64,000 nt of DNA from Rubrobacter aplysinae (GCF_001029505.1 NZ_LEKH01000001.1:62001-126000); one strand, 5' to 3'; counted from the first letter of the stretch, positions 1 through 64,000 are shown. Numbers and translations: made by a program. The notes: generated by a model not told the origin, from the letters alone.

Positions 1-601
1 CGCCGACGCGGGCCGCGAAGTCCTCTCTCTCGTACAGGATCACCTCATCGGCCCCGGCGGAGCGGGCGAGCTCCGCCTTCTCCTCGGTGCCGGCGGTCCC
101 GATCACGCGCGCACCTCGCATCTTCGCGAGCTGAACCAGCAGCAGCCCAACGCCCCCGGCCGCGGCGTGGACGAGGGTGGTGTGGCCTTCCCTTAGCGGG
201 AACGTGGAGTGCGAGAGGTAGTGGGCGGTCATGCCCTGGAGCATCACCGCCGCCGCGACCCGCGCCTCGACCATCGTCACGTTTACCGGCACGAGCTTCC
301 ACGCCGGGACACAGACGTACTCCGCGTACGCACCGGGGCTCATGGCAAACGCCACGAAGTCCCCCGCCGAAATCTCCTCCACGCCCTCCCCGACGGCGTC
401 TACCTCGCCGGAGCCCTCCAGACCCGGGATGAAAGGTAGCTGGCCGGGATACGCTCCGGTGCGCTGGTACACGTCTATGAAGTTTACGCCCGCCGCCGAG
501 ACCCGTATCCGTGCCTCTCCCGGACCGGGCTCCGGCGCGGGTAGATCCTCGTAACGCAACGTCTCCGGCCCGCCGTACTCGTTGACCTTGATGCCCTTCA
601 C
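1..601 (-). CDS. NADPH:quinone oxidoreductase, MDR family (C-terminal part cut off by window edge)
   Basis: Zinc-independent medium-chain dehydrogenase/reductase of the quinone oxidoreductase type, expected to reduce quinones or enones with NADPH in the cytosol. About 200 residues are visible, from a GTG at 601 placed behind AGGAGG at 606-611. The N-terminal GroES-like half carries [11 protein letters not shown] (residues 39-49) and PGLEGSG (59-65), both typical of Qor. The Rossmann segment AAAGGVG (146-152) matches the NADPH loop. No structural zinc cysteines are visible in this part. The gene runs off the left edge, so length and C-terminus are unknown. Family assignment is firm; the substrate is not known. 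Confidence 0.85.
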
Positions 602-768
602 AAAACCTCCTCAGCATTCCTCGCCCCGAATACCAGTGTGGCGCATTGTATAGGGTCATGTTCCGGTGGGCTCCACGGCCCCGACGGTGTCCGCTGGTAT
701 ACTCAGTCGGTGCAAGAGCAGGTGCGAGAGCAAGAATCTCCATCCGGCGGACCCCCGGTGACTAACCA

Positions 769-2121
769 GTGACCATCGTTGCAATCCTGGCGGTGCTCCT
801 GTTCCTGGTCTCAGTGAATGCCCTGTACGTGGGGGCCGAGTTCGCGGCTGTCGGAGCACGGCGGGTGCGCATCCGGGAGCTGGCCGACGAGGGTGACCGG
901 CTCGCCCGCCAGCTTCTGCCGGTGGTCGAGGACCGGGCGCAGCTCGACCGCTACATTGCGGCGTGCCAGATCGGGATCACGCTATCCAGCATCGTGGTCG
1001 GTTTCTACGGGCAGTCTCGGCTCACGCCGATAGTCGCGCCGCTGCTGGTCGGGTTAGGGGTGGGAGAGGGCACGGCGGCGACCGTAACACCGGTCGGGCT
1101 GCTCCTGGCGCTGACATTCTCCCAGGTGGTGCTCGGCGAGTTGTTGCCGAAGTCCATTGCGATCCGCTACCCGGAAAGAGTCGCCCTCTCCACCATGCTG
1201 CCGATGCGCTACTCGCTCGTCGGGCTCCGCCCGTTTATCTGGGCGCTCAACGGCTCGGGTCTCTTCTTGATGCGGCTCCTGGGCCTCAGGAGCGAGACCG
1301 AGCATAGCCACATCCACTCGCCGGAGGAGCTTGAGATGCTCTTCCGCGAGAGCGCACAGGGTGGTCTCATAGACGCCGAGGAGCGCGAGATGGTGGAGAA
1401 CGTGCTCCACCTCGAAGAGCGGGTCGCGCGGCAGATCATGGTACCGCGAAACCGGATCGTCGCCGCGCCGGTGGATACCCGGCCGGAGGAGCTCCTGGTG
1501 CGGCTCGCGGGTTCGCAGCACACGCGGTTCCCGGTCTACGAGGGCAACCTCGACCACCTCGCCGGTATCGTCCACCTGCGTGACCTGTACCTCTTCGCCC
1601 GCGAGAGCCCGGACGGCGACCTGCGGGAGATACTGCGCGAGATACCGCTGGTGCCGGAGTCCGTAACGGTCTGGGACCTGTGGAGGATGCTCGGCGAGCG
1701 CCGCAGCTACGTGGCGGCCGTCTTCGACGAGCACGGCGGAGTCTCTGGCCTGATCACGATCGAGGACGTAGTAGAGGAGGTTTTCGGCGAGCTGCGCGAC
1801 GAGTTCGACCGCGAGGAGCGCGACATTATTAGCGAGGAGCGCGGTGAGCGCACCCGGCTGCGCGGCGACCTGCTGGTCTCGGTAGCCAACAGCCGGCTGC
1901 TGCTGAATCTCCCGGAGGAAGCCGACACCGTCGGCGGGCTCGTGCTCGACCGGCTGGGGAGGCTGCCGGAGCCCGGAGACGAGGTCGTGGCCGGCGGAGC
2001 CAGACTCCGGGTCGAGGCCGTGCGGGAGAATGGCGTAGAGGAGGTTAGCGTCCCCAGGGCCGACCGGCCGCCCTCCAACGGAGGGCCCCCAGACGTGGCC
2101 GCCGGAGGCGAGGGCTCGTGA
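769..2121 (+). CDS. CNNM/CBS-domain transporter-like protein, CorC/HlyC family (copy 1)
   Basis: Membrane protein of 450 residues with the usual CorC/HlyC (CNNM) architecture: a hydrophobic DUF21/CNNM domain (about residues 1-190), two CBS domains (about 215-335) and a CorC_HlyC C-terminal domain (about 345-430). Relatives are implicated in magnesium or cobalt efflux, or are called hemolysins without direct proof. The GTG start gives MTIVAILAVL, an immediate membrane segment, and NALYVGAEFAAV is the family hallmark. The next gene is a paralogue whose GTG overlaps this stop by four bases, so the two are translationally coupled and may form a heterodimer (inference). The specific ion is not readable from sequence. 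Confidence 0.88.
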   Translation: MTIVAILAVLLFLVSVNALYVGAEFAAVGARRVRIRELADEGDRLARQLLPVVEDRAQLDRYIAACQIGITLSSIVVGFYGQSRLTPIVAPLLVGLGVGEGTAATVTPVGLLLALTFSQVVLGELLPKSIAIRYPERVALSTMLPMRYSLVGLRPFIWALNGSGLFLMRLLGLRSETEHSHIHSPEELEMLFRESAQGGLIDAEEREMVENVLHLEERVARQIMVPRNRIVAAPVDTRPEELLVRLAGSQHTRFPVYEGNLDHLAGIVHLRDLYLFARESPDGDLREILREIPLVPESVTVWDLWRMLGERRSYVAAVFDEHGGVSGLITIEDVVEEVFGELRDEFDREERDIISEERGERTRLRGDLLVSVANSRLLLNLPEEADTVGGLVLDRLGRLPEPGDEVVAGGARLRVEAVRENGVEEVSVPRADRPPSNGGPPDVAAGGEGS

Positions 2122-3497
2122 GCGCGGTATTGTTGCCGCTTGCGGTCATAGCGTTCCTCATCCTGATGAACGGACTATTCGTCGCGGCAGAGTTCGCCAT
2201 AGTCGGGGCCAGCCGCACGCGGGTCAAGAGCATGGCCGAGGGCGGGAGCCGGGCGGCCCGCTACGTGCGGCGCGTGCTGCACAGCCCGGCGAACCAGGAC
2301 CGCTACATCGCCATAGCCCAGCTCGGCATCACGCTCGCCACCATCGGGCTCGGCATGTACGGAGAGCCCTCGATAGCGGGCTGGATCTATGGTCCGCTGG
2401 AAGAGGGCTTCGGTCTGGGCACGGCGCTCGCCCACACCATAGGAACCGTGCTCGCCGTGAGCATCATGACCTACTTCCACGTCGTGATCGGGGAGATGAT
2501 CCCGAAAGCCCTCGCCCTCCAGACGCCGGAGCGGACCGCCGTGCGGGTCTCGTCCGCGATGCGCTTTGCCGGGCTCGCCTTCCGCCCAGCGGTGTGGCTG
2601 CTCAACGGGGTCGCCGTGGAGCTGCTGAAGCTGCTGCGCATACCGACCAGCGGCGGCGAGGGACGCTCCTACTCCTCCGAAGAGCTAGAGAATCTCGTCG
2701 AGGAGAGCCGTGAGGGCGGCGCGATAGCCGAGAGTCAGCAGCGCCTGATCTCGAACATCTTCGACTTCGGCGAGCGGAGGGTCCACCAGGTGATGACCCC
2801 GCGCACGAGGGTCGTCGGCATACCGCTTGGCAGCGGCCCCGAGGAGGTCGAGCATAGCGTGCGGGAGTCCAAGCACACCCGCCTGCCGGTCTACGACGGC
2901 GACCTCGACCACACAGCAGGTATTCTGCACGTAAAGGACTTCATCCAGTGGCAGCTCCGCGGCGTACGCAACGGCGATGGCCCGGAGCGCAGTGAGCCGG
3001 GTTTCGAGCTGGAGTCGTTGCTGCGCCGCGCCCCGCGCGTTACCGAGAGCGCCCCGGCCGAGGACGTGCTCGCGGCCTTGAAGCGCCTGCGGGTGCATAT
3101 GGCGGTCGTCATGGACGAGTACGGCGGCACGGCGGGCATCGTTACGCTGGAGGACCTGATCGAGGAGGTCGTCGGTGAGGTGCGCGACGAGTTCGACCGC
3201 GGCGAGGAGCCGGAGCTACAGGCGCTCGGAGATGGCACCCTGCTCGCCAGGGGTAGCGTGCTGCTGGAGCAGGTGAACGAGCTTTACGGCACGCGGCTGG
3301 ACTCCGGGGAGTTCGACACCCTGGCCGGACTGATCATAGAGAGGCTCGGACGTCCGCCAGGTCAGGGCGACGTGGTGGACGTTGACGGCGCCAGCCTGGA
3401 AGCAGTCCAGGTAGAAGGTCTCGCTATCTCCCGCGTGCGGGTGGTGCCGGACGCCGCCGGGCCGGAGGAGCCGGATCAACCGGCTCAGAGCCCGTAA
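2118..3497 (+). CDS. CNNM/CBS-domain transporter-like protein, CorC/HlyC family (copy 2)
   Basis: Paralogue of the preceding gene, 459 residues with the same order of domains: CNNM membrane domain ([19 protein letters not shown] near the N-terminus), paired CBS domains ([20 protein letters not shown] and [19 protein letters not shown]), then a CorC_HlyC domain. The GTG start lies inside the previous stop (GTGA), which fixes the start and implies coupled translation. The tandem arrangement is common in high-GC Gram-positive bacteria. The two copies are clearly diverged, so this is an old duplication. Function as an ion transporter or regulator is inferred from the family only. Confidence 0.88.
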
Positions 3498-3619
3498 CCT
3501 GCCTGGTCGTGGACCTCACGCGTCGCCCTGGAGTGTAGCTTCCGCAGAGCCTGTGTAAAGCCGGTGCTCTGGTATATTTGGGCGCAGGTGTAGTGGGGGC
3601 TGTTGAAAGGGGCGGGAAC

Positions 3620-5203
3620 ATGGCCACGGTACGAGAGGCTACCCTGGATCTCCTGCGATCCCTGGGGATGACCACGGTCTTCGGAAACCCGGGCTCGACG
3701 GAGATCCCGTTCCTGAACGACTTCCCCGAAGACTTTACCTACGTCCTCGGCCTGCAGGAGGCGAGCGTCCTCGGTATGGCAGACGGCTACGCCCAGGGCA
3801 CCGGCGGGCCCGCGCTCGTGAACCTCCACACCGCCCCCGGCCTCGGGAACTCTCTAGGAAACCTCGTGTCGGCGTGGCATAACAAAGCGCCACTCGTGGT
3901 GACGGCGGGCCAGCAGGACCGGCGGCACGTGGCTAAAGAGCCTTTGTTGACCGGAAAGCTCGTGGATCTCGCACGGCCCTACGTGAAGCGGGCGGTGGAG
4001 CCTCTGCGGGCGGAGGACGTGCCGGGGGAGATCCTGCGCGCCTACCATACCGCCTCGCAGCCGCCACAGGGTCCGGTATTCGTCTCCATCCCGATGGACG
4101 ACTGGGATCGGGAGGCTACCGAGGAGCTACACCCGGAGCGGGAGGTCGTCGGAGCACCATCTCCGGACCCGGCGGCGCTCGACCGGGTGACCGAGGCCCT
4201 GCGGTCGGCCGAGAGCCCGGCCATCGTCGCGGGGTCCGGGGTGGACCGGAGCGGGGCTTTTTACGAGGCGGCGGAGCTCGCCGAGCGGGCCCGGGCGGCG
4301 GTATGGACGGATCCGATCTCGGGCCGCGCCGGGTTTCCGCAGGATCACCCGCTGTACCGGGGCCAGCTCGCCCCGGCTCAGGCGCAGCTAGCAAAGCAGC
4401 TCTCCGGCCACGACGTGGTACTCGTGCTCGGTGCACCGGTATTCCTGTACTACCCGTACGTCCCCGGCCCGACCCTGGAGGAGGGCACCCGGCTCTTCCA
4501 CGTCACCGAAGACCCGCAGGAGGCGGCCCGCGCCACGCTCGGCACCAGCATCGTCGGGGACGTCGGCGCGGCGGTCCGGCATCTCGCCGGACGGCTGCCG
4601 GAAGGAGAGAGACTGGCGAAGAACTCCCCTCCCGAGACGCCGGAGAAGGGCGACCCTATGAGCGTGGCGTACGCGATGCACGCGCTCGGGGAGGCGCTGC
4701 CGCCGGAGGCCGTGATCGTGGACGAGTCCATCTCCAGCAACCCGCAGCTAAAGCGGTACGTTACCGCCAAGAGTCCCGGCGGCTACTATACTTCCGCCGC
4801 CGGTGGGCTCGGGTGGGCGATGCCCGCCGCCGTCGGGCTGAAGCTCGCCTCGCCCGAGAGGCCGGTGGTGTGCGCCATCGGGGATGGATCGGCGATGTAC
4901 TCCGTGCAGGCGCTGTGGAGCGCCGTCAGGTACGGGGCTCCGGTCGTCTTCTACGTCATAGACAACTCCGGCTACTCCATACTCAAGGGCTTCCGGGACG
5001 CGCTCGGGGCGGAAGGTGTGCCGGGCCTCGATCTGCCGGGCGTGGACGCGGTGCGGGTTGCGGAGGGGCTCGGCTGCGCGGGCGAGAACGTCTCCGGGGC
5101 GGACGGGTTGCCCGGTGCGATCCGGCGCGCCCTCGTTTCGGGGGAGCCGTACCTGCTGAACGTCGCCGTCGATCCGACCCCTCCGCCGCTGCTTGGCGGG
5201 TAG
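3620..5203 (+). CDS. mdlC: Benzoylformate decarboxylase-like ThDP enzyme
   Basis: Thiamin-diphosphate-dependent decarboxylase, 527 residues from ATG 3620, which follows a purine-rich GAAAGGGGCGGG. The N-terminal PYR domain has Glu47 in the GLQEA motif (cofactor activation) and closely resembles Pseudomonas putida MdlC, keeping Ser26 (NPGST) and His70 (NLHTAPG). The C-terminal PP domain has the GDGS...N metal/diphosphate motif. The known family reaction is benzoylformate to benzaldehyde plus CO2. One active-site position differs: the segment equivalent to P. putida RYHQY around His281 reads LYYPY here, so Tyr278 stands where the third active-site His would be. Substrate range could therefore differ. 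An upstream in-frame start at 3578 would add 14 residues without family support. Confidence 0.8.
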   Translation: MATVREATLDLLRSLGMTTVFGNPGSTEIPFLNDFPEDFTYVLGLQEASVLGMADGYAQGTGGPALVNLHTAPGLGNSLGNLVSAWHNKAPLVVTAGQQDRRHVAKEPLLTGKLVDLARPYVKRAVEPLRAEDVPGEILRAYHTASQPPQGPVFVSIPMDDWDREATEELHPEREVVGAPSPDPAALDRVTEALRSAESPAIVAGSGVDRSGAFYEAAELAERARAAVWTDPISGRAGFPQDHPLYRGQLAPAQAQLAKQLSGHDVVLVLGAPVFLYYPYVPGPTLEEGTRLFHVTEDPQEAARATLGTSIVGDVGAAVRHLAGRLPEGERLAKNSPPETPEKGDPMSVAYAMHALGEALPPEAVIVDESISSNPQLKRYVTAKSPGGYYTSAAGGLGWAMPAAVGLKLASPERPVVCAIGDGSAMYSVQALWSAVRYGAPVVFYVIDNSGYSILKGFRDALGAEGVPGLDLPGVDAVRVAEGLGCAGENVSGADGLPGAIRRALVSGEPYLLNVAVDPTPPPLLGG

Positions 5204-5227
5204 GCCCCGGGTGGGGAGCAGGACGGA

Positions 5228-5995
5228 TTGAGCCGCCGCAGACTGGTGCTGGCCGGGCTCGTGATCCTGCTCGTGGCGGTCGCCGTGGCCGCCCGGACGA
5301 CCGGGCTGGCGGAGTATCTACGGCCCGGAAATTTGGGGCTCTTGAGAGATTGGATCTCGGGTCTCGGCCCCGCCGGTCCCGTCGTGTTTATCTGCGGGTA
5401 CGCCGTCGCCACCGTCGCGTTCTTGCCGGGTACCCCGCTCACGCTGCTCGCCGGGCTGCTGTTCGGGGCGTTTCTCGGCACGACCTACGCCTTTACAGGG
5501 GCCATGATCGGGGCCGTACTCGCCTTTCTGGTGGCCCGGTACGCCGCCCGGGACCTCGTGTCCTCCTGGGTGCAGCGTAACGAGCGTCTCAGGCGGCTCG
5601 ACGCCGGGGTGGAGCGTCAGGGCTGGCGGATGCTGGTCATAACGCGGCTCGTGCCCGTCTTCCCGTTCAACCTGCAGAACTACGCCTACGGGCTTACCCG
5701 CGTCCGGCTCTCCACCTACGCTCTCGTCTCCGGCGTGTGCATAGTGCCCGGCGTCGCCGTCTACGCCTTCGCGGGCGGCTCTCTCGGCTCGCTCTCCACG
5801 GACGACAACCTCGGACGGGTCTTCATCTACCTCGGGGTGGCGGCCGTGATCTTCGTCGCCCTCTCCTTCGTGCCCGGAATAGTCCGGCGCAGGACCGCCG
5901 CCGTTGAGATCGAGGCGGACGAGGCGGACGAGGCGGACGAGACCCCGGAGAGACAAGATGAGCCCGAACCCCTGCAAGGAGAGGATAAGCGATGA
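5228..5995 (+). CDS. TVP38/TMEM64 (DedA-like) membrane protein
   Basis: Integral membrane protein of 255 residues in the SNARE-associated/TVP38-TMEM64 (DedA-like) family. The TTG start is preceded by a GGGGAGCAGGACGGA ribosome site. A first helix (about 5-25) is followed by the family core, including FLPGTPLTLLAGLLFG and the amphipathic QNYAYGLTRVRLSTY segment, then further helices. The C-terminal tail is very acidic with a short DEA repeat. Bacterial homologues are linked to membrane homeostasis and lipid-carrier recycling; exact function here is unknown. It overlaps the next gene by four bases (ATGA). Confidence 0.82.
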   Translation: MSRRRLVLAGLVILLVAVAVAARTTGLAEYLRPGNLGLLRDWISGLGPAGPVVFICGYAVATVAFLPGTPLTLLAGLLFGAFLGTTYAFTGAMIGAVLAFLVARYAARDLVSSWVQRNERLRRLDAGVERQGWRMLVITRLVPVFPFNLQNYAYGLTRVRLSTYALVSGVCIVPGVAVYAFAGGSLGSLSTDDNLGRVFIYLGVAAVIFVALSFVPGIVRRRTAAVEIEADEADEADETPERQDEPEPLQGEDKR

Positions 5996-6429
5996 GCGAC
6001 GACGACCGATCCGATCCGCAGGCGCTGCATGCATTGGAGGGCCACAAGTACGTGAGGCTTACCACCTACCGCCGCGACGGCCGGGAGGTCGCAACCCCCG
6101 TATGGTTCGCCTTCCCGGACAACGCCGCAACCGGCGACAGGGCCTACGTGGTTACGGGCCTGGACTCCGGCAAGGTAAAACGCATCCGGGCCGGCTCTCC
6201 GGTGGATCTCACCCCGAGCGACTGGCGCGGACGGCCTCTCCGGGACGCCGGGACCGTCCGCGCCGGGGCGCGTCTCCTATCGGACGAGGAGTCCGGGGCC
6301 GCGGAGGCGGCCCTGTCGAAGAAGTACGGCTACCAGTACCGCGCCTTCGAGTTCGTGGAGGGCCGCATGTCCCGCAACCCCTCAGAGCGGGTTTTCCTGG
6401 AGCTTACGCCGCAAGGAGCACCGGGCTAG
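5992..6429 (+). CDS. PPOX-class F420/FMN-binding split-barrel protein
   Basis: Small cytosolic protein (145 residues) of the pyridoxamine-5-phosphate-oxidase-like split-barrel fold, of the type often annotated as PPOX-class F420-dependent oxidoreductase. The N-terminal strand KYVRLTTYRRDGREVATPVWF is the family signature. Whether the cofactor is F420, FMN or heme cannot be decided from sequence, but the window encodes F420 synthesis, which favours F420 (inference). The ATG start overlaps the stop of the TVP38 gene (ATGA), so the two are co-translated. Confidence 0.78.
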   Translation: MSDDDRSDPQALHALEGHKYVRLTTYRRDGREVATPVWFAFPDNAATGDRAYVVTGLDSGKVKRIRAGSPVDLTPSDWRGRPLRDAGTVRAGARLLSDEESGAAEAALSKKYGYQYRAFEFVEGRMSRNPSERVFLELTPQGAPG

Positions 6430-6465
6430 AAACGCGCCCGAGCGGGGAAAGCCCGGAGTATAGCT

Positions 6466-7755
6466 CTAGCAGCTAGAGTCCTTCGGCTTTGGCACGGCGA
6501 GGCCGAAGAGCGGGCGGAGCTTGAGGCCGGCGTAGGTACCCACGAGCGCCATCGCCGCCCAGAGCCAGCCGTGCAGCGAAAGCGAGGCGACGCCGCCGAA
6601 GTACGCCCCGATGTTGCAGCCGTAGGCCAGCCGCGCCCCGTAGCCCATCAGGATGCCACCGATCAGGGCGGCAACCACGGTCTTCGGGGGTATCCGCCTG
6701 TGTATGACGAACGTGCCGCCGATCGCGGAGGCGACCAGGGCCCCGAGGATTATGCCGAAGTTGGTCACCGTCGTGGCGTTTGCGAGGATGGACTGCCCTA
6801 GCGGTGCGGGGTCGGCGGCCCAGTAGGTCCACGAGGCGACGTCCACGCCGAGGCCGCCCGCTATCTTCGAGCCCCACAGCGCGAACGCCCCGGTCACGCC
6901 CCAGGGCTTGCCGCTGACCACCAGGACGGCGGCGTTCAGCCCGGCGAGCGCCAGCGCCCCGACCCACAGCGGCCAGGTGCCGCGCACGACGCGCCCCAGA
7001 CCCTGCGCGCTCGGCTTGCGGCTCACGGGCGGCGGGCTCTTCCTGCGGGAGATCAGGGTTACCACGGCGACTATCGCCCCGATAAACAGTACCTGCACCA
7101 GTGCGCCGCCGGCGTATCCGAGCCCGGTCTCACCGAGGCCGATCGTGGCCCAGTTGAACGCGTCTTGCGTCCAGAAGCCCCAGTGCCAGGCGCCGAGGAC
7201 GGAGCCCACGACGAACCCGCCGAGGGTCAGGAGTATCGCCGTCTGGCCGCTGCCAACGGTGTAGAGCGTACCTGAGGCGCAGGCGCCGCCGAGCTGCATC
7301 CCGAGCCCGAACAGGAAGGAGCCCACGACGACGCTGACCCCGATGGGCGCTATGTAGCCCGTCGGCTCGACCCCGAAGAGCCCGGCTCCGGCGGCGAGTA
7401 TCGGGGCGAAGATCATGCTCGCCACCGCGAGCATCAGCATGTGCGCCTTGAGCCCCGCTCCCTGACCGACCGCCACCAGCTGCCGGAACGCCGAGGTGAA
7501 CCCGAAGCGCGCGTGAAACAGCGCCACACCCAGAAGTGCCCCGAGAACGTACAACACGCTCTGCTGCAAGCCCTGGCTCGACAGGATCACGTACCCGAGC
7601 AGCGCCATCCCGGCGATCCCGGTCGCCGCGACCCCGGTGCGGGGCGGAGGCAGGGTATCGGCTATTCTGCCGGAGCCCGCCCCGGCCTCGGCATGTTTGC
7701 CCCGGCCAAGGTCGTCCGGCCGTGGAGCGCCTCTCGTATCCCGCGTATCCTGCAC
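6466..7755 (-). CDS. YeeE/YedE-family sulfur (thiosulfate) transporter
   Basis: Polytopic membrane protein of 429 residues in the YeeE/YedE (TsuA) family, known for thiosulfate uptake. Two family repeats are visible, each with a conserved cysteine in the substrate path: GLGMQLGGACASG in the first half and GYGARLAYGCNIG in the second. About ten or more hydrophobic segments follow an unusual charged N-terminal extension of about 45 residues rich in Arg, Gly and Pro. No TusA-like partner is encoded beside it. It lies some 7 kb from the sulfate-assimilation operon, consistent with sulfur acquisition, though linkage is loose. The 158 bp upstream of its start are AT-richer than average and probably hold its promoter. 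Confidence 0.85.
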   Translation of the reverse strand: MQDTRDTRGAPRPDDLGRGKHAEAGAGSGRIADTLPPPRTGVAATGIAGMALLGYVILSSQGLQQSVLYVLGALLGVALFHARFGFTSAFRQLVAVGQGAGLKAHMLMLAVASMIFAPILAAGAGLFGVEPTGYIAPIGVSVVVGSFLFGLGMQLGGACASGTLYTVGSGQTAILLTLGGFVVGSVLGAWHWGFWTQDAFNWATIGLGETGLGYAGGALVQVLFIGAIVAVVTLISRRKSPPPVSRKPSAQGLGRVVRGTWPLWVGALALAGLNAAVLVVSGKPWGVTGAFALWGSKIAGGLGVDVASWTYWAADPAPLGQSILANATTVTNFGIILGALVASAIGGTFVIHRRIPPKTVVAALIGGILMGYGARLAYGCNIGAYFGGVASLSLHGWLWAAMALVGTYAGLKLRPLFGLAVPKPKDSSC

Positions 7756-7913
7756 CTGAAGCCTCCGAACCTCATAAAACTTACGAACTCTACAAAGAAG
7801 CTACAAAACCCTGAAACCCTATAAAACGTGTCGGAATTTAAACAGGGCGCGGACCGATTTCAAGAGATCCAGGCCCGGAGAAGCTCGAAGAGGTTCGGAA
7901 AGGCTCGGAGGAG

Positions 7914-8795
7914 TTATGCGGTGTTGGGTTCCTGGATCTCCGGCAGCTCGTAGCGGCGGTGGGCGGCGGCGAAGAACACGGCGCCGTGGGTCGTGACGCT
8001 TTCGACCTCGAAGCTCGCCTCTTCTAGCAGGGACTCGACGCCTTCGCCGGTAAAGAAGCGGACGCCGCCGACCGAGAGCAGGCGTTGCAGGTTCACGCCG
8101 CGCCGGGTCCCGGATTTCAGGATGCCCATGATCGCGATCCTGCCGCCCGGCTTGAGGATACGGGCGCATTCCCGGAGGGCGAGCGCGGGGTCTCCGAGCT
8201 CGTTCAGGGTGCCGCCGCAGACCACGCCGACGAAAGAGGAGGACTGGAAGGGTAGCTCGTGGGTGTCGGCGCGGGCGAAGGAGGGCGTAGTGCCGGCTGC
8301 CAGCGAGCGGCTCGTCGCCTCCCGGAGCATGTTGGGGGAGATGTCTATCCCGATCATGTCAGACTCCCTGGAGAGCTCGTCGAGCACCAGCGAGAGGCCC
8401 CGGGTGTAGAGCCCGGCGGAGCACCCGAGGTCGAGGTAGGTCCCCGAGCGGTCGAGCTCCACCATCTCGGCGATGAGGTCCACCTCCCGCTCGTTGGAAA
8501 ACCGCTTGCCGGTGAGGAGATCCAACGAGCGGGTCCGCCACACGGGCTCGTACAGCCGGCCCGCGCCGGGCGCGAAGTTCGAGAGGTTGGCGAGGTTCGA
8601 GGCCCCCTTCGAGGCGCCCCCGCGAGACTCCAGGAGATCGAGATACCCGCGCTTGATCTCGTAGTTCGTCCCCGAGCGGGAGCGGGTCCTGCCGCGCACT
8701 ATCACGCCCTCCCGCTCCACGCCGGAGATAAACACGAGTCCGGCGGGGACCGAGGGCTCGGGCCGGACCAGTTCGAGGCTCGTTTTTCGGAACAC
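7914..8795 (-). CDS. Class I SAM-dependent methyltransferase
   Basis: Protein of 293 residues with a Trm112/YcaR-like N-terminal stretch (about 20-55, GVIVRGRTRSRSGTNYEIKR) followed by a class I methyltransferase fold: motif I YLDLGCSAGLYTR (about residues 118-130), an acidic loop DMIGIDIS, and the post-I segment FVGVVCGGTLNEL. The GTG start follows GGAGAGATAA. The substrate is unknown; related plant and bacterial proteins are annotated only as methyltransferases. The preceding gene on this strand is a flavin reductase 26 bp away, so the two may share a transcript. Confidence 0.8.
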   Translation of the reverse strand: MFRKTSLELVRPEPSVPAGLVFISGVEREGVIVRGRTRSRSGTNYEIKRGYLDLLESRGGASKGASNLANLSNFAPGAGRLYEPVWRTRSLDLLTGKRFSNEREVDLIAEMVELDRSGTYLDLGCSAGLYTRGLSLVLDELSRESDMIGIDISPNMLREATSRSLAAGTTPSFARADTHELPFQSSSFVGVVCGGTLNELGDPALALRECARILKPGGRIAIMGILKSGTRRGVNLQRLLSVGGVRFFTGEGVESLLEEASFEVESVTTHGAVFFAAAHRRYELPEIQEPNTA

Positions 8796-8821
8796 TTATC
8801 TCTCCGGATCTCCTCGGTTAC

Positions 8822-9484
8822 TCAGCCTCCGCGGCCCCCGCGGCGGCCCTTCCGCCCCGCGCGCCCGCTCAGACGGGCGTCGAAGCCTCTCACCGAGTCC
8901 ACGAAGGCGTTGTCCTGGCTCTCCTGGCCGGTTCTCGTCCCGGAGGAGTACAGCGGCGGGTAGCCCCCATCGTGGAAGAGCAGCGGCCCTCTGCGAGCGT
9001 CGCCCAGGTGTACGGCCACCACCCGGCCCAGAAACAGCTCATGATCCCCGCCCGGATATGCCGCTTCCAGCTCGCACTCGATGGCCGCCAGGGCGCCGGC
9101 GGCGAGCGGGGCGCCGGTCCGGCCGTAGCCCCCGCCGAGCGAGTGGACCGCCGAAAGACCGCTCGAACGCTCCGGCGAGGCGAAGAGCCTGGAGAGACCT
9201 TCCTGATTCGCCGCCAGGAGGCTCACGGCGTAGTACCCGCACTCCTTGATGCGGGGTGAGATCCTGGTCTCCCGGTGGACGCTCACCAGAAAAAGCACCG
9301 GGTCGAGCGAGACCGAGATCACGGCGTTCGCCGTCATACCCTCTGCGGCCTCTCCGTGGCCGCTGGTGAGCACGGTTACGCCCGTCGGGAACGTGCCCAT
9401 CGCCTCCCTGAGCGCCGCCGCCCCGGGCTCCCTGGAGTCCCAGACGAAGCCTCCGTTTTCCATGCTCTCTCCGTCTACGGACAT
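8822..9484 (-). CDS. Flavin reductase-like domain protein (FMN-binding split barrel)
   Basis: About 220 residues. The central region GTFPTGVTVLTS...GMTANAVISVSLDPVLFLVSVH is the signature of the flavin reductase domain found in the small component of two-component flavin monooxygenases; such proteins supply reduced FMN to a partner oxygenase. No obvious oxygenase partner is adjacent. Two starts are plausible: ATG at 9484 with GGGAGAGACC upstream, or ATG at 9463 with GGAGAG just before it; I used the first. A longer frame to 9592 exists but its extra residues do not look like family sequence. The C-terminus is Arg/Gly-rich. Confidence 0.8.
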   Translation of the reverse strand: MSVDGESMENGGFVWDSREPGAAALREAMGTFPTGVTVLTSGHGEAAEGMTANAVISVSLDPVLFLVSVHRETRISPRIKECGYYAVSLLAANQEGLSRLFASPERSSGLSAVHSLGGGYGRTGAPLAAGALAAIECELEAAYPGGDHELFLGRVVAVHLGDARRGPLLFHDGGYPPLYSSGTRTGQESQDNAFVDSVRGFDARLSGRAGRKGRRGGRGG

Positions 9485-9672
9485 CTGGTCTCTCCCGGTA
9501 CACCCCGAAGGCACGCGATCGGCTACGACGCAACTGGCTCCAAAGCCACACACAGGCTCCCGGAGCTCCTGAAATCGCCCCGAAAGCGCCATCCGAGGCT
9601 ACTACGCCGGGGGTGCTTCCACAAGTGCCGTTAGTGCAGCCGGAGCCGCCCCTCGCTGGAAGGGCCCGGAGG

Positions 9673-10284
9673 CTAGCCGGGCAGGCTCTCTATCACCCCG
9701 TCGAGCACGAACTGCACGGCGAGCGCCGCCAGGAGCACCCCGAGCACCCGCGAGAACACGTCCGAGCCGGACTCGCCGAAGATGCCCATTATGCGCGGCG
9801 CCAGGAGCAGCGAGACCAGAGTCAGGGCCAGCACGAACAGGAGCACCCCGAGAAACACCGCCGTCTCCCCAGCGTCGGCCCCGCCCGTGTACAGGAGCAC
9901 CGTGGCCAGAGCCCCGGGACCGGCTATAAGTGGTATCGCCAGCGGGAAGACCGCGACGTCCTCGTGCGTACCGGGCTCGTCCTCGGGCGTGGGGCGGACG
10001 TTCGAGGGCCTGCCGAAGATTATGTCCACCGCCACCAGGAAGAGCAGCACACCGCCCGCGATCCTGAACGCCGGCAACCCTATGCCGAGCGCCGCCAGCA
10101 GTGCGTCGCCCACGAACGCGAAGACGAGCAGTATTGCCGTCCCCAGCGCGACGCCCCGCACCGCCTGGATGCGCCGCTGGCGCTCGGGAATGCCCCGCGT
10201 AAGCGCCACGAACAGGGGCGCGAGCCCTACAGGGTCCACCACCACGATCAGCGTCACCAGCGAGTTGAGCATTATCTCCGGCAC
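9673..10284 (-). CDS. MarC-family membrane protein
   Basis: Six-helix membrane protein of 203 residues in the MarC/UPF0056 family (opening with LVTLIVVVDPVGLAPLFVALT, and later PLAIPLIAGPGALATVLLY). Despite the name, MarC proteins have no established role in multidrug resistance and their function is unknown. A GTG at 10284 opens the frame but has a weak ribosome site; an ATG four codons inside (10272) has GGAG just before it and could be the real start. It stands between a flavin reductase and a lipoate ligase-like gene on the same strand. Confidence 0.85.
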   Translation of the reverse strand: MPEIMLNSLVTLIVVVDPVGLAPLFVALTRGIPERQRRIQAVRGVALGTAILLVFAFVGDALLAALGIGLPAFRIAGGVLLFLVAVDIIFGRPSNVRPTPEDEPGTHEDVAVFPLAIPLIAGPGALATVLLYTGGADAGETAVFLGVLLFVLALTLVSLLLAPRIMGIFGESGSDVFSRVLGVLLAALAVQFVLDGVIESLPG

Positions 10285-10338
10285 GACCGGGGATTATACG
10301 GACCTTACGGGGCTTTAAGGAGGCCAGATAAGCGAGGG

Positions 10339-11097
10339 TCACGCCTCCCGCCCGGATGCCCGCCACGAGCCGCGCAGCTTCCGGGCGCGGGAGATCAGGC
10401 TCTCGCCCGTCTCCAGCGTGGCCGCCCCGTAGACCTCGCCGAGCTCCGCCGCGAGCGCCCGGATCACTTCATCCACCCCGAGCGGGCCGTTCTCGCCGGC
10501 GAGGTCTCCTACCCCTTCCGGCCGGAACGGCAGCCCGAGCGCCGGGTAAAGCTCGGACAACACCCTCCTTATTTCCTCCGTCTCGGAGACCAGGATCAGG
10601 GCCTCCACCCGGGCCGCCCGCTGGGCGACGCGCTGCGCGAGACCGGCGACCTTGATCCCGCCCGCACCTCCCGACCTCACCGAGTACGCCCCCGGACAGA
10701 ACTCCCTCTCTACCCCACCGGCCTCGGCGTCAACGCCGAGGCCGCGCAGCGCGGAGACGAGCACGCCGGAGCCTTCCGCGTACCGCTCGTACAGGCCTTG
10801 GCGCAGATCCCGCACCGGAAACGTCATGGAGAAGGAGAGCGACCCCCGGTTGGCCGCCACCGCACCCCCGCCCGAGTTCCGCACCAGCACCGGAAAGCCG
10901 AGCCCCGCCATCCGCTCTCTCGCCTCCTCAAAGCCGGTCAGCCGGGTCTCCGGGCGTGTGACGCCCACGTAACGCGCCGAGGACCACAGCAGGGCGGTAG
11001 GGCCGCGCCGCCCGGAGCCGACCTCCTCCAGCACCGCCTGCTGCAGACCGAACCCGTCCTCGGGGTCGTCGAGCTTCTCCGGGATCAGCACCTCCAC
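10339..11097 (-). CDS. Lipoate-protein ligase A / octanoyltransferase-like protein
   Basis: BPL/LplA/LipB-fold enzyme expected to attach lipoate or octanoate to carrier domains. Visible motifs are RNSGGGAVAANRGSLS, GFCPG-like EFCPGAYSV, and GIKVAGLAQRVAQRAA, which holds the catalytic Lys of the KxxGxAQ motif. The frame is open up to 11262, but those extra residues overlap the divergent Nudix gene and look non-coding. I place the start at GTG 11097, 22 bp from the Nudix ATG. No ribosome site precedes this GTG; TATCTT sits a few bases upstream, so a leaderless transcript is possible. The precise start is uncertain. Confidence 0.72.
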   Translation of the reverse strand: MEVLIPEKLDDPEDGFGLQQAVLEEVGSGRRGPTALLWSSARYVGVTRPETRLTGFEEARERMAGLGFPVLVRNSGGGAVAANRGSLSFSMTFPVRDLRQGLYERYAEGSGVLVSALRGLGVDAEAGGVEREFCPGAYSVRSGGAGGIKVAGLAQRVAQRAARVEALILVSETEEIRRVLSELYPALGLPFRPEGVGDLAGENGPLGVDEVIRALAAELGEVYGAATLETGESLISRARKLRGSWRASGREA

Positions 11098-11119
11098 GAT
11101 GCTAAGATAGCAGCCGGAG

Positions 11120-11713
11120 ATGAACCGCGAGAGACTAGAAAAACGCGCCGGGGGAGAAGACCGGGGACCGTGGAAGGTCCTCGGGTCGAGCGCGGTGTAC
11201 GAGAATCCCTGGATCTCGGTCCGCGAGGACCGGGTCGTGCGTCCCGACGGCGAGCCGGGCATCTACGGCGTGGTCCACTACAAGAACCTGGCCGTCGGCG
11301 TCCTGGCGGTCGAGGACGACCACCTCTACCTCGTCGGGCAGTACCGCTATCCTCTGGGGGCCTACTCCTGGGAGATACCGGAGGGTGGCTGCCCCGAGGA
11401 TGAGGAGCCTCTCGAAGCCGCCCGGCGCGAGTTGGCGGAGGAGACCGGCCTCGTGGCCAGAGACTGGCGGCTACTCGGCGAGGCCCACCTGTCGAACTCC
11501 GTGAGCGACGAGTACGGGGTGTGGTTCGTCGCCACCGGCCTCGAAGCGGGCGAGCGCCGGCCCGAGGGCACGGAGGAGCTAGCCGTGCGCCGCGTACCCG
11601 TGGGCGAGGCGCTGGAAATGGCCTCCGACGGCAGGATCACGGACGCCCTCAGCCTCGTCGCAATCATGGGCTACGCGCTGGGCCGTCCCGCTTCCCGCGA
11701 TGCCGCCGTTTGA
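11120..11713 (+). CDS. Nudix hydrolase (ADP-ribose pyrophosphatase-like)
   Basis: Protein of 197 residues with a complete Nudix box: Gly, five residues, Glu, seven residues, then RELAEETGL, around residues 93-115. The N-terminal part (VYENPWISVREDRV...GVVHYKNLAVGVLAVE) matches the ADP-ribose pyrophosphatase subgroup, which cleaves nucleoside diphosphate sugars to nucleoside monophosphate and sugar phosphate with Mg2+. The ATG follows GCCGGAG. It diverges from the lipoate ligase gene across a 22-bp gap, and cofD starts 25 bp after it in the same direction, so it may be the first gene of the cof transcript. Confidence 0.85.
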   Translation: MNRERLEKRAGGEDRGPWKVLGSSAVYENPWISVREDRVVRPDGEPGIYGVVHYKNLAVGVLAVEDDHLYLVGQYRYPLGAYSWEIPEGGCPEDEEPLEAARRELAEETGLVARDWRLLGEAHLSNSVSDEYGVWFVATGLEAGERRPEGTEELAVRRVPVGEALEMASDGRITDALSLVAIMGYALGRPASRDAAV

Positions 11714-11738
11714 TCCCGGCGGCCCGGATAGTGGCGCG

Positions 11739-12686
11739 ATGAAGGTGCTCGCGCTCGCGGGCGGGGTGGGGGGCGCGAAGCTCGCCGCCGGGCTGGAGGC
11801 AGCGTTGCCGGGCGGGGATCTCACGGTCGTCGTGAACACCGCCGACGACTTCGACCTCTGGGGGCTGCGCATCTGTCCGGATCTCGACACGGTCATGTAC
11901 ACCCTCGCGGGCCTTGCGAACCCCGAGACCGGCTGGGGGTTAGCCGGGGAGACCTTCGACTCTCTGGAGATGCTCGGCCGCTACGGCGAGGACACCTGGT
12001 TCTGGCTCGGCGACCGGGACCTCGCAACCCACCTGCTCCGCACCTCGCGCCTGCGCTCCGGCGAAAGCCTTACCTCCATAACCCGCGACCTGGGCCGCCG
12101 CCTCGGGGTACGGAGCGAGATCCTGCCGATGTCCGACGACCCGGTCGCGACCGTGCTCGACACTCCCGCCGGGCCGCTGGAGTTCCAGGAGTACTTCGTC
12201 CGGCGCGGCCAGCGCGACGAGGTGCGCGGCGTAGAGTTCCGGGGCGTGGACGAGGCCAGACCCACGAGGGCCGTCCTCGACGGCATCCGGGAGGCCGACG
12301 CCATAGTGCTGTGTCCCTCGAACCCGGTCGTAAGCCTCGGCCCGATACTGGCCGTGCCCGGGGTGGGCGACGCGTTGGCGGCCTCCTCGGTTCCGAAGGT
12401 CGCCGTCAGCCCGATCGTCGGTGGCCGGGCGCTCAAGGGTCCGGCCGACCGGATGCTCTCCTCGACCGGACACGAGTCCTCCGCCACCGGGGTGGCGCGG
12501 TTCTACGCCGGCCTCATAGACGCCCTGATAATGGACGCCGCCGACGCGGGGGAGGAGTCCGAGATAGAGGGGCTGGACGTACGCCCTTACCTCACGGACG
12601 CCGTGATGCACGACGAGCCCGACCGGGCACGGCTGGCCCGCGAGGTGCTGGACGTCGCCGAGGGTCTGAGCGTGAGGCCCGAATGA
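11739..12686 (+). CDS. cofD: CofD/FbiA, 2-phospho-L-lactate (or PEP) transferase of F420 synthesis
   Basis: Protein of 315 residues that joins the EPPG or LPPG donor to the deazaflavin FO, giving (dehydro-)F420-0. The N-terminal VLALAGGVGGAKLAAGL (residues 3-19) and NTADDFDLWGL form the phosphate-binding region, and CPSNPVVSLGPIL and KVAVSPIVGGRALKGPAD are family hallmarks. I chose ATG 11739, where similarity begins, over an upstream in-frame start at 11700 that adds a non-family stretch. cofC and cofE follow immediately, so three F420 enzymes are consecutive. The FO synthase genes (cofG/cofH) are not in this window. By analogy with mycobacteria the bacterial route probably uses phosphoenolpyruvate. 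Confidence 0.93.
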   Translation: MKVLALAGGVGGAKLAAGLEAALPGGDLTVVVNTADDFDLWGLRICPDLDTVMYTLAGLANPETGWGLAGETFDSLEMLGRYGEDTWFWLGDRDLATHLLRTSRLRSGESLTSITRDLGRRLGVRSEILPMSDDPVATVLDTPAGPLEFQEYFVRRGQRDEVRGVEFRGVDEARPTRAVLDGIREADAIVLCPSNPVVSLGPILAVPGVGDALAASSVPKVAVSPIVGGRALKGPADRMLSSTGHESSATGVARFYAGLIDALIMDAADAGEESEIEGLDVRPYLTDAVMHDEPDRARLAREVLDVAEGLSVRPE

Positions 12687-12704
12687 GGCGCGGATGAGGT
12701 GCGG

Positions 12705-13385
12705 ATGAGCGCCGGACGAGAGCTGGAGAGGACCTTCGCCGCCGTGCCGGTAAAGGACCTGCTCGGCACCAAGAGCCGCCTCGCGCCCGCCCTGGGCCCG
12801 GGCAGCCGGGCCGGGCTCACGCTGTACATGATGAAGCACGTCGTCTCCGTGTTGCGGCTCGCCGGGATACCACCGGCGAACCTCTGCGTCGTGAGCCCGG
12901 ACAAGCTGGTGCTGGAGACCGCCGCCGAGGCCGGGGCCGTGCCGCTGCCCCAGAGCACGAGCGGCCTCAACCCGGCTCTCGAAGAGGCGCGGGAGTGGGC
13001 CTTGTCGCGAGGGGCGGCCTCGTTGCTCGTGCTCCCCGCCGACCTGCCTCTGATCCGGACCGACGACGTCGAGAGCGTGCTCCAGGCTGGGGAGGAGACG
13101 CCGGTCACCCTGGCGCCGGACGCGGCGCGCTCCGGTACCAACGCCCTGCTCCTAGAGCCCCCGGATGCGATACCTTTCCTCTTCGGCAGCGGCAGCCGCC
13201 GGGCTCATCTGGACGCCGCCCGGCGTCGCGGGCTCGGTGCCGGCGAGTGCCCTTTGCCCAACCTCTCCTTCGACATAGACACCGTGGGAGACCTCTCTCA
13301 GTTCGACGTGCCCGAGGAGCTCCGCGTCCCGGATGGTCCGAGTGGTATAGACAGCGTGTTCTCCCGGGGAAAGGGCCGGGCTTGA
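12705..13385 (+). CDS. cofC: CofC/FbiD guanylyltransferase of F420 synthesis
   Basis: Protein of 226 residues with a nucleotidyltransferase fold. It activates 2-phospholactate or, in actinobacteria, phosphoenolpyruvate with GTP to give the donor used by CofD. Motifs: VPVKDLLGTKSRLAP near the N-terminus (GTP loop), LVLPADLPLI (metal-binding Asp region), APDAARSGTNALLL and NLSFDIDTVGDL. ATG 12705 was preferred to GTG 12699 because a GAGGTG site sits at better spacing. It lies 18 bp after cofD and its TGA overlaps the TTG of cofE. Confidence 0.92.
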   Translation: MSAGRELERTFAAVPVKDLLGTKSRLAPALGPGSRAGLTLYMMKHVVSVLRLAGIPPANLCVVSPDKLVLETAAEAGAVPLPQSTSGLNPALEEAREWALSRGAASLLVLPADLPLIRTDDVESVLQAGEETPVTLAPDAARSGTNALLLEPPDAIPFLFGSGSRRAHLDAARRRGLGAGECPLPNLSFDIDTVGDLSQFDVPEELRVPDGPSGIDSVFSRGKGRA

Positions 13386-14116
13386 CGGTCGAGATCATAC
13401 CCGTCCACGGTCTGCCCGAGGTGCGGCCCGGGGCCGACCTCTCTGCTCTCGTGGCCGGGGCCGCCGGCCTGCGCGACGGCGACGTGCTGGTGGTCACGCA
13501 CAAGATCGTGAGCAAGTCCGAGGGCCGGATCGTGGCCCTCTCCGGCGTCGAGCCTTCGCCGTTCGCCCGGCAGTTCGCCGCCGAGCACGGCAAGGACCCG
13601 CGTCAGACCGAGGTCGTCCTGCGCGAGTCGCGGCGTATCGTGAAGATGGACCGGGGCGTCCTCATCACCGAGACCCACCACGGCTTCGTCTGCGCCAACG
13701 CCGGGGTGGACGCCTCAAACGTGCCCGGAGAGGACGAGGTGTGCCTGCTCCCTCTGGACCCGGACGCCTCCGCCGCGAGGCTCCACGCCGCCCTCCGGGA
13801 CCGCCTCGGCATAACCGTGCCCGTCGTGGTCTCCGACTCCTTCGGGCGGCCCTGGCGCGAGGGCATAACCAACGTGGCCCTCGGCGTGGCCGGGATGAGG
13901 CCCCTCGCCGACTACCGGGGCCAGACCGACCCCCACGGCTACCCGCTGGAGGCCAGTATCCTAGCCGTCGCCGACGAGCTCGCCTCGGCCGCCGAGCTGG
14001 TGGTCGGAAAGACCTCCGCCGTACCGCTCGCCATCGTAAGAAACTACGGATACGAGCCCGGCGGCGGCAGCGGCGCGGAGCTGGTAATGAGCCCGGACAA
14101 GGATCTCTTCAGATGA
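13382..14116 (+). CDS. cofE: CofE, F420-0:gamma-glutamyl ligase (stand-alone, no FbiB C-terminal domain)
   Basis: Ligase of 244 residues that adds the gamma-linked glutamate tail to F420-0 using GTP. The segments DVLVVTHKIVSKSEGRIV, SDSFGRPWREGITNVALG and GKTSAVPLAIVRNYGYE are diagnostic. The TTG start overlaps the cofC stop (TTGA). The protein ends after the CofE domain. Mycobacterial FbiB carries an extra C-terminal FMN reductase domain that turns dehydro-F420-0 into F420-0; that domain is absent here, and a homologue of it is found at 21395-22462 fused to another protein. This is the short, archaeal-style CofE. Confidence 0.93.
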   Translation: MTVEIIPVHGLPEVRPGADLSALVAGAAGLRDGDVLVVTHKIVSKSEGRIVALSGVEPSPFARQFAAEHGKDPRQTEVVLRESRRIVKMDRGVLITETHHGFVCANAGVDASNVPGEDEVCLLPLDPDASAARLHAALRDRLGITVPVVVSDSFGRPWREGITNVALGVAGMRPLADYRGQTDPHGYPLEASILAVADELASAAELVVGKTSAVPLAIVRNYGYEPGGGSGAELVMSPDKDLFR

Positions 14117-14187
14117 TCCCGAGCTGTGGAAACGGCCCCTCAAAACGAGAATTTTTCTAAATCCGACAAAATTTATCGTATTTTGCG

Positions 14188-14216
14188 TTGACGGAGCGTG
14201 GAGCGTTGCTTAGCAT
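14188..14216 (+). promoter_or_regulatory. Probable housekeeping promoter of the sulfate-assimilation operon
   Basis: TTGACG at 14188-14193, a 17-base spacer, and TAGCAT at 14211-14216 form a good vegetative promoter. Just upstream (about 14143-14187) is a strikingly AT-rich stretch in an otherwise GC-rich window, which could serve as an UP-type element or repressor site. The predicted transcript start, near 14222-14224, coincides with the first helix of the structured leader described in the next entry. No direct transcription evidence is available. Confidence 0.55.
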
Positions 14217-14223
14217 CTGCTTC

Positions 14224-14359
14224 GTGACTTTCAGAGCCACAGCCGCGCCCTGGTCCCGTGGGCGGAGAGGTTTCTACTCCGGCAACCCCGGCGTTCGATG
14301 TATGGGCCCCGCCTAGTCCACCCCATTTTGCAACCGGGTGCCGGTATCTAGCATGTCGC
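14224..14359 (+). promoter_or_regulatory. Candidate SAM-I/SAM-IV-superfamily riboswitch in the cysH leader
   Basis: The leader contains GGCAACC (14281-14287) and GGTGCC (14337-14342), the paired core strings of SAM-I and SAM-IV aptamers, joined by a P3-like helix CCCGG (14287-14291) with CCGGG (14334-14338). A closing P1-like helix pairs GTGAC (14224-14228) with GTCGC (14355-14359). Between them are small hairpins GCCC/GGGC and GGAG/CTCC in the P2 position. The SAM-I kink-turn is not evident, so a SAM-IV or SAM-I/IV variant fits better. Position between the operon promoter and cysH fits feedback control of sulfur assimilation by S-adenosylmethionine. The fold was assigned by eye only. Confidence 0.48.
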
Positions 14360-14407
14360 TCCGGCGAACCCACCACTCTCGGCTCTATTTCAGGAAAGGG
14401 TTTAACA

Positions 14408-15259
14408 GTGTCCAAAGCTCTTACAGCCCGATCGCGGGGCTCGTCAACCGGGCTAACAGCGTTAACGGCGTCCGCGGGCGACGCCGGAGAAACTTCGATC
14501 CCAGAAGCCCGCCAACGCCTGGAACAGGAAGTGGAAGAGGCCGCCTCGGAGCTCGAGGCGCGGCCGGCCGAGGAGATACTGCACTGGGCCGTCGAGCGAT
14601 TCGGGAGCGATCTCGCGCTCTCCGTCTCCTTCGGCGGGCCGGAGGGTATGGTACTTCTGGACATGCTCTCCAGGACGGTGGATCGTACCCCCGGGCTCGC
14701 CGCGGATCGCGAGGCGCGGCCGACGGTCATAACGATGGATACGGGTTTTCTCTTCTCAGAGACCGTGCGCTTCCGCGAGAAGACGATGCGCCGCTACAAG
14801 AACCTGAACCTGCATGTCGCGCGCCCGGCGCTTACGGTGGAGGAGCAGGTCGAGCGGTACGGGGTCGGGATGTACGGTTGCAAGCCCGACACGTGCTGCA
14901 AGATCCGAAAGGTCGAGCCCATGCGCCGCACGCTCGAAGACTATGAGGCCTGGATGACCGGCATCCGCCGCGAGCAGACCGAGAATCGCGCCGCCACGCC
15001 GGTCGTGACCGTGGATGAGCAGTTCGGCAAGGCAAAGGTCGCGCCGCTCGCCGGCTGGACGGCCGACGACGTGGAAGGCTACGTCGAGGCTCACGACGTG
15101 CCGGTTAACCCGCTGCTCAACCAGGGCTACAACAGCATCGGCTGCTGGCCCCAGACCCGGCCCGTGGGCGAGGGCGAGGACTGGCGCGCCGGGCGCTGGT
15201 CCGGCTCGGGCAAGACCGAGTGCGGCCTGCACCTCGCGGACGACACGGGAGGCGAGTAG
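14408..15259 (+). CDS. cysH: Phosphoadenylyl-/adenylyl-sulfate reductase (CysH family) with unusual cysteine set
   Basis: Thioredoxin-linked reductase of 283 residues converting APS (or PAPS) to sulfite. GTG 14408 follows AGGAAAGGG. The PP-loop SVSFGG, ITMDTGFLFSET, and the C-terminal catalytic KTECGLH (Cys272) are present. Assimilatory APS reductases bind a 4Fe-4S cluster with a CC pair and a distant CxxC. Here the pair is Cys163-Cys164 (DTCCKIRK), but the distant motif reads C246-W-P-Q249, so one ligand is Gln. An additional cysteine, Cys158, lies five residues before the pair. The enzyme may bind the cluster with Cys158 as substitute ligand, or be altered in cluster chemistry (inference). 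The gene starts the operon with the sulfite reductase two bases after its stop. Confidence 0.88.
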   Translation: MSKALTARSRGSSTGLTALTASAGDAGETSIPEARQRLEQEVEEAASELEARPAEEILHWAVERFGSDLALSVSFGGPEGMVLLDMLSRTVDRTPGLAADREARPTVITMDTGFLFSETVRFREKTMRRYKNLNLHVARPALTVEEQVERYGVGMYGCKPDTCCKIRKVEPMRRTLEDYEAWMTGIRREQTENRAATPVVTVDEQFGKAKVAPLAGWTADDVEGYVEAHDVPVNPLLNQGYNSIGCWPQTRPVGEGEDWRAGRWSGSGKTECGLHLADDTGGE

Positions 15260-15261
15260 CC

Positions 15262-17019
15262 TTGCAGTTTCTCAGAGAAGGTCAGACCCTGGACAAGCTG
15301 AACAAGGTAGAGAAGGTAAAGCTCGACCGGCACCCGCTGGAGGTGCGCGACGCCATCCGCGACACGTACTCCAAGGAAGGCGTAGCCTCCCTGCACGCCG
15401 TGCCCGGAGAGCTTGAGCGCCTCAAGTGGGCCGGCATCTATCCGCAAAAGCAGGGCGGCGACGCGTTCATGATGCGCCTCAAGGTCCCCGGCGGCGTAAT
15501 GAGCCCCGAGCAGGCGCGGGTCGTCGGCCAGATCGCGGTGGACTTCGCCCGGGGCCCCGAACCAAACCCCGTGTTCGGCGACGCGTTTCTGGACGTCACG
15601 ACGCGCCAGGACATCCAGATGCACTGGTTCAAGATGGGGGAGATACCCGAGATCTGGCGCAGGCTCGAAGAGGTCGGGCTGACGACCACCCAGGCTTGCG
15701 GCGACTCCTCTCGCAACGTGCTCTCCTGCCCCGTGGTCGGCCTGGACGAGAACGAGGTCATAGACGCCTACCCCACGGCGCAGGCGATAAGCGACTACTT
15801 CACCGACAACCGCGAGTACGCGAACCTGCCGCGCAAGTTCAAGATGAGCGTCACCGGCTGCTGCGAGGACTGCGCCCAGTCCGAGATCAACGACATAGGA
15901 CTCGTCCCGGCCCGTCTCGAAGACGGTACCGTGGGCTTCAACGTCCGGGCCGGCGGCGGTCTCTCCGACGGCCCAAGGCTCGCATCGGACATAGACGTGT
16001 TTATCACCGAGGATCAGGCCGTGGAGCTCACGCGCGGCATCGCCCAGGTCTTCGGCGAGCTCGGCAACCGGGAGAACCGCTGGATGGCGCGCATGCGCTA
16101 CCTGGTGCAGGAGCTCGGCCCCGAGGGCTTCCGGGACGCGCTGCAGGCTCGCGTAAACTTCGAGCTCACGCCCGCCGGGGAGGACCTGACCGACCATTAC
16201 CGGGGCGACCATACCGGCGTCCACTGTCAGAAGGACGGCAACTACTACGTTGGGCTCAACGTCATGGTCGGCAGGATGGGCGGCGAGGACTTCATAGAGG
16301 CTGCTCGGCTCGCCGAGGAGTACGGCGGCGAGGGCGGCTCCATCCGGCTCGCGACCGACCAGAACATCGTCATCACCGGCATACCCGAAGAGCGGCTGGA
16401 CGAGTTTCTCGCCGAGCCCTTGCTTGAGACCTACTCCCCGACCCCCGGACCGTTCTCACGCGGGGTCGTGGCCTGCACCGGCAGCGAGTTCTGCCGCTTC
16501 GCCATCGTCGAGACCAAGGCCCGCGCCGTCAGGTGGGCGAAGGAGATGGACGAGAAGTACGCGAATGATGGGCTTGAGCAGGACTCCATCGGGATGCACT
16601 TCTCCGGCTGCTCGGCGTCGTGCGCTCAGCCCCAGATCGCAGACATCGGCTTCCGGGGCGAGACCGCCAAGGGACCGGACTCCTTTGTCGAGGGTGTGGA
16701 TATCGGGCTCGGCGGCTCTCTGGGCGGCGACGCCGCGTTCATAGACTGGGTGGACGGCGCACGTCCGACCTCCGCCGTACCCGCCGCCCTGACCGCTCTA
16801 ATAGAGCGGTTCAAGGCCGAGCGCCACGAGGGCGAGAAGTTCCATGAATGGTCCCGCCGTATGGAGAACCGCGGCCTGCGCAAGACCATCAAGGACGCGG
16901 CCTCCGGGGCGGATTTCAGCGAGCCCGACCCGTGGCAGACGCACGGCAACGAGGACGGTGCTCCTCAGGGCACGGACGGCACGGCGGGCTCACCCGAGAT
17001 TCCCGGCACCAAAGATTAA
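15262..17019 (+). CDS. Siroheme-4Fe4S sulfite/nitrite reductase, assimilatory SirA/NirA type
   Basis: Cytosolic hemoprotein of 585 residues that reduces sulfite to sulfide (or nitrite to ammonia) with six electrons. Two ferredoxin-like half-domains and two siroheme-4Fe4S domains are visible: TTRQDIQMHWF and TTQACGDSSRNVLSCPV in the first half, and cluster ligands Cys405-x5-Cys411 (CTGSEFC) and Cys450-x3-Cys454 (CSASC) in the second. The TTG start follows GGGAGGCGAG. It sits between cysH and an FrhB-family protein, which makes sulfite the likely substrate. It has no NADPH-flavoprotein domain and no CysJ gene is nearby, so it needs an external donor; the adjacent F420-type oxidoreductase is the natural candidate. 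Sulfite versus nitrite cannot be settled by sequence alone. Confidence 0.88.
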   Translation: MQFLREGQTLDKLNKVEKVKLDRHPLEVRDAIRDTYSKEGVASLHAVPGELERLKWAGIYPQKQGGDAFMMRLKVPGGVMSPEQARVVGQIAVDFARGPEPNPVFGDAFLDVTTRQDIQMHWFKMGEIPEIWRRLEEVGLTTTQACGDSSRNVLSCPVVGLDENEVIDAYPTAQAISDYFTDNREYANLPRKFKMSVTGCCEDCAQSEINDIGLVPARLEDGTVGFNVRAGGGLSDGPRLASDIDVFITEDQAVELTRGIAQVFGELGNRENRWMARMRYLVQELGPEGFRDALQARVNFELTPAGEDLTDHYRGDHTGVHCQKDGNYYVGLNVMVGRMGGEDFIEAARLAEEYGGEGGSIRLATDQNIVITGIPEERLDEFLAEPLLETYSPTPGPFSRGVVACTGSEFCRFAIVETKARAVRWAKEMDEKYANDGLEQDSIGMHFSGCSASCAQPQIADIGFRGETAKGPDSFVEGVDIGLGGSLGGDAAFIDWVDGARPTSAVPAALTALIERFKAERHEGEKFHEWSRRMENRGLRKTIKDAASGADFSEPDPWQTHGNEDGAPQGTDGTAGSPEIPGTKD

Positions 17020-17062
17020 TCAGAGACCAGGAACTTAGAAACCAGGAAAGGTAAGTAGCCAA

Positions 17063-18337
17063 TTGGCTGGATTCGACATCCGCGACATGATGAGCGACGT
17101 CGAGGAGGCGCCGGGCAAGGTCTGGTTCTGGGACCTCGAGAAGGCGGTCATAGACGCCGACCGCTGCATTCAGTGCGGCGTGTGCGTCGCGGCCTGCCCG
17201 ACCGACTCAATCGGCATCGGCGACGACGACCTGCCGGAGCTGGTAAAGATGTGCACCGGCTGCTCCCTGTGCTGGGACTTCTGCCCCCGTGGCGGCCTGC
17301 AGTACGAGGCGACCTGGAAGCTCTCCGCGAGCGACAAGAAGGGTAACGTTGCGGCGACCGCTGACATCAACGGACAGGCGTTTGGTGTTGGCGACGGTAA
17401 TGGAAGTGCGGAGGCCAGCGCGGCGCAGAGCCTGGGTCCGGTGCACGAGAGCCACACGGCCCGCGTGAACCCCATGATCGAGGGTGCCCAGGACGGCGGA
17501 TTCGTTAGCGCGCTCATCATCTCGCTACTGGAGAAGGACGAGATCGACGGCGCGCTGCTCGCGAAGGAGAGCGCGACCGAGCCGTGGAAGGGCGAGGCGT
17601 TCCTGGCGACCACGCCCGAGGAGGTCCGGGAGTGCGCCGGGAGCTTCTACAACCAGACGCTCGCGCTCGGACACGTGGACTTCAAGGACTACGATCTGCC
17701 GCCTAACCCGCGCGTCGCGGTCGTGGGGACGCCGTGCGAGATCGAGGGCATAAAGGCCATGCAGGCCCGGCCCTGGGTGTGGGGCTCCTCCAAGGTAGAG
17801 GCCATAACGCTCACTATAGCGCTCCTGTGCACCAAGAGCTTCAACTACGAGAAGTTGATGCTGGACGAGGTGCAGGAAAAGCGCGGCGTGAACCTGGACG
17901 ACGTTGGCCGGGTGGACATCATCCGGGGCAAGTTCATCGTCCAGGACCACGACGGCGAGACCATCTTCGAAGAGCCCATAAAGGACTTCCACGGCGCGGC
18001 CCTCAAGGGCTGCGACGAGTGCGCCGACTTCATGGGACATGCCGCCGACATCTCCGTGGGCTCCGTCGGGAGCGCCGACGGATACTCCAGCGTGCTGGTC
18101 CGTTCGGACGAGGGCAAGGTCGCCTTTGATGCCGTTCGCGACAAGCTTGAGCTGCGGGAACTTGACAAGCCCGAAGCATTGGATAAGCTGGACGGCTTGG
18201 ATAAGAAGACGGCGTTCAAGAGCCTGAAGCGCACCTTCGACCCCGATGCCCCGTTGTTCATAGACTTCGAGGACCATCTGGAGAACTACGAGGGCACCGA
18301 CCGGGCTCCCGTACACCACGACGCGGTGAGGTATTAG
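17063..18337 (+). CDS. FrhB-family F420H2 oxidoreductase with two 4Fe-4S ferredoxin motifs
   Basis: Protein of 424 residues. The N-terminus has two full 4Fe-4S motifs, Cys35-x2-Cys38-x2-Cys41-x3-Cys45 and Cys64-x2-Cys67-x2-Cys70-x3-Cys74, followed by a low-complexity linker (about 85-130) and an FrhB/FdhB-type domain that in relatives binds FAD and oxidises F420H2. Diagnostic segments are VVGTPCEIEGIKAM, LLCTKSFNYEKL and CDECADFMGHAADISVGS. The same module is the N-terminal half of archaeal F420-dependent sulfite reductase (Fsr) and occurs in FpoF. Here it is a separate gene directly after the siroheme reductase, so I infer that it passes electrons from F420H2 to that enzyme. The TTG start has only a distant AAAGG site; translational coupling may help. 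Confidence 0.88.
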   Translation: MAGFDIRDMMSDVEEAPGKVWFWDLEKAVIDADRCIQCGVCVAACPTDSIGIGDDDLPELVKMCTGCSLCWDFCPRGGLQYEATWKLSASDKKGNVAATADINGQAFGVGDGNGSAEASAAQSLGPVHESHTARVNPMIEGAQDGGFVSALIISLLEKDEIDGALLAKESATEPWKGEAFLATTPEEVRECAGSFYNQTLALGHVDFKDYDLPPNPRVAVVGTPCEIEGIKAMQARPWVWGSSKVEAITLTIALLCTKSFNYEKLMLDEVQEKRGVNLDDVGRVDIIRGKFIVQDHDGETIFEEPIKDFHGAALKGCDECADFMGHAADISVGSVGSADGYSSVLVRSDEGKVAFDAVRDKLELRELDKPEALDKLDGLDKKTAFKSLKRTFDPDAPLFIDFEDHLENYEGTDRAPVHHDAVRY

Positions 18338-18338
18338 C

Positions 18339-18701
18339 TTGGAAGACCTAAACAACCTGCGCAGCGAGCTCCGGATGCCCGAGGAGCCCGCAGAGCTGCG
18401 GACCCGGACCCGGAGCCTTATAGAGCAGTCGCCTTGCGAGGGCCGGAGCGTTATCAGGGACGGGGAGTTTCTCGCGGCCCCTCTGTGGGAGGAATGGTCC
18501 GAGGCGCTCACCGGGTGTGGCATGGACTACGACGACTTCGTCGAGGTCGCCCGGGGCTACGCCGACGAGGTGAGGCTCTGGGTCGTGGGCGAGCGGGTAT
18601 GGGAGCACTGCGCCTCCGGCCTGGCCGGACGCGCCGCCCGCCGGGTGCCCGGAGGCTGTGGCGAGCGGGCCGAGCTCGCGGGAGCGGGGGTGAGCCGATG
18701 A
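18339..18701 (+). CDS. Uncharacterised 120-residue protein of the sulfite-reductase operon
   Basis: I do not recognise this family. TTG 18339 begins one base after the FrhB-like stop, and the TGA overlaps the ATG of sat (ATGA), so it is tightly embedded in the operon. The protein is acidic and probably helical, with [19 protein letters not shown] near the N-terminus and [22 protein letters not shown] in the middle. Four cysteines (CEG, GCG, HCA, GCG contexts) are spread without a recognisable cluster motif. The C-terminal 25 residues are Gly/Ala/Arg-rich. Its position suggests an accessory for sulfate activation or for the reductase pair, but nothing in the sequence proves that. Confidence 0.7.
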
Positions 18702-19903
18702 GCGCCGCCACGGAGTTCGCGACGATAGCGCCCCACGGCGGCGAGCTCGTCAACCGGCTCGCGCCGGAGAGTGAGCGGGCGGAGCGGCTGGAGAAGGCGA
18801 AGAGCCTGGTTAAGATCGAGCTCGGCCCCCGGCAGCTGTCGGACCTGGAGATGATCTCGACCGGTGTTTTCTCCCCGATTCGGGGCTTTATGACCAGCGC
18901 CGACTACTCTCCAGTGGTCGAGAACATGCGTCTGGCAAACGGGCTCGTATGGAGCCTGCCCATCACCCTCTCCGCGAGCGACGAGGAGATCTCCGGCGTT
19001 AGCGAGGGGGATGAGATCTCGCTCGCTGACGGCGACGGCCGCATCGTCGCCACGATGCTCGTCGAGGAGCTCTACTCCTACGACAAAAGGCGCGAGGCCC
19101 GCGAGGTGTACCGCACCGAGGACGAGGAGCATCCTGGTGTCGCGAACCTCTACGCGCAGGGGGATACCCTGATCGGAGGCGAGGTCACCCTCCTCGAACC
19201 GGAGCCGAACGCCCGCAACTTCCCCAAGTACTACTATGAGCCCGCCGAGCTGCGTCAGGCCTTCGCCGACAACGGTTGGAAGCGCGTCGTGGGCTTCCAG
19301 ACCCGCAACCCGGTCCACCGGGCGCACGAGTACATCCAGAAGAGCGCCCTGGAGATCGTGGACGGGCTGCTGCTCAACCCGCTCGTCGGCGAGACCAAGT
19401 CCGACGATATCTCCGCGCCGGTACGGATGCGCTCCTACGAGACGATCCTCGAGAAGTACTATCCCCAGGACCGCTCGATGCTCGCGGTGTTCCCGGCGGC
19501 GATGCGCTACGCCGGGCCGCGTGAGGCCGTGTTCCACGCCATGTGCCGCAAGAACTACGGCTGCACCCACTTCATTATCGGGCGCGATCACGCCGGGGTC
19601 GGCAGCTACTACGGCACCTACGACGCGCAGGAGATCTTCAAGCAGTTCTCCGAGGAGGATCTCGGCATCACGCCGCTCATGTACGAGCACGCCTTCTTCT
19701 GCCGCGCCTGCGGCCAGATGGGCACGACCAAGACCTGCCCACACGACGCCGAGGAGCACGTGTTCCTCTCGGGCACGAAGGTGCGCCAGATGCTCGCCTC
19801 CGGAGAGTACCCGCCGGCCGAGTTCTCGCGCCCGGAGGTCATAGAGGTCTTGATGGAGGGTATCCGGGACGAGGAGAAGACTGTCAAGCAGCCCCGCACC
19901 TGA
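18698..19903 (+). CDS. sat: Sulfate adenylyltransferase (ATP sulfurylase)
   Basis: Single-chain ATP sulfurylase of 401 residues making APS from sulfate and ATP. ATG 18698 overlaps the previous TGA; an open extension upstream is out of family. Active-site motifs [12 protein letters not shown] (about residues 206-217) and GRDHAGVG (about 295-302) are intact. A C-terminal CxxC...C pattern ([16 protein letters not shown]) is the zinc site seen in homodimeric bacterial and archaeal Sat enzymes. No fused APS kinase is present; cysC is the next gene, 66 bp downstream. This type differs from the CysDN heterodimer. Confidence 0.95.
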
Positions 19904-19969
19904 ACTAAGACACACCTGAAGCTTCGTAACGCAAACAACGCAATGACCAGCGTAAAATTGGAGGGAATC

Positions 19970-20545
19970 ATGGACAACGGGAACTCGCTCAAGATAAAGA
20001 ACGGCTTCACGCTGTGGTTCACCGGGCTCTCGGGTGCCGGTAAGACCACCATCACGGATATAGTGGAGAAGCAGTTACGCCACGAGCAGGTGCCGATAGA
20101 GGTGCTCGACGGCGACGTGGTACGCACCAACCTCTCCAAGGGCCTCGGCTTCTCCCGGGAGGACCGCGACACCAACGTGCTGCGCATCGGGTTCGTGGCG
20201 GACCTGCTTACCCGCAACGGGGTCGGTGTGATCGTCAGCGCCATCTCGCCTTACAAGGAGGCCCGCGACGAGGTGCGGCGTAACGTCGGGGACTTCGTGG
20301 AGGTCTTCGTGGACGCGCCGGTCGAGGTCTGCGCCGACCGCGACGTGAAGGGTCTGTACGCCAAGGCTTACTCCGGCGAGATCCCGGAGTTCACCGGCGT
20401 CTCCGACCCCTACGAGGCCCCGGCCGCCCCCGAGCTCCACCTGCACACCGATCAGGAAGAGGCCGAGGAGAGCGCCCAGCGGGTCATCGAGAAGCTGGTG
20501 GAGCTCGACTATCTCGAGCGGGTACAAGAGACCAGCCGCGCGTGA
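19970..20545 (+). CDS. cysC: Adenylyl-sulfate kinase
   Basis: APS kinase of 191 residues that phosphorylates APS to PAPS. The P-loop GLSGAGKTT (about residues 20-28), LDGDVVRTNLSKGLGFS, and RDVKGLYAKA are family markers. The ATG at 19970 has GGAGGGAATC directly before it and is preferred over an in-frame ATG at 19943. The gene lies between sat and a TauE/SafE permease whose GTG overlaps this stop. Presence of cysC together with a CC-containing CysH leaves open whether APS or PAPS is the main substrate of reduction. Confidence 0.95.
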   Translation: MDNGNSLKIKNGFTLWFTGLSGAGKTTITDIVEKQLRHEQVPIEVLDGDVVRTNLSKGLGFSREDRDTNVLRIGFVADLLTRNGVGVIVSAISPYKEARDEVRRNVGDFVEVFVDAPVEVCADRDVKGLYAKAYSGEIPEFTGVSDPYEAPAAPELHLHTDQEEAEESAQRVIEKLVELDYLERVQETSRA

Positions 20546-21345
20546 TAGACCTGCTCCCGACCCTTTTCGGCCTGCTGGTCGGTTTTCTGGTGGGCCTCAC
20601 GGGGGTCGGGGGCGGAGCTCTTATGACCCCATTTCTGATAGCGGTCGTGGGCGTCTCCGCCCCGACGGCCATCGGGACGGATCTCGTATTCGCCACACTC
20701 ACCAAGATGGCCGGCTCGGTCCAGCACTACCGCCAGCGGTCGGTGAATCTGGAAGTCGCGTTATTCCTGGGTCTCGGGAGCATACCGGCGAGCCTTTTAG
20801 GGGTGGCGACGCTGGAGTGGATCAAGGGCTCTTTCGAGGATGCCGCGGTCAACTCCATCATGATCACCATAATAGGGCTGGTCCTGATCCTGGTCGGCGG
20901 CTCCCTGGTCTTCCGCATCTTCATGCCGGAGAGGTGGATGCGAAAGCGCCAGGACGTGTGGAGCGGCGAGGGCAAGATGAGCCGCCGCCGCCGTTACTAC
21001 ACCATCCTGTTCGGCGCGATGGGCGGCTATCTGGTCGGTCTGACCTCGGTCGGGGCCGGGAGCATCATGGCGATCATACTCCTGCTCTTGTACCCGCTGT
21101 CTCCGGCGGTCATAGTGGGCACGGACATCGTCCACGCCACTGTGCTCGCGCTGGTTACCGGCCTCGCCCACATAGCGAGCGGCAACGTCGCCTTCGGCCT
21201 CGCCGGCACCCTGCTCATCGGCAGCATCCCCGGCGTGCTCATCGGCAGCCGCGTCGCCCGCTACGTGCCCTCCAAGCCACTGCGCCTGATCCTGGCGGTT
21301 ATGGTAACCGTCGTCGGCTTCCAGCTGATCTTCGGCGGCCACTGA
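20542..21345 (+). CDS. TauE/SafE-family permease (candidate sulfate/sulfite carrier)
   Basis: Membrane protein of 267 residues with about eight hydrophobic segments in two repeats, each opening with a glycine-rich motif (VGLTGVGGGALMTPFLI and GLTSVGAGSIMAIIL). TauE/SafE (DUF81) members move sulfur oxyanions, organosulfonates or sulfoacetate, or simply relate to sulfur metabolism. A charged loop near residues 135-150 separates the halves. GTG 20542 overlaps the cysC stop, so this closes the sulfate operon and is likely its importer or a sulfite exporter; direction cannot be inferred. No CysPTWA-type ABC sulfate importer is in this window. Confidence 0.87.
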   Translation: MIDLLPTLFGLLVGFLVGLTGVGGGALMTPFLIAVVGVSAPTAIGTDLVFATLTKMAGSVQHYRQRSVNLEVALFLGLGSIPASLLGVATLEWIKGSFEDAAVNSIMITIIGLVLILVGGSLVFRIFMPERWMRKRQDVWSGEGKMSRRRRYYTILFGAMGGYLVGLTSVGAGSIMAIILLLLYPLSPAVIVGTDIVHATVLALVTGLAHIASGNVAFGLAGTLLIGSIPGVLIGSRVARYVPSKPLRLILAVMVTVVGFQLIFGGH

Positions 21346-21394
21346 GTCTTCCGGTAGGACACGGAGATGGCCCGTCGGGGTCCCGGACCGCCTA

Positions 21395-22462
21395 TTGAAA
21401 CCCACCTTGAACCTTACGGACGATTCGGCCTCTTTTCTCATAAGAAGCCGGGTGGCCCGGCTCGCGACCGCGGACGCCGCCGGTGAGCCGCACGCCGTGC
21501 CGGTCTGCTTCGCCTGCCCGCCGGGCGTGGAATCTCTCTACATCGCGCTGGACGAGAAGCCCAAGAAGGGCTCGGCCAGGGGGCTCAAGCGGGTGCGGAA
21601 CATCCTGGAAAACCCGCGCGTCGCCCTGATCGCCGACCGCTACGCCGAGGACTGGAGCCTCCTGGCCTACGTGATGCTGCGGGGCCGGGCCGACCTCGTT
21701 GAACCCGGCGCCGAGGAGCACGACGCCGCCGTACGCCTCCTGCGCGGCAAGTACCGCCAGTACGAGCGGATGCGCATCGAGAACGAGCCCGTGATCGCGA
21801 TCCGCCCCGAGCGCGCCGCCTCCTGGGGAGCCCTCTCCAAACCCGACGTCCCGGAGGGGCCCATGCTCGACGCGCTGTATGGACGGCGCTCGGTGCGGCG
21901 TTATCTGGAAAAGCCCGTGCCGCCGGAGACCCTGGACCGGGTGCTCGAAGCCGGACGGTGGGCTCCGTCGCCCCACGGTCGCCAGCCCTGGCGCTTCGCC
22001 GTGGTTACCGGGGAGGGCGCGAAGCGCCGCCTCGCGGACGAGATGGGGGAGTCCTGGCGGGAGAACCTGCGGATGGACGGCCAGAACGAGGGGACCGTCG
22101 AGAAGCGGCTCGAAGGCTCCCGGCACCGGCTATTCGACGCGCCAGCCCTCGTACTGCTGTGCCTGTACACGGGAGACCTGGACCGCTACCCGGACCCCGG
22201 GCGCGGCGCGCACGAGACGGAGATGGCCGTGCAGAGCCTCGGGGCCGCCGCCCAGAGCATGCTGCTCGCCGCCTACGCCGCCGGGCTGGACGGGGGCTGG
22301 ATGTGCGCCCCGCTCTTCTCCCCGGCCACGGTGCGCCGCGCTCTGGACCTGGATGAGACGCTCGAACCCCAGGCGCTCCTCACCCTCGGGTACGCCGCCG
22401 GAGACCCACCGAAACGCCGCTCCCGGCTGCCGCTAGATGAGCTGGTGGTGTACCGGGATTAG
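21395..22462 (+). CDS. Fusion of F420-type PPOX split barrel with an FbiB C-terminal-like FMN reductase
   Basis: Two-domain protein of 355 residues. Residues about 1-135 are a PPOX-fold domain of the Rv0121 type (LIRSRVARLATADAAGEPHAVPVCFA; WSLLAYVMLRGRADLV). Residues about 150-355 are a nitroreductase-type domain that follows the C-terminal half of mycobacterial FbiB: GRRSVRRYLEKPVP, APSPHGRQPWRF, a WRENLRMDG...EKRLEG segment, and LFDAPALVLL. In mycobacteria that domain reduces dehydro-F420-0 with FMNH2. Because the cofE gene here lacks it, this fusion is a good candidate for the missing reductase (inference). The TTG start has only a weak ribosome site; it lies 50 bp after the permease gene. 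Confidence 0.82.
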   Translation: MKPTLNLTDDSASFLIRSRVARLATADAAGEPHAVPVCFACPPGVESLYIALDEKPKKGSARGLKRVRNILENPRVALIADRYAEDWSLLAYVMLRGRADLVEPGAEEHDAAVRLLRGKYRQYERMRIENEPVIAIRPERAASWGALSKPDVPEGPMLDALYGRRSVRRYLEKPVPPETLDRVLEAGRWAPSPHGRQPWRFAVVTGEGAKRRLADEMGESWRENLRMDGQNEGTVEKRLEGSRHRLFDAPALVLLCLYTGDLDRYPDPGRGAHETEMAVQSLGAAAQSMLLAAYAAGLDGGWMCAPLFSPATVRRALDLDETLEPQALLTLGYAAGDPPKRRSRLPLDELVVYRD

Positions 22463-22510
22463 CCGGGTTAACATCCGGGTATCGCCTGCCGGCTTCCTGG
22501 AGGGCGCTTG

Positions 22511-22672
22511 ATGGTACTGATACTGGATCTCCTGCTCCTGGTGGCGGAGATCGCCGTGAACGTGGCGAAGCAGCGCCGGGACAACAGGCTGGCCCGCGAA
22601 GGGCGGGAGGAGTTCGTGGATAACGGCTCCTACCTCCACCGGCGCGAGGCCAGACGAGCCGGGCAGAGCTAG
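22511..22672 (+). CDS. Small hydrophobic-N-terminus protein (53 residues)
   Basis: A short open frame starting at ATG 22511 behind a strong GGAGGG with six-base spacing. The product begins with MVLILDLLLLVAEIAV, a single membrane-like helix, followed by a very basic, Arg-rich tail (KQRRDNRLAREGREEF...HRREARRAG). It follows the F420 fusion gene by 48 bp and its stop overlaps the terC stop by four bases on the opposite strand. No family is recognised. Good ribosome site and sensible membrane topology argue that it is real, but length makes this tentative. Confidence 0.45.
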   Translation: MVLILDLLLLVAEIAVNVAKQRRDNRLAREGREEFVDNGSYLHRREARRAGQS

Positions 22673-23598
22673 CCCGCTCCGCCTCTCCGGCGGGTCGCGA
22701 TCAAGGAGACGGCGATGGACGCCCCGACGGCGAGGGCGATAAACGGGAGGGAAGCGGCGATGGGGATGTGTAGCCCGAAGCCTTCGAGCAAGAATTTCGC
22801 GCCCACGAAGATCAGGACCGCGGCCAGCCCGTAGTGCAGGTAGGTAAAGCGGTCCACGGCGCCTTCTAGCAAGAAGTACAGGTGCCGCAGGCCCAGGATG
22901 GCGAAGACGTTCGAGGAGTAGACCACGAACGGCTCCTTCGTGATCGAGAGCACCGCCGGCACCGAGTCCACCGCGAACACTATGTCGCTGGACTCGACCA
23001 CCACGAGCACCGCGAGCAGCGGCGTCGCGTAGAGCTTATTCCCGTGGCGCGTCAGGAAGCTGCCGCCGTGGTAATCCTTGGTTACCGGCAGGAAGCGTCT
23101 CAGGAGCCTGAGGGCGCGGTTGTTCTGCGGGTCTTTCTCCCCGCCGGAGCCGCGGCGGAGCATTCTCAGGCCGGTGAAGACAAGAAATATCCCGAACACG
23201 AACACGAGCCAGCCGAACGCCGAGAGCAGCGAGGCGCCGGCGCCGACGAACACTGCCCGGGCTACGAGAGCCCCTATAACGCCCCAGAACAACACCCGAT
23301 AGCGGTACTCTTCGGGGACGGCGAAGCTGGTGAAGATCAGGGAGAAAACGAACACGTTGTCCACGGAGAGGCTCCACTCCACGAGGTAGCCCGTGAGGTA
23401 CTCTCCGGCCACCCCGGTCCCGGCCAGCGCCCACACGAAGCCTCCGAAAGCCAGAGCCACCGAGACCCAGAACGCCGTCGTCCACGTGGCCTCCCGGACA
23501 CCCACCTTGTGGGCCTTGCGGTGGAACACGAGCAGGTCTAGCGCCAGAAGCCCGAGCACCAGCCCGCCGAAGAAGATCCAGGCCCACAGAGGGAACAA
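22669..23598 (-). CDS. TerC-family integral membrane protein
   Basis: Membrane protein of 309 residues of the TerC/Alx family, with about eight helices. WSLSVDNVFVFSLIF and ESSDIVFAVDSVPAVLSIT carry the conserved acidic residues of the family, which has been tied to manganese export and metal-loading of exported proteins. The TTG start (LFPLWAWIFF) follows directly after the stop of the upstream gene with a one-base gap. Ribosome site is weak, so translation may be coupled. The role in tellurite resistance implied by the name is not supported for most members. Confidence 0.88.
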   Translation of the reverse strand: MFPLWAWIFFGGLVLGLLALDLLVFHRKAHKVGVREATWTTAFWVSVALAFGGFVWALAGTGVAGEYLTGYLVEWSLSVDNVFVFSLIFTSFAVPEEYRYRVLFWGVIGALVARAVFVGAGASLLSAFGWLVFVFGIFLVFTGLRMLRRGSGGEKDPQNNRALRLLRRFLPVTKDYHGGSFLTRHGNKLYATPLLAVLVVVESSDIVFAVDSVPAVLSITKEPFVVYSSNVFAILGLRHLYFLLEGAVDRFTYLHYGLAAVLIFVGAKFLLEGFGLHIPIAASLPFIALAVGASIAVSLIATRRRGGAG

Positions 23599-23599
23599 G

Positions 23600-24010
23600 C
23601 TAGCCGCCGAAAGAGGCGCTATACACGCCGTACATCAGGGCGAAGGTAAGCAGGGCTATGCACGTCGAGACCGCAAGCTGCGCCCAGGGGTTCAGCCTAC
23701 GGAAAGCTTTCGCAACCGGGGCAAAGACCTTTCTCAACCTCACCTCTAGCCGGTCCATGAGCCAGGCCGCGGGCCGGAACTCGCCCGCGATCATGCCAAG
23801 CCCCAGGACGACCGTACCCCAGCCCAGTATCGGCAGCCAGCCGAAGAACGCGCTCACGACCATCAGCGCGAGCCCGCCGATCACGTACAGGATGCGCGAG
23901 GGATGGAAACCCCGGACGCTCTGCTGGCGGCGGCGGTACCTGTCCTGGAAACGACGCCCCGGTCTGCTGGCCTCCAGAAGCCGCCACCCCGTCTTGACGC
24001 GACCGATCAC
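23600..24010 (-). CDS. PGPGW-like small membrane protein
   Basis: Protein of 136 residues with a basic N-terminus, two close hydrophobic segments around FGWLPILGWGTVVLGLGMI (resembling the PGPGW transmembrane family) and a third at the C-terminus (LAVSTCIALLTFALMYGVYS). The GTG start gives MIGRVKTGWRLLEASRPGRRF. It is followed by terC with a one-base gap and both are on the minus strand, suggesting a two-gene transcript. Function of the family is unknown; it is often found in actinobacteria. Confidence 0.7.
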   Translation of the reverse strand: MIGRVKTGWRLLEASRPGRRFQDRYRRRQQSVRGFHPSRILYVIGGLALMVVSAFFGWLPILGWGTVVLGLGMIAGEFRPAAWLMDRLEVRLRKVFAPVAKAFRRLNPWAQLAVSTCIALLTFALMYGVYSASFGG

Positions 24011-24198
24011 GTGCCCCGTCCTTTACGCCTCTGCCTCGTGTTTTCCGTATTTCACGACGATAAGTTACCACGATACGCCCCCGAGGTTGGTGGCCGTTTG
24101 GCGTCGGCGCGGGGGAGGAGCCAAACTCCCACGTCCAGGCTGTAAGATGGAGGCGGCAAACGTCGGAAACTTCAGAAACGTCGGGAAGGAGGGACGGA

Positions 24199-24999
24199 TT
24201 GAATAACGCGGGAGATCGGGCGGAGCCCGTCGCGCTGGTGACCGGGGCGGCGCGAGGCATCGGGCGCGAGACGGCGCGGGAGCTGGGCGCGCGGGGATAT
24301 GCGGTGGTCGCGAACGACCTCCACGAGCCCTCGGAGACGGTGGCCGAGCTACAGGAGTTGGGCGCGAGCGCCGTGGCGCTGGCCGCCGACGTGTCGGACG
24401 AGGAGGCCGTGCGCCACATGGCGGAGGAGGTTCGGGATCGCTTCGGCCGGCTGGACGTGCTGGTGAACAACGCCGGCCTGATGTTCATAGAGTCCGCCGA
24501 GGAGACGGAGCTCGCCGACTGGCGGCGGGTGATGGAGGTGAACCTCACCGGCCCTTTCGTTACCAGCCGGGAGTTTGGTCAGATGATGCTGGAGCGTGGC
24601 GCGGGGAGCATCGTGAACGTGAGCTCCGTCGCCGGGCTGCTCGGCGTATCCAACCGCGCCGCCTATAACGCCAGCAAGCATGGCCTCGTCGGGCTCACGC
24701 GCACCCTGGCGGCTGAGTGGGGAGGCCGCGGCGTGCGGGTAAACGCCGTCTGCCCCGGCTGGGTCAAGACCGGACGGGACGCCGGGGATCAGGCCGGCGG
24801 AGACTACGACGACGCCGACATCGAGGGCCGCACCCCGATGGGCCGCTTCGCCGAGCCGGGCGACATCGCCCGCGCCGCCGCCTTTCTGGCGGACCCCGCC
24901 CAGAGCGGCTTCGTCAACGGCCACACGCTCTCCGTGGACGGCGGCTGGGCCTCGGACGGCTCGTGGGAGAGCCTGAGGAGGTCCAAACAGAGCGGCTGA
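24199..24999 (+). CDS. Short-chain dehydrogenase/reductase
   Basis: Classical SDR of 266 residues using NAD(P)H. Cofactor motif TGAARGIG (residues 15-22), NNAG (about 90-93), catalytic Ser in VNVSSVAG, and YNASKHG with Tyr and Lys are intact. The C-terminal FVNGHTLSVDGGW is typical of 3-oxoacyl-ACP-reductase-like or glucose-dehydrogenase-like members. TTG start follows a strong GGAAGGAGGG. It is isolated: membrane genes diverge upstream and a PLP lyase converges downstream, so the substrate cannot be guessed. Confidence 0.88.
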   Translation: MNNAGDRAEPVALVTGAARGIGRETARELGARGYAVVANDLHEPSETVAELQELGASAVALAADVSDEEAVRHMAEEVRDRFGRLDVLVNNAGLMFIESAEETELADWRRVMEVNLTGPFVTSREFGQMMLERGAGSIVNVSSVAGLLGVSNRAAYNASKHGLVGLTRTLAAEWGGRGVRVNAVCPGWVKTGRDAGDQAGGDYDDADIEGRTPMGRFAEPGDIARAAAFLADPAQSGFVNGHTLSVDGGWASDGSWESLRRSKQSG

Positions 25000-25010
25000 G
25001 GCGCTCGCCG

Positions 25011-26141
25011 CTAGGAGGCCCCGGCGAGTATGCGGTCGTAGGCCTCCGGGTCGGTGGCGCCTTCGCAGTTGAAGATCAAGAGTCGGGACTCCTCGTCGGC
25101 GGGTAGCTCCCCGGCGTCCGCGAGCTCCAGCAGGCCGGCGAGGCCCGCGGCGCCGGTCTCGCCGGAGACGATGCCGGACCCGGCCAGCAGACGCATCGCC
25201 CGCCGCACCGGCTCGTCTCGTATCGCGGCGAAAAGGTCCACGCTCCCGGATACGAGGGGCCAGGCGACGCCCGAGGGGAGGCCGCAGTTGAGGCCGGCCA
25301 TGATCGAGGGGTGCGGGCCGGGCACGGAGACGAGGCGGCCGGCCTCGACCGAGCGGAGCGCGCAGTCGGCACTCTCGGGCTCGACGCCCACGAGAGCCGG
25401 GCGGGGTGAGACGCCGGGTCTGCGGTAGTGACGGCACACCGCCGCGGCGAACGCGCCGACCCCGATCTGGGCCGCTGCGAGATCCGGCCCCGGCTCTTCG
25501 CGGCGGGCGAGCTCATCCTCGACCTCCCACAGTATCGTGGAGTAGCCCTCTATAACCCACCAGGGCACCTCCTCGTAGCCGGGCCACGAGGTGTCCTGGA
25601 TCACGACGCACCGCTCGTCCGCCTCGCGGGCGCAGCGTGCGACGGTCTCATCATAGGTGCCGTCCACCGCCACGACCTCGGCGCCCTCGTGCTCTATGGC
25701 CTCTACGCGGGCCGGGGCCATCCCGGCGGGTACGAAGACGCGCGCGTCGAGCCCCAGGAGCGCCGCGACGCGGGCCACCGCGCGGCCGTGGTTGCCGTCC
25801 GTCGCCGTGGAGAGCGTCAGCGGCCTCAGGAACGATACCCTGTCCCTGAGCTCCGCGACGTCCCGCCACTCCCCGAGGTCGCCGCCAGCCCGCTCCTCCA
25901 GTGCCCGGTAGGCGGCCCAGGAGGCGCCGAGGATCTTGAAGGCCGGGAGACCCAACCTCCCCGACTCGTCCTTTACCCACACCCGGCCTACCCCCAGGGC
26001 GTCCGCCAGGGCCGGCGCGTCCACGAGCGGGGTCGGGGCGTAGCTGGGCAACCGGCGGTGCAGCTCCAGCGGCCGACGGTCCGGCGCCAGAGATCCCGCC
26101 TCCGCCGAGACGCCTGCGTTCCGTAGAATCCTCGGGCTCAT
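25011..26141 (-). CDS. Diaminopropionate ammonia-lyase-like PLP enzyme
   Basis: Fold-type II PLP enzyme of 376 residues. VKDESGRLGLPAFKILGASWA (about residues 54-74) holds the PLP-binding Lys and matches the diaminopropionate ammonia-lyase pattern, as does the later PSIMAGLNCGLPSG. ATDGNHGRAVA is the Asn-Gly phosphate-binding segment. DpaL converts 2,3-diaminopropionate to pyruvate and ammonia; threonine or serine dehydratase-like activity is an alternative. ATG 26141 follows GGGAGATAGACC. It converges with the SDR gene and has no obvious operon partner. Confidence 0.78.
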   Translation of the reverse strand: MSPRILRNAGVSAEAGSLAPDRRPLELHRRLPSYAPTPLVDAPALADALGVGRVWVKDESGRLGLPAFKILGASWAAYRALEERAGGDLGEWRDVAELRDRVSFLRPLTLSTATDGNHGRAVARVAALLGLDARVFVPAGMAPARVEAIEHEGAEVVAVDGTYDETVARCAREADERCVVIQDTSWPGYEEVPWWVIEGYSTILWEVEDELARREEPGPDLAAAQIGVGAFAAAVCRHYRRPGVSPRPALVGVEPESADCALRSVEAGRLVSVPGPHPSIMAGLNCGLPSGVAWPLVSGSVDLFAAIRDEPVRRAMRLLAGSGIVSGETGAAGLAGLLELADAGELPADEESRLLIFNCEGATDPEAYDRILAGAS

Positions 26142-26197
26142 GGTCTATCTCCCTTCTCGGACTTCTCAAGCGCCTTTATTAGCTTCCTCTCCTAAGA

Positions 26198-27244
26198 CTA
26201 TCGCTCTCCACCCAACGGCCACAATGCGGTGGCCGGTAGCACCGCGCTCACCTCGTCGCCCTCTGAGACCCGGGTGTCCGGGGGTAGCGCGGCTCGTAGC
26301 CTCATACCCTCCGCCTCCAGTATGCAGGTGGTATGCCGGCCAAGGTAGGTGGTGGATACGATGCGGGCCGTGACGGCGTTCTCGCCATCTTTGGGGTCAT
26401 CGAGGCGTATGGCTTCGGGGCGGATCGTGAGCGTTACCGGTCCTTGAGGAGCGGGCTCGCTCGTGCTCAGTGGTCCCAGCGGGGTCAGAACGTGGCCGTT
26501 CTCGGCCTCGCCGGGGATGAAGTTCGCGCCGCCGAAGAACTCGGCGACGTGGCGGCTCGCCGGGCGGTCGAAGAAGGCCTGGGGCTCGTCGTACATCAGC
26601 AGACGGCCTTCCCCGAGGAGTGCGATGCGGTCGGCGAGCACGACCGCCTCCTCCTGGTCGTGGGTGACGAAGACCGTGGTGTGCCCGCCCTCCTGCTGGA
26701 GCTCTTTGACGAGCTCCCGCATCCCCCCACGCAGGTTGGCGTCGAGCGAGCTGAAGGGCTCGTCCAGGAGCAGCAGGCCCGGCTCGGTGACGAGGGCCCT
26801 CGCGAGCGCGGCGCGTTGCTGCTGGCCGCCGGAGAGCTCGCCCGGTTTGCGGTCGGCGTAGCCGTCCATGCGCACCCGCCGCAGCGCCTCCTCCACGCGC
26901 CGGTCGGCCTCCCCGCGCCCGACCTTGCGCATCTTGAGGCCGAAGCCCACGTTCTCGGCGACTGTCATGTGCGGGAAGAGCAGCGCCTTCTGGAAGACCA
27001 TCGCCGCCTCCCGGCGCTCCGGCGGTAGCCCGAGCGTTGAGGCCCCGCCGACCCGTATGTCACCGGAGGTTGTCCGCAACAGGCCCGAGATCGCCTTCAG
27101 CGCCGTCGTCTTGCCGCAGCCCGAGGGGCCGAGAAACGCGACCAGCTCGCCCGGCTCTACCGTCAGGGAGAGCCCCGACAGCGCGGGCTCCTCCCCACCC
27201 GGGTATACGTGCGTTACGTTCTCCAGCTCCAGCCTGTTGCCCAT
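26198..27244 (-). CDS. ABC transporter ATP-binding protein with C-terminal TOBE domain (YnjD-like)
   Basis: Importer ATPase of 348 residues. Walker A GPSGCGKTT (about residues 39-47), Q-loop FQKALLFP, signature LSGGQQQR, Walker B LLLLDEP, and H-loop FVTHDQEEA are intact. A C-terminal TOBE-type regulatory or substrate-sensing domain begins near residue 240. The frame stays open far upstream, but sequence before ATG 27244 overlaps the permease gene and does not resemble ABC proteins. It is the last gene of a minus-strand importer set with two permeases and a YnjB-like binding protein. Confidence 0.92.
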   Translation of the reverse strand: MGNRLELENVTHVYPGGEEPALSGLSLTVEPGELVAFLGPSGCGKTTALKAISGLLRTTSGDIRVGGASTLGLPPERREAAMVFQKALLFPHMTVAENVGFGLKMRKVGRGEADRRVEEALRRVRMDGYADRKPGELSGGQQQRAALARALVTEPGLLLLDEPFSSLDANLRGGMRELVKELQQEGGHTTVFVTHDQEEAVVLADRIALLGEGRLLMYDEPQAFFDRPASRHVAEFFGGANFIPGEAENGHVLTPLGPLSTSEPAPQGPVTLTIRPEAIRLDDPKDGENAVTARIVSTTYLGRHTTCILEAEGMRLRAALPPDTRVSEGDEVSAVLPATALWPLGGER

Positions 27245-27270
27245 GACGCTAAATATAACCCCGGATACCC

Positions 27271-28113
27271 CTACGACGCCTTGCCCGGAGCCGAAATGTC
27301 CGGCGATCCGTCCTTGAGGAACCGTAGCGCGAATACCAGCACGGCGACGGCGGGCAGGGCGAAGGCCAGGGCCAGGGCGGAGGAGATCACGGGGTCGTTG
27401 CCCGAGGCCGCCGAGAACAGGAGCATCGGGAGGGTCACGACGTTGCCGCCCCCGATGAGCAGCGTCAGGATGTACTGGCTCCAGGAGATGAGGAACGCGA
27501 ACAGCGCCGCGACCGCCACGCCCGGCGCGACCTGGGGCAGCGTGACGTGCAGAAAAGCCCGCCAGGGCCCCGCCCCGAGCGTGCGGGCCGCCTCCTCCAG
27601 CGCGCCGTCGCGGTCTGCGAAGACGCTGGCCAGGATGATCGCGGCGTACGGCACCGTCGGGACCAGATGCACCAGGAACACCCCGAACACGGTATCCGCG
27701 AGCCCGAGCCGGATAAACGTGAGGTGTATCCCCATCGTGGAGGCGAGCGGCGGCACCAGGATGGGCAAGAGGATAAAGAAGATAACGGCCACCTTGCCCC
27801 GGAACTCGTACATCCCGAGCGCCATCCCCGCCGGCAGCCCCGCCGCGACCGCGACCACCGCCGCCGCCACCGCGACCCCGAAGCTCGTCGTCGCCGCCGA
27901 GAGCACGCGGGAGTCGGCCAAGTGGGCCACGCCCCGCAGCGACCACTCCGCCGGGACCAGGTCCGGGAAGCGCCACTCCCCGGCAAAGGTCCACAGCGCG
28001 AGCGACACGAACGGCAGCGCGACCACGACCGCCACGAGGGCCGCGGCGGCCACGAAGACCGTGCCTCTCGAACCTCTCGACCCGTACGGCCGTTTCCGGG
28101 CCCTTCTAGCCAC
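27271..28113 (-). CDS. ABC transporter permease (second subunit)
   Basis: Inner-membrane permease of 280 residues with six helices, of the binding-protein-dependent type. The EAA loop is EEAARTLGAGPWRAFLHVTLP (about residues 174-194), the contact site for the ATPase. A basic N-terminus (MARRARKRPYGSRGSRG) sets the cytoplasmic side. GTG 28113 overlaps the end of the first permease by eight bases. In E. coli, YnjC fuses two such halves into one protein; here they are separate genes. Confidence 0.9.
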   Translation of the reverse strand: MARRARKRPYGSRGSRGTVFVAAAALVAVVVALPFVSLALWTFAGEWRFPDLVPAEWSLRGVAHLADSRVLSAATTSFGVAVAAAVVAVAAGLPAGMALGMYEFRGKVAVIFFILLPILVPPLASTMGIHLTFIRLGLADTVFGVFLVHLVPTVPYAAIILASVFADRDGALEEAARTLGAGPWRAFLHVTLPQVAPGVAVAALFAFLISWSQYILTLLIGGGNVVTLPMLLFSAASGNDPVISSALALAFALPAVAVLVFALRFLKDGSPDISAPGKAS

Positions 28114-28993
28114 GGCGCACGCCCCTGCCGAGGCCCCGGCCTATGTCGCGGTTCAGGCGCAGGTACAGGGCGGCGAAGAGTCCGGTTATGAGGGCTATGA
28201 GGACGTTTATCGCCATTGCTATCGGGCGGGCGGCGAGGTCTATGTCGCGGTACTCCTCGTAGGCCATCACCGGCAGTATCGTCGGGTAGCTCCGGCCGAG
28301 GAGGTACGGCACCTCGAACGCGCCGAAGGTAAAGGCGAAGACCACCAGGCTCGCCACCAGCACCGCCGGTGAGATCACGGGAAACACCACGTGCCAGAAC
28401 CGCTGCCAGGCGTTGGCCCCGAGCGTGCGGGCCACCTCCTCAAGCTCCCCGGCCACCCCGCGCAGCGCCGCCAGCACCACCAGCGCGATAAACGGCGTCT
28501 CCTTCCACACGTAGGTCAGGACGATGCCGACCGAGTACCGGTCGTACAACAGAGCCGGGAACTGCGACGGCTCCCCGATAAGCCCCGCGGAGGCCGCAAC
28601 CCGCGCCCCGAGCCCGGTCTGTGAGACGACGAGCGCGATCCCGACCGCCGCCACCAGGTGGGGAACCGTGATCGGGAGCTGGAACACCACCGTCGAGAGC
28701 GTGCCCCCGGCCCGGCGCAGGGCCAGCGCTGCGAGCACCGCGAGCACCGTGGAGACCGCCGTGGACACGCCCGCGACGTACAGCGTCAGGGCCAGAGAGT
28801 CGTAGAAGTCCCGGTCCGAGAGAACCTGGCGGTAGGCGTCGAGGCTCGGGCCCTCTATCCCGAGCGCGGGCAGGTACCCGAGCGACTGCACCACGGCGTT
28901 CACGATACCGCCCACGAACAGCAGGCCCAGGATGCCGAGCGCGGGCGCGAGGAGCAGGGCTATCTTGAGGCGGTCGTTGAGGCGATCTCCCAC
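28106..28993 (-). CDS. ABC transporter permease (first subunit)
   Basis: Permease of 295 residues, six predicted helices, with the EAA motif ELEEVARTLGANAWQRFWHV (about residues 181-200). GTG start lies 10 bp after the binding-protein stop. With its partner it forms the membrane channel of the YnjB-type importer. The transported compound is not known; E. coli YnjBCD has no firmly established substrate. Confidence 0.9.
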   Translation of the reverse strand: MGDRLNDRLKIALLLAPALGILGLLFVGGIVNAVVQSLGYLPALGIEGPSLDAYRQVLSDRDFYDSLALTLYVAGVSTAVSTVLAVLAALALRRAGGTLSTVVFQLPITVPHLVAAVGIALVVSQTGLGARVAASAGLIGEPSQFPALLYDRYSVGIVLTYVWKETPFIALVVLAALRGVAGELEEVARTLGANAWQRFWHVVFPVISPAVLVASLVVFAFTFGAFEVPYLLGRSYPTILPVMAYEEYRDIDLAARPIAMAINVLIALITGLFAALYLRLNRDIGRGLGRGVRRG

Positions 28994-29003
28994 GGCTGCC
29001 CGG

Positions 29004-30251
29004 CTACTCCTCCAGCACGCGGTTCTGCCAGCCGTCTTCGAGCTCCAGCAGCCACTCGGTGCGGGCCTCGGGGAGCTGGTTCTCCTGCAACTCCTCGTTC
29101 GAGAGGGCGGCCGGGGCGTTATTGGCCTCGAATGGCTCCTGCTCGGCCTCCGGCAGGCGGTCCACCTCTATGGCGGGGAGATCGCCCCAGCCCGTGTCGG
29201 GGTCCTGCTTGGCGGCCTGGGCCTCGGGGCTTTCGAGGAAGTTCGCCACTACTTGGGCCCCGGCCTTGTTCTGGGAGTTGAACGGGACTGCGACGTAGTG
29301 GGTGTTGGAGAGGGTGCCGTCTTCGAAGAGGTAGGTTCGGGTGCTCTCTGGGTACAGGCCCTTCTCGATCTGACGCTGCGCCAGGTTCGGGTTGTAGCTC
29401 ATGGAGAGCGAGATCTCGCCGTTCTGGTACAGTTCCTCGAGCGCGGTGGAAGACTCGGGATAGGTCTCGCCGCTACGCCACAGGTCGGGCTCCAGCTCGT
29501 TCAGGTACTCGTACACCGCCGGGGCCGCCTCGTCGAAGACCTCTCTGTCGAAGGGTTTCTGGAAGGGCTCCGGCCCTCCGCCAAGCTCGTACAGGACGTG
29601 CTCGACGAAGGCGTTGCCGGTGAAGTCCGGCGGGGAGGGGTAGGCGAACTCGCCGGGATTGTCGGCGACCCACTGCTTTAGCTCGTCCATGCTGCGCGGC
29701 GGGTCGTCTACCTCGTCGGAGTCGTAGATCATGACGAACTGCGCCTTGCCCCACGGGGCCTCGCGGCCCTCGACCGGGTAGCCGAAGTCGCGCCGGATGC
29801 CGGGACTGTCCCAGTCTATGAGGTCCGCGTTCGGCAGGCGTTCGGCCCACGGCCCGTACCAGAGGTCCGCGTCCGCGCCGGTGGCGAAGTTCTCGCCGTT
29901 TAGCCACACGAGGTCCACGCTGCCCCCTTCGCCTCCGGCTTGCTTCTCGTTTAGGAGCTTGTTCACGGCGTCCGCCGTATCGGCCACGGGGGTGCGTTTT
30001 AGCTCTATACCGTACTGCTCTTCAAGGCGCGGAGCCGCCCACTCGTCCACGTACTCGTTGGTCGCCTCGTCGCCGCCGTACATGGTGATGTTGACCTCCG
30101 TGCCGCGCGCCGCGTCTTCCAGCTCGGAGAACGACCTCGTCTCACCCTCGTCGCCGGAACTACCGGAGCTACTGGAAGCCGGATCGCCACAGGCTGCCAA
30201 TGTTAGCGCGAGGGCCACCAGGGTGGCGCAGAGCGGGATCCAGCGTCTCAC
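29004..30251 (-). CDS. YnjB-type ABC transporter substrate-binding lipoprotein
   Basis: Extracellular binding protein of 415 residues. GTG 30251 has GGAGATAACCCT directly before it; an upstream frame to 30284 lacks such a site. The signal peptide ends in a lipobox, LTLAAC, so the mature protein is anchored through a lipidated Cys and followed by a Ser/Gly linker. The mature region follows E. coli YnjB: VNITMYGGDEATNEYVDEW, VADTADAVNKLLNEKQAG, DLVWLNGENFATG, and EAPWGKAQFVMIYDS. It heads the importer genes and follows a nucleoside hydrolase gene by about 80 bp, which hints at a nucleoside, nucleobase or vitamin-like cargo (inference). Confidence 0.9.
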   Translation of the reverse strand: MRRWIPLCATLVALALTLAACGDPASSSSGSSGDEGETRSFSELEDAARGTEVNITMYGGDEATNEYVDEWAAPRLEEQYGIELKRTPVADTADAVNKLLNEKQAGGEGGSVDLVWLNGENFATGADADLWYGPWAERLPNADLIDWDSPGIRRDFGYPVEGREAPWGKAQFVMIYDSDEVDDPPRSMDELKQWVADNPGEFAYPSPPDFTGNAFVEHVLYELGGGPEPFQKPFDREVFDEAAPAVYEYLNELEPDLWRSGETYPESSTALEELYQNGEISLSMSYNPNLAQRQIEKGLYPESTRTYLFEDGTLSNTHYVAVPFNSQNKAGAQVVANFLESPEAQAAKQDPDTGWGDLPAIEVDRLPEAEQEPFEANNAPAALSNEELQENQLPEARTEWLLELEDGWQNRVLEE

Positions 30252-30332
30252 AGGGTTATCTCCTAGTCGGGTGCCGGGGATCACACTAGAGGTTATACGG
30301 CTATCTGGGGGCGTTGGATCAGGCCTTCCGCC

Positions 30333-31220
30333 TCAGCCCGGCAGCCTCCCGAGCGCGGCGCGCAGACCGTCCAGCACGCGCCCGGAGTCGAGACCGGTTA
30401 CGGCCCGGACATCACGCCCCCGGGAGCCGAAATCGTGGGCCCCGGCGGCGTCGAGCGCGGGGACCGCGAGCGGCGAGGCGGAGATTGCCTCTGGGTCGGT
30501 GAGGGCGATGGTGCAGGCGATATCCCACAGGATCTTCTCTCCGCCCGGGTCGAGATCCCCCTCGTAGCCCGAGACCCAGGATAAGAGGATCTCGGCCAGA
30601 TAGTCCGCGACCGGCTTGCCGAGTGACCGCAGCTCGGCGGCGAACGGCGCGGCCTCGACCGTGACCTCGTGCGGCCCGGACCACCCCGGCACCTGGAGTA
30701 GATCCACCTCGTGCCCGAAGAGCGTCCTCCACGCCGCTATGTCCGCCCGCCCGTTCAGCTCGCCGCCGTTGTTGTATCTGGTGTACGTCTCCTCGTCTCC
30801 GAATCCTCCGAGCCACACCACGTTCAGCCCCGCTAGCGCCTCCCCCGGGTCGGTCAGCAGCAGCGAGGCGACGTCGGTGGCCGGGCCGGTACACACGAGC
30901 GTGAGCGGGGCCTTCTCCAGCTCCGAGACGATAAAGTCCAGACCCTCGCTGTGTACCGGCGCGTGGCGGTCCTCCATCGGGTGGGCCGCGCCGGGCAGGC
31001 AGGGCACCTCGCCGCCCCGGCCGCACAGGGCCACCACCTTCTCGGCCTCCTTTTGGTACATCCTTACGGACTCCGGCCCGTGGGCGGTGGTGTTATGTAC
31101 CGACACGACACCGAGCACGTCCAGCGCGCCGGGGCTGCCCAGAGCATGGGCGATGGCGAACTGGTCGTCCACCTCGTTGGCCGTGTCGCAGTCCAGGATC
31201 ACACGTGCCCTCTGCGCCAA
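30333..31220 (-). CDS. Nucleoside hydrolase (inosine-uridine-preferring family)
   Basis: Cytosolic N-ribohydrolase of 295 residues that splits nucleosides into base and ribose. ILDCDTANEVDDQFAIAHAL near the N-terminus is the Asp-rich Ca2+ and ribose site. LVCTGPATDVASLL is the conserved GP(L/A)T(N/D) motif. TTG 31220 is three bases after the upstream stop with GGGAGGCTGAGG as ribosome site; the frame is open to 31361 but that part overlaps the kinase gene. It lies between a phosphotransferase gene and the importer genes on the same strand, and together they could salvage an imported nucleoside. Confidence 0.86.
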   Translation of the reverse strand: MAQRARVILDCDTANEVDDQFAIAHALGSPGALDVLGVVSVHNTTAHGPESVRMYQKEAEKVVALCGRGGEVPCLPGAAHPMEDRHAPVHSEGLDFIVSELEKAPLTLVCTGPATDVASLLLTDPGEALAGLNVVWLGGFGDEETYTRYNNGGELNGRADIAAWRTLFGHEVDLLQVPGWSGPHEVTVEAAPFAAELRSLGKPVADYLAEILLSWVSGYEGDLDPGGEKILWDIACTIALTDPEAISASPLAVPALDAAGAHDFGSRGRDVRAVTGLDSGRVLDGLRAALGRLPG

Positions 31221-31222
31221 CC

Positions 31223-32302
31223 TCAGCCTCCCTCTGACGTCTCGCGGAGCCTGAAGAGGTCCTCCAGAAATGCCGGATCGAGGTACCTGCGGGCCTTGTC
31301 CAGCATCTCGTCTCCGGCGGGCCTGTGGCCCCGCTTGTGGGCCTGCAGCGCCCAGGCGCACCAGGAGACGGCCCGCAGCGAGATCATGAGCCTCACGGCC
31401 GTAAGCTGCGTCTCGAACCGCTCTACGTCTCCGACTCCGGCTCTCTCCTCATACTTGTCCAGGAACTCCCGCTCCTGAGCCGGGGTGAGCCTCGTGGCCG
31501 TCTCGTCGCGCCACAGGGTCGTGGTCGGGATCAGGAAGTGGGCGACGTCCTCGGTGCGGGGGGCGACGCGGGCCTTCTCCCAGTCCAGTAGCCGGGCTTC
31601 TCCGTCCGCTACCACGAAGTTGTGGGTGTTCAGGTCGTAGTTGACCACCGCGAGGTCCCCGGTCTCGAATAAACCTTCCACTTTCTGGAACTCGCGGATA
31701 CGCCCGAAGGCGGCCCCGAGCGCCCGCTGGCTCTCCTCGCTCGCACCGGACCACTCCAGGTACGGCTCGACCAGACCGGCCGACTCCTCTAGCACGGCGG
31801 GCGCGGGGTCCGGATGGACCTGCAAACCGTGATCCTCCGGAACCCCGAGGGCGTGTATCGCGGCGATGCAGCGGGCTGCGGCCCGCAGATCAGTGGCGTA
31901 GTCCAGTGGACGCCCCGGCAGATAATCCTCCACGATGACCGGATACGGCAGGCCCCCGGGCTCCGGGTCCACGAGACGGGGGGCGGGGGTGACGCCCGAC
32001 GCCGAGACCAGGCTCAGCGCGTGGTGCTCGTACAGCGCCTGCTCCCCGAGGCCGAGCCCCATCTGGGAGCCCGTGATCAGCCGGACCACGTAGCGCCTCC
32101 CAACCCCGTCACCCTCTTCGCGCCGCCCGAGGCCCACGAGATAGTTCAGGCTGTACTCGCCCCGGGCCAGGAACGATACGTCGGCCCCGGAGGGCGGGGC
32201 ATCCCAGGGCGTGCCGCCCGGCGGGAGGCCCCGGAGATAGGCCAGAATCTCTCGGGCCTCCGGACCTTCGCCGACACTTCCCGTATTGGCCGGTACAGAC
32301 AC
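31223..32302 (-). CDS. Aminoglycoside phosphotransferase/choline kinase-like protein
   Basis: Kinase-fold protein of 359 residues. The catalytic loop NYDLNTHNFVV replaces the usual HxDxxxxN His with Asn but keeps the Asp and Asn. LLDWEKARVAPRTEDVAHFL is the metal-binding Asp region. The N-terminal lobe FLARGEYSLNYLV matches the glycine-rich loop. The natural substrate could be a small alcohol, sugar, nucleoside or amino alcohol; antibiotic resistance should not be assumed. Adjacent nucleoside hydrolase and importer suggest a salvage role. GTG 32302 has no Shine-Dalgarno match, and TAGAAT lies six bases upstream, so transcription may be leaderless. Confidence 0.78.
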   Translation of the reverse strand: MSVPANTGSVGEGPEAREILAYLRGLPPGGTPWDAPPSGADVSFLARGEYSLNYLVGLGRREEGDGVGRRYVVRLITGSQMGLGLGEQALYEHHALSLVSASGVTPAPRLVDPEPGGLPYPVIVEDYLPGRPLDYATDLRAAARCIAAIHALGVPEDHGLQVHPDPAPAVLEESAGLVEPYLEWSGASEESQRALGAAFGRIREFQKVEGLFETGDLAVVNYDLNTHNFVVADGEARLLDWEKARVAPRTEDVAHFLIPTTTLWRDETATRLTPAQEREFLDKYEERAGVGDVERFETQLTAVRLMISLRAVSWCAWALQAHKRGHRPAGDEMLDKARRYLDPAFLEDLFRLRETSEGG

Positions 32303-32556
32303 GCGGGTATTCTACACGCGGGCAAAGGGCCATTTTCACCCGCCGGCGCTGGCTTCTCTAGTGCGAGGTGTTATAGAATCTCTGTGGGTAGACCCGGCGC
32401 ATGGTAAGTTTTGCGTTTGCGCCGATAATAATCGGAAGCGAGACCCCCCCATCTTCCGGCGTCGCCGGAGAGAACCGGCGTTTGACCCGCCGGGCTCCGA
32501 GAGTGGGGCGTGACCTGTAACTTTTTGATGTGATCAAGGGCAGCGGTGGCGTAATT

Positions 32557-34317
32557 ATGGGCGAGCAGGCGAATTCCACGAACTCCACAACCTTCAAGAG
32601 AAAGTACAGGCGCCGGCGGAGCCGGAACAGGCTGGTGCTCCTTCTCGCCACCGCGTTGCTGGTCGTGCTGGCGGCCGTCGTGCTGCTCGGGGTAGGCTCC
32701 ACGAGTGCCGACGAGATCCCCCGGGGTGTGCAGGCCGGGGGTATAGACCTCGGCGGGAAGACCACCGGCGAGGCGGAGCGCATCCTCGAGGAGCGCGCCT
32801 ACGCCCTGAACGAGGTGCGCGTGAGCGGCGACGGCAAGGAGGTCACGATCCCCGCCAGCAGCCTTGGGGTCCGGCCCGAGGTCGAGGCAACGGTGGAGAA
32901 CGCCCAGCAAGTCGGCCGGGAAGGCGGCGTACTCGAGCGTGTCGGCGAGCGGGCAAACGGCTTCTTCGGGACCGTGGAGGTCCCCCTCGAGGTGGCCTAC
33001 AGCGACGAGCAGGTGAGGTCCCAGGCCCGGAGCCTGGCCACGCAGCTAGACGAAGAGCCCACCCAGGCCGGGGTCACCGTGTCCGGCGGCGGGGCGGATG
33101 GGGTCCAGGTCTCGCAGTCGGCAAAAGGCTACGAGGTGGACGTCCGGCAGACGGCGGCCAATATCCGCGGCGCCATACAGAACCTGGAAGGAGAGGCCGG
33201 GCTGGCCGGCGGCGCGACGGAGCCCGGGATCACCACCGCCGAGGCCGAGGCCGCCGCCGGAAAGGCCCGTAATGCGCTCGGTGGGCCGGCGGTGCTCGCC
33301 GCACAGGGCGAGGAATGGGAGCTGACGCCGGACCAGATCGCCGCCGCCATAAGCGTCGAGCCGGAGAACGGTAAGCCTCGCGTCCAGATGGACGAGCAGT
33401 CCCTCCGATCCGGCCTCGACGACATGTACTCCAGCGTCAACGCGAAGGCCAAGGAGGCTGGCTTCCGGTTCGCGGACGGCGGCGTAGAGGTGGTGCCCGG
33501 ACGGGTCGGCCAGGCCATACAGAGCCAGAAGCTGCTCGGCTCCCTGGAGAGCGGCCTGCTGGAAGGCCAGCGCCGGTACGAGGTGCCCGTCGCAAAGGAC
33601 GTGCCGAGCCTCACCACCCGGGAAGCCCGGCAGCAGCGGCCGACGCAGATGATCGGCAAGTATCGCACCTCCTACAGGGGGACCGGAGACGACAGCCAGG
33701 CCCGCGTGAACAACCTAGAGGTCGCGGGCGGGGCCCTGACCGGGCAGACCGTGGCCCCGGACGAGATCTTCTCGGTCAACGACGTGCTGGCCCCGGTGGA
33801 CTACGAGAAGGCCAGCACGTTCGTGGACGGTGAGAAGAAGGAAGCACTGGGCGGCGGGCTGTGCCAGGTGGCCTCGACGCTGTACATGGCCGTCAACTAC
33901 GCCGGCCTGGAGCCGGTGGAGCGTCATCCGCACTACGCGCTACTAAACTACGTGCGTCCGGGATTCGACTCCACGGTCTGGTTCGGGGCGGAGAACGGCT
34001 ACTCGGGCCAGGAGCTGGACATGAAGTTCAGGAACACCTCCGAGGGCTACGTCATGATCCGGGAGTACGTCGCCGACGACGGCTATCTCTACGCCGAGGT
34101 GTGGGGCCAGCCCACCGGCCGCGAGGTCACTATGGACTCGACGAACCTGGTCGAGAACGAGAATATCTCGAAGTGGAAGACCACCAAGACGGTGGAGAAC
34201 GCCGGGGGCGAGACCACCTTCTCCGGCGAGCTACACACCGATACCTACAACGCGCTTTCGACCGACCACGGCAAACTGCCCCCGGACGAGGTAGATGTGG
34301 CCCCCGTAAACCCGTAG
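32557..34317 (+). CDS. VanW-family cell-envelope protein with peptidoglycan-binding repeats
   Basis: Membrane-anchored protein of 586 residues from ATG 32557 (a GTG at 32530 is an alternative). A basic stretch KRKYRRRRSRNR precedes one helix (about residues 28-48), then a long extracellular part with two PG_binding_4-like repeats and a C-terminal VanW domain: VAPDEIFSVND, LGGGLCQVASTLYMAVNYAG, ERHPHYALLNYVRPGFDSTVWF. VanW proteins occur in glycopeptide resistance loci and widely in Gram-positive bacteria; their biochemical role is unsettled. No VanS/R/H/A/X genes are here, so this is not a resistance cassette. It faces the FemX/MurJ gene block, supporting a wall-related function. Confidence 0.87.
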   Translation: MGEQANSTNSTTFKRKYRRRRSRNRLVLLLATALLVVLAAVVLLGVGSTSADEIPRGVQAGGIDLGGKTTGEAERILEERAYALNEVRVSGDGKEVTIPASSLGVRPEVEATVENAQQVGREGGVLERVGERANGFFGTVEVPLEVAYSDEQVRSQARSLATQLDEEPTQAGVTVSGGGADGVQVSQSAKGYEVDVRQTAANIRGAIQNLEGEAGLAGGATEPGITTAEAEAAAGKARNALGGPAVLAAQGEEWELTPDQIAAAISVEPENGKPRVQMDEQSLRSGLDDMYSSVNAKAKEAGFRFADGGVEVVPGRVGQAIQSQKLLGSLESGLLEGQRRYEVPVAKDVPSLTTREARQQRPTQMIGKYRTSYRGTGDDSQARVNNLEVAGGALTGQTVAPDEIFSVNDVLAPVDYEKASTFVDGEKKEALGGGLCQVASTLYMAVNYAGLEPVERHPHYALLNYVRPGFDSTVWFGAENGYSGQELDMKFRNTSEGYVMIREYVADDGYLYAEVWGQPTGREVTMDSTNLVENENISKWKTTKTVENAGGETTFSGELHTDTYNALSTDHGKLPPDEVDVAPVNP

Positions 34318-34354
34318 GCCGGGGTGCGCTGCGCCTGGAGAGATCTTTGATTGC

Positions 34355-35488
34355 CTAGTAGAAGATGTCTTTCTTTAGCTTCGAGTAGACCCGGTAGTAG
34401 TAGGGCTCCAGCCTGTACCAGGCCGCCGCCTTCCGGGGTTGTATGGCGAGGTCCATGCAGCCGACGAACTCCAGGATCTCTCCACCGAAGCCCTTCTTGA
34501 ACTTGTAGACTCCGTAGCCCGGGTCGCCCTCGTGGCGGTCGTCCGGGGACGGTACGCTGACCATGTCGTAGAAGGTAATGCCGCGGTCCTTGGCCCAGCG
34601 CATGACCTCCCACTGCAAGAGGTGGTTTGGTTTGAGGTTCTGCTTGTGCCCGGCGGAGGCGCTGTACATATACCAGAGCTTCTCCCCGAGGTCGAAGAAG
34701 TAGGCGATGGAGATCGGCTCTCCCTCTTGCTCGGCGACGAAGAACCGGCCCCGGTCCAGCTCCCACATCCGGCGCGTCAGGTCGTGCAAGTATTCCCTGG
34801 GACGGGCCAGGTGGTAGCCTTCCTTGTGCTCGGCCAGCTCCAGCATCCAGCCCCACAGGGTGTCGAACGCCCACTCGAAGTCTGCCGGCTGATAGACTTC
34901 CACCCCTTTGCGCCCGGCCAGACGTACATTGTATCGGGTAGTTTTGCCGCCCATATTCGCCATGAGCTCATCTTCTGCAAGAGAGAGATCCAGGGCTATG
35001 GTGTCCGAGAAGTTGAGGTCGTAGCGGGCTTTCTCAAAACCGGCTGACCGGAGTAGACCCTCGTAGCCGCCGCGGTGCCGGGAAAGCTCGGGCTCTATCT
35101 TCACGGTGTGCACGTTCCTGGAGGCCGCGATCTCCTCTACCCCGTCGAGAAAGGCCCTGACGGCCTCCTCGTCGTCCCAGGGGATCCACGGTCCCTTGGG
35201 GGCGTACATCAGGTATCCGGGGACGGGTAGGGTGCGGTAGAGCAGAAACTGGGCGGTACCCGCCACCTCTCCGTCTCTTTTGAGGATCAAGCGCAGGGGG
35301 CTCCAGCCTCGTTCCTCCTTGAACTCGCCCCACTGATGGCTCTGGAAGATATGGCCGCCGCCGGGGGAGGACTTTACGAGCCCGTCCCACCGCTCGTGAT
35401 CGTGGCCTTCGTACTCCCGCAGCGCGTAATCGGAGGCGTTTCTCTGCTCTCCGAAGGCCGTGATATCCCTGGAGCTAGAGTCTGGCAT
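34355..35488 (-). CDS. FemX/FemAB-type peptidyltransferase (copy 1)
   Basis: GNAT-fold transferase of 377 residues related to FemABX, which add amino acids from aminoacyl-tRNA to lipid II or wall peptides. GGGHIFQSHQWGEFK near the N-terminus, GKTTRYNVRLAGRKGVEV (about 175-195) and NHLLQWEVMRWAKDRGITFYDM are family segments. ATG 35488 lies three bases after the stop of the PLP decarboxylase gene, so it is the last gene of the ligase-decarboxylase set. It is clearly related to the two FemX copies at 40285-42554 but more distant. Acceptor and donor are unknown; use of a carrier-protein-bound donor is a possibility given the neighbours. Confidence 0.88.
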   Translation of the reverse strand: MPDSSSRDITAFGEQRNASDYALREYEGHDHERWDGLVKSSPGGGHIFQSHQWGEFKEERGWSPLRLILKRDGEVAGTAQFLLYRTLPVPGYLMYAPKGPWIPWDDEEAVRAFLDGVEEIAASRNVHTVKIEPELSRHRGGYEGLLRSAGFEKARYDLNFSDTIALDLSLAEDELMANMGGKTTRYNVRLAGRKGVEVYQPADFEWAFDTLWGWMLELAEHKEGYHLARPREYLHDLTRRMWELDRGRFFVAEQEGEPISIAYFFDLGEKLWYMYSASAGHKQNLKPNHLLQWEVMRWAKDRGITFYDMVSVPSPDDRHEGDPGYGVYKFKKGFGGEILEFVGCMDLAIQPRKAAAWYRLEPYYYRVYSKLKKDIFY

Positions 35489-35491
35489 GCG

Positions 35492-36892
35492 CTATCCGGC
35501 GGCGCTGGACCCGTGGCTAGTGGCGGGGAGGCCCGCCTGTTGGGCCAGCACGTCCTCGGGGCGTCCGCCCTGACGCAGCAAGTGGGCTTCGCCGTCCCGG
35601 ACCATGACCTCTGCCGGGGTCGGATGGCTCAGGAAACCCAGATTGGAGGCGCTGTAGCCGTACGCCCCGCTGTAGAAGACCCCGATCAGGTCCCCGACCT
35701 CCGTCTCCGCCAGCGGCAGGCTGGTCCCAAACATGTCCAGGGGCGTGCAGCACGGCCCGGCTACGGCGACCTCGGCCTCCTCAGGGTCGGCCTCCGGCCG
35801 GGAGAGGTTCAAGAGCGGGTAGGGCTTGCGGAAGACCTGGCCCATGTTGCCGGTCGCGGTGAGGTGGTGGTTCATGCCGCCGTCGGTGACGACGAAGGTC
35901 TTGCCGCGCACCTCTTTAACGTCCACCGCGCGGGTAACGTAGAGCCCGGCGTCGGCCACGAGATAGCGCCCGAGCTCGAAGATCATGCGCGCCCCCGCCA
36001 GCCGTTCGTCGGCCTTGTACGGGGTTATCGTCTCCCGGAAACCCTCTGCGAACCGTTCGAGCTCGAACTCCTGATCCTTCTCGAAGTACGGCACGCCGAA
36101 GCCGCCGCCGAAGTCCACCATCTGCAGGGGCTCGCCGGCGGCGTCCGCCGCCTGTAGCGCGAGCTCGGCGATGTTGCGGCAGTGCTCGACCAGCGGGTCC
36201 GCCTCGAACACCTGGGTCGCCGTGTACACGTGGATGCCCTTGAGCTTTAGCTGAGGGTAAGACTTTACCCGCTCGGCGGCCTCTGCGAGATCAGACTGGT
36301 CGAGGCCGAACTGCCCGACGGTGCCGCCCATGCGCATCCCGGAGCCCATGAGCTGTGCTTCGGGGTTGAGGCGCAGCCCAACGCCGGCCTCCTTGCCCTC
36401 GCTCTCGGCGACGGCGGCGAGGCGGTCGATCTCGCCCAGAGACTCGACGTTTATCGCCAGGATGCCGGATCTCACGGCCCGTCTTAGCTCGTCGTCGGTC
36501 TTCGCCGGGCCCGCGAAGAGGATGTCGTCGGCGTCGAAACCGGCGGCCTCTGCAACCGCCAGCTCCCCGGCGGAGGCGACCTCCGCGCCGGCCCCGGCAT
36601 CCTTTATTACCTGGCCCACGGCCAGGCTCGGGTTGGCCTTTACCGAAAAGGAGACCTCGAAGCCCTCGCCGAGGGCCTCGCGTACCCGCTGGACGCGGTC
36701 GGCGAGCATCCCGGCGTGGTACAGGTAGAACGGGGTGCCGTAGTCCTCGGCGATGCGCGAGAGCGGTGCGCCGCCCGGGGCGAACTCGCCTTTCGGGCCG
36801 TCAGCGAGGCCGCCGAAGCGCCGCAAGAGATTCCGGGCCTTTTCTACCTGGGCGCTCTGCGGGCTCGTCTTGGACTCATCTCCTGGACTCAT
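35492..36892 (-). CDS. PLP-dependent decarboxylase, diaminopimelate-decarboxylase fold (exosortase-A-locus type)
   Basis: Fold-type III enzyme of 466 residues with an alanine-racemase-like barrel and a C-terminal beta domain. PLP Lys is in FSVKANPSLAV, the phosphate loop is DFGGGFGVPY, and GPCCTPLDMFG and GAYGYSAS are the catalytic Cys and active-site segments. The GPxCTPLD motif resembles decarboxylases of exosortase-A-associated loci rather than housekeeping LysA. ATG 36892 overlaps the AMP ligase stop by four bases. With the ligase and carrier protein it probably decarboxylates an amino acid or a carrier-bound aminoacyl group to be used by a transferase (inference). Confidence 0.83.
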   Translation of the reverse strand: MSPGDESKTSPQSAQVEKARNLLRRFGGLADGPKGEFAPGGAPLSRIAEDYGTPFYLYHAGMLADRVQRVREALGEGFEVSFSVKANPSLAVGQVIKDAGAGAEVASAGELAVAEAAGFDADDILFAGPAKTDDELRRAVRSGILAINVESLGEIDRLAAVAESEGKEAGVGLRLNPEAQLMGSGMRMGGTVGQFGLDQSDLAEAAERVKSYPQLKLKGIHVYTATQVFEADPLVEHCRNIAELALQAADAAGEPLQMVDFGGGFGVPYFEKDQEFELERFAEGFRETITPYKADERLAGARMIFELGRYLVADAGLYVTRAVDVKEVRGKTFVVTDGGMNHHLTATGNMGQVFRKPYPLLNLSRPEADPEEAEVAVAGPCCTPLDMFGTSLPLAETEVGDLIGVFYSGAYGYSASNLGFLSHPTPAEVMVRDGEAHLLRQGGRPEDVLAQQAGLPATSHGSSAAG

Positions 36893-38457
36893 CCTGAGTA
36901 GGTCTCCTTGATCTTGGGTCGGTCTATCTTGCCGGAGGGGCCTTTCGGAAGCTCTCCGTCGTGGACCAGGATCTGACGCGGGATCATGTACTGCGGCGCG
37001 TTGGCCACGCAGTACTCGCGCAGGTGCTCCACGTCTCCATTATCCGCGTTATACTTGAAGCTGACCACTGCGACCACCCGCTCTCCGGTGGACTCGTCGG
37101 GCAGCCCGAAGGCACAGGCCTCGCTCACCTCACCGGTCGCGACCAGCAGGTTCTCGACCTCTTCCGGGCTCAGGCGGTACCCCTGGACCTTGATCATGGC
37201 GTCGTTGCGCCCGACGAAGTATAAAAAGCCGTCCTCGTCGCGCTTTACCAGATCGCCGGAGTACACGACGCGTTCCTTGTCCACGATCTCCTCCGGCGTG
37301 AACGGGGATGGCTTGAACCGTTCCCTGGTCGCGTCCTCCTTGCCCCAGTACCCGAGCGCCACCGTCGGGCCCCGGTGTACCAGCTCGCCGACCTCGTGGT
37401 CCTCCGCCTCCCGGTTGTCTTCGGTGACGACCCAGACGTCCGTGTCCGGGATGGCCTTGCCGATGCAGCCCTCCAAGCCGCGCTCGACCTCCGCTGGCGG
37501 CACGTAGGTCGAGCGGAACGCTTCCGTAAGGCCGTACATCAGGTAGATGTCCGTGGAGGGTAGCAGCCTCCTGAGCTCCTCTAGCTGCGAGTTCGGGATG
37601 CGCCCGCCCGTGTTGGAGATGTAGCGCAGGTGCTCCGGCGGCTCCTCTTCGAGGCTCTTGCGGTTTCGGATGAGGAGCGGCCACAGCGGCGGCACTCCGG
37701 CGAGGCCCGTGATCTCGTGCCCGCGCAAGCTCTTCAGCAGGTCTCCGGGCAGCCGGGAGTGCTGCAGCACGAGCGTCGCCCCGACCCGTAGTGAGGTCGT
37801 GAACTGGTTGAGCCCGGCGTCGAAGTTCAGCGGTAGGGCGGAGAGAATACGGTCTTCGGGGGTGTTCTCCAGGTAGGTGGAGACGATCTGGGCCCCGGCC
37901 ACCAGGTTGCGGTGGCTGAGGGCCACGCCCTTCGGCATCCCCGTGGAGCCCGAGGTGTAGATGATGCTCGACAGGTCGTTCTCCTGCACTCGCGGCGCGC
38001 CGGTCGGCTCCTCGCCGCTCTCCAGGACCCCGGTAAGCTCGTGTGACTCGTCCGCTACCGGCGGGGCCTCGCCGCCCTTGTGGAAGGCCGTCTTTACGAG
38101 CCCGGCGTCCAGGGTGGCGAGGCGGTCTGACTCGCCGATAAGCGCCCGCACGTCGCAGTCTCCGGCGATGTAGGCGACCTGCTGCGCCTTGAGCAACGGG
38201 TTTATGTTCACGAAGGCCGCGCCCGCCTTGGAGGCGGCGAGCATCGCCACGATGGCCTCCCAGGACTTCTCCATGTACACGCCGACCCGCTGGCCGCGCC
38301 GGATGCCGCCGTCTAGCAGGGCCGCGGCGAGGGCGTCGCTCTTGCGGTCGAGGTCCGCGTAGGTGTGGGAGTCTGAGCCGTCCACGACGGCTGGCTTATC
38401 CGGGCTTTGCTCCAGGCTGTTCGTTAGCAGGTCCTGGAAGGTGAACTCTGGGTGCAT
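36889..38457 (-). CDS. AMP-forming acyl/amino-acid:carrier ligase
   Basis: ANL-superfamily enzyme of 522 residues. Core motifs are complete: A3 YTSGSTGMPKG (about residues 168-178), A5 YGLTEAF, A7/A8 YSGDLVKRDEDGFLYFVGR and A10 GPSGKIDR with the catalytic Lys. It activates a carboxylate with ATP and most likely loads the adjacent stand-alone carrier protein (38518-38769). Overall it resembles the AMP ligase of exosortase-A-associated loci and, more distantly, DltA. Substrate cannot be read from sequence by eye. The stop overlaps the decarboxylase start. Confidence 0.88.
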   Translation of the reverse strand: MHPEFTFQDLLTNSLEQSPDKPAVVDGSDSHTYADLDRKSDALAAALLDGGIRRGQRVGVYMEKSWEAIVAMLAASKAGAAFVNINPLLKAQQVAYIAGDCDVRALIGESDRLATLDAGLVKTAFHKGGEAPPVADESHELTGVLESGEEPTGAPRVQENDLSSIIYTSGSTGMPKGVALSHRNLVAGAQIVSTYLENTPEDRILSALPLNFDAGLNQFTTSLRVGATLVLQHSRLPGDLLKSLRGHEITGLAGVPPLWPLLIRNRKSLEEEPPEHLRYISNTGGRIPNSQLEELRRLLPSTDIYLMYGLTEAFRSTYVPPAEVERGLEGCIGKAIPDTDVWVVTEDNREAEDHEVGELVHRGPTVALGYWGKEDATRERFKPSPFTPEEIVDKERVVYSGDLVKRDEDGFLYFVGRNDAMIKVQGYRLSPEEVENLLVATGEVSEACAFGLPDESTGERVVAVVSFKYNADNGDVEHLREYCVANAPQYMIPRQILVHDGELPKGPSGKIDRPKIKETYSG

Positions 38458-38517
38458 CGGGCTCCGTTTTGAGTGGGCTCTATCGGGGGTGTGTCTCGTG
38501 CTCGGTCTCCGGCTGCG

Positions 38518-38769
38518 TTAGGCCGTCTTCGAGGAGATCAGAGCCGCGATGTCGCTGACGGTGGCGAAGTTCTCCTCGTTCAGCTCGTCGTCCTCGACGG
38601 TCACGCCGAACTCCTGCTCCATGAACATCACGAGCTCCACGGTCTGCAGCGAGGTCAGCACGCCGTTGTCTATGAGCTGATAGTCGTCGGAGAGCTCGGT
38701 GCTCCCGGTAACGTTCTGCTTGAGCCAGTCCCGGATCTCGTTGGTGGCGTTGTCTGTGTCTACGGACAT
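38518..38769 (-). CDS. Acyl/peptidyl carrier protein
   Basis: Acidic carrier protein of 83 residues. The phosphopantetheine site is in DNGVLTSLQTVELVMFME, with Ser preceding Leu-Gln. Helix pattern and length match ACP/PCP. ATG 38769 follows CGGAGGTACGACAC. It is 60 bp upstream of the AMP ligase, which is the likely loading enzyme, and downstream of a GNAT-fold gene. An 87-bp gap before it contains a short CGGC/GCCG hairpin. Not a fatty-acid ACP by context, as no fab genes are present. Confidence 0.88.
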   Translation of the reverse strand: MSVDTDNATNEIRDWLKQNVTGSTELSDDYQLIDNGVLTSLQTVELVMFMEQEFGVTVEDDELNEENFATVSDIAALISSKTA

Positions 38770-38856
38770 GTGTCGTACCTCCGTGTCTGATTTTGTCTGA
38801 GGTTTACTTATCTCCGGCTTTTCGCCGTTTTCGCTGCCCGCTGCGGGGGACCGGAC

Positions 38857-40041
38857 CTACCGCATCCAGAAGGTCGCTTCGCCGTCGCCTATGTTATACG
38901 ACCAGTTGCCGAGGTCCGAGGCCACCTCGTGCCGGGCGGGATCCTCGAACCTGACCAGCACGGAGTCCCTGCGCTCCACGCTCCGGCTGAAGAACCCCAG
39001 CCTCCCGAGGTCCTTGCCCCGGGGCGTGGTCGGAGACTCCAGGTACCGGTACCTGACGATGTGGGCCCCCTGGTCTCTGAAGTACCGCACCGACTCTCGT
39101 AAGAGCGCGCGAGCCACGCTAGTGTATCCCGGCAGCACCGTCAGGTCGAGTATGTAGGCATCCTCCCCCTCCAGGGTTACCTTGACCACGGCGTAGCCTA
39201 GCAGGCCTCGCGCGTCCCTGACGCAGAGCACCTTTACCGGCGACTGCGGCGAGCCGGGACCGTAGCGCCACTGCAGGAAGGCGGCGTCCTTCTCCGGTAC
39301 GCAGGGCACCACGGAGGCGACCTTCTCGAAGAGCTCGTCGAAGGCCGTGTCGAAGCCCTCGGCCTCCTCGACCCTGTAGCCCTTGCCGTAGTCCTTGAGA
39401 AGCCTGTGATCCACACCGGCGAGAGCCCGGTTCAGGAGAGACTTTACCGGCGCTGGCAGTGGCTTACGCGGCGTCTCCAGCGGGATGGATCCAGTATCGT
39501 CCGACTGGGGTGCGTCTCCGGGGGCCAGAGTGGCGTGACGCGGCAGGCCGACCGCCCGCTTGAGGCGCTCGGATACGGCGGGTACCGGCAGCCGGGAGAC
39601 GTTGAGGAGCTTGACCGCGTACTGCATCTGGCCCGCGACCTCGGCCCCGAGCCGGGACTCGGTACTGATCACGGCCGGCAGCCGGTCGCAGGAGAAGCAG
39701 TTATCCACGCTCCCAAAGAAGCGCCGCATCAGGGAGAGCGCCTGGAAGCCGTGCTCCGGGTGGACCATGTAGTCGCCGGGAGTATAGGCCACCACCCGCC
39801 GGCCGTTTATCCGGTAGTACAGCGGAAGCGCGGCCAGATGACCCACGACCTCTCCGTCTCCGGTCACCGAGATCCAGCGCTCCACCCTCTCCCCGAGCGG
39901 ATGATGCTGGTAGCGGAGGTACATGGCCTCATACAAACCGGAGCCGCGGATACCCGAAAGCTCCGGGTAAGAGATGGCCCGTAGCCGGGAGACTCCTTCC
40001 CGGGACTCCTCCGGGCCGAGCTGGCGGATCACGGTCTTCAT
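38857..40041 (-). CDS. Long GNAT-fold acyltransferase of the envelope island (copy 1)
   Basis: Protein of 394 residues. The N-terminal half has GNAT-like strands (VVGHLAALPLYYRINGRRVVAYTPGDYMVHPEHGFQALS), and the C-terminal part a second acyltransferase-like segment (CVRDARGLLGYAVVKV...AYILDLTVLPGYTSVARALL). A CVPEKDAAFLQWRYGPGS segment is shared with the copy at 42680. ATG 40041 was chosen by alignment of the two copies over an Arg/Pro-rich extension to 40125. The substrate is unknown; location beside FemX and carrier genes suggests acylation of an envelope sugar, amine or lipid. Confidence 0.78.
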   Translation of the reverse strand: MKTVIRQLGPEESREGVSRLRAISYPELSGIRGSGLYEAMYLRYQHHPLGERVERWISVTGDGEVVGHLAALPLYYRINGRRVVAYTPGDYMVHPEHGFQALSLMRRFFGSVDNCFSCDRLPAVISTESRLGAEVAGQMQYAVKLLNVSRLPVPAVSERLKRAVGLPRHATLAPGDAPQSDDTGSIPLETPRKPLPAPVKSLLNRALAGVDHRLLKDYGKGYRVEEAEGFDTAFDELFEKVASVVPCVPEKDAAFLQWRYGPGSPQSPVKVLCVRDARGLLGYAVVKVTLEGEDAYILDLTVLPGYTSVARALLRESVRYFRDQGAHIVRYRYLESPTTPRGKDLGRLGFFSRSVERRDSVLVRFEDPARHEVASDLGNWSYNIGDGEATFWMR

Positions 40042-40284
40042 CAGATGGCGGCGACGTGCGAAACGGGGGCTTCGTGCGCCCGGCGGCGCGGGCAGGAGTG
40101 GGGCCGGGCGCCGGACTCGGGCCACCGGCCCCTGTCACCTTCCCTCTCTTCTTCGCTGCTGCGCACGAGACCTTCTTCCTTTCACGAGCCACGGGAGACT
40201 GCGCGGAGCCATTCTAAAGTCATTCTAAAGAGCGGAGTGTAATCCAGCCTCCCCCCGAATCCAAGCGGAGCCGGTAGCTCTGGC
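40042..40284. other. Intergenic gap with a tandem repeat containing TAGAAT
   Basis: The 243 bp between the second FemX gene and the GNAT gene hold no convincing frame. At 40210-40219 and 40221-40230 the 10-mer cattctaaag is repeated with one base between. Read on the minus strand each copy contains TTTAGAAT, a good minus-10-like element, pointing toward the GNAT/carrier/ligase genes. This could be a doubled promoter core or a tandem operator. Confidence 0.4.
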
Positions 40285-41418
40285 CTAGTAGAAGATGCTC
40301 TTCTTGAGCTTGAGGTAGGCCCGATAGTAGAGCGGCTCCAGCCTGTACCACATCGCGGCCAGGCGGGGCCTTACCGGAAGGTCCATACAGCCTATGAAAT
40401 CCACCACCTCGCCGCCGAAGCCCAGCTTGAACTTGTACACCCCGTAGTAGGGGTCGCTCTCGTCACGGTTCTCCTTTTTGGGTATCCCCACCATGTCGTA
40501 GTAGGTGATGCCCTGGCTCTTGGCCCAGCGCATTACCTCCCACTGCAGGACGTAGGTAGGCTTGAGCTTCCGGTTCTCCCGGTCCGAGGCACCCTGCATG
40601 TACCACATCTTGTTGCCGAAAACGAAGACGTAGACGACCGATAGCGGCTGTCCCTCGTGGAAGGCGAAGAAGAAATGGCCCTGATCCACCTCGTTCAACA
40701 GGCTCATCATGCGGTGGTAATACTCGGGCGGGCGCTTGAGGTCGTAGCCTTCCTTCTGCTCGGCCATGTCTCCGAGCCACTCGTAGAACTTCTCGAAGGC
40801 CCAGTCAAAGTCCTCGGGCTCCCGTACCTCCACTCCCTTGCGTCCGGCGAGCCGCACGTTGTACCTCGTGGTCTTCCCGGACATGTTTGCCATCAGCTCA
40901 TCTTCCGGCTGGTCGAGGTCCATGAGGATGGTGGCGTCGAAGTTTAGATCGTAGCGGGCCTTCTCGAAACCGATCCCGCCGAGCATCTTCTTTACGTCCT
41001 CACGCTCGTCATAGACCTCGGGCTCTATCTTCAGGGTGTGAGCGCCCTCGCGGCGGGCTATCCTTGTGGCCTCCTCGAAAAACGCCTCTACGGCCTCTGT
41101 ATCGTCCCAGGGCAGCCAGGGGCCCTTGGAGGCGTACATGACCTTGCCGGGTATGGGGAAGGTGGAGCGCAGGAGGAACTGTCCGGCCCCGGCGACCTCG
41201 CCGTCTTTCTCTAGTAAGAGGCGCAAAGGCTGCCAGCCCTGCTCTTTTTTGAACTTGCCCCACTGGTGACTCTGGAGCGCGTGGCCGCCGCCGGGGGAGG
41301 CCGCCAGCCAGGCGTCCCACTCCTGCTGGTCGGCGCCGGTGACCTCTCTGAGGCCGTATGCGCCTGTGGCCCGGCCCGGCGTCGTTTCCGGGGAGGTCCC
41401 GCTTGTCTCGTGTGCCAT
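40285..41418 (-). CDS. FemX/FemAB-type peptidyltransferase (copy 2)
   Basis: Protein of 377 residues with the FemABX fold; ATG 41418, 14 bp downstream of the stop of copy 3 on the same strand. Shared segments include GKTTRYNVRLAGRKGVEV, QGHFFFAFHEGQPLSVVYV and LQWEVMRWAKSQGITYYDM. The N-terminal half (coded by 40891-41263) is virtually identical in DNA to copy 3, and the last 40 codons are also close, but the central part (about residues 205-285) is quite different. That pattern points to a recent duplication or gene conversion with a divergent acceptor-recognition region (inference). Confidence 0.88.
   Translation of the reverse strand: MAHETSGTSPETTPGRATGAYGLREVTGADQQEWDAWLAASPGGGHALQSHQWGKFKKEQGWQPLRLLLEKDGEVAGAGQFLLRSTFPIPGKVMYASKGPWLPWDDTEAVEAFFEEATRIARREGAHTLKIEPEVYDEREDVKKMLGGIGFEKARYDLNFDATILMDLDQPEDELMANMSGKTTRYNVRLAGRKGVEVREPEDFDWAFEKFYEWLGDMAEQKEGYDLKRPPEYYHRMMSLLNEVDQGHFFFAFHEGQPLSVVYVFVFGNKMWYMQGASDRENRKLKPTYVLQWEVMRWAKSQGITYYDMVGIPKKENRDESDPYYGVYKFKLGFGGEVVDFIGCMDLPVRPRLAAMWYRLEPLYYRAYLKLKKSIFY
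40891..41263. repeat. 373-bp direct repeat shared with 42048-42420
   Basis: By eye alignment this block matches 42048-42420 at every base except one (41142 C versus 42299 T). It lies inside the two adjacent FemX genes in the same orientation, 1157 bp apart. Identity stops abruptly on the 3 prime side at 41264/42421, where the sequences diverge, and fades on the other side after a single mismatch. This indicates recent duplication or gene conversion. Confidence 0.9.
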
Positions 41419-41432
41419 CTACCGTCCCCCCT

Positions 41433-42554
41433 CTAGTAGAAGATGCTCTTCTTGAGCTTGAAGTAGGCCCGATAGTAGAGCGGCTCCAGCCTGTACCACA
41501 TCGCGGCCAGGCGGGGCCTTACCGGTAGGTCCATACAGCCTATGAAGTCCACCACCTCGCCGCCGAAGCCCAGCTTGAACTTCAGAACTCCGTAGTAGGG
41601 GTCGCTCTCGTTGCGGTTCTCCTTTTTCGGGGCGGCGACCATGTCGTAGAGGGTGACGCCCTGGCTCTTTGCCCAGCGCATTACCTCCCACTGCAGGGCG
41701 TAGTTGGGGAAGAGGTTCTGGCCGTGCTCGGCGGAGGCACTGAGCATGTAGTAGAGCTTCTCCCCGATTATGGAGAAGTAGCCGCCGGAGAGCGGCTCGC
41801 CCTCGTGGAAGGCGAAAAAGAAGTGCCCGTTGCCGGAGTCGTGGAGCATCTTCGTCTCGTCGTAGAAATACTTGCGGGGCCGGACGATGTGTACGCCCTC
41901 CTTGCGCTGCTCCAGATTCAGGGTCCACTCGTAGAACTTCTCGAAGGCCCAGTCAAAGTCCTCGGGCTCCCGTACCTCCACTCCCTCTTTCGCGGAGCGG
42001 CGGATGTTGTAGCGGGTGGTCTTGCCCTTCTTCCCGGACATGTTGGCCATCAGCTCATCTTCCGGCTGGTCGAGGTCCATGAGGATGGTGGCGTCGAAGT
42101 TTAGATCGTAGCGGGCCTTCTCGAAACCGATCCCGCCGAGCATCTTCTTTACGTCCTCACGCTCGTCATAGACCTCGGGCTCTATCTTCAGGGTGTGAGC
42201 GCCCTCGCGGCGGGCTATCCTTGTGGCCTCCTCGAAAAACGCCTCTACGGCCTCTGTATCGTCCCAGGGCAGCCAGGGGCCCTTGGAGGCGTACATGATC
42301 TTGCCGGGTATGGGGAAGGTGGAGCGCAGGAGGAACTGTCCGGCCCCGGCGACCTCGCCGTCTTTCTCTAGTAAGAGGCGCAAAGGCTGCCAGCCCTGCT
42401 CTTTTTTGAACTTGCCCCACCGGTGGCTCTGGAAGATATGGCCGCCGCCGGGGGAGGCCGCCAGCCAGGCGTCCCACTCCTGCTGGCCGGTGGGCTCTAC
42501 CTCCCTGGCGGAGTAGGCGGTGGTTTTCGGGGGTTTTGGGGGGCTCGTGCTCAT
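41433..42554 (-). CDS. FemX/FemAB-type peptidyltransferase (copy 3)
   Basis: FemABX-fold protein of 373 residues. ATG 42554 has AGGAGACGACT before it. Compared with copy 2 it has an inserted Lys-Gly and altered residues at the GKKGKTTRYNIRRSAKEG motif and a different middle (EQRKEGVHIVRPRKYFYDETKML; SGGYFSIIGEKLYYMLSASAEHGQ). The flanking halves are nearly identical to copy 2 at the DNA level. Differences are concentrated where FemX proteins contact the acceptor peptide and donor, so copies 2 and 3 may add successive or alternative residues to the same wall peptide (inference). Confidence 0.88.
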   Translation of the reverse strand: MSTSPPKPPKTTAYSAREVEPTGQQEWDAWLAASPGGGHIFQSHRWGKFKKEQGWQPLRLLLEKDGEVAGAGQFLLRSTFPIPGKIMYASKGPWLPWDDTEAVEAFFEEATRIARREGAHTLKIEPEVYDEREDVKKMLGGIGFEKARYDLNFDATILMDLDQPEDELMANMSGKKGKTTRYNIRRSAKEGVEVREPEDFDWAFEKFYEWTLNLEQRKEGVHIVRPRKYFYDETKMLHDSGNGHFFFAFHEGEPLSGGYFSIIGEKLYYMLSASAEHGQNLFPNYALQWEVMRWAKSQGVTLYDMVAAPKKENRNESDPYYGVLKFKLGFGGEVVDFIGCMDLPVRPRLAAMWYRLEPLYYRAYFKLKKSIFY

Positions 42555-42679
42555 AGTCGTCTCCTGTTAGGTCTCCTGTTAAATGTCTCGAAGCCACCGG
42601 AGCTATCGAGGCTGCAACGCCCCTGAGAATACTACTAGTGTCCGTGGCCGGCGTAGCGGCCGAGAGGGGCTGGCGGGGG

Positions 42680-43882
42680 CTAGCGGAGCATGAAGGTGGC
42701 TTCGCCATCCCCGGTGGTGTACGACCAGTTGTCGAGGTGCCGGGCCGCCTCGTGCAGCTCCGGGTCCGAGAACTTGACCAGCAGATTATTCGAGCGGCCC
42801 TTGCGCTGGTAGAAACCCATACGCCGCAACGAGTCCGACCTCGGGGAGGTGGGGGAGTCTATAAAGCGGTAGCGGATGATGTTCACGCCTTCGCGGCGGA
42901 AGTAGTGGACGGTCTCCCGCAGGAGCGCCCGGGCGGCGTCCCGGTAGCCGGGCAGCACCGTGAGATCCAGTATGTACGCGTCCTCGCGGGAGCTGGGAGC
43001 GACCTTGAGCACGGCGTAGCCCTGGAGCCCCTGGTGTCCCCGGACGCCGAGCACTTTTACCGGATCCTGTAGCGAGCCCGGACCATAGCGCCAGCGCAGG
43101 AAGGCGGCGTCCTTCTCCGGCACGCAGGGTATGACGGCGGCGACCTTCTCGAAGAACTCGTCGAAGGGCTCGTCGAAATGTTCTATCTCCTCCACCTCGA
43201 CCCCCGGGGCGTAGTTCCGGGCCAGGGCCCCGTCCACGGCGGCGAGGCCCGCGTTGAGCGCGGCCTTCACCGGGGCGGGTATCGGCGCGCGCGGACGCTT
43301 CGGCGGCTCCGGCGCGTCCCCGGTGTCCAGGTCAGGCTCCTGGGATTCGGATTCTTCTGGCTCCTGGCTACGTTTGAGGAGCCGTCTCAGGCGGGCCGGG
43401 ACGGAGGGCATTGGCAGCCGGGAGACGTCGAGGAGCTTGGCCGCATACTGCATCTCGCCGGCCACCTCCGCTCCCATGCGGGTCTCGATGGAGATCACGG
43501 CCGGGGCCATGTCGCAGGCGACGCAGTTCTCCGTGGCGCGGAAAAAGTTCCGCATGAGGGAGAGGGCCTGGAAGCCATATCCGGGGAGCACCATGTAGTC
43601 GCCGGGGGTGTGGGCGATCACGCGCCGGCCGTTTATGCGGTACGCCTGGGGCATGGCGGCCAGGTGCCCGACCGGCTCGCCTTCGGGGGTGAACGCCGCC
43701 CACCGGTACATCTGGTCCGCCAGCGGATGCTCCCGGTACCAGCGATAAAAGGCGTCGAAGAAGCCCGTGTCGTAGATCTCGGGATACCAGCTGTGTACCG
43801 GTATGCGGACCTCGGGGAAGCTCCTCAGAGACTCTTCCGCCTCCAGCGGACGTACCGTAGCCTTCTTGTTCTGGATGGTGAT
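42680..43882 (-). CDS. Long GNAT-fold acyltransferase of the envelope island (copy 2), probable ATC start
   Basis: Homologue of the GNAT-fold gene at 38857. The first standard start codon in frame is ATG 43711, but reading upstream from there gives TVRPLEAEESLRSFPEVRIP and SWYPEIYDTGFFDAFYRWYREHP, which align with residues 4-50 of copy 1. The frame is open back to a TAG at about 43903 and contains no ATG, GTG or TTG before 43711. GGAGG lies just upstream of ATC codons at 43882 and 43876. Either the gene starts at a rare ATC, or the start codon has been lost by mutation or sequencing error. With the ATC 43882 start the protein has 400 residues. An acidic linker near the middle (EPEESESQEPDLD) is absent in copy 1. 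Confidence 0.75.
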   Translation of the reverse strand: MTIQNKKATVRPLEAEESLRSFPEVRIPVHSWYPEIYDTGFFDAFYRWYREHPLADQMYRWAAFTPEGEPVGHLAAMPQAYRINGRRVIAHTPGDYMVLPGYGFQALSLMRNFFRATENCVACDMAPAVISIETRMGAEVAGEMQYAAKLLDVSRLPMPSVPARLRRLLKRSQEPEESESQEPDLDTGDAPEPPKRPRAPIPAPVKAALNAGLAAVDGALARNYAPGVEVEEIEHFDEPFDEFFEKVAAVIPCVPEKDAAFLRWRYGPGSLQDPVKVLGVRGHQGLQGYAVLKVAPSSREDAYILDLTVLPGYRDAARALLRETVHYFRREGVNIIRYRFIDSPTSPRSDSLRRMGFYQRKGRSNNLLVKFSDPELHEAARHLDNWSYTTGDGEATFMLR

Positions 43883-44088
43883 CCTACCTCCGACTCTCGT
43901 CTAGCCTCGTTTAAACTATTCTTCCCTACTCTTCCCTACTCATCCGCCCTCGTGGGGTCTCTTACGGTGTTCCGTAACTCTGCTCCGGGACCGCTCCGTC
44001 CCGGTCCGACCGGCGGAATTTAAAGGAGCGCGGAAGTCTGTGCAAGCGCGGAGGTCCGCGGAGGCTGATGCGGCCGTCCGGCTCCAGA

Positions 44089-45738
44089 CTATACCGGCTC
44101 GTTCTCCTCCTCGCTTCCGTTCTTGCTTTCGTCCTTACTTTCTTCCTCGTTTCCCGCTTTGCCGGATACCCGGCGGCGTATCAGGGACACCACGTACTCC
44201 AGCTCCTCGGCCCTGAGGAACAGGGCGACGCCGAGGTACACGGCAACCGAGACGCCGCCGACCAGGACGAGGACGCCGGCACGCTCCACGAAATCCGAGC
44301 CGGTTCCGAGGAGCGACGTCCCGAGCAGGATCGCGGCGTACATCGCGGCCCCGGCGGCCAGGAACTTGGCGAGAGAGGTCAAGAGCCGCCTGCCGTCCAC
44401 GGAGCCGATCTCCCGCCGCGTCGCCCACAGGCTCGCCAGCGCCAGCGCCGCGTAGGCCGCCGAGAGCGCCAGGGCTATACCCTGGGCGTAGAGCACCCGC
44501 GACAGCGCGTAGGAGAAGCCTACGAAGACGAAGAATATGGCGACGTTCAGGACGGCCGGGGTCTTGGTGTTCTGTCGGGAGTAGAAGGAGCGCACCAGAA
44601 AGAAGTACGCCGAGTAGCCGAGGAGCCCTACGGCGTAGGCTGCGAGCAGCGTGGATACTATCCGGGTCTGTTCCGGGCCGAACGCGCCGTACTGGTACAG
44701 GATGCCGACTATCGGTCCGGCGAGGGCGACGGTGCCGACGGTCGCCGGGACCATGACGAAGGCTATGGATCTCAGGCCGAGCGAGAAGTTTTCGAGGTAA
44801 CCCTCCGAGTCGCCGAGAGAGTACCTTTCCGATAGCTCCGGCAGTAGAGCCGTGGCTATGGCGACGGCGAAGATCCCGTAGGGCAGGGAGAAGATGGTGA
44901 AGGCGTAGTTTAGCTCGGCGACCCGGTCGAACTCGCTGGCGAGGAAGGTGGCGAAGAACTGGAACCCGACCGAGGCGGCGACCAGGATCACCATCGGCCC
45001 GGCGAGCCTCATCGTCGGGCCGAGCGCGGGATGCCCGAACTGCGGCCGGGGGACGTAGCCGAGGGCTATCATCGTGGGCACCAGCGCGAGCGCCATCACC
45101 GCGACGCCGACGGTGGTGCCGCCCGCGAGCAGGTACAGCGCCAGGGTCTGGTTTTGATCCGCCACCAGCGCGTAGGCGACGAAAGAGCAGATCACGAACA
45201 GATTGTTGAGCGCCGGGGCGAAGGTCGGCAGAAAGAAGCGCCGGTGGGCCTGTAGGACGCCGGTGCCCAGGGTGTTTATCCCGTAGAAGAGCATCTGAAT
45301 GGCGAATATCCTGAAGAATAGCACCGCGATATCCTTTACCCGCTCGGCCTCCGCGGAGGAAAGCTGCTGGCTATCTTCCCACCGGGTCGCGAGCTCGACG
45401 AAGGGCTCGGCGAACAGGATGCCGACGAGGGTGACGACCGCCATCAGTGGGAGTATTACTGTGAACAGGGCGTTGGTGAGGCGGCGGGCGTCGTCCTCGC
45501 CGTGGTTGGTCATCCGCTCTATGAGCACCGGGATGAAGATCGAGTACATGATCCCGCCGAGGAGTAGCTCGTAGATCAGGCTCGGCAACAGCCCCGCCGC
45601 CCCGTAAGCCTGGGCCACCAGACCCGTGCTCAATACGACCGCCATGGTCACTATCCGCCCGTAGCCCGTGACCCGCGAGAGGACGGTGGCCGCGGAGATG
45701 GAGAGCGTTGCTCTCAGGAGGCTGGACATGGCGGGCAT
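44089..45738 (-). CDS. murJ: MurJ-type lipid II flippase / MviN family
   Basis: MOP-superfamily membrane protein of 549 residues with about 14 helices. ATVLSRVTGYGRIVTMAVVLS at the N-terminus, GGIMYSIFIPVLIERM, and NTLGTGVLQAHRRFFLPTFAPALNNL are characteristic. MurJ moves lipid-linked peptidoglycan precursors outward. The C-terminal 25 residues are strongly acidic. No Shine-Dalgarno match is evident before ATG 45738; ATG 45729 is an alternative. It is upstream of and in the same direction as the GNAT/FemX genes, linking them to lipid II or a similar lipid-linked precursor. Confidence 0.88.
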   Translation of the reverse strand: MPAMSSLLRATLSISAATVLSRVTGYGRIVTMAVVLSTGLVAQAYGAAGLLPSLIYELLLGGIMYSIFIPVLIERMTNHGEDDARRLTNALFTVILPLMAVVTLVGILFAEPFVELATRWEDSQQLSSAEAERVKDIAVLFFRIFAIQMLFYGINTLGTGVLQAHRRFFLPTFAPALNNLFVICSFVAYALVADQNQTLALYLLAGGTTVGVAVMALALVPTMIALGYVPRPQFGHPALGPTMRLAGPMVILVAASVGFQFFATFLASEFDRVAELNYAFTIFSLPYGIFAVAIATALLPELSERYSLGDSEGYLENFSLGLRSIAFVMVPATVGTVALAGPIVGILYQYGAFGPEQTRIVSTLLAAYAVGLLGYSAYFFLVRSFYSRQNTKTPAVLNVAIFFVFVGFSYALSRVLYAQGIALALSAAYAALALASLWATRREIGSVDGRRLLTSLAKFLAAGAAMYAAILLGTSLLGTGSDFVERAGVLVLVGGVSVAVYLGVALFLRAEELEYVVSLIRRRVSGKAGNEEESKDESKNGSEEENEPV

Positions 45739-45798
45739 GGTACTACAGGTACTACAGTGGATTATGGGACCATACCCGGCGCGGGCGGACTCTTCTAA

Positions 45799-46311
45799 CT
45801 ACCGTCCTCGCCGCCGGAGGGCGGCGTAGCCGAGGGCCAGGAGAACCGCGTGCTCGGCCGCGGTGAACGGGACGCCGTGCCGGTTGCGCTCCCGGTAGGA
45901 GACGGGGCTCTCGAAGCGCCACCGGGACAGGGGCCACAGCGGCGGGCGGGCGTCCGAGCCGTGGGTCAACACGTCCGAGGCCACGTGCCCGGCCCAGCCG
46001 AGCAGGAACCACGTGCCACGGGGTGAGGGGCGTCCTCTCAGGCCGTACGCCGCCAGCGCGAGCGCCGGGACGGCGAGCGCCGGCGCCGAGTGCAGTGCGG
46101 CATCCGGGAGGGCGAAGCGGCGGCTGCCGCAGACCTCGCCGTAGAAGGACCGCCGGGAGAAACGGCGCCCGCGCAAGGCCAGCCACGCCGAGCCCGCGAG
46201 CGCCGGGAGGTCCGGGAGCGCCGCCCCGGCCGAGGCCCACGCCGCGTAGCGGCCGTCCGAGAAGCGGCCTGCGACCACGTGGGAGAGGATGGCGTGGGTG
46301 TAGGTGCGCAT
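45799..46311 (-). CDS. Membrane-bound metal-dependent hydrolase-like protein (YdjM-type)
   Basis: Protein of 170 residues. The N-terminal MRTYTHAILSHVVAG and LPDLPAL, and the later GWAGHVASDVLTHGSDARPPLWPLS, form the His/Asp set of the DUF457/YdjM membrane hydrolase family. Following RFESPVSYRERNRHG is typical of the zinc-dependent phospholipase-C-like subgroup. Several hydrophobic segments are present. The enzymatic activity of the family has not been firmly shown. It starts 176 bp from the divergent epimerase gene. Confidence 0.75.
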   Translation of the reverse strand: MRTYTHAILSHVVAGRFSDGRYAAWASAGAALPDLPALAGSAWLALRGRRFSRRSFYGEVCGSRRFALPDAALHSAPALAVPALALAAYGLRGRPSPRGTWFLLGWAGHVASDVLTHGSDARPPLWPLSRWRFESPVSYRERNRHGVPFTAAEHAVLLALGYAALRRRGR

Positions 46312-46487
46312 GAGGCGTATTGTACGGTCCGGCTTGTATGTCCGGTGCGGGACTGTGGAGCGGATTCGACGCCGCTGTGGCTCCTATCCCGGAAGAGCGG
46401 TATATCATGGCGGAAAGTATGGCCGCCTCCGAGGAGACCTCTGCGTGTTTCCGGGGGCGGCGGACCCGTCGCGGGAGGAGGCGTGAG

Positions 46488-47390
46488 GTGAACATTCTTA
46501 TTAGCGGTTCGAACGGTCTCGTGGGGTCGGCCCTGATCCCGGAGCTCGAGGCCAGGGGACACCGGGTCATACGGCTCGTACGCGGCGAGGGATACTCCGG
46601 CGACGCGGTAAGCTGGGACCCTTCGGCCGGCACCATAGACTCCGAGGCGCTAGCCGCGTCCCGGCCCGACGGCGTCGTCCACATCGCCGGAGAGAGCATC
46701 GCCTCCGGACGCTGGACCGAGCGCAAGAAGCAGGCCATCCTGCAGAGCCGCAGGGAAGGGACCAGGCTTCTCGCCAAGGCCCTGGCCGCCCTGCCGGAGC
46801 CGCCTCAGGTGATGGTCTCCGCCTCCGCCTCCGGGTTCTACGGCAGCCGGGGCGACGAGATACTAACGGAGAATAGCGACCCCGGGGATACGTTCCTGGC
46901 CGAGGTGTGCCGGGAGTGGGAGACCGCCGCCCAGCCGGCTCGCGACGCCGGCATCCGGGTGGTGCATCCCCGGCTGGGCATCGTGCTCTCGGCCGAAGGC
47001 GGGGCGCTGGCGACGACGCTCCCGATCTTCAAGCTCGGGGGCGGCGGCAAGATCGGGGACGGCAGCCAATTCTGGCCCTGGGTCGCGCTGGACGACGTGG
47101 TGGGCGCCATCGTCCACGCTCTCGAAGACGACACCATGCGGGGGCCGGCGAACGTCTGTTCCCCGAACCCCCACCGCAACTCCGAGTACACCAGGATTCT
47201 CGGCCGGGTGCTCGGGCGTCCGACCGTGGTCCCGCTGCCCGCGCGGGCCGCCCGGATCGCGCTGGGCGAGATGGCCGACGAGCTTTTGCTGGTGAGCGCC
47301 CGCATGAAGCCGACGCACCTGCAGAACAAGGGCTACGAATTCCGCCACCCGCAGCTCGAAGGCGCGCTGAAACACCTACTGGGGAGGTAA
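46488..47390 (+). CDS. TIGR01777-type NAD-dependent epimerase/SDR protein
   Basis: Extended-SDR protein of 300 residues. The N-terminal ILISGSNGLVGSALIPEL is the dinucleotide motif, AGESIASGRWTERKKQAILQSR and SASASGFYGSRGDE are hallmarks of the TIGR01777 (YfcH, SulA-like) group, and the C-terminus contains the DUF1731 region (LGEMADELLLVSARMKPTHL). GTG 46488 has GGGAGGAGGCGTGAG just before it; an upstream extension to 46320 is unlikely. Function is unknown in the family. The nucleoside deaminase gene starts three bases after its stop. Confidence 0.87.
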   Translation: MNILISGSNGLVGSALIPELEARGHRVIRLVRGEGYSGDAVSWDPSAGTIDSEALAASRPDGVVHIAGESIASGRWTERKKQAILQSRREGTRLLAKALAALPEPPQVMVSASASGFYGSRGDEILTENSDPGDTFLAEVCREWETAAQPARDAGIRVVHPRLGIVLSAEGGALATTLPIFKLGGGGKIGDGSQFWPWVALDDVVGAIVHALEDDTMRGPANVCSPNPHRNSEYTRILGRVLGRPTVVPLPARAARIALGEMADELLLVSARMKPTHLQNKGYEFRHPQLEGALKHLLGR

Positions 47391-47393
47391 CGT

Positions 47394-47846
47394 ATGGATC
47401 ACGAAAAGCACATGAACCGGGCCATCGAGCTCGCCCGGCGCAACCCCGACGCGCCTTTCGGGTGCGTCATCGCGGACGTCGCCGGAGAGGTCGTCGCCGA
47501 AGGGGTAAACGACGCGGATCGGAGCCCCATCCTGCACGGGGAGACGGCGGCCATAATCCAGCTCTTCGACCGGGACCCGGGTGCGGACCCCTCGAACCTC
47601 ACGCTGTACACGACCGCCGAGCCCTGCCCGATGTGCTCCGGCGCCATGCTGTGGTCCGGCATCCCGCGCCTCTACTACGGGACGTCCGTAGTCACCCTGA
47701 AAGGTCTCGGCCTCGACCACATAGACCTCGCCTGTGAAGAGGTCTCCCACCGGTGCTCGTTCGCCAGCTTCGAGGCGGAAGGCGGCCTGCTAGAGCGAGA
47801 GTGCGACGCCCTATTCGAGGAGCTGGCCCAGAGACCGGGTGTGTGA
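47394..47846 (+). CDS. Nucleoside/guanine deaminase-like protein (CDA fold)
   Basis: Zinc-dependent deaminase of 150 residues. The motifs HGETAA (His and catalytic Glu) and PCPMC (two zinc Cys) are intact. Length and motifs fit guanine or tRNA adenosine deaminase-like enzymes; the C-terminal part with CSFASFEAEGGLLE is more like small guanine/cytosine deaminases than TadA. The ATG follows GGGGAGGTAACGT. Co-transcription with the epimerase is likely, though a functional link is not obvious. Confidence 0.85.
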   Translation: MDHEKHMNRAIELARRNPDAPFGCVIADVAGEVVAEGVNDADRSPILHGETAAIIQLFDRDPGADPSNLTLYTTAEPCPMCSGAMLWSGIPRLYYGTSVVTLKGLGLDHIDLACEEVSHRCSFASFEAEGGLLERECDALFEELAQRPGV

Positions 47847-47983
47847 TCCCGGCTCCGCACCACGTCCGGTTCACGCTTCCAGTACCAGTCTACGGACGCT
47901 TCAAGGCCCGCGACCCGTCCGGAGGCCGCTTCTAGCCTCCACAGCTCTATCCCTGCCGCAGAGTCTGGTATAAGGGCGGGTCG

Positions 47984-48003
47984 AAAACCCGGGCGTCTCC
48001 GGG
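47984..48003 (-). terminator. Intrinsic terminator-like hairpin after the hemolysin III gene
   Basis: Read on the minus strand, CCCGG (48003-47999) pairs with CCGGG (47992-47988) around a six-base loop and is followed by TTTT (47987-47984). It begins 27 bp after the stop of the hemolysin III gene and lies in the convergent gap with the deaminase gene. The stem is short but GC-only, and the position is right for a terminator. Confidence 0.5.
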
Positions 48004-48029
48004 GGTCGCAGCGGGATTGGGCCGCGCTC

Positions 48030-48710
48030 CTAGCCCAGCGGCGCGACGTAGCGGGCCAGGGCCCAGAAGTGGCAGGCGCTGCCCGCGATCACGAAGAGGT
48101 GCCACAGCCCGTGGTGGCCGAAACTGCCGGGCAGGAGGTCGGGGCGTTTGGTCGCGTAGATGACAGCCCCGGCGCTGTACACGAGACCTCCGGCGGCGAG
48201 CCACACCAGGGCTCCGACCGGGAGTGCCTCGAGGAGCTTCGGCAACGCCGCCACCGAGAGCCAGCCGAGCCCGAGGTAGAGCGCGACCGTGGGCCAGGAC
48301 CGGGAGCCGATCCGGCGCAGCTTCATCAGCACGCCGCAGATTGCCAGGGTCCACACGGTACCGAGAAGTCCCCAGCGCCACGGACCGCTCAACGCGAGCA
48401 GGCACACCGGCGTGTAGGTACCCGCTATGAGTACGAAGATCATGGCGTGGTCCAGCTTGCGCAGCCGGGCCGTCGCCCTCTCGGAGACCGGCAGCAGGTG
48501 GTACAGCGCGCTGGCCGCGTACAGCCCCACCAGACTCGCCCCGTAGACGCCGAAGGCCACGCCCCGCTCCGCACTGCCGGCCATCACCGCGGCCGCCAGC
48601 AGCGCGACCAGCCCCACCGCCGCGAGCACCCCTCCCACGAGGTGGGAAAGCCCGCTAAAAGGCTCCCTAAACTCCCTGAAGCCCCGCAGCCGGAACCTGG
48701 ACGGTCTCAT
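48030..48710 (-). CDS. Hemolysin III / TrhA (PAQR-like) membrane protein
   Basis: Seven-helix membrane protein of 226 residues. SGLSHLVGGVLAAVGL, SALYHLLPVS, LDHAMIFVLIAGTYTPVCLL, and HHGLWHLFVIAGSACHFWA contain the conserved Ser/His/Asp/His metal-site residues of the hemolysin III/PAQR family. The physiological role, possibly in membrane lipid homeostasis, is unsettled; actual haemolytic activity should not be assumed. A fatty acid desaturase gene is immediately upstream (27 bp) on the same strand, supporting a membrane-fluidity context. Confidence 0.9.
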   Translation of the reverse strand: MRPSRFRLRGFREFREPFSGLSHLVGGVLAAVGLVALLAAAVMAGSAERGVAFGVYGASLVGLYAASALYHLLPVSERATARLRKLDHAMIFVLIAGTYTPVCLLALSGPWRWGLLGTVWTLAICGVLMKLRRIGSRSWPTVALYLGLGWLSVAALPKLLEALPVGALVWLAAGGLVYSAGAVIYATKRPDLLPGSFGHHGLWHLFVIAGSACHFWALARYVAPLG

Positions 48711-48737
48711 GGCTCTCCGGTATCCATGGTTAGTCTC

Positions 48738-49787
48738 CTACGCTATCTTGCCTTTCTTATCCTCTCGGCGCAAAGGCTCGCCCACCTCGTGCAGGTGCTC
48801 CAGGATCTCGCGGTAGGATCGCAGGACGCTGGTCTCGTGGTACGCGATCCCGCGCGAGTGGCAGAAGGCCTGCACGAGCGGCTTTAGCCGCTTGAGGTTG
48901 TTGCGGGGCAGACTCGGGAAGAGGTGGTGCTCTATCTGATAGTTGAGGCCGCCGTACATAAAGTCCGTGACGAGATTTTGGCGCACGTTGCGGCTGGTCA
49001 GGACCTGCCGGCTCAGAAAGTCGAGCTCGCTGCCCTCGTTCAGGGTCGGCATCGCCTTGTGGTTCGGGGCGAAGATCGAGACCATGTACATGCCGAACAG
49101 CCCCCGGTGCACGACCACGAACAGCGCCGCCTGCAGTGGCGGCAGCAAGATAAACAACAGCCCGAAGTACAGCACGAAGTGCGCGACCATCAGCAGCGCC
49201 TCCGAGAGCGTACTCTTGGCCCGCTTGCCCAGCAGGAACTGAATGCTGCTGCGGCTCATGCTCAGGGACTGCAGCAGAGAGAGCGGGAAGATCATGGCCG
49301 CCTGATACTTCACCACGAACCGCGCAATCCCCTGCTTATCCAGTGCCTGCTCCTCCTCGAAGGCGAGCAGCGGGATGTCCACGTCGGGGTCCTGGTCCAT
49401 GTGGTTCGGGTTTGCGTGGTGGTCGTTGTGCTTGTCTATCCACCACTGCTGGCTTATGCCGAGCAAGAGGTTGCCGAGCACGAGGGTCACCAGCCGGTTC
49501 TTCCAGGCCCTCTTGAACGAGAACTGCCGGTGGCCCCAGTCGTGGGCGACGAGGCTGATCTGGACGAACACGAACGCCAGGTACGCCGCGTCCAGTAGTA
49601 GCAACGGGAGGCTATCCAGCACGAATATCAGGACGACGCCCACGGCCAGCATGGCGAGCGTGAGGACCATCTTCGCCGCATAGTACGCGGGCTGACGCTC
49701 CAGAAGCCCCTCCTGCTTGACGATCTTCTTCAACTCGGCGTACTTGTTGGCCTCTGCAACACGCCCCGGAGAAGGGGAGCCGTTCAT
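48738..49787 (-). CDS. Membrane fatty acid desaturase
   Basis: Di-iron desaturase of 349 residues. Three His boxes are present: HDWGH (near residue 82), HNDHHANPN (near 119), and QIEHHLFP (near 285). Four or more helices surround them. The QIEHH box is of the front-end/DesA3-type rather than cyanobacterial type; which double bond is introduced is unknown. ATG 49787 follows GGAGCGGAT; a GTG at 49817 is less likely. The long upstream gap leaves room for temperature or stress control. Confidence 0.88.
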   Translation of the reverse strand: MNGSPSPGRVAEANKYAELKKIVKQEGLLERQPAYYAAKMVLTLAMLAVGVVLIFVLDSLPLLLLDAAYLAFVFVQISLVAHDWGHRQFSFKRAWKNRLVTLVLGNLLLGISQQWWIDKHNDHHANPNHMDQDPDVDIPLLAFEEEQALDKQGIARFVVKYQAAMIFPLSLLQSLSMSRSSIQFLLGKRAKSTLSEALLMVAHFVLYFGLLFILLPPLQAALFVVVHRGLFGMYMVSIFAPNHKAMPTLNEGSELDFLSRQVLTSRNVRQNLVTDFMYGGLNYQIEHHLFPSLPRNNLKRLKPLVQAFCHSRGIAYHETSVLRSYREILEHLHEVGEPLRREDKKGKIA

Positions 49788-50492
49788 ATCCGCTCCAGCG
49801 GTGCGCCCGCCGGACACCCCGTCCGACGCTCGTGTATTGTGGTCGATGTCCTGGTCCTTTCAGGTTCGGCACGAATCCTCGCGGACGCGGGCACCTTGTG
49901 TATTTTGACTCCGAAGGCCCTCCTCCGGGATCTTGCGAGTCTTGCGAGTGTCACGGGTACGACAGGCGGCGCAGTTCCAGAGTAATATCCGGACGCCTTT
50001 CTCTTCCCCCTCGATACCCTCCAGCTACTCCGGCTCTTTACGGCCCCGGCCTCATACTCCGAACTTGGATTCCGAACTCGGGTTCCGGGGCTCCAAAGAC
50101 CCGCCGGACATTACCATAGTCCGTGAGAGGTCCCCGCTCAAAGGTCCGGCACCGGATAACGGGCAAAATGGTGCAAACTGTGTAGCGGGGCGGCGTACCC
50201 GGGCACACGAGCCGTAACGGGTACACCTTTGTAGCCATTCTTACCTGCTGTTTTGCTCTGAGGCCCCCGGACCCGTATTTCCGGCCCTGCAGGGTGTATG
50301 ATGATTTCAAGAAGCACCGTTTCTCTTGGTCTACCCTCCACGCGCCGGGTCCCGGTGGTCTACGTGGGGTTCTTCCAAACGGATTCTGCCCGGAGCCGTC
50401 ACGTAGAGCTACGCAAGACCCGGCAAGGCGCAGCAAGATCCAGCAGAAGCAGATAGAGCCACGTAAACCACGCAGAGGAGTGCTAGAAGGCG
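49788..50492. other. 705-bp non-coding region between desaturase and receiver-like gene
   Basis: No frame here has both a ribosome site and protein-like composition. Notable features are a perfect tandem repeat of the 9-mer cttgcgagt at 49932-49940 and 49941-49949, upstream of the desaturase start, and TATGAT at 50298-50303 upstream of the 118-residue gene. I see no tRNA-like cloverleaf or clear riboswitch core. Likely contains divergent promoters for both flanking genes. Confidence 0.5.
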
Positions 50493-50849
50493 ATGATTCG
50501 CGTACTGATCTCCCTGGCTCCGCGCTCTTACCGGGAGTCGCTGGCGATAGCCTTGCAGCGGAGCCGTCCCGGGTCGGAGGTCAGGATCTCCTCGCCCGAC
50601 CTCCTGGAATCGGAGGCCCAGTCTTTCGAGCCCCACATGGTCGTCTGCAACGACGAGAGCTACCCGAGGCTGGCCGGTATCGTGTACTCCAGGGTCGAGA
50701 TACTCTTCGTGGACGACCTGCACGCGAACATCTATGTGGATGGCGAGCAGGAGAGAGTCCGGGACGTCAGCGTCCAGGATCTTCTGCAGGTCCTGGACCG
50801 GACCCGAGAGCTCACCTATGGTAGAGAGCCCGAGCTACCGGGGGGCTAG
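50493..50849 (+). CDS. Degenerate response-regulator receiver-like protein
   Basis: Protein of 118 residues resembling a CheY receiver fold: IRVLISLAPRSYRESLAIALQ is like strand 1/helix 1 and PHMVVCNDES like the phosphoacceptor loop, placing Asp54 where phosphorylation would occur. The acidic pair that binds Mg2+ at the end of strand 1 is missing (SLAPR instead of DD). No output domain is attached. The ATG has AGAAGG before it. It sits 41 bp from the convergent LuxR-type regulator, which is itself atypical. Probable pseudo-receiver or adaptor; family assignment is tentative. Confidence 0.6.
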   Translation: MIRVLISLAPRSYRESLAIALQRSRPGSEVRISSPDLLESEAQSFEPHMVVCNDESYPRLAGIVYSRVEILFVDDLHANIYVDGEQERVRDVSVQDLLQVLDRTRELTYGREPELPGG

Positions 50850-50890
50850 CCTTACGCCTCTTACCCTATTCCCGGTATGTCCTGGTCTGT

Positions 50891-51595
50891 TTAGATAGCC
50901 CCGTCTTCTTCCCGGTCCTCGGTAACGTCGCGGATAGTGATCCACTCGTCGTGTAACGCCCTCCTGGTGGCCTCGCTGCGCGAATGCACGCCCATCTTGC
51001 CGTAGACGTTGGCCAGGTGGCGCTTTACCGTGGTTTCGGCCAGGTGTAGCTGGCTGGCGATCCGCTGGTTAGAGAGCCCGCGAGACATCAGGAGCAACAC
51101 CTCGAGCTCTCTCGCGGAAAGAACTTTGCCAGAGGCCTCCTCTCCCTGTTCGAGGGCCGAGGTCGGCATGCCGACTATTACGTCCGCACCCTGCGGATCG
51201 TAGACCGCCGCCCGTACCGCGCCGATCAACTGGCTCGAAGAAGAGCTCTTCAAGAGGTACGCGCTGGCCCCGAGCCTCATGAGCTCCCGCACGTAGCGCG
51301 GGTTCTCGAACATGGTGACTATGATGACCTTCGGCGGCGGCGAAATGGCCCGCATCCGGGCGAGCGTCTCCCGCGCCTGCTCGAAAGGCATCTGCACCTG
51401 CATGATCACGACATCCGGCCGCAGCCGCTCGGCCAAGGCTGCGGCCTCCGAGTCGTTCGCCGTGCTACCCACGACTTCCATGCCGCCGTAAGAGGAGATG
51501 AGGCCGGCGAGACCCTCGCGGAACATGGTGTGATCGTCGGCTAGAAGGACCCGGGTAGCGCCGTTCTTATCGTTCTGTGCCGACGAACCTTCCAA
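50891..51595 (-). CDS. NarL/LuxR-type response regulator with Gln in place of the phosphoacceptor Asp
   Basis: Regulator of 234 residues: receiver domain (about 14-135) and LuxR-type helix-turn-helix (about 160-220, LSARELEVLLLMSRGLSNQRIASQLHL followed by ETTVKRHLANVYGKMGV). Asp20/Asp21, the switch Thr and Lys (YLLKSSS) are kept, but the site normally reading LMD reads VIMQVQMP: Gln66 replaces the phosphorylated Asp. The protein is therefore unlikely to be controlled by classical phosphotransfer. TTG 51595 is the likely start although the ribosome site is modest. No kinase gene is adjacent. Confidence 0.87.
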   Translation of the reverse strand: MEGSSAQNDKNGATRVLLADDHTMFREGLAGLISSYGGMEVVGSTANDSEAAALAERLRPDVVIMQVQMPFEQARETLARMRAISPPPKVIIVTMFENPRYVRELMRLGASAYLLKSSSSSQLIGAVRAAVYDPQGADVIVGMPTSALEQGEEASGKVLSARELEVLLLMSRGLSNQRIASQLHLAETTVKRHLANVYGKMGVHSRSEATRRALHDEWITIRDVTEDREEDGAI

Positions 51596-51905
51596 CCTGC
51601 AGAACCCGCTTCTCGCCTATCTACACTCGCCACCCGGAATACGCATACCTTACTACGGGGCGTACCGGCCATGCTACACCCTGGGTACCATTTTATGGGC
51701 AACGGTCCCGGGCGCAACCCGGGACTCGCGTTACGAGAATCACGGGCGCCGGCTAGTATGATCCCGTACCCACGCCTCGTCTACCGGATCATCACCCCCC
51801 GGAGAAAGATAAGGAGAGATAAAGAGAGGCGGAGGGAGGCTGAGGAAGGCGCGGAGTGTATTAGCGTCGGGGCGGGGGCGCGACAGTGGTATGGGGGGAA
51901 GGGTT
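51596..51905. promoter_or_regulatory. Divergent promoter region with a perfect inverted repeat
   Basis: This gap separates the minus-strand LuxR regulator and the plus-strand Crp/Fnr gene. TCCCGGG (51706-51712) and CCCGGGA (51718-51724) form a perfect 7-bp inverted repeat with a five-base spacer, which could be a hairpin or a dimeric operator. A purine-rich run (about 51805-51860) follows. No further gene is supported apart from the doubtful small frame listed next. Confidence 0.4.
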
Positions 51906-52067
51906 ATGATGGTTTGCATGAGAGCCGAAGCTGGCAGAGTACGCGCCGGGTCCGCGGAGCGCGGCCACATCACCCGCATCGCCTACATGCTGGGAGCCCC
52001 GACGGGAGCCAGAGGCGGAAGCGCCAGAAGCGCCAGAGGCACCGGAGGCGGGGGCCGTGAGCGATAG
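51906..52067 (+). CDS. Doubtful 53-residue open frame upstream of the Crp/Fnr gene
   Basis: ATG 51906 follows GGGGGGAAGGG and opens a frame of 53 codons ending 11 bases inside the Crp/Fnr gene. The product is Arg/Gly/Ala-rich (RGHITRIAYMLGAPTG in the middle, GARGGSARSARG later) and has no recognised family. The ribosome site and overlap favour translation, perhaps as a leader peptide coupled to the regulator, but composition could equally arise from non-coding high-GC DNA. Confidence 0.28.
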   Translation: MMVCMRAEAGRVRAGSAERGHITRIAYMLGAPTGARGGSARSARGTGGGGRER

Positions 52068-52794
52068 AGGAGGCTACGGCGGGCGCTCTCTGGAGCCTAA
52101 CGAGGAGAACCTCAAGCTGCTCTCGCTGGTGGACATCTTCGAGCCGCTATCCGGCGAGGAGATAGCGAGCCTTAGCTGGCGGCACCTGGACACCCGGCTG
52201 GCCGGCGGCGAGGTCTTCTACACGCCGATGGACCTCTGCGAGACGCTTTTCATCCTGAAGGAGGGCCGGGTCCGCATCTACCGAGTCTCTCCGGAAGGCC
52301 GGCAGTTCACCGTGGCGGTCCTGCCCGGCGGCACCGTGTTCGGGGAGATGGCGCTTACCAGCCAGCGGCTGAGGGGCTCGTTCGCCGAGGCGATGGAGCC
52401 GTCCTTGATCTCCACGATGTGCCGGGCGGACGTGGAGCGTCTGGTGCTCCAGAGGCCCAGGGTCGGGCTCCAGATCATAAACCTGCTCTCCGACAGGCTC
52501 GCCGAGTACGAGGTCCGCATGGAGGACATCTCGCTCAAGGAGGTCCCGGAGCGGCTGGCTAGCCTGATCCTCATGCTCATAGAGAGCCAGGGGATAAGAA
52601 CCTCCGAAGGCTACAAGATACCAACCCGCTATACCCACCAGCACCTGTCCTCCATGATCGGCTCCAACCGGGAGGCGGTGACCCGGGCGCTCCGCCAACT
52701 GACGGAGGCCGGAGCCGTAGAGGTGAGGCGCAGGTTGATTCACGCCAGGGACCTCGACGGGCTAAGGTCCTTCGCGGGCTCCCCGGAGGACTAG
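52057..52794 (+). CDS. Crp/Fnr-family transcription regulator
   Basis: Protein of 245 residues with an N-terminal cyclic-nucleotide-binding-type barrel (about 25-145; LFILKEGRVRIYRVSPEGRQ, GTVFGEMAL) and a C-terminal winged helix (YTHQHLSSMIGSNREAVTRALRQL, about 195-220). The phosphate-binding cassette lacks the Arg/Ser pattern of cAMP-binding Crp, and there are no Fnr-type N-terminal cysteines, so the signal is unknown. GTG 52057 follows GGAGGCGGGGG. It is the third regulator in this stretch. Confidence 0.88.
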   Translation: MSDRGGYGGRSLEPNEENLKLLSLVDIFEPLSGEEIASLSWRHLDTRLAGGEVFYTPMDLCETLFILKEGRVRIYRVSPEGRQFTVAVLPGGTVFGEMALTSQRLRGSFAEAMEPSLISTMCRADVERLVLQRPRVGLQIINLLSDRLAEYEVRMEDISLKEVPERLASLILMLIESQGIRTSEGYKIPTRYTHQHLSSMIGSNREAVTRALRQLTEAGAVEVRRRLIHARDLDGLRSFAGSPED

Positions 52795-52895
52795 CGACCG
52801 GGGCCGTCGTGGTACTCTCCCGGTTGCCGGGGCCGGGCCGCAGAGGCCGGGCGGAGCCCACACGAACATCCACCCGAACAGACGGAGACGAGCCG

Positions 52896-53459
52896 ATGGA
52901 CGAGTTCCTGCTCAGGCAGTTCCAGAAGGAGATAGAACGCCAGGCCCAGTTCGGATTGATCGCCCTGCAGGACATGGACGAGGCCTCCGCCGGCAGCGAC
53001 GGCAAACTCTTCTGGTACTCCGTGCAGGGCTTCGCCGTGGCCGTGTGCAAGGTCTCCCGCATGCTGTGGCCCGAGAGCCCGCGGCTCCCCGAAAGGGGCC
53101 TCACGCTGCGCCAGAGCCTTGGTGTGGAGGCGGGCTCTCCCCTCCAGGACCGCTCGTTCCTGGAGCGTTTCGAGGATTACGAGGCCCGTCTCGAACAGTG
53201 GTACGAGACCTCCGAGAATCACCGCTTCTTTGACTCCTACACCGAACCCCTGGACGTGCTGGCCGAGACTCACATGGGGGACAGGTTCCGCGGCTACGAG
53301 ATGGAAGAGGAGGCCCTGATGCTCGGTGGCGAGCTATACCACCTCGGTCCCGTGGCGGACGCCCTGGAGGAGATCGGTGCCGCCGCCCAGCGGGAGATGA
53401 AAAAGCCTCGCTTCGACCTCCCCCGGAACGATCCTGACGGCGAACCCGGGCCCGGATAA
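52896..53459 (+). CDS. Uncharacterised acidic protein (187 residues)
   Basis: ATG 52896 has GGAGACGAGCCG before it; an in-frame start at 52809 adds an Arg-rich segment and is less likely. The product is soluble and helical: MDEFLLRQFQKEIERQAQFGL, then FWYSVQGFAVAVCKVSRMLWP, and ERFEDYEARLEQWYETSENHRFFDSY. I do not recognise a family. It follows the Crp/Fnr gene by 101 bp in the same direction. Codon use looks genuine and no membrane segment or signal peptide is present. Confidence 0.72.
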   Translation: MDEFLLRQFQKEIERQAQFGLIALQDMDEASAGSDGKLFWYSVQGFAVAVCKVSRMLWPESPRLPERGLTLRQSLGVEAGSPLQDRSFLERFEDYEARLEQWYETSENHRFFDSYTEPLDVLAETHMGDRFRGYEMEEEALMLGGELYHLGPVADALEEIGAAAQREMKKPRFDLPRNDPDGEPGPG

Positions 53460-53671
53460 GGCTCGCGGAGGGCCGCGAAAGTAAGCCGCGAGAGTAAGAG
53501 CCTGGCGCTATGGGAGCGGGCTCCATACCCTCCGGACGGCCTGTATAAACCTCTCCATCGTGCGCCACGACACCTATTTTCCGGGTCGCGTGAGCTATTC
53601 TTCGCCTCAAAGATAGGGCGGCCGTGACCACACTCCGGGAATTACAGGGCTCGTAAAGGCCCGTAAAGAGA

Positions 53672-53693
53672 AACTACATCTTCTGGTGTAGTT
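53672..53693. promoter_or_regulatory. Perfect 7-bp inverted repeat (candidate operator or hairpin)
   Basis: AACTACA (53672-53678) and TGTAGTT (53687-53693) are perfect inverted repeats separated by eight bases. The site lies 24 bp upstream of the sigma-B-like minus-35 element and could bind a dimeric regulator. No terminator-like T run follows, so an operator seems more likely than a terminator. Confidence 0.45.
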
Positions 53694-53716
53694 GTGTCGC
53701 CGGGGTGTGCAGACCA

Positions 53717-53742
53717 GTTTACGCACGCCACGCAACAGGTAT
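53717..53742 (+). promoter_or_regulatory. Sigma-B-like promoter upstream of the PRC-barrel gene
   Basis: GTTTAC (53717-53722), a 14-base spacer and AGGTAT (53737-53742) closely resemble the Bacillus general-stress consensus GTTTAA and GGGTAT. The start codon of the PRC-barrel/DUF2382 gene is about 90 bp downstream. B. subtilis YsnF, a DUF2382 protein, is a general-stress protein, which fits. Whether this organism has a matching sigma factor cannot be judged from the window. Confidence 0.42.
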
Positions 53743-53832
53743 GTATCCACGAAGCTATATAAGCCATATACATGGCGAACGACCGGAACATCCGGGCGGA
53801 AAAGGGAAAAGACTACAAGGAAAGGGGAGCGG

Positions 53833-54951
53833 ATGACTGCGAGTCACGAAGGCGGTGATCAGGCCGGAGCTCCGTTTGGGGACTACTCAGGCTATAAGGT
53901 CTATGACGACAATCGGGAGCACATCGGCAAGGTGGACGACCTGTTCGTCGACGCCTACGACCGGCCGGAGTACATGGGCGTAAAGATGGGCTTTCTCGGC
54001 ACCAGCTCGACCTTGATCCCCATGGAGATCGTGCGCGTCAACGACGAGCGGGAGTTGGTCCAGATCCAGGCCGACAAGGAGAGGATCAAGGAAGGCCCGG
54101 CCTTCGACGACGACCAGGAGATAGACGCCGACTACGAGAGGCGGGTACGCGAGCACTACGGCCTCGGGGAGAGCCCGGACTCCTCGGAGCGGGGCTCCTT
54201 CGGCTCGTACTACACGGACCTAGAAGACCCCGACGTGGATCTGGAGTACGGTGAGCGTTCCGGGGACGAAGGCGCCGAAAGTCTTCCCCACGAGCGGGAC
54301 GCTGCCCCTACCGGCCCTACCGGCGAGGGCGAGGTCTTCGACCAGCGCGACCAGCACGACGAGCTATCCCAGGCCAGGGCGTCCCGCGCCAGAGAGGAGT
54401 CCGGGGCCGTTACGGACCGGGGCCGGGGCGACCAAGAGGAAAGGTCCGGGGAGGTCGGTCCCGGGATGGCCATGGGCGACCGCGAAGGCGGAGAGTTCGT
54501 GGAGCACCCGCCCGGTGAAGAGGGCGTGGGTGAGCGTGACAGCGACGTCGAGGATGAGGACGAGCTGCGCGTTCAGCGTTCCGAGGAAGAGCTTGCAGCC
54601 ACGAAGCGCGAGCGCGAGGCCGGCAAGGTAAACGTCCGCAAGCGCGTGAGGACCGACCGCGAGCGGATGACGGTCCCCAAAAAGCACGAAGAGGTGAAGG
54701 TAGAGCGCGTCCCCGCCTCCGGCGAGGCCTCCGAGGGGGAGATCGGTGACCAGGAAGTGAGCATGCCGGTCACCGAAGAGGAGGTCGAGGTAACCAAACG
54801 CGCGGTAAAGAAAGAGGAGATCCGGGTCCGCAAGGAGGCCGTCGAGGATGAAGAGGTGGTAGAGGAAGACCTCCGCAAGGAAGAGGTCGAGGTAGAGGGC
54901 GAAGAGGACCTCGAAGGCAACGAGGGTAACGAAGATCGCGGCCGGAGCTAG
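53833..54951 (+). CDS. PRC-barrel plus DUF2382 (YsnF-like) stress protein
   Basis: Soluble, strongly charged protein of 372 residues. An N-terminal PRC-barrel (about 14-75; GYKVYDDNREHIGKVDDLFVD) is joined by a disordered acidic linker (about 110-230) to a C-terminal DUF2382 domain (about 240-360; ELRVQRSEEELAATKRER, PVTEEEVEVTKRAVKKEEIRVRK). ATG 53833 follows GGAAAGGGGAGCGG. DUF2382 proteins are linked to general and envelope stress in Bacillus but have no defined activity. It is the first gene of a plus-strand run reaching 61.4 kb. Confidence 0.85.
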   Translation: MTASHEGGDQAGAPFGDYSGYKVYDDNREHIGKVDDLFVDAYDRPEYMGVKMGFLGTSSTLIPMEIVRVNDERELVQIQADKERIKEGPAFDDDQEIDADYERRVREHYGLGESPDSSERGSFGSYYTDLEDPDVDLEYGERSGDEGAESLPHERDAAPTGPTGEGEVFDQRDQHDELSQARASRAREESGAVTDRGRGDQEERSGEVGPGMAMGDREGGEFVEHPPGEEGVGERDSDVEDEDELRVQRSEEELAATKREREAGKVNVRKRVRTDRERMTVPKKHEEVKVERVPASGEASEGEIGDQEVSMPVTEEEVEVTKRAVKKEEIRVRKEAVEDEEVVEEDLRKEEVEVEGEEDLEGNEGNEDRGRS

Positions 54952-54968
54952 CCCCTGCGGGCGGTCGG

Positions 54969-55463
54969 ATGGATAGCGGCGGACGGGGCACCGGAGACTC
55001 TGAAAACCCTGAAAGAGACGTAGAGAAAGACGCGGAAAAAAGCGCGGACGCCGCCGCGCGCGAGGACCCCGGGGACGAGATCCGGCTACAGAGAAACGAA
55101 GAGGAGCTTGAGACGGAGGTCCGGCTGCGCGAGGCGGGCGCGGTGCGGCTCCGCAAGACGGTACACACCGATCACGAAGAGTTCCGGGTTCCCAGGAGGC
55201 GGGAAGAGGTGGAGATCGAGCGCCTCCCGGTGGAGCCGGGGGAGGCTCCAGAGGCACCGGAGGGCACGGAGCTTGGCCGGGAAGAGACGGTCATGCGGGT
55301 GTACGAGGAGGAGATAGTAGTCCACAAGCGCCTCGTCTTGAAAGAGGAGATCCGGCTCCGCAAAGAAGTCGTCGAGGAGGAAGAGACGGTCGAGGCGGAC
55401 GTAAGGCGGGAAGAGGTCGAGATACAGGACGGGACCGAGCGCGGCGTCCGCCGCGACAAGTAG
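54969..55463 (+). CDS. DUF2382-domain protein (second copy, without PRC-barrel)
   Basis: Protein of 164 residues that repeats only the DUF2382 part of the previous protein: EIRLQRNEEELETEVRLREAG, RLRKTVHTDHEEFRVPRRREEVEIERLP, and EEEIVVHKRLVLKEEIRLRKE. The ATG is 17 bp from the previous stop, so both are co-transcribed. The first 35 residues are an acidic linker. It probably arose by partial duplication and divergence of its neighbour. Charged, alternating beta pattern; no enzyme motif visible. Confidence 0.85.
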   Translation: MDSGGRGTGDSENPERDVEKDAEKSADAAAREDPGDEIRLQRNEEELETEVRLREAGAVRLRKTVHTDHEEFRVPRRREEVEIERLPVEPGEAPEAPEGTELGREETVMRVYEEEIVVHKRLVLKEEIRLRKEVVEEEETVEADVRREEVEIQDGTERGVRRDK

Positions 55464-55556
55464 CGCCGGAGAATGCGACCCGGCCGCCGTAACGGCTCCG
55501 TAAGAAGCCCGTCATGATCAAGCCGGCCCGGAGACCGGGAAGGGAGGATAAGCGAA

Positions 55557-56360
55557 TTGAGCGAGAGAGAAGGCGAAGAGCGGGAGTCGCGTCTTAGCCG
55601 CGCCTCGGAAGAGAGCGGCCGGGGAGGGAGCGGCCAGGAGGAGCGGTCCGGCAGCGGGCGGAGCCAGGACGGCGAGACGGAGGAGAGAGAGCAGCAGATA
55701 CAGGAAAACCGGAGGGCGGCGGAGAATTATCGCAATGAGTCCTCCCGCAACGAGGGTTCCCGCAACGAGGATTCCGGTAACGCTTCCTCCCGTAACGAGG
55801 GCTCCCGTAACGAGGGCTCTAGTAACGAGTCCCGCAGGTCCGGTTCCGGCGGGCGCGGCACGAGCCTGCCGAGTGTGATCTTCGGCTGGGTCACCACCAT
55901 TGGCGCGGGGCTGCTGCTCACCGGCATCATAGGCGGCATCGTCGGCGCGATCTTCGGTCTCATAGGTCTGGGGAGCGGTAGCGTGTCCGCCCTCGTGGGG
56001 TTGGCCCTGACCCTGCTCCTGACGTACCTGATCGGGGGTTACGTAGCCGGCAGGATGGCGAGCCGCTCCGGAGTCAAACACGGGCTATTGGTGCCGGTCT
56101 TGACCGTCGTGGTGCTGGTGGTGCTCGGCGTAGCCGGCGGCGCGCTGGGCCTGGGTTTCGCCCAGCAGCTACAGAGCACGGTCAACTCTGCGGCGCCGCA
56201 GAGCCTGACGAGCCAGATCCCGAGCAGTATACCTACCAGCGTCCCGAGCGGGACCGGGCTCGTGGCCCTGGTAGGCGGGATCGTGGCCCTCTTGATGCCG
56301 TTTATCGGGGGCATCCTCGGGGGTATATGGGGGGCCGGGCGCGGTAGTCAGAGGCCCTAG
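55557..56360 (+). CDS. Membrane protein with low-complexity RNExS-repeat N-terminus
   Basis: Protein of 267 residues. The first 105 are hydrophilic and disordered (Glu/Arg/Ser/Gly/Asn) and include seven copies of a pentapeptide like RNEGS coded by a 15-bp DNA repeat. Four hydrophobic segments follow (about 107-145, 148-170, 178-205, 240-260), with a small extracellular or lumenal Ser/Pro-rich loop before the last. The C-terminal part resembles small YrzE/TIGR04086-type membrane proteins only loosely. TTG 55557 follows AAGGGAGGATAAGCGAA. Function unknown. Confidence 0.78.
   Translation: MSEREGEERESRLSRASEESGRGGSGQEERSGSGRSQDGETEEREQQIQENRRAAENYRNESSRNEGSRNEDSGNASSRNEGSRNEGSSNESRRSGSGGRGTSLPSVIFGWVTTIGAGLLLTGIIGGIVGAIFGLIGLGSGSVSALVGLALTLLLTYLIGGYVAGRMASRSGVKHGLLVPVLTVVVLVVLGVAGGALGLGFAQQLQSTVNSAAPQSLTSQIPSSIPTSVPSGTGLVALVGGIVALLMPFIGGILGGIWGAGRGSQRP
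55731..55832 (+). repeat. 15-bp tandem repeat coding RNExS pentapeptides
   Basis: Six full and one partial 15-base units, of the form cgcaacgagggttcc with variants, run through the N-terminal linker of the 55557 gene and encode R-N-E-(S/G/D)-S with one degenerate copy (GNASS). Copies are imperfect in the third codon positions. Such repeats can change copy number by slippage. Confidence 0.8.
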
Positions 56361-56431
56361 AGGCCCTGGCACGAAGACGCCGCAAAACGGCGAAAAAGGT
56401 AGACAAGATAGACGAGAGAGGAGGCATCATC

Positions 56432-57049
56432 GTGGATAGATCCATCGACGATAGGAAGGGCTACACGGAGGGCGGCGGAGGAAACAGGACAGGCTCTCAA
56501 GGAGAGGAGAGCCAGGCAAAGCAGCAGTCCAAGGAGGTCGCCCGCCAGGGGCAGCAGCAGGCCTCTTACTACGCCGGCGAGGCGCGGCAGCGCATCGAGG
56601 AGCAGTTAGACACCCAGAAGGAGCGCGCCTCCGGGGAGCTCTCGGGCATCTCGAAGGCGTTGCGGCAGACCGGGAGCCAGCTAAGGGAGCAGAACCAGGA
56701 CTCCGTCGGCCAGTACGCCGAGCAGGCCGCCACCCAGACCGACCGGCTCTCGGAGTACCTGCACGACAAGAGGTCCGATCAGCTCATAGGCGACGTCGAG
56801 GACTTCGCCCGGAGCCGGCCTTCCGTGTTCCTCGGCGGGGCCCTGGTACTCGGGGTCGCGGCCGCCCGCTTCTTGAAGAGCTCCTCCGGCGGTAGTGGAG
56901 GCTCCGGTCAGGGCGGAAGCTCCGGTCAGGGTATGAGCCAGACAGGTAGCCAGAGGAGTAGCCAGTCATCTAGTCAGGCGAGCACCCAGGCGAGTGACCA
57001 GGGCTCCAGGGTGAGCAGGAGCGGCACCGGAGAGGGGCGGAGCCAGTGA
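56432..57049 (+). CDS. YqjD/ElaB-like membrane-anchored stress protein
   Basis: Protein of 205 residues, hydrophilic and helical (Gln/Glu/Ser-rich; ARQRIEEQLDTQKERASGELSG), followed by one C-terminal membrane segment in the context FARSRPSVFLGGALVLGVAAARFLKSS, which resembles the end of DUF883/YqjD-ElaB proteins. A 60-residue Ser/Gly/Gln tail lies beyond it. E. coli YqjD tethers ribosomes to the membrane in stationary phase; similarity here is mostly in layout. Its stop overlaps the GTG of the holin-like gene, as yqjD and yqjE are adjacent in E. coli. GTG start behind AGAGAGGAGGCATCATC. Confidence 0.75.
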   Translation: MDRSIDDRKGYTEGGGGNRTGSQGEESQAKQQSKEVARQGQQQASYYAGEARQRIEEQLDTQKERASGELSGISKALRQTGSQLREQNQDSVGQYAEQAATQTDRLSEYLHDKRSDQLIGDVEDFARSRPSVFLGGALVLGVAAARFLKSSSGGSGGSGQGGSSGQGMSQTGSQRSSQSSSQASTQASDQGSRVSRSGTGEGRSQ

Positions 57050-57453
57050 TCCAGTACGACGAGCGCAGAAAGAGGGATCAGCCGCTGGGCGAGCTCATAG
57101 GCGACCTCTACCGCGACGCCAGCGAGCTTTTCCGGCTGGAGATAGAGCTCGCCAAGGCGGAGATGAGCCAGAAGGCCTCCCGGGTCGGCAAGAACGTCGG
57201 CTTCCTGCTCGTCGGGGGGGTCGTGGCGTACACCGGGATTCTGGCGATAGTCGCCGGGATCATCGGGGTCCTGGCCCTGCTCGTGCCCGTGTGGCTGTCC
57301 GCCCTGATCGTCGGGATCGTGATAGCCGCGGTTGGCGGTTTCCTGGTGCTCAAAGGCATCAAGACGCTCCAGAAGGAGCAGGCCGCGCCCCAGAAAACCA
57401 TAGACACGCTAAAGGAGGATGCACAGTGGATGAGCGACCAGAGGAACAGTTGA
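57046..57453 (+). CDS. Phage_holin_3_6 / YqjE-like (DUF1469) membrane protein
   Basis: Protein of 135 residues with an amphipathic N-terminal helix (PLGELIGDLYRDASELFRLEIELAKAEM) and two adjacent membrane helices (about 50-78 and 80-105) joined by a tight turn; this is the DUF1469/Phage_holin_3_6 pattern. It is not a phage gene by context; YqjE-like members accompany YqjD-type proteins. GTG 57046 overlaps the upstream stop (GTGA), and the next gene starts 28 bp inside its 3 prime end, so all three are tightly coupled. Confidence 0.85.
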   Translation: MIQYDERRKRDQPLGELIGDLYRDASELFRLEIELAKAEMSQKASRVGKNVGFLLVGGVVAYTGILAIVAGIIGVLALLVPVWLSALIVGIVIAAVGGFLVLKGIKTLQKEQAAPQKTIDTLKEDAQWMSDQRNS

Positions 57454-58364
57454 GCGCCCAGGGCCGGAGAGGACCGGAGGACACGGGCCGGCTCTCCTCG
57501 GAGAGAGGCGAGATAAGGCCGGACCCGGCCAGCGCCCAGGACGAGCTGGAGCAGACGCGCCTGGAGCTGGCCCAGACCCGGGCGCAGATGAGCGAGACGA
57601 TAGAGGTCCTGCAGGGCAGGATGAGCTCCGACTACATCAAGGGCCAGGCCCGACAGCGGATGAGCCAGTCGGGGACCTCTGTCGTGGACGGCGTCAAGCG
57701 GAATCCCATGCCGTTGGCCTTGGTCGGCGCCGGTCTCGGGTGGCTGCTGGTGAACGCCGGGAGCTCCGCCTCGGCTTCCAAGAGTGGCGGAAGCCAGTCG
57801 AGTGGCCAGCGCCAGCTCGGAGGCGGCTACTACAGTGGCTCTTACGAGGGCTCTTACGGTGACCCGTACTCGCGAGGGTACCAGAGCGGATACTACGAGA
57901 GCGAGGACGCGCCGAGAAGAGCCGGTTCCTCTGGCTCCAGTGGCTCCGGCGACCAGGAAGGCCAAGGCGGCGGCAGGGGCGAGCAGGCCCAGCAGAAGGC
58001 TCAGGAGACCCAGCAACAGGCCCAGCAGAAGGCGCAAGAGGCCCAGCAGCAGGCCCAGCAAAGAGCCCAGGAGGCCCAACGCGAGGCCCAGCAGAAGGCC
58101 GAGGAGGCCAAGGGCGGCTTCCAGAAGGCGCTACGCGAGAGCCCGCTCGGGCTTGGCGCTGCGGCGGTCGGTCTGGGCATAGCCGTCGGGCTTTCCATCC
58201 CCGAAAGCAGGAAAGAGAACCAGATGATGGGCGAGACCCGCGACCAGCTCAAGGAGCAGGCCGAGTACAAGGCCCAGGACGCCAAGGAACGGGGCAAGCG
58301 GGTGGCCGAACAGGCGAAGGAGACGGCGAAGGAAGAAGCCAGCAACCAGGACCTCAAAAGCTAG
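57426..58364 (+). CDS. DUF3618-type membrane protein with long Gln-rich coiled coil
   Basis: Protein of 312 residues. The N-terminal LEQTRLELAQTRAQMSETIEVLQGRMS is the DUF3618 signature, followed by a membrane segment (PLALVGAGLGWLLVN), a Gly/Ser/Tyr-rich linker (about 120-180), a 60-residue heptad-like AQQKAQEAQQQ repeat suited to coiled coil, a second hydrophobic stretch (LGLGAAAVGLGIAVGLSIPES) and a charged LEA-like tail (QAEYKAQDAKERGKRVAEQAKETAKEE). GTG 57426 has GGAGGATGCACA before it; longer frames from 57291 are shadows. The tail resembles desiccation-related LEA proteins (inference). Confidence 0.8.
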   Translation: MDERPEEQLSAQGRRGPEDTGRLSSERGEIRPDPASAQDELEQTRLELAQTRAQMSETIEVLQGRMSSDYIKGQARQRMSQSGTSVVDGVKRNPMPLALVGAGLGWLLVNAGSSASASKSGGSQSSGQRQLGGGYYSGSYEGSYGDPYSRGYQSGYYESEDAPRRAGSSGSSGSGDQEGQGGGRGEQAQQKAQETQQQAQQKAQEAQQQAQQRAQEAQREAQQKAEEAKGGFQKALRESPLGLGAAAVGLGIAVGLSIPESRKENQMMGETRDQLKEQAEYKAQDAKERGKRVAEQAKETAKEEASNQDLKS

Positions 58365-58651
58365 TGGAGGCCCCGCGGCACGCGGAAGCCCCGGGGCACG
58401 GCTCCAGAGAGTACGTGCCCCGGGGCCGTCCCGGTGGGCCCGGAGAGCAAAGGGAGAGAGAAGAGCAACAAGAAGAGCAACAAGAACAACAAGAGCTGTC
58501 TCGGCTGCTCCGGGAGGCCACCCGGCTCGTAGAGCATGCGGACCTCGGCCGGGCCAGCGAGAAGCTGCGGCGGTTCGACGAGCTCGCGGGGGACTACCCA
58601 TGGGCCCGGGACGAGACCTTACAGGTACGGAGCCCCGGCAAGGCCGGATAA
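58364..58651 (+). CDS. Small uncharacterised protein (95 residues)
   Basis: GTG 58364 uses the last base of the preceding TAG. The N-terminal half is Gly/Arg/Pro/Glu/Gln-rich and low in complexity (EQQEEQQEQQE). The C-terminal half looks like a folded helical segment (LREATRLVEHADLGRASEKLRRFDELAGDYPWARDE). No family is recognised. The ribosome site is weak; coupling to the previous gene could drive translation. An internal start would give only the C-terminal helical part. Confidence 0.5.
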   Translation: MEAPRHAEAPGHGSREYVPRGRPGGPGEQREREEQQEEQQEQQELSRLLREATRLVEHADLGRASEKLRRFDELAGDYPWARDETLQVRSPGKAG

Positions 58652-58696
58652 CACAGGTCTGCCGCCGGCGGAGCGGCGAGAGGGGAAGCGTGTGGC

Positions 58697-58960
58697 GTGA
58701 GGCGAATGTCCGAGGAGCCTGAGAAGAGCCTGGAGCCCCTGGAGCGTGTCGAGGAGCCCGAGGCGTACTCGGGTTACGGGCTCTATGACCCGCTCGACCA
58801 GTACATAGGGGTGGTGGAGAGGCTCTTCGTCAGCGAGTTCGGAGAGCCGCAGTACGTGAGGACTACGCTCAAGAACGGCCTCTTCAAGCGTGCCTCTATC
58901 CTGCTGCCCGTGGAGAGGCTGGCCAGGAGCACGCGCTACACCGGGCTAGTTCTCCAGTAG
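58697..58960 (+). CDS. Small PRC-barrel-like protein (87 residues)
   Basis: Protein of 87 residues; the core GYGLYDPLDQYIGVVERLFVSEFGEPQYVRTTL has the length and strand pattern of the N-terminal PRC-barrel of the 53833 gene (GYKVYDDNREHIGKVDDLFVD). GTG 58697 or ATG 58706 could be the start; both are in frame and I used the first. It lies 45 bp after the previous gene. The acidic N-terminal stretch EEPEKSLEPLERVEEPEA is probably disordered. Confidence 0.68.
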   Translation: MRRMSEEPEKSLEPLERVEEPEAYSGYGLYDPLDQYIGVVERLFVSEFGEPQYVRTTLKNGLFKRASILLPVERLARSTRYTGLVLQ

Positions 58961-59099
58961 CCGATCACCCGAGAGCCGCCGGGCCGGGATTACAACAGGA
59001 TTACTTTATCCGAAAAGGGGAACATAAGATCCGTTCGCGCCCCCGCCGGAGGTGAGGGCGGGCCGCACGCAGGTAATCAGCGACTAGAAGGAGCCGAAG

Positions 59100-59348
59100 A
59101 TGACGGAAGGCAGCGCAAACGGGATACAGGTCCGGCAGGTAACCGATCTGCACGCCAACTGGAGCGAGCAGGGCGAGGGTCGGGACGGCAAGTTCTCCCT
59201 GCAGCTGATCCTGGACAATGGTGCCCAGGAGCGGGTGATACGCCCGACCGCCGAAGACGCCGACGCGATGATGGAGATTCTAGAGCAGTCGAGCTCGCTC
59301 TACTTCGACCTGGCAAACGGGGTTTTTCTGTTCCGCGACCTCGCCTAG
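59100..59348 (+). CDS. Small protein of an unrecognised tandem family (copy 1, 82 residues)
   Basis: Protein of 82 residues, predicted mixed beta/alpha: IQVRQVTDLHANWSEQGEG, GKFSLQLILDNGAQERVIRPT, EDADAMMEILEQSSSLYFDLANGVFLFRDLA. It is paralogous to the gene 126 bp downstream over its whole length, sharing VTD(L/V)HANWSEQGEG and QL(I/V)LDNGA. I do not know the family. ATG 59100 follows AGAAGGAGCCGAAG. Small size, acidic character and lack of membrane segment suggest a soluble cytoplasmic protein. Confidence 0.75.
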   Translation: MTEGSANGIQVRQVTDLHANWSEQGEGRDGKFSLQLILDNGAQERVIRPTAEDADAMMEILEQSSSLYFDLANGVFLFRDLA

Positions 59349-59474
59349 CGGCCTCGCCTAGAGCAGAGGTTTCGCCGGTCCCCAGGCTCCGTACCGGAGC
59401 CGGCCGGCGGCGGAGTTGAAACCCGCTAGGCATATTCAGACCCATTCAGAGCGAAATTCGACAGAGGAGGGCAG

Positions 59475-59726
59475 ATGGCACAGAGCGCAGACGACAGGGT
59501 AATGGTCCGCAAGGTAACCGACGTCCACGCCAACTGGAGCGAGCAGGGGGAAGGAGAGCCCGGGAAATTCTCGGTGCAGCTCGTGCTGGACAACGGCGCC
59601 GTAGAGCACGTGGCCAGGCCCACGGCCCAGGACACCAAGGTATTCCTGAAGCTACTCGCCGGCTCCGAGAGCATCTACTACGACCTGGAGCGCGGCGTTA
59701 CCGTCTTCAGCGATGTAACGGAGTAG
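59475..59726 (+). CDS. Small protein of an unrecognised tandem family (copy 2, 83 residues)
   Basis: Paralogue of the 59100 gene, 83 residues: VMVRKVTDVHANWSEQGEG, GKFSVQLVLDNGAVEHVARPT, TKVFLKLLAGSESIYYDLERGVTVFSDVT. Strictly shared positions (HANWSEQGEG, GKFS, QL, LDNGA, RPTA, DL, GV, F) imply a conserved fold. ATG follows GAGGAGGGCAG. The intergenic 126 bp are not a copy of the gene upstream region, so the duplication is old. Function unknown. Confidence 0.75.
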   Translation: MAQSADDRVMVRKVTDVHANWSEQGEGEPGKFSVQLVLDNGAVEHVARPTAQDTKVFLKLLAGSESIYYDLERGVTVFSDVTE

Positions 59727-59869
59727 TCCGGGTAACCGCCGGGTAGGGTTCGCGACATCCGGTAGGCGGGGGCGTGCAGGCCGCCCCCGCTTGCTCGGTG
59801 GAGGCTGGCAGGCCACAAGAGTCTGTATCACGGTACTCGAACGTCCAAATGCTCAAGACTGGAGGAGAC

Positions 59870-60532
59870 TTGCCACAGCGAGTAGAAGGTTCCATCGAGA
59901 TACAGAGGCCGGTGGATGAGGTCTACGGTTACTGGGAGACGCTGGAGAACCTGTCCCAGTTCATGAAAAACGTCGAGGAGGTGCGCACCACCGGCTCGGA
60001 TACCACCCACTGGACGATAAAGGGGCCATTTGGCGCCACCCTGGAGTTCGACGCCCGGACCACCGAGAAACGGCCGAACAGCGCCATAGGCTGGAACACC
60101 ATAGAGGGGGAGGTCGGAACCTCCGGGGAGGTGCGCTTCTCCGACGTGGGCTCCGGCAGCACCCGGGTCGACGTAATAATGAACTACGCCGACCCGCCGG
60201 GCGGCAAGCTCGGAGAGAAGGCCTCGCGGATCGTGGCCGACCCGCAGCTGATACTCGCCCAGGACCTGGAGAACCTCCGGGACGTCCTCGAAGGCGAGGC
60301 CACCCCCGAAGACATCCAGCAACGTCCCGCCGCAGCGAACGTCCAGAGCGGGGTGATCGCCTTCCTGACCTCCGGGATCGGGCTCACGCTGCTGGGGAGC
60401 CTCGTCGTCTTCCTAATCCTGCGGAGCCTTCTGGGTGGCCGGAAATCTGACGGCTCCGGCGTCGGAAATCATCGTGGCGAGGCGGGAGATGAAGACTCTG
60501 AAAGGAAGTTCCGCTTCATAATAGAGTTCTGA
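59870..60532 (+). CDS. SRPBCC (polyketide cyclase/dehydrase-like) protein with C-terminal membrane anchor
   Basis: Protein of about 220 residues. Residues 1-150 form a START/SRPBCC domain (VEGSIEIQRPVDEVYGYWETLENLSQFMKNVEEVR, then FGATLEFDARTTEKRPN), a lipid or hydrophobic ligand-binding fold. A membrane segment follows (about 170-195, FLTSGIGLTLLGSLVVFLILRSLL), then a short charged tail. TTG 59870 is preceded by GGAGGAG; ATG 59849 and 59774 are in-frame alternatives without ribosome sites. Anchoring at the membrane suggests binding of a membrane-derived ligand (inference). Confidence 0.8.
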   Translation: MPQRVEGSIEIQRPVDEVYGYWETLENLSQFMKNVEEVRTTGSDTTHWTIKGPFGATLEFDARTTEKRPNSAIGWNTIEGEVGTSGEVRFSDVGSGSTRVDVIMNYADPPGGKLGEKASRIVADPQLILAQDLENLRDVLEGEATPEDIQQRPAAANVQSGVIAFLTSGIGLTLLGSLVVFLILRSLLGGRKSDGSGVGNHRGEAGDEDSERKFRFIIEF

Positions 60533-60854
60533 GGCTGGACGGCGCGGAGCAGCCTGCGGTAGCCCGGGGTACGAGAGGGAGGCCCCGGGTGCTGGATGGT
60601 TGGCTCTCGAGCATCTCCGGGGCAGGCTTACCGGAAGAAGCGGGAGACCCTTGCTTCGCCCCGGTGGCAGAAAGCTTTGGTGGTCTGCGTACGCTCTTGC
60701 CCGCAGGCCCGTGCTCCGCAAGTGGCCGAGTGCTCAGGGCGGGGTCGCCAGGGCCTATCAACCGCTCGCGGAGGCTACTCCAAGCGGAGACCACCGCAAA
60801 CGGCGTAACATGTAAGATTAGGTGTCTTCGGCCTAGGAGAAAGGGAGATCCAGC
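60533..60854. other. 322-bp gap before the Asp23 gene
   Basis: Open frames exist in all three plus-strand phases but are mutually overlapping, lack ribosome sites and look like artefacts of GC-rich DNA. TAAGAT at 60813-60818 is a plausible minus-10 element about 37 bp before the Asp23 start codon. I see no structured RNA with a recognised core. Confidence 0.45.
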
Positions 60855-61406
60855 ATGAGTGAGCAAGCACCGCGGCGTAGTGGCCAGAGCCAGCAGAGCG
60901 TTCAGGGTCAGCAGAGCGATCGGGGTCAGCAGGGCCGCCAGGAGGGGCGGGACCAGGGCGGCAATCTCGATAACCCTCTGCGCACCGAGCGGGGCGACAC
61001 CACGATCCAGGAGTCCGTGGTCTCCCAGGTCTCCGGCATTGCCGCCCAGGAGACAGAGGGGATACGCATGGGGGGAGGCGGCTCCCAGCGCGCCTCCGGC
61101 GTCCTCGGCAGCGTGACCGGCGGCTCCGGTAAGGGCCGCACCCAGGGCGTCTCGGTAGAGGTTGGCCGGGAAGAGGCCGCCGTGGATCTCACCCTGACCC
61201 TGGAGTACGGACGCCCCGCCCCCCAGGTGGCCGACGCGGTGCGCAGGAACGTCATAAACCGCGTGGAGGGCCTCCTCGGCCTGCGCGTCACCGAGGTCAA
61301 CGTCTCCGTAACCGGCATCTTCTTCCCCGACGAGGAGCAGTCCGAGCAGGGCCAGCAAGATCAGCAGGGTCAGCAGAGCCAGCGTTCATCGAGCCGGGTC
61401 TCCTAG
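60855..61406 (+). CDS. Asp23/Gls24 (DUF322) family envelope-stress protein
   Basis: Protein of 183 residues with a central Asp23 domain (about 48-155): TTIQESVVSQVSGIAAQETEGI, GVSVEVGREEAAVDLTLTLEYGRP, VADAVRRNVINRVEGLLGLRVTEVNVSVTGIFF. Both ends are Gln/Gly/Ser-rich. Asp23 proteins are membrane-associated, abundant in stationary or alkaline stress, and in Staphylococcus affect envelope integrity. ATG 60855 follows AAAGGGAGATCCAGC. It closes the stress cluster. Confidence 0.87.
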   Translation: MSEQAPRRSGQSQQSVQGQQSDRGQQGRQEGRDQGGNLDNPLRTERGDTTIQESVVSQVSGIAAQETEGIRMGGGGSQRASGVLGSVTGGSGKGRTQGVSVEVGREEAAVDLTLTLEYGRPAPQVADAVRRNVINRVEGLLGLRVTEVNVSVTGIFFPDEEQSEQGQQDQQGQQSQRSSSRVS

Positions 61407-61417
61407 GGAACAGGAAC

Positions 61418-61460
61418 GCCGCAGAGTAATTCGAGGCCGCCGGGTAACGTTCTGCGGCCT
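61418..61460 (+). other. Mutually exclusive hairpins after the Asp23 gene
   Basis: GCCGCAGA (61418-61425) can pair with TCTGCGGC (61451-61458) across 25 bases. Alternatively AGGCCGC (61434-61440) can pair with GCGGCCT (61454-61460) across 13 bases. The two stems share GCGGC (61454-61458), so only one can form at once. The position just after the Asp23 stop suits a terminator or 3 prime regulatory structure, but no T run follows either stem. Confidence 0.4.
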
Positions 61461-61542
61461 GGAGCGCGGCGGAGAACAAGGGCCGGGGCAGACGCGGCCG
61501 CGACCTTGGCCTCAGGGCTCGTCGTGCCAGCTACCGGGCTGG

Positions 61543-61662
61543 ATGATGAAGCACGATATATACGTGCGGGAGATTCTAGCTAGACACCGCCAGACACTGG
61601 AAGAGCGCTTCGAGCCGGGGCTCGAGGCCTCGCGCGGGCGTTTCGGGGGTGGCGGACGGTAG
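61543..61662 (+). CDS. Doubtful 39-residue open frame upstream of the kinase gene
   Basis: ATG 61543 opens a frame of 39 codons (MMKHDIYVREILARHRQTLE then a Gly/Arg-rich end). No good ribosome site is present, and the frame remains open further upstream without a convincing start. It may be a small protein or a gene remnant. Apart from this and the hairpins, the 397 bp between Asp23 and the kinase hold nothing I can identify. Confidence 0.22.
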   Translation: MMKHDIYVREILARHRQTLEERFEPGLEASRGRFGGGGR

Positions 61663-61803
61663 TGTGAGTGTAGCTGTGAGTTAGGCCGGCGTCCGTGGTG
61701 CCGGGCGTGTCTCGCGGTTAGAATGGTGCCGGAGGGCAGACATTATTCTGGCCCGCCATACGGGCCGGACGCCGGACCTCCCTCCTGGAAGGAATACCCG
61801 ATC

Positions 61804-63180
61804 GTGGCGGACCGTGCCAACCAGACCTTTATAGACGGCCGGTACGGTTACATAGACTCCCTCGGCACCGGCGGCATGGCCCGGGTCCTCCTGGCCCGCG
61901 ATACGGTGCTGGACCGGGAGGTGGCGATCAAGCTCCTGCACGATTACTACGCCGGGGACCCCGAGTTCGTGGAGCGGTTCCGCAACGAGGCCCAGAGCGC
62001 CGCCGCGCTCGCCCACCCGAACATCGTCTCCATCTACGATCTGGGGCGTTCTGAAGAGGGGGCGTACTACATCGCGATGGAGCACGTCGCCGGGGGCACC
62101 CTCAAGGAGCGGCTGGAGCGGGAGGGCCGGCTGCCCGTGGAGGAGGCCGCCTCGCTCGGGACGCAGATCGCCGACGCCCTGGAGGCGGCCCACCGTAACG
62201 GGGTCATACACCGCGACATCAAGCCCCAAAATGTCCTCCTGACCGAGGAGGGCGAGGTCCGGGTCGCGGACTTTGGCATCGCCCGCGCCGCCTCGGCGCC
62301 CTCCGTCGTCTCCGGCTCCGGGACGGGGCTCGTGCTCGGCACCGCAAGCTACATGTCGCCGGAGCAGGCCGCCGGCGAGACCCTCGGGCCGGAGAGCGAC
62401 CTGTACTCTCTGGGTGTCGTGCTGTACGAGATGGTGACGGGTCGGCTGCCGTTCGAGGCCGAGAGCCCAGCGGCCCTGGCGTTCAAGCAGGTCTACGAGG
62501 ATCCCGTACCTCCCGCCGAGGTCGAGCCCTCCGTCTCCGGGGGGATGAACGATATAGTGATGAGGCTGCTCGCCAAGAGTCCGGCCCAACGCTACGAGAG
62601 CGCCGCAGAGGTCTGTGAGGAGCTCGGGCGTATCCGGGATGGACAGCCTCCCGTGGCCTCGGTTATCCCCGGGGTTCCGGATACCGCGGATACGGCCGCC
62701 GGTACCGGCCCCCTGCCGACGGCTGGCGGGGTGCCGCGCCGGAGACAGCGCCTGCCGTTCGTGCTGCTCGGGACGGTGGTTGCGCTGGGTCTCGTCGCGC
62801 TGGCGTACTTCCTCCTCCTGGATGAGCGGGCGCCCGGCGGCGGACGGGTGGGGGTGCCGGATCTTATCGGCCTGGAGCTTGCCGAGGCGCGCGGTGCGCT
62901 GGAGGAGAGCGGTCTCGCGCTCGGGGAGGTTACGGTCGGGCGCTCTTCGGACGTGCCCGGGGGTGAGATCGTCTCCCAGAGCCCGGGCTCCGGGGCCACG
63001 GTAGACACCGGAGACGCCGTGGACGTGACGATCAGCCCGGGGAACGGGCCGCCGGGCGGCACACCCGGAGGGCTCCCCGGCAACGTAGGTAATGGAGGTA
63101 ACGGCGGAGCAGGCGGGGGAGATCCCGGCGGGGCTCCCGCCGGAGGCTCCGGGGATCAGTACACCGGTTCGGGCGGCTAG
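61804..63180 (+). CDS. PknB-type Ser/Thr protein kinase with a single PASTA domain
   Basis: Membrane kinase of about 458 residues from GTG 61804 (ATG 61723 is an upstream alternative). The N-terminal kinase domain has LGTGGMARV (glycine loop), AIKLL (catalytic Lys), HRDIKPQNVLL, DFGIARA and the APE-like SYMSPEQAAG. A basic juxtamembrane stretch RRRQR precedes one helix (about 340-360). Outside is one PASTA domain (VGVPDLIGLELAEARGALEESG...VSQSPGSGATVDTGD), followed by a Gly-rich tail. PASTA kinases sense muropeptides or lipid II and control wall growth; most have three to four PASTA repeats, so a single repeat is a short form. Confidence 0.9.
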   Translation: MADRANQTFIDGRYGYIDSLGTGGMARVLLARDTVLDREVAIKLLHDYYAGDPEFVERFRNEAQSAAALAHPNIVSIYDLGRSEEGAYYIAMEHVAGGTLKERLEREGRLPVEEAASLGTQIADALEAAHRNGVIHRDIKPQNVLLTEEGEVRVADFGIARAASAPSVVSGSGTGLVLGTASYMSPEQAAGETLGPESDLYSLGVVLYEMVTGRLPFEAESPAALAFKQVYEDPVPPAEVEPSVSGGMNDIVMRLLAKSPAQRYESAAEVCEELGRIRDGQPPVASVIPGVPDTADTAAGTGPLPTAGGVPRRRQRLPFVLLGTVVALGLVALAYFLLLDERAPGGGRVGVPDLIGLELAEARGALEESGLALGEVTVGRSSDVPGGEIVSQSPGSGATVDTGDAVDVTISPGNGPPGGTPGGLPGNVGNGGNGGAGGGDPGGAPAGGSGDQYTGSGG

Positions 63181-63211
63181 CGGCCGGAGCGGGCGGCCGC
63201 TGCTCCCGGTT

Positions 63212-64000
63212 CTATCCCTGGACCTCGGCGTTGAACCCGGCGCCGTGCAGTAGCTCGCGGGCCTGGGGGGCGGCGTTCGCGTCCAGGGTGAGGACCAGGG
63301 CGGCTCTCTCCGTATTGGAATGCCGCACGTAGAGGTCGAGGATGTTTATATTGTTGGAGCCCATGAGCGTGGTGACGCGAGCAAAGATGCCGGGCTGATT
63401 CTCGACGGGGATGTCGAGGTCCACGTTCTGGCCCGCGTTCTCGACCAGAATGCCGCCGAGGTCGTCGTAGGCCTTGCGGGCGTCCAGAAAGCGGCGCTCG
63501 ATGGAGCCACGGTCCGAGATCTCGGACCCTATCTGCGCCATCGCCCCGGCGAACGCCCCGAGCGCTTCCCCGAGCGCATCCCGGTTCTCGGCCAAAATGT
63601 CGGCCCAGAGCTCCGGGTTCGAGGCTCCGACGCGGGTGAGGTCCCGGAAGGACTGCCCGGCGAAGGAAAGCGCCTCGGGGGAGATGTCCGAGGCCACGCG
63701 CAGCAGGGCGACCGCCATCAGGTGCGGCAGGTGGGATAAGGTCGCCATCAGGAGGTCGTGCTTGTCCGGGTCCACGGCGGTCGGGGTCGCGCCGAGATCC
63801 TGCACGAACGCGGACACCTCGCGGTAGGCCGCGGGGTCGGTGTCGCCGGTCGGGGTGAGGAAGTAGCGGGCCCCGCGAAAGAGGTCGACCCGGGCGTTCG
63901 CGACCCCGGCGAGCTGGCTCCCGGCCATCGGGTGGCCGCCGACGAAGCGCAGGCCGAGGGCGTGGGCCTCCGAGACGACCTCGGACTTCGTGCTGGCCGC
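63212..64000 (-). CDS. tyrA: Prephenate dehydrogenase with ACT domain (N-terminal part beyond window)
   Basis: C-terminal 262 residues of a TyrA-family enzyme in tyrosine synthesis, oxidising prephenate to 4-hydroxyphenylpyruvate with NAD+. The visible start of this portion, RFVGGHPMAGSQLAGVANARVDLF, is the conserved substrate region, and HDLLMATLSHLPHLMAVAL continues it with the dimerisation helices. Residues from about ENQPGIFARVTTLMG onward form an ACT domain (NINILDLYVRHS), likely the tyrosine-feedback site. The gene runs off the right edge, so the Rossmann nucleotide domain is not in view. Confidence 0.9.
   Translation of the reverse strand, partial: AASTKSEVVSEAHALGLRFVGGHPMAGSQLAGVANARVDLFRGARYFLTPTGDTDPAAYREVSAFVQDLGATPTAVDPDKHDLLMATLSHLPHLMAVALLRVASDISPEALSFAGQSFRDLTRVGASNPELWADILAENRDALGEALGAFAGAMAQIGSEISDRGSIERRFLDARKAYDDLGGILVENAGQNVDLDIPVENQPGIFARVTTLMGSNNINILDLYVRHSNTERAALVLTLDANAAPQARELLHGAGFNAEVQG

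Follow-up and report, generated by a model that had tools for sequence, protein, structure and literature searches.

A two-gene sulfite reductase driven by F420H2 is not a new idea. In 2012, Susanti and Mukhopadhyay put forward aFsr in haloarchaea as a putative F420H2-dependent assimilatory sulfite reductase made of two gene products, aFsr-alpha (aSir) and aFsr-beta, a homolog of Fsr-N, and their tree of Fsr-N homologs already contained Rubrobacter xylanophilus Rxyl_0964 as well as Thermobaculum terrenum (PLoS ONE 2012, PMC3448663). The zeta subunit of ACDS and FwdI are modules that plug onto redox enzymes (PMC11493965), and in a 2021 review of F420, Euryarchaeota are the sole group listed for the redox-coupling family of FrhB type (PMC8498797). 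Our literature search, made largely without subscription journals, returned neither a published assay of any aFsr nor a paper on a bacterial operon of this kind. What is added here is the bacterial scale and fixity of the gene pair, its setting in a sulfate-assimilation operon, a further gene (orf120) and the substitution of a ligand in CysH.

The locus lies in the window, a 64,000-nt stretch of Rubrobacter aplysinae DNA (GCF_001029505.1 NZ_LEKH01000001.1:62001-126000) to which all coordinates refer; the host genome, of the Rubrobacteraceae, is 3.19 Mb and 99% complete. The preliminary description had proposed that a siroheme reductase (SiR) and an FrhB-family protein (FrhB) are encoded side by side as separate polypeptides, in an operon with cysH, sat and cysC and downstream of cofDCE. 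Both ORFs are present exactly where it had placed them, separate and in different frames, and the identity of the neighbours was confirmed with Pfam and NCBIfam. The genes, all on the + strand, follow the order cofD, cofC, cofE, cysH, SiR, FrhB, orf120, sat, cysC and tauE, with these features:

11700-12686, + strand: cofD, F420 biosynthesis (TIGR01819 above cut-off)
12699-13385, + strand: cofC, F420 biosynthesis (TIGR03552 above cut-off)
13373-14116, + strand: cofE, F420 biosynthesis (TIGR01916 above cut-off)
14258-15259, + strand: cysH, (P)APS reductase (PF01507, E 1e-47; NCBIfam PRK02090 above cut-off)
15262-17019, + strand: SiR, putative aFsr-alpha (Pfam NIR_SIR and NIR_SIR_ferr; PDB relatives 3b0l and 1zj8)
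16474-16623, + strand: ligands of the siroheme-coupled cluster of SiR, CX5C...CX3C, Cys405/411/450/454 (sequence; invariant)
17063-18337, + strand: FrhB, putative aFsr-beta (Pfam FrhB_FdhB_N/C and Fer4; phmmer; fold match)
17165-17284, + strand: N-terminal ferredoxin domain of FrhB, Cys35/38/41/45 and Cys64/67/70/74 (invariant in 44/44 relatives)
17456-18166, + strand: F420H2-oxidase domain of FrhB (alignment to FrhB 3zfs; conservation)
FrhB residues 143-146: QDGG FAD motif
FrhB Cys225/256/317/320: non-canonical FrhB-type cluster, PCX30CX60CX2C
FrhB residues 288-290 and 331-334: RGK loop and SVGS loop
18339-18701, + strand: orf120, candidate third component (after FrhB in 68/79 loci)
18698-19903, + strand: sat, ATP sulfurylase (PF01747, PF14306)
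19970-20545, + strand: cysC, APS kinase (PF01583)
20542-21345, + strand: TauE/SafE family permease (PF01925)

The true start of cysH is probably near 14410, inside the ORF listed, and the fourth [4Fe-4S] ligand of the encoded CysH is substituted. SiR is translated from a TTG codon preceded by a GGAGG Shine-Dalgarno sequence. A search for a leader RNA element against Rfam gave no candidate, with a single chance match. From their sequences, SiR and FrhB are very probably the two parts of a bacterial aFsr, with SiR as alpha and FrhB as beta subunit of an assimilatory sulfite reductase that depends on F420H2.

In FrhB (424 aa), a 2x[4Fe-4S] ferredoxin domain precedes FrhB_FdhB_N and FrhB_FdhB_C, and the protein matches PF04432 (E 4e-36), PF04422 (E 8e-20) and Fer4 domains. 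The two 4Fe-4S motifs first noted in it are CX2CX2CX3C motifs, and a third, non-canonical FrhB-type cluster had been missed. All 12 cluster cysteines and QDGG are conserved in 44/44 relatives (one gap, at Cys320), and PF04422 and PF04432 together with the four non-canonical cluster ligands and QDGG place the protein in the FrhB/F420H2-oxidase family. The roles of the cluster, FAD and F420-loop residues were assigned in studies of Frh, in which QDGG surrounds the FAD pyrophosphate and the IGKGK loop of FrhB lies near F420 (PMC3591093, PMC3930138). The F420-contacting loop reads IIRGK at residues 286-290 here versus IGKGK in MmFrhB; residue 290 is K or R in 44/44 FrhB sequences, and the basic RGK residues are mostly missing from haloarchaeal copies. 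The lysine of the Lys-Tyr loop of FrhB corresponds to Phe here and to Asn in ACDS zeta. Both differences, in haloarchaeal RGK and in this lysine, weigh against the F420H2 reading, and as F420 itself is rarely observed bound in this fold, arguments from residues are indirect.

Sequence searches of the PDB (phmmer) returned 8riu (E 3e-37), the Fsr-type entries 9tn7, 7np8 and 7npa (E 9e-37 to 6e-35) and 3zfs (E 3e-30). The best match by both sequence and fold, 8riu, is the zeta subunit of a CO dehydrogenase from an archaeon, in which it reduces F420. The AlphaFold model of FrhB was moderate (pLDDT 62.5), with an unreliable N-terminal ferredoxin domain, and the fold search made with it ranked HCAR 13th, behind 8riu, FrhB, FwdI and Fsr at the top of the list. 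The R. aplysinae genome was searched for a second FrhB and none was found. Other members of the phylum carry FrhB paralogs of about 35% identity, which were rejected as equivalents: they form a separate clade with the loop signature AGSRY and SxGG, and no SiR match was found near them in six loci fetched.

Synthesis of F420 nearly always accompanies the pair. A true cofD was found in 38/41 genomes carrying SiR-FrhB and, in a separate test, in 10/10 partnered genomes, in one of them as two pieces. The remaining 3/41 are metagenome-assembled genomes (MAGs) in which neither cofD nor cofE was detected. Two of these have a strong cofH and are probably incomplete, one of them also being devoid of a detectable gene for ribosomal protein S8, so that only L074, a MAG of the Thermomicrobiaceae in which an 8-kb contig bears the pair and cofD, cofE and cofH were all missing, is left as an F420-lacking case. 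The co-occurrence of the pair with F420 synthesis, which the preliminary description had put forward as a check, thus holds in all but one clear case, and the counter-evidence it had named, the gene beside siroheme reductases in organisms lacking F420, was not borne out, L074 being the sole apparent example. Regarding other donors, CysJ was not found in the R. aplysinae genome, and no full-length or above-cut-off cysJ was detected in 12 genomes including this one; an NADPH route of the CysIJ type, with this flavoprotein as partner, found no support. For the supply of F420H2, Fno was not found in the R. aplysinae genome, whose top FGD-like protein scores under the family cut-off, a point that weighs against the F420H2 reading.

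A different donor is nonetheless conceivable if FrhB does not use F420 at all and is fed instead by reduced ferredoxin or a different one-electron donor, in the manner of plant HCAR, which is ferredoxin-driven and has the same fold; SiR would then be a ferredoxin-dependent enzyme of the usual sort that comes with its own adaptor. The top NCBIfam name for SiR, ferredoxin-nitrite reductase (below cut-off), and the MAG that holds the pair without the F420 genes tested would agree with this. However, FrhB resembles proven F420 modules (E 1e-37 to 1e-30) far more closely than it does HCAR (E 0.0015), it already has its own 2x[4Fe-4S] domain, and the pair-bearing genomes almost all make F420, with cofDCE close by in most Rubrobacter loci of sufficient length. 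We therefore regard a ferredoxin-fed FrhB as unlikely.

The pairing of the two genes was surveyed by scanning named GTDB genomes with a family alignment, which yielded 80 independent contigs. SiR is immediately 5' of FrhB on the same strand in 79/80 loci, the 80th contig ending at that point, which rules out chance adjacency. With the start codons chosen by our script, the two genes overlap by 4 nt in 47/79 pairs and by 1 nt in 19 more. Most of the named loci come from Rubrobacter or Acidimicrobiaceae, and one MAG apiece carries the label Chloroflexi, Thermomicrobiaceae or Acidobacteriota; within the phylum, the pair also occurs in families f13, f50 and f8. Within the Rubrobacteraceae, 33/39 genomes carry the FrhB gene; the six that do not are draft assemblies, and the two of these that were checked also had no SiR and no cofD, a joint absence consistent with the loss of one region from the assembly. 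Rubrobacter loci have the pair flanked by cysH and sat-cysC, and in acidimicrobial loci cysH is mostly upstream.

The phylogenies of the two proteins are matched. In a maximum-likelihood tree, the FrhB-partnered SiRs form a single clade (support 98/97), and the unpartnered SirA-like SiRs of the same phylum, most of which adjoin cysH without a neighbouring FrhB, fall outside it; the maximum-likelihood tree of FrhB has similar sub-groups. The correlation of distance matrices was 0.93 for SiR and FrhB versus 0.80 and 0.86 for either of them with cysH. This bears on another arrangement, in which FrhB would be an F420H2:ferredoxin oxidoreductase serving a soluble ferredoxin pool, with SiR as one client and no complex between them. 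The two are separate polypeptides, and a natural fusion was found in 0/83 loci with both genes, as such a general role would allow, but the near-invariant adjacency of overlapping or abutting genes and the matched trees argue against it, and a reductase serving ferredoxin at large should turn up in further contexts; we consider this arrangement improbable.

SiR (585 aa) has the duplicated NIR_SIR_ferr/NIR_SIR architecture (PF01077, E 8e-53; PF03460, E 6e-33), and the Pfam scan revealed neither a flavin nor a ferredoxin domain, in keeping with its initial portrayal as a reductase without a flavin domain of its own. Its assignment to the assimilatory SirA/NirA type also stood, the nearest PDB relatives being tobacco nitrite reductase (3b0l, E 9e-89) and M. 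tuberculosis NirA (1zj8, E 4e-78), and its similarity to the reductase half of Fsr was weak (E 2e-9). The CX5C/CX3C motif of its cluster is that given for assimilatory SiR and Fsr (PMC10229431). Arg72, Arg151, Lys192, Lys194 and the four cluster cysteines, which in assimilatory enzymes hold sulfite and the siroheme-coupled cluster, are invariant among 18 sequences, haloarchaea included. The position of Lys194 is occupied by Asn in wild-type plant nitrite reductase (alignment), which argues for sulfite as the substrate. Tyr60 and Cys146, invariant among the aligned relatives, are presumably the counterpart of the Tyr-Cys pair of M. tuberculosis NirA.

A role of the pair in nitrogen assimilation, as a nitrite reductase driven by F420H2, or a use of nitrite on a par with sulfite, appears very improbable: plant nitrite reductases are the nearest solved relatives of SiR, ANME FsrII reduces nitrite with F420H2 (PMC9295563), and the haloarchaeal homologs are annotated as ferredoxin-nitrite reductases and do not adjoin cys genes, but the sulfite-type Lys194, the invariance of Tyr60 and Cys146 and the position of the pair, between cysH and sat-cysC in Rubrobacter and with cysH upstream in most acidimicrobial loci, speak against it. 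The naming of the haloarchaeal copies in public records is an annotation error that we correct here.

For the F420H2-dependent sulfite reductase, the beta subunit would oxidize F420H2 at its FAD, splitting the hydride into single electrons. These would pass from the FrhB-type [4Fe-4S] cluster to the two clusters of the ferredoxin domain and on to the siroheme-[4Fe-4S] center of alpha, where sulfite, supplied by Sat, CysC and CysH of the same operon, would undergo a six-electron reduction to the sulfide that goes into cysteine. Because no second ferredoxin domain like that inserted in the Fsr reductase was found in SiR (no Fer4 in Pfam), the path would lead from the ferredoxin domain of FrhB straight to the siroheme cluster. 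The genes, their domains and residues, the gene pairing, the matched phylogeny and the F420 genes in the same genomes are observed, and it is from the pairing, the trees, cofD, the conserved residues and the failure to find CysJ and Fno that we infer the physical alpha-beta complex, the electron path, the donor and the activity, the flow from F420H2 to sulfite being well supported in this way. The proposal of F420H2 as electron donor, made in the preliminary description, is strengthened accordingly by inference, as every prediction tested at the sequence level came out as it requires.

A conserved ORF between FrhB and sat, overlooked at first, may complete the unit. This gene, orf120, encodes 100-120 residues and is directly 3' of FrhB in 68/79 loci with enough sequence; the four loci from haloarchaea and seven more yielded no orf120. 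The product had no Pfam or NCBIfam match; its AlphaFold2 model is all-helical and confident (pLDDT 90), and a search with this model gave no fold match in the PDB. By association only, we regard orf120 as a candidate for a third subunit or for an assembly factor. More tentatively, and with somewhat less than an even chance in our estimation, the main route from sulfite to sulfide in Rubrobacteria and Acidimicrobiia might be an F420H2-driven three-component enzyme with orf120 as assembly factor or docking subunit.

In Rubrobacter and many Acidimicrobiaceae, organisms mostly living with oxygen, the SiR-FrhB unit is a constant component of sulfate assimilation. If it is active, bacterial F420 gains a central and possibly essential task, providing sulfide for cysteine, and thereby a role beyond detoxification and secondary metabolism. 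If the three-component reading is also true, F420H2 would serve aerobic bacteria as an anabolic reductant that is essential to them, acting through an iron-sulfur/FAD relay hitherto tabulated for Euryarchaeota alone. The simple two-gene system also offers a direct check of the aFsr hypothesis of 2012.

M. tuberculosis NirA/SirA (1zj8, E 4e-78) belongs to the same siroheme reductase family as SiR; it is ferredoxin-dependent and is not known to have an FrhB partner. The zeta subunit of ACDS from Ca. Ethanoperedens (8riu, 8rja) is, like FrhB, a free-standing F420 module with an N-terminal ferredoxin domain (PMC11493965), but ACDS zeta and FwdI are partnered with CO dehydrogenase or formylmethanofuran dehydrogenase and work in the direction of F420 reduction, not of F420H2 oxidation. 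In group I Fsr of Methanococcales (7np8, 7npa), an FrhB-type F420H2-oxidase with an N-terminal 2x[4Fe-4S] domain likewise feeds a siroheme reductase, and the CX5C/CX3C siroheme cluster is common to Fsr and SiR (PMC10229431). Fsr (EC 1.8.98.3) is, however, one fused chain where there are two here, and its reductase half is Dsr-like (Dsr-LP-type) with a second, inserted ferredoxin domain, whereas SiR is SirA/NirA-like. The closest system is haloarchaeal aFsr, with the same two separate subunits, a NirA/aSir-type SiR and an Fsr-N-type beta, in the same order. FrhB is 50-52% identical to the copies of Salinirubellus, Haladaptatus and Haloferax, SiR is 55-56% identical to its haloarchaeal homologs, and haloarchaeal and bacterial copies share one clade, supported at 98/97 for SiR and more weakly, at 86/88, for FrhB. 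The SiR and FrhB genes overlap in the haloarchaeal plasmid copies, and in a fourth haloarchaeal locus (Halomontanus) SiR is fused to a rhodanese-like part. Unlike haloarchaeal aFsr, the pair described here has a bacterial host, a full cysH-sat-cysC operon beside cofDCE, and orf120 after FrhB.

The product of cysH, the gene that opens the operon, retains the CC pair at its APS-reductase-type [4Fe-4S] site and has Gln in place of the fourth ligand Cys (CxxC). The same Gln is found in many Rubrobacter copies, Thr occupies the position in almost every Acidimicrobiaceae copy adjoining aFsr, the putative F420H2-dependent sulfite reductase formed by the siroheme reductase (SiR) and FrhB, and the Cys is kept in 15 of the 68 sequences matched. 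This replacement may mean that the cluster is ligated in an unusual way or has been lost.

Features in the window
15121-15232, + strand: [4Fe-4S] site region of CysH, within cysH, from sequence comparison
18339-18701, + strand: orf120, small conserved all-helical protein without a Pfam or NCBIfam match (confident AlphaFold model)
20542-21345, + strand: TauE/SafE permease, whose gene overlaps the tail of the preceding cysC
21395-22462: fusion of PNPOx-like and nitroreductase domains, downstream of the operon

A PDB fold search with the confident model of orf120, whose gene sits between FrhB and sat, returned no match. The TauE/SafE permease, possibly a sulfite or sulfonate transporter, is kept in most Rubrobacter loci, and the PNPOx-like/nitroreductase fusion gene lies close to the operon in many of them.

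Related features elsewhere
L141 2598-3329 (G000:C6:33598-34329, own genome): second siroheme-reductase-like stretch
L034 8085-9674 and L036 1329-3050 (family f8 genomes): diverged SiR-FrhB pair
L134 3338-7230 (Halomontanus rarus plasmid): SiR and FrhB pair

The second stretch in the R. aplysinae genome spans the C-terminal half of a siroheme reductase only, is 43% identical to the window SiR, has an open frame of 223 aa and is possibly a remnant. The diverged pairs of family f8 are adjoined by cysH; because one of these genomes (G224) also retains an ordinary SirA-like SiR just upstream, its aFsr may serve a role other than the usual one. On the Halomontanus rarus plasmid, the gene preceding FrhB (3338-5878), annotated as a rhodanese-like protein, contains the SiR and is thus a rhodanese-SiR fusion paired with FrhB.
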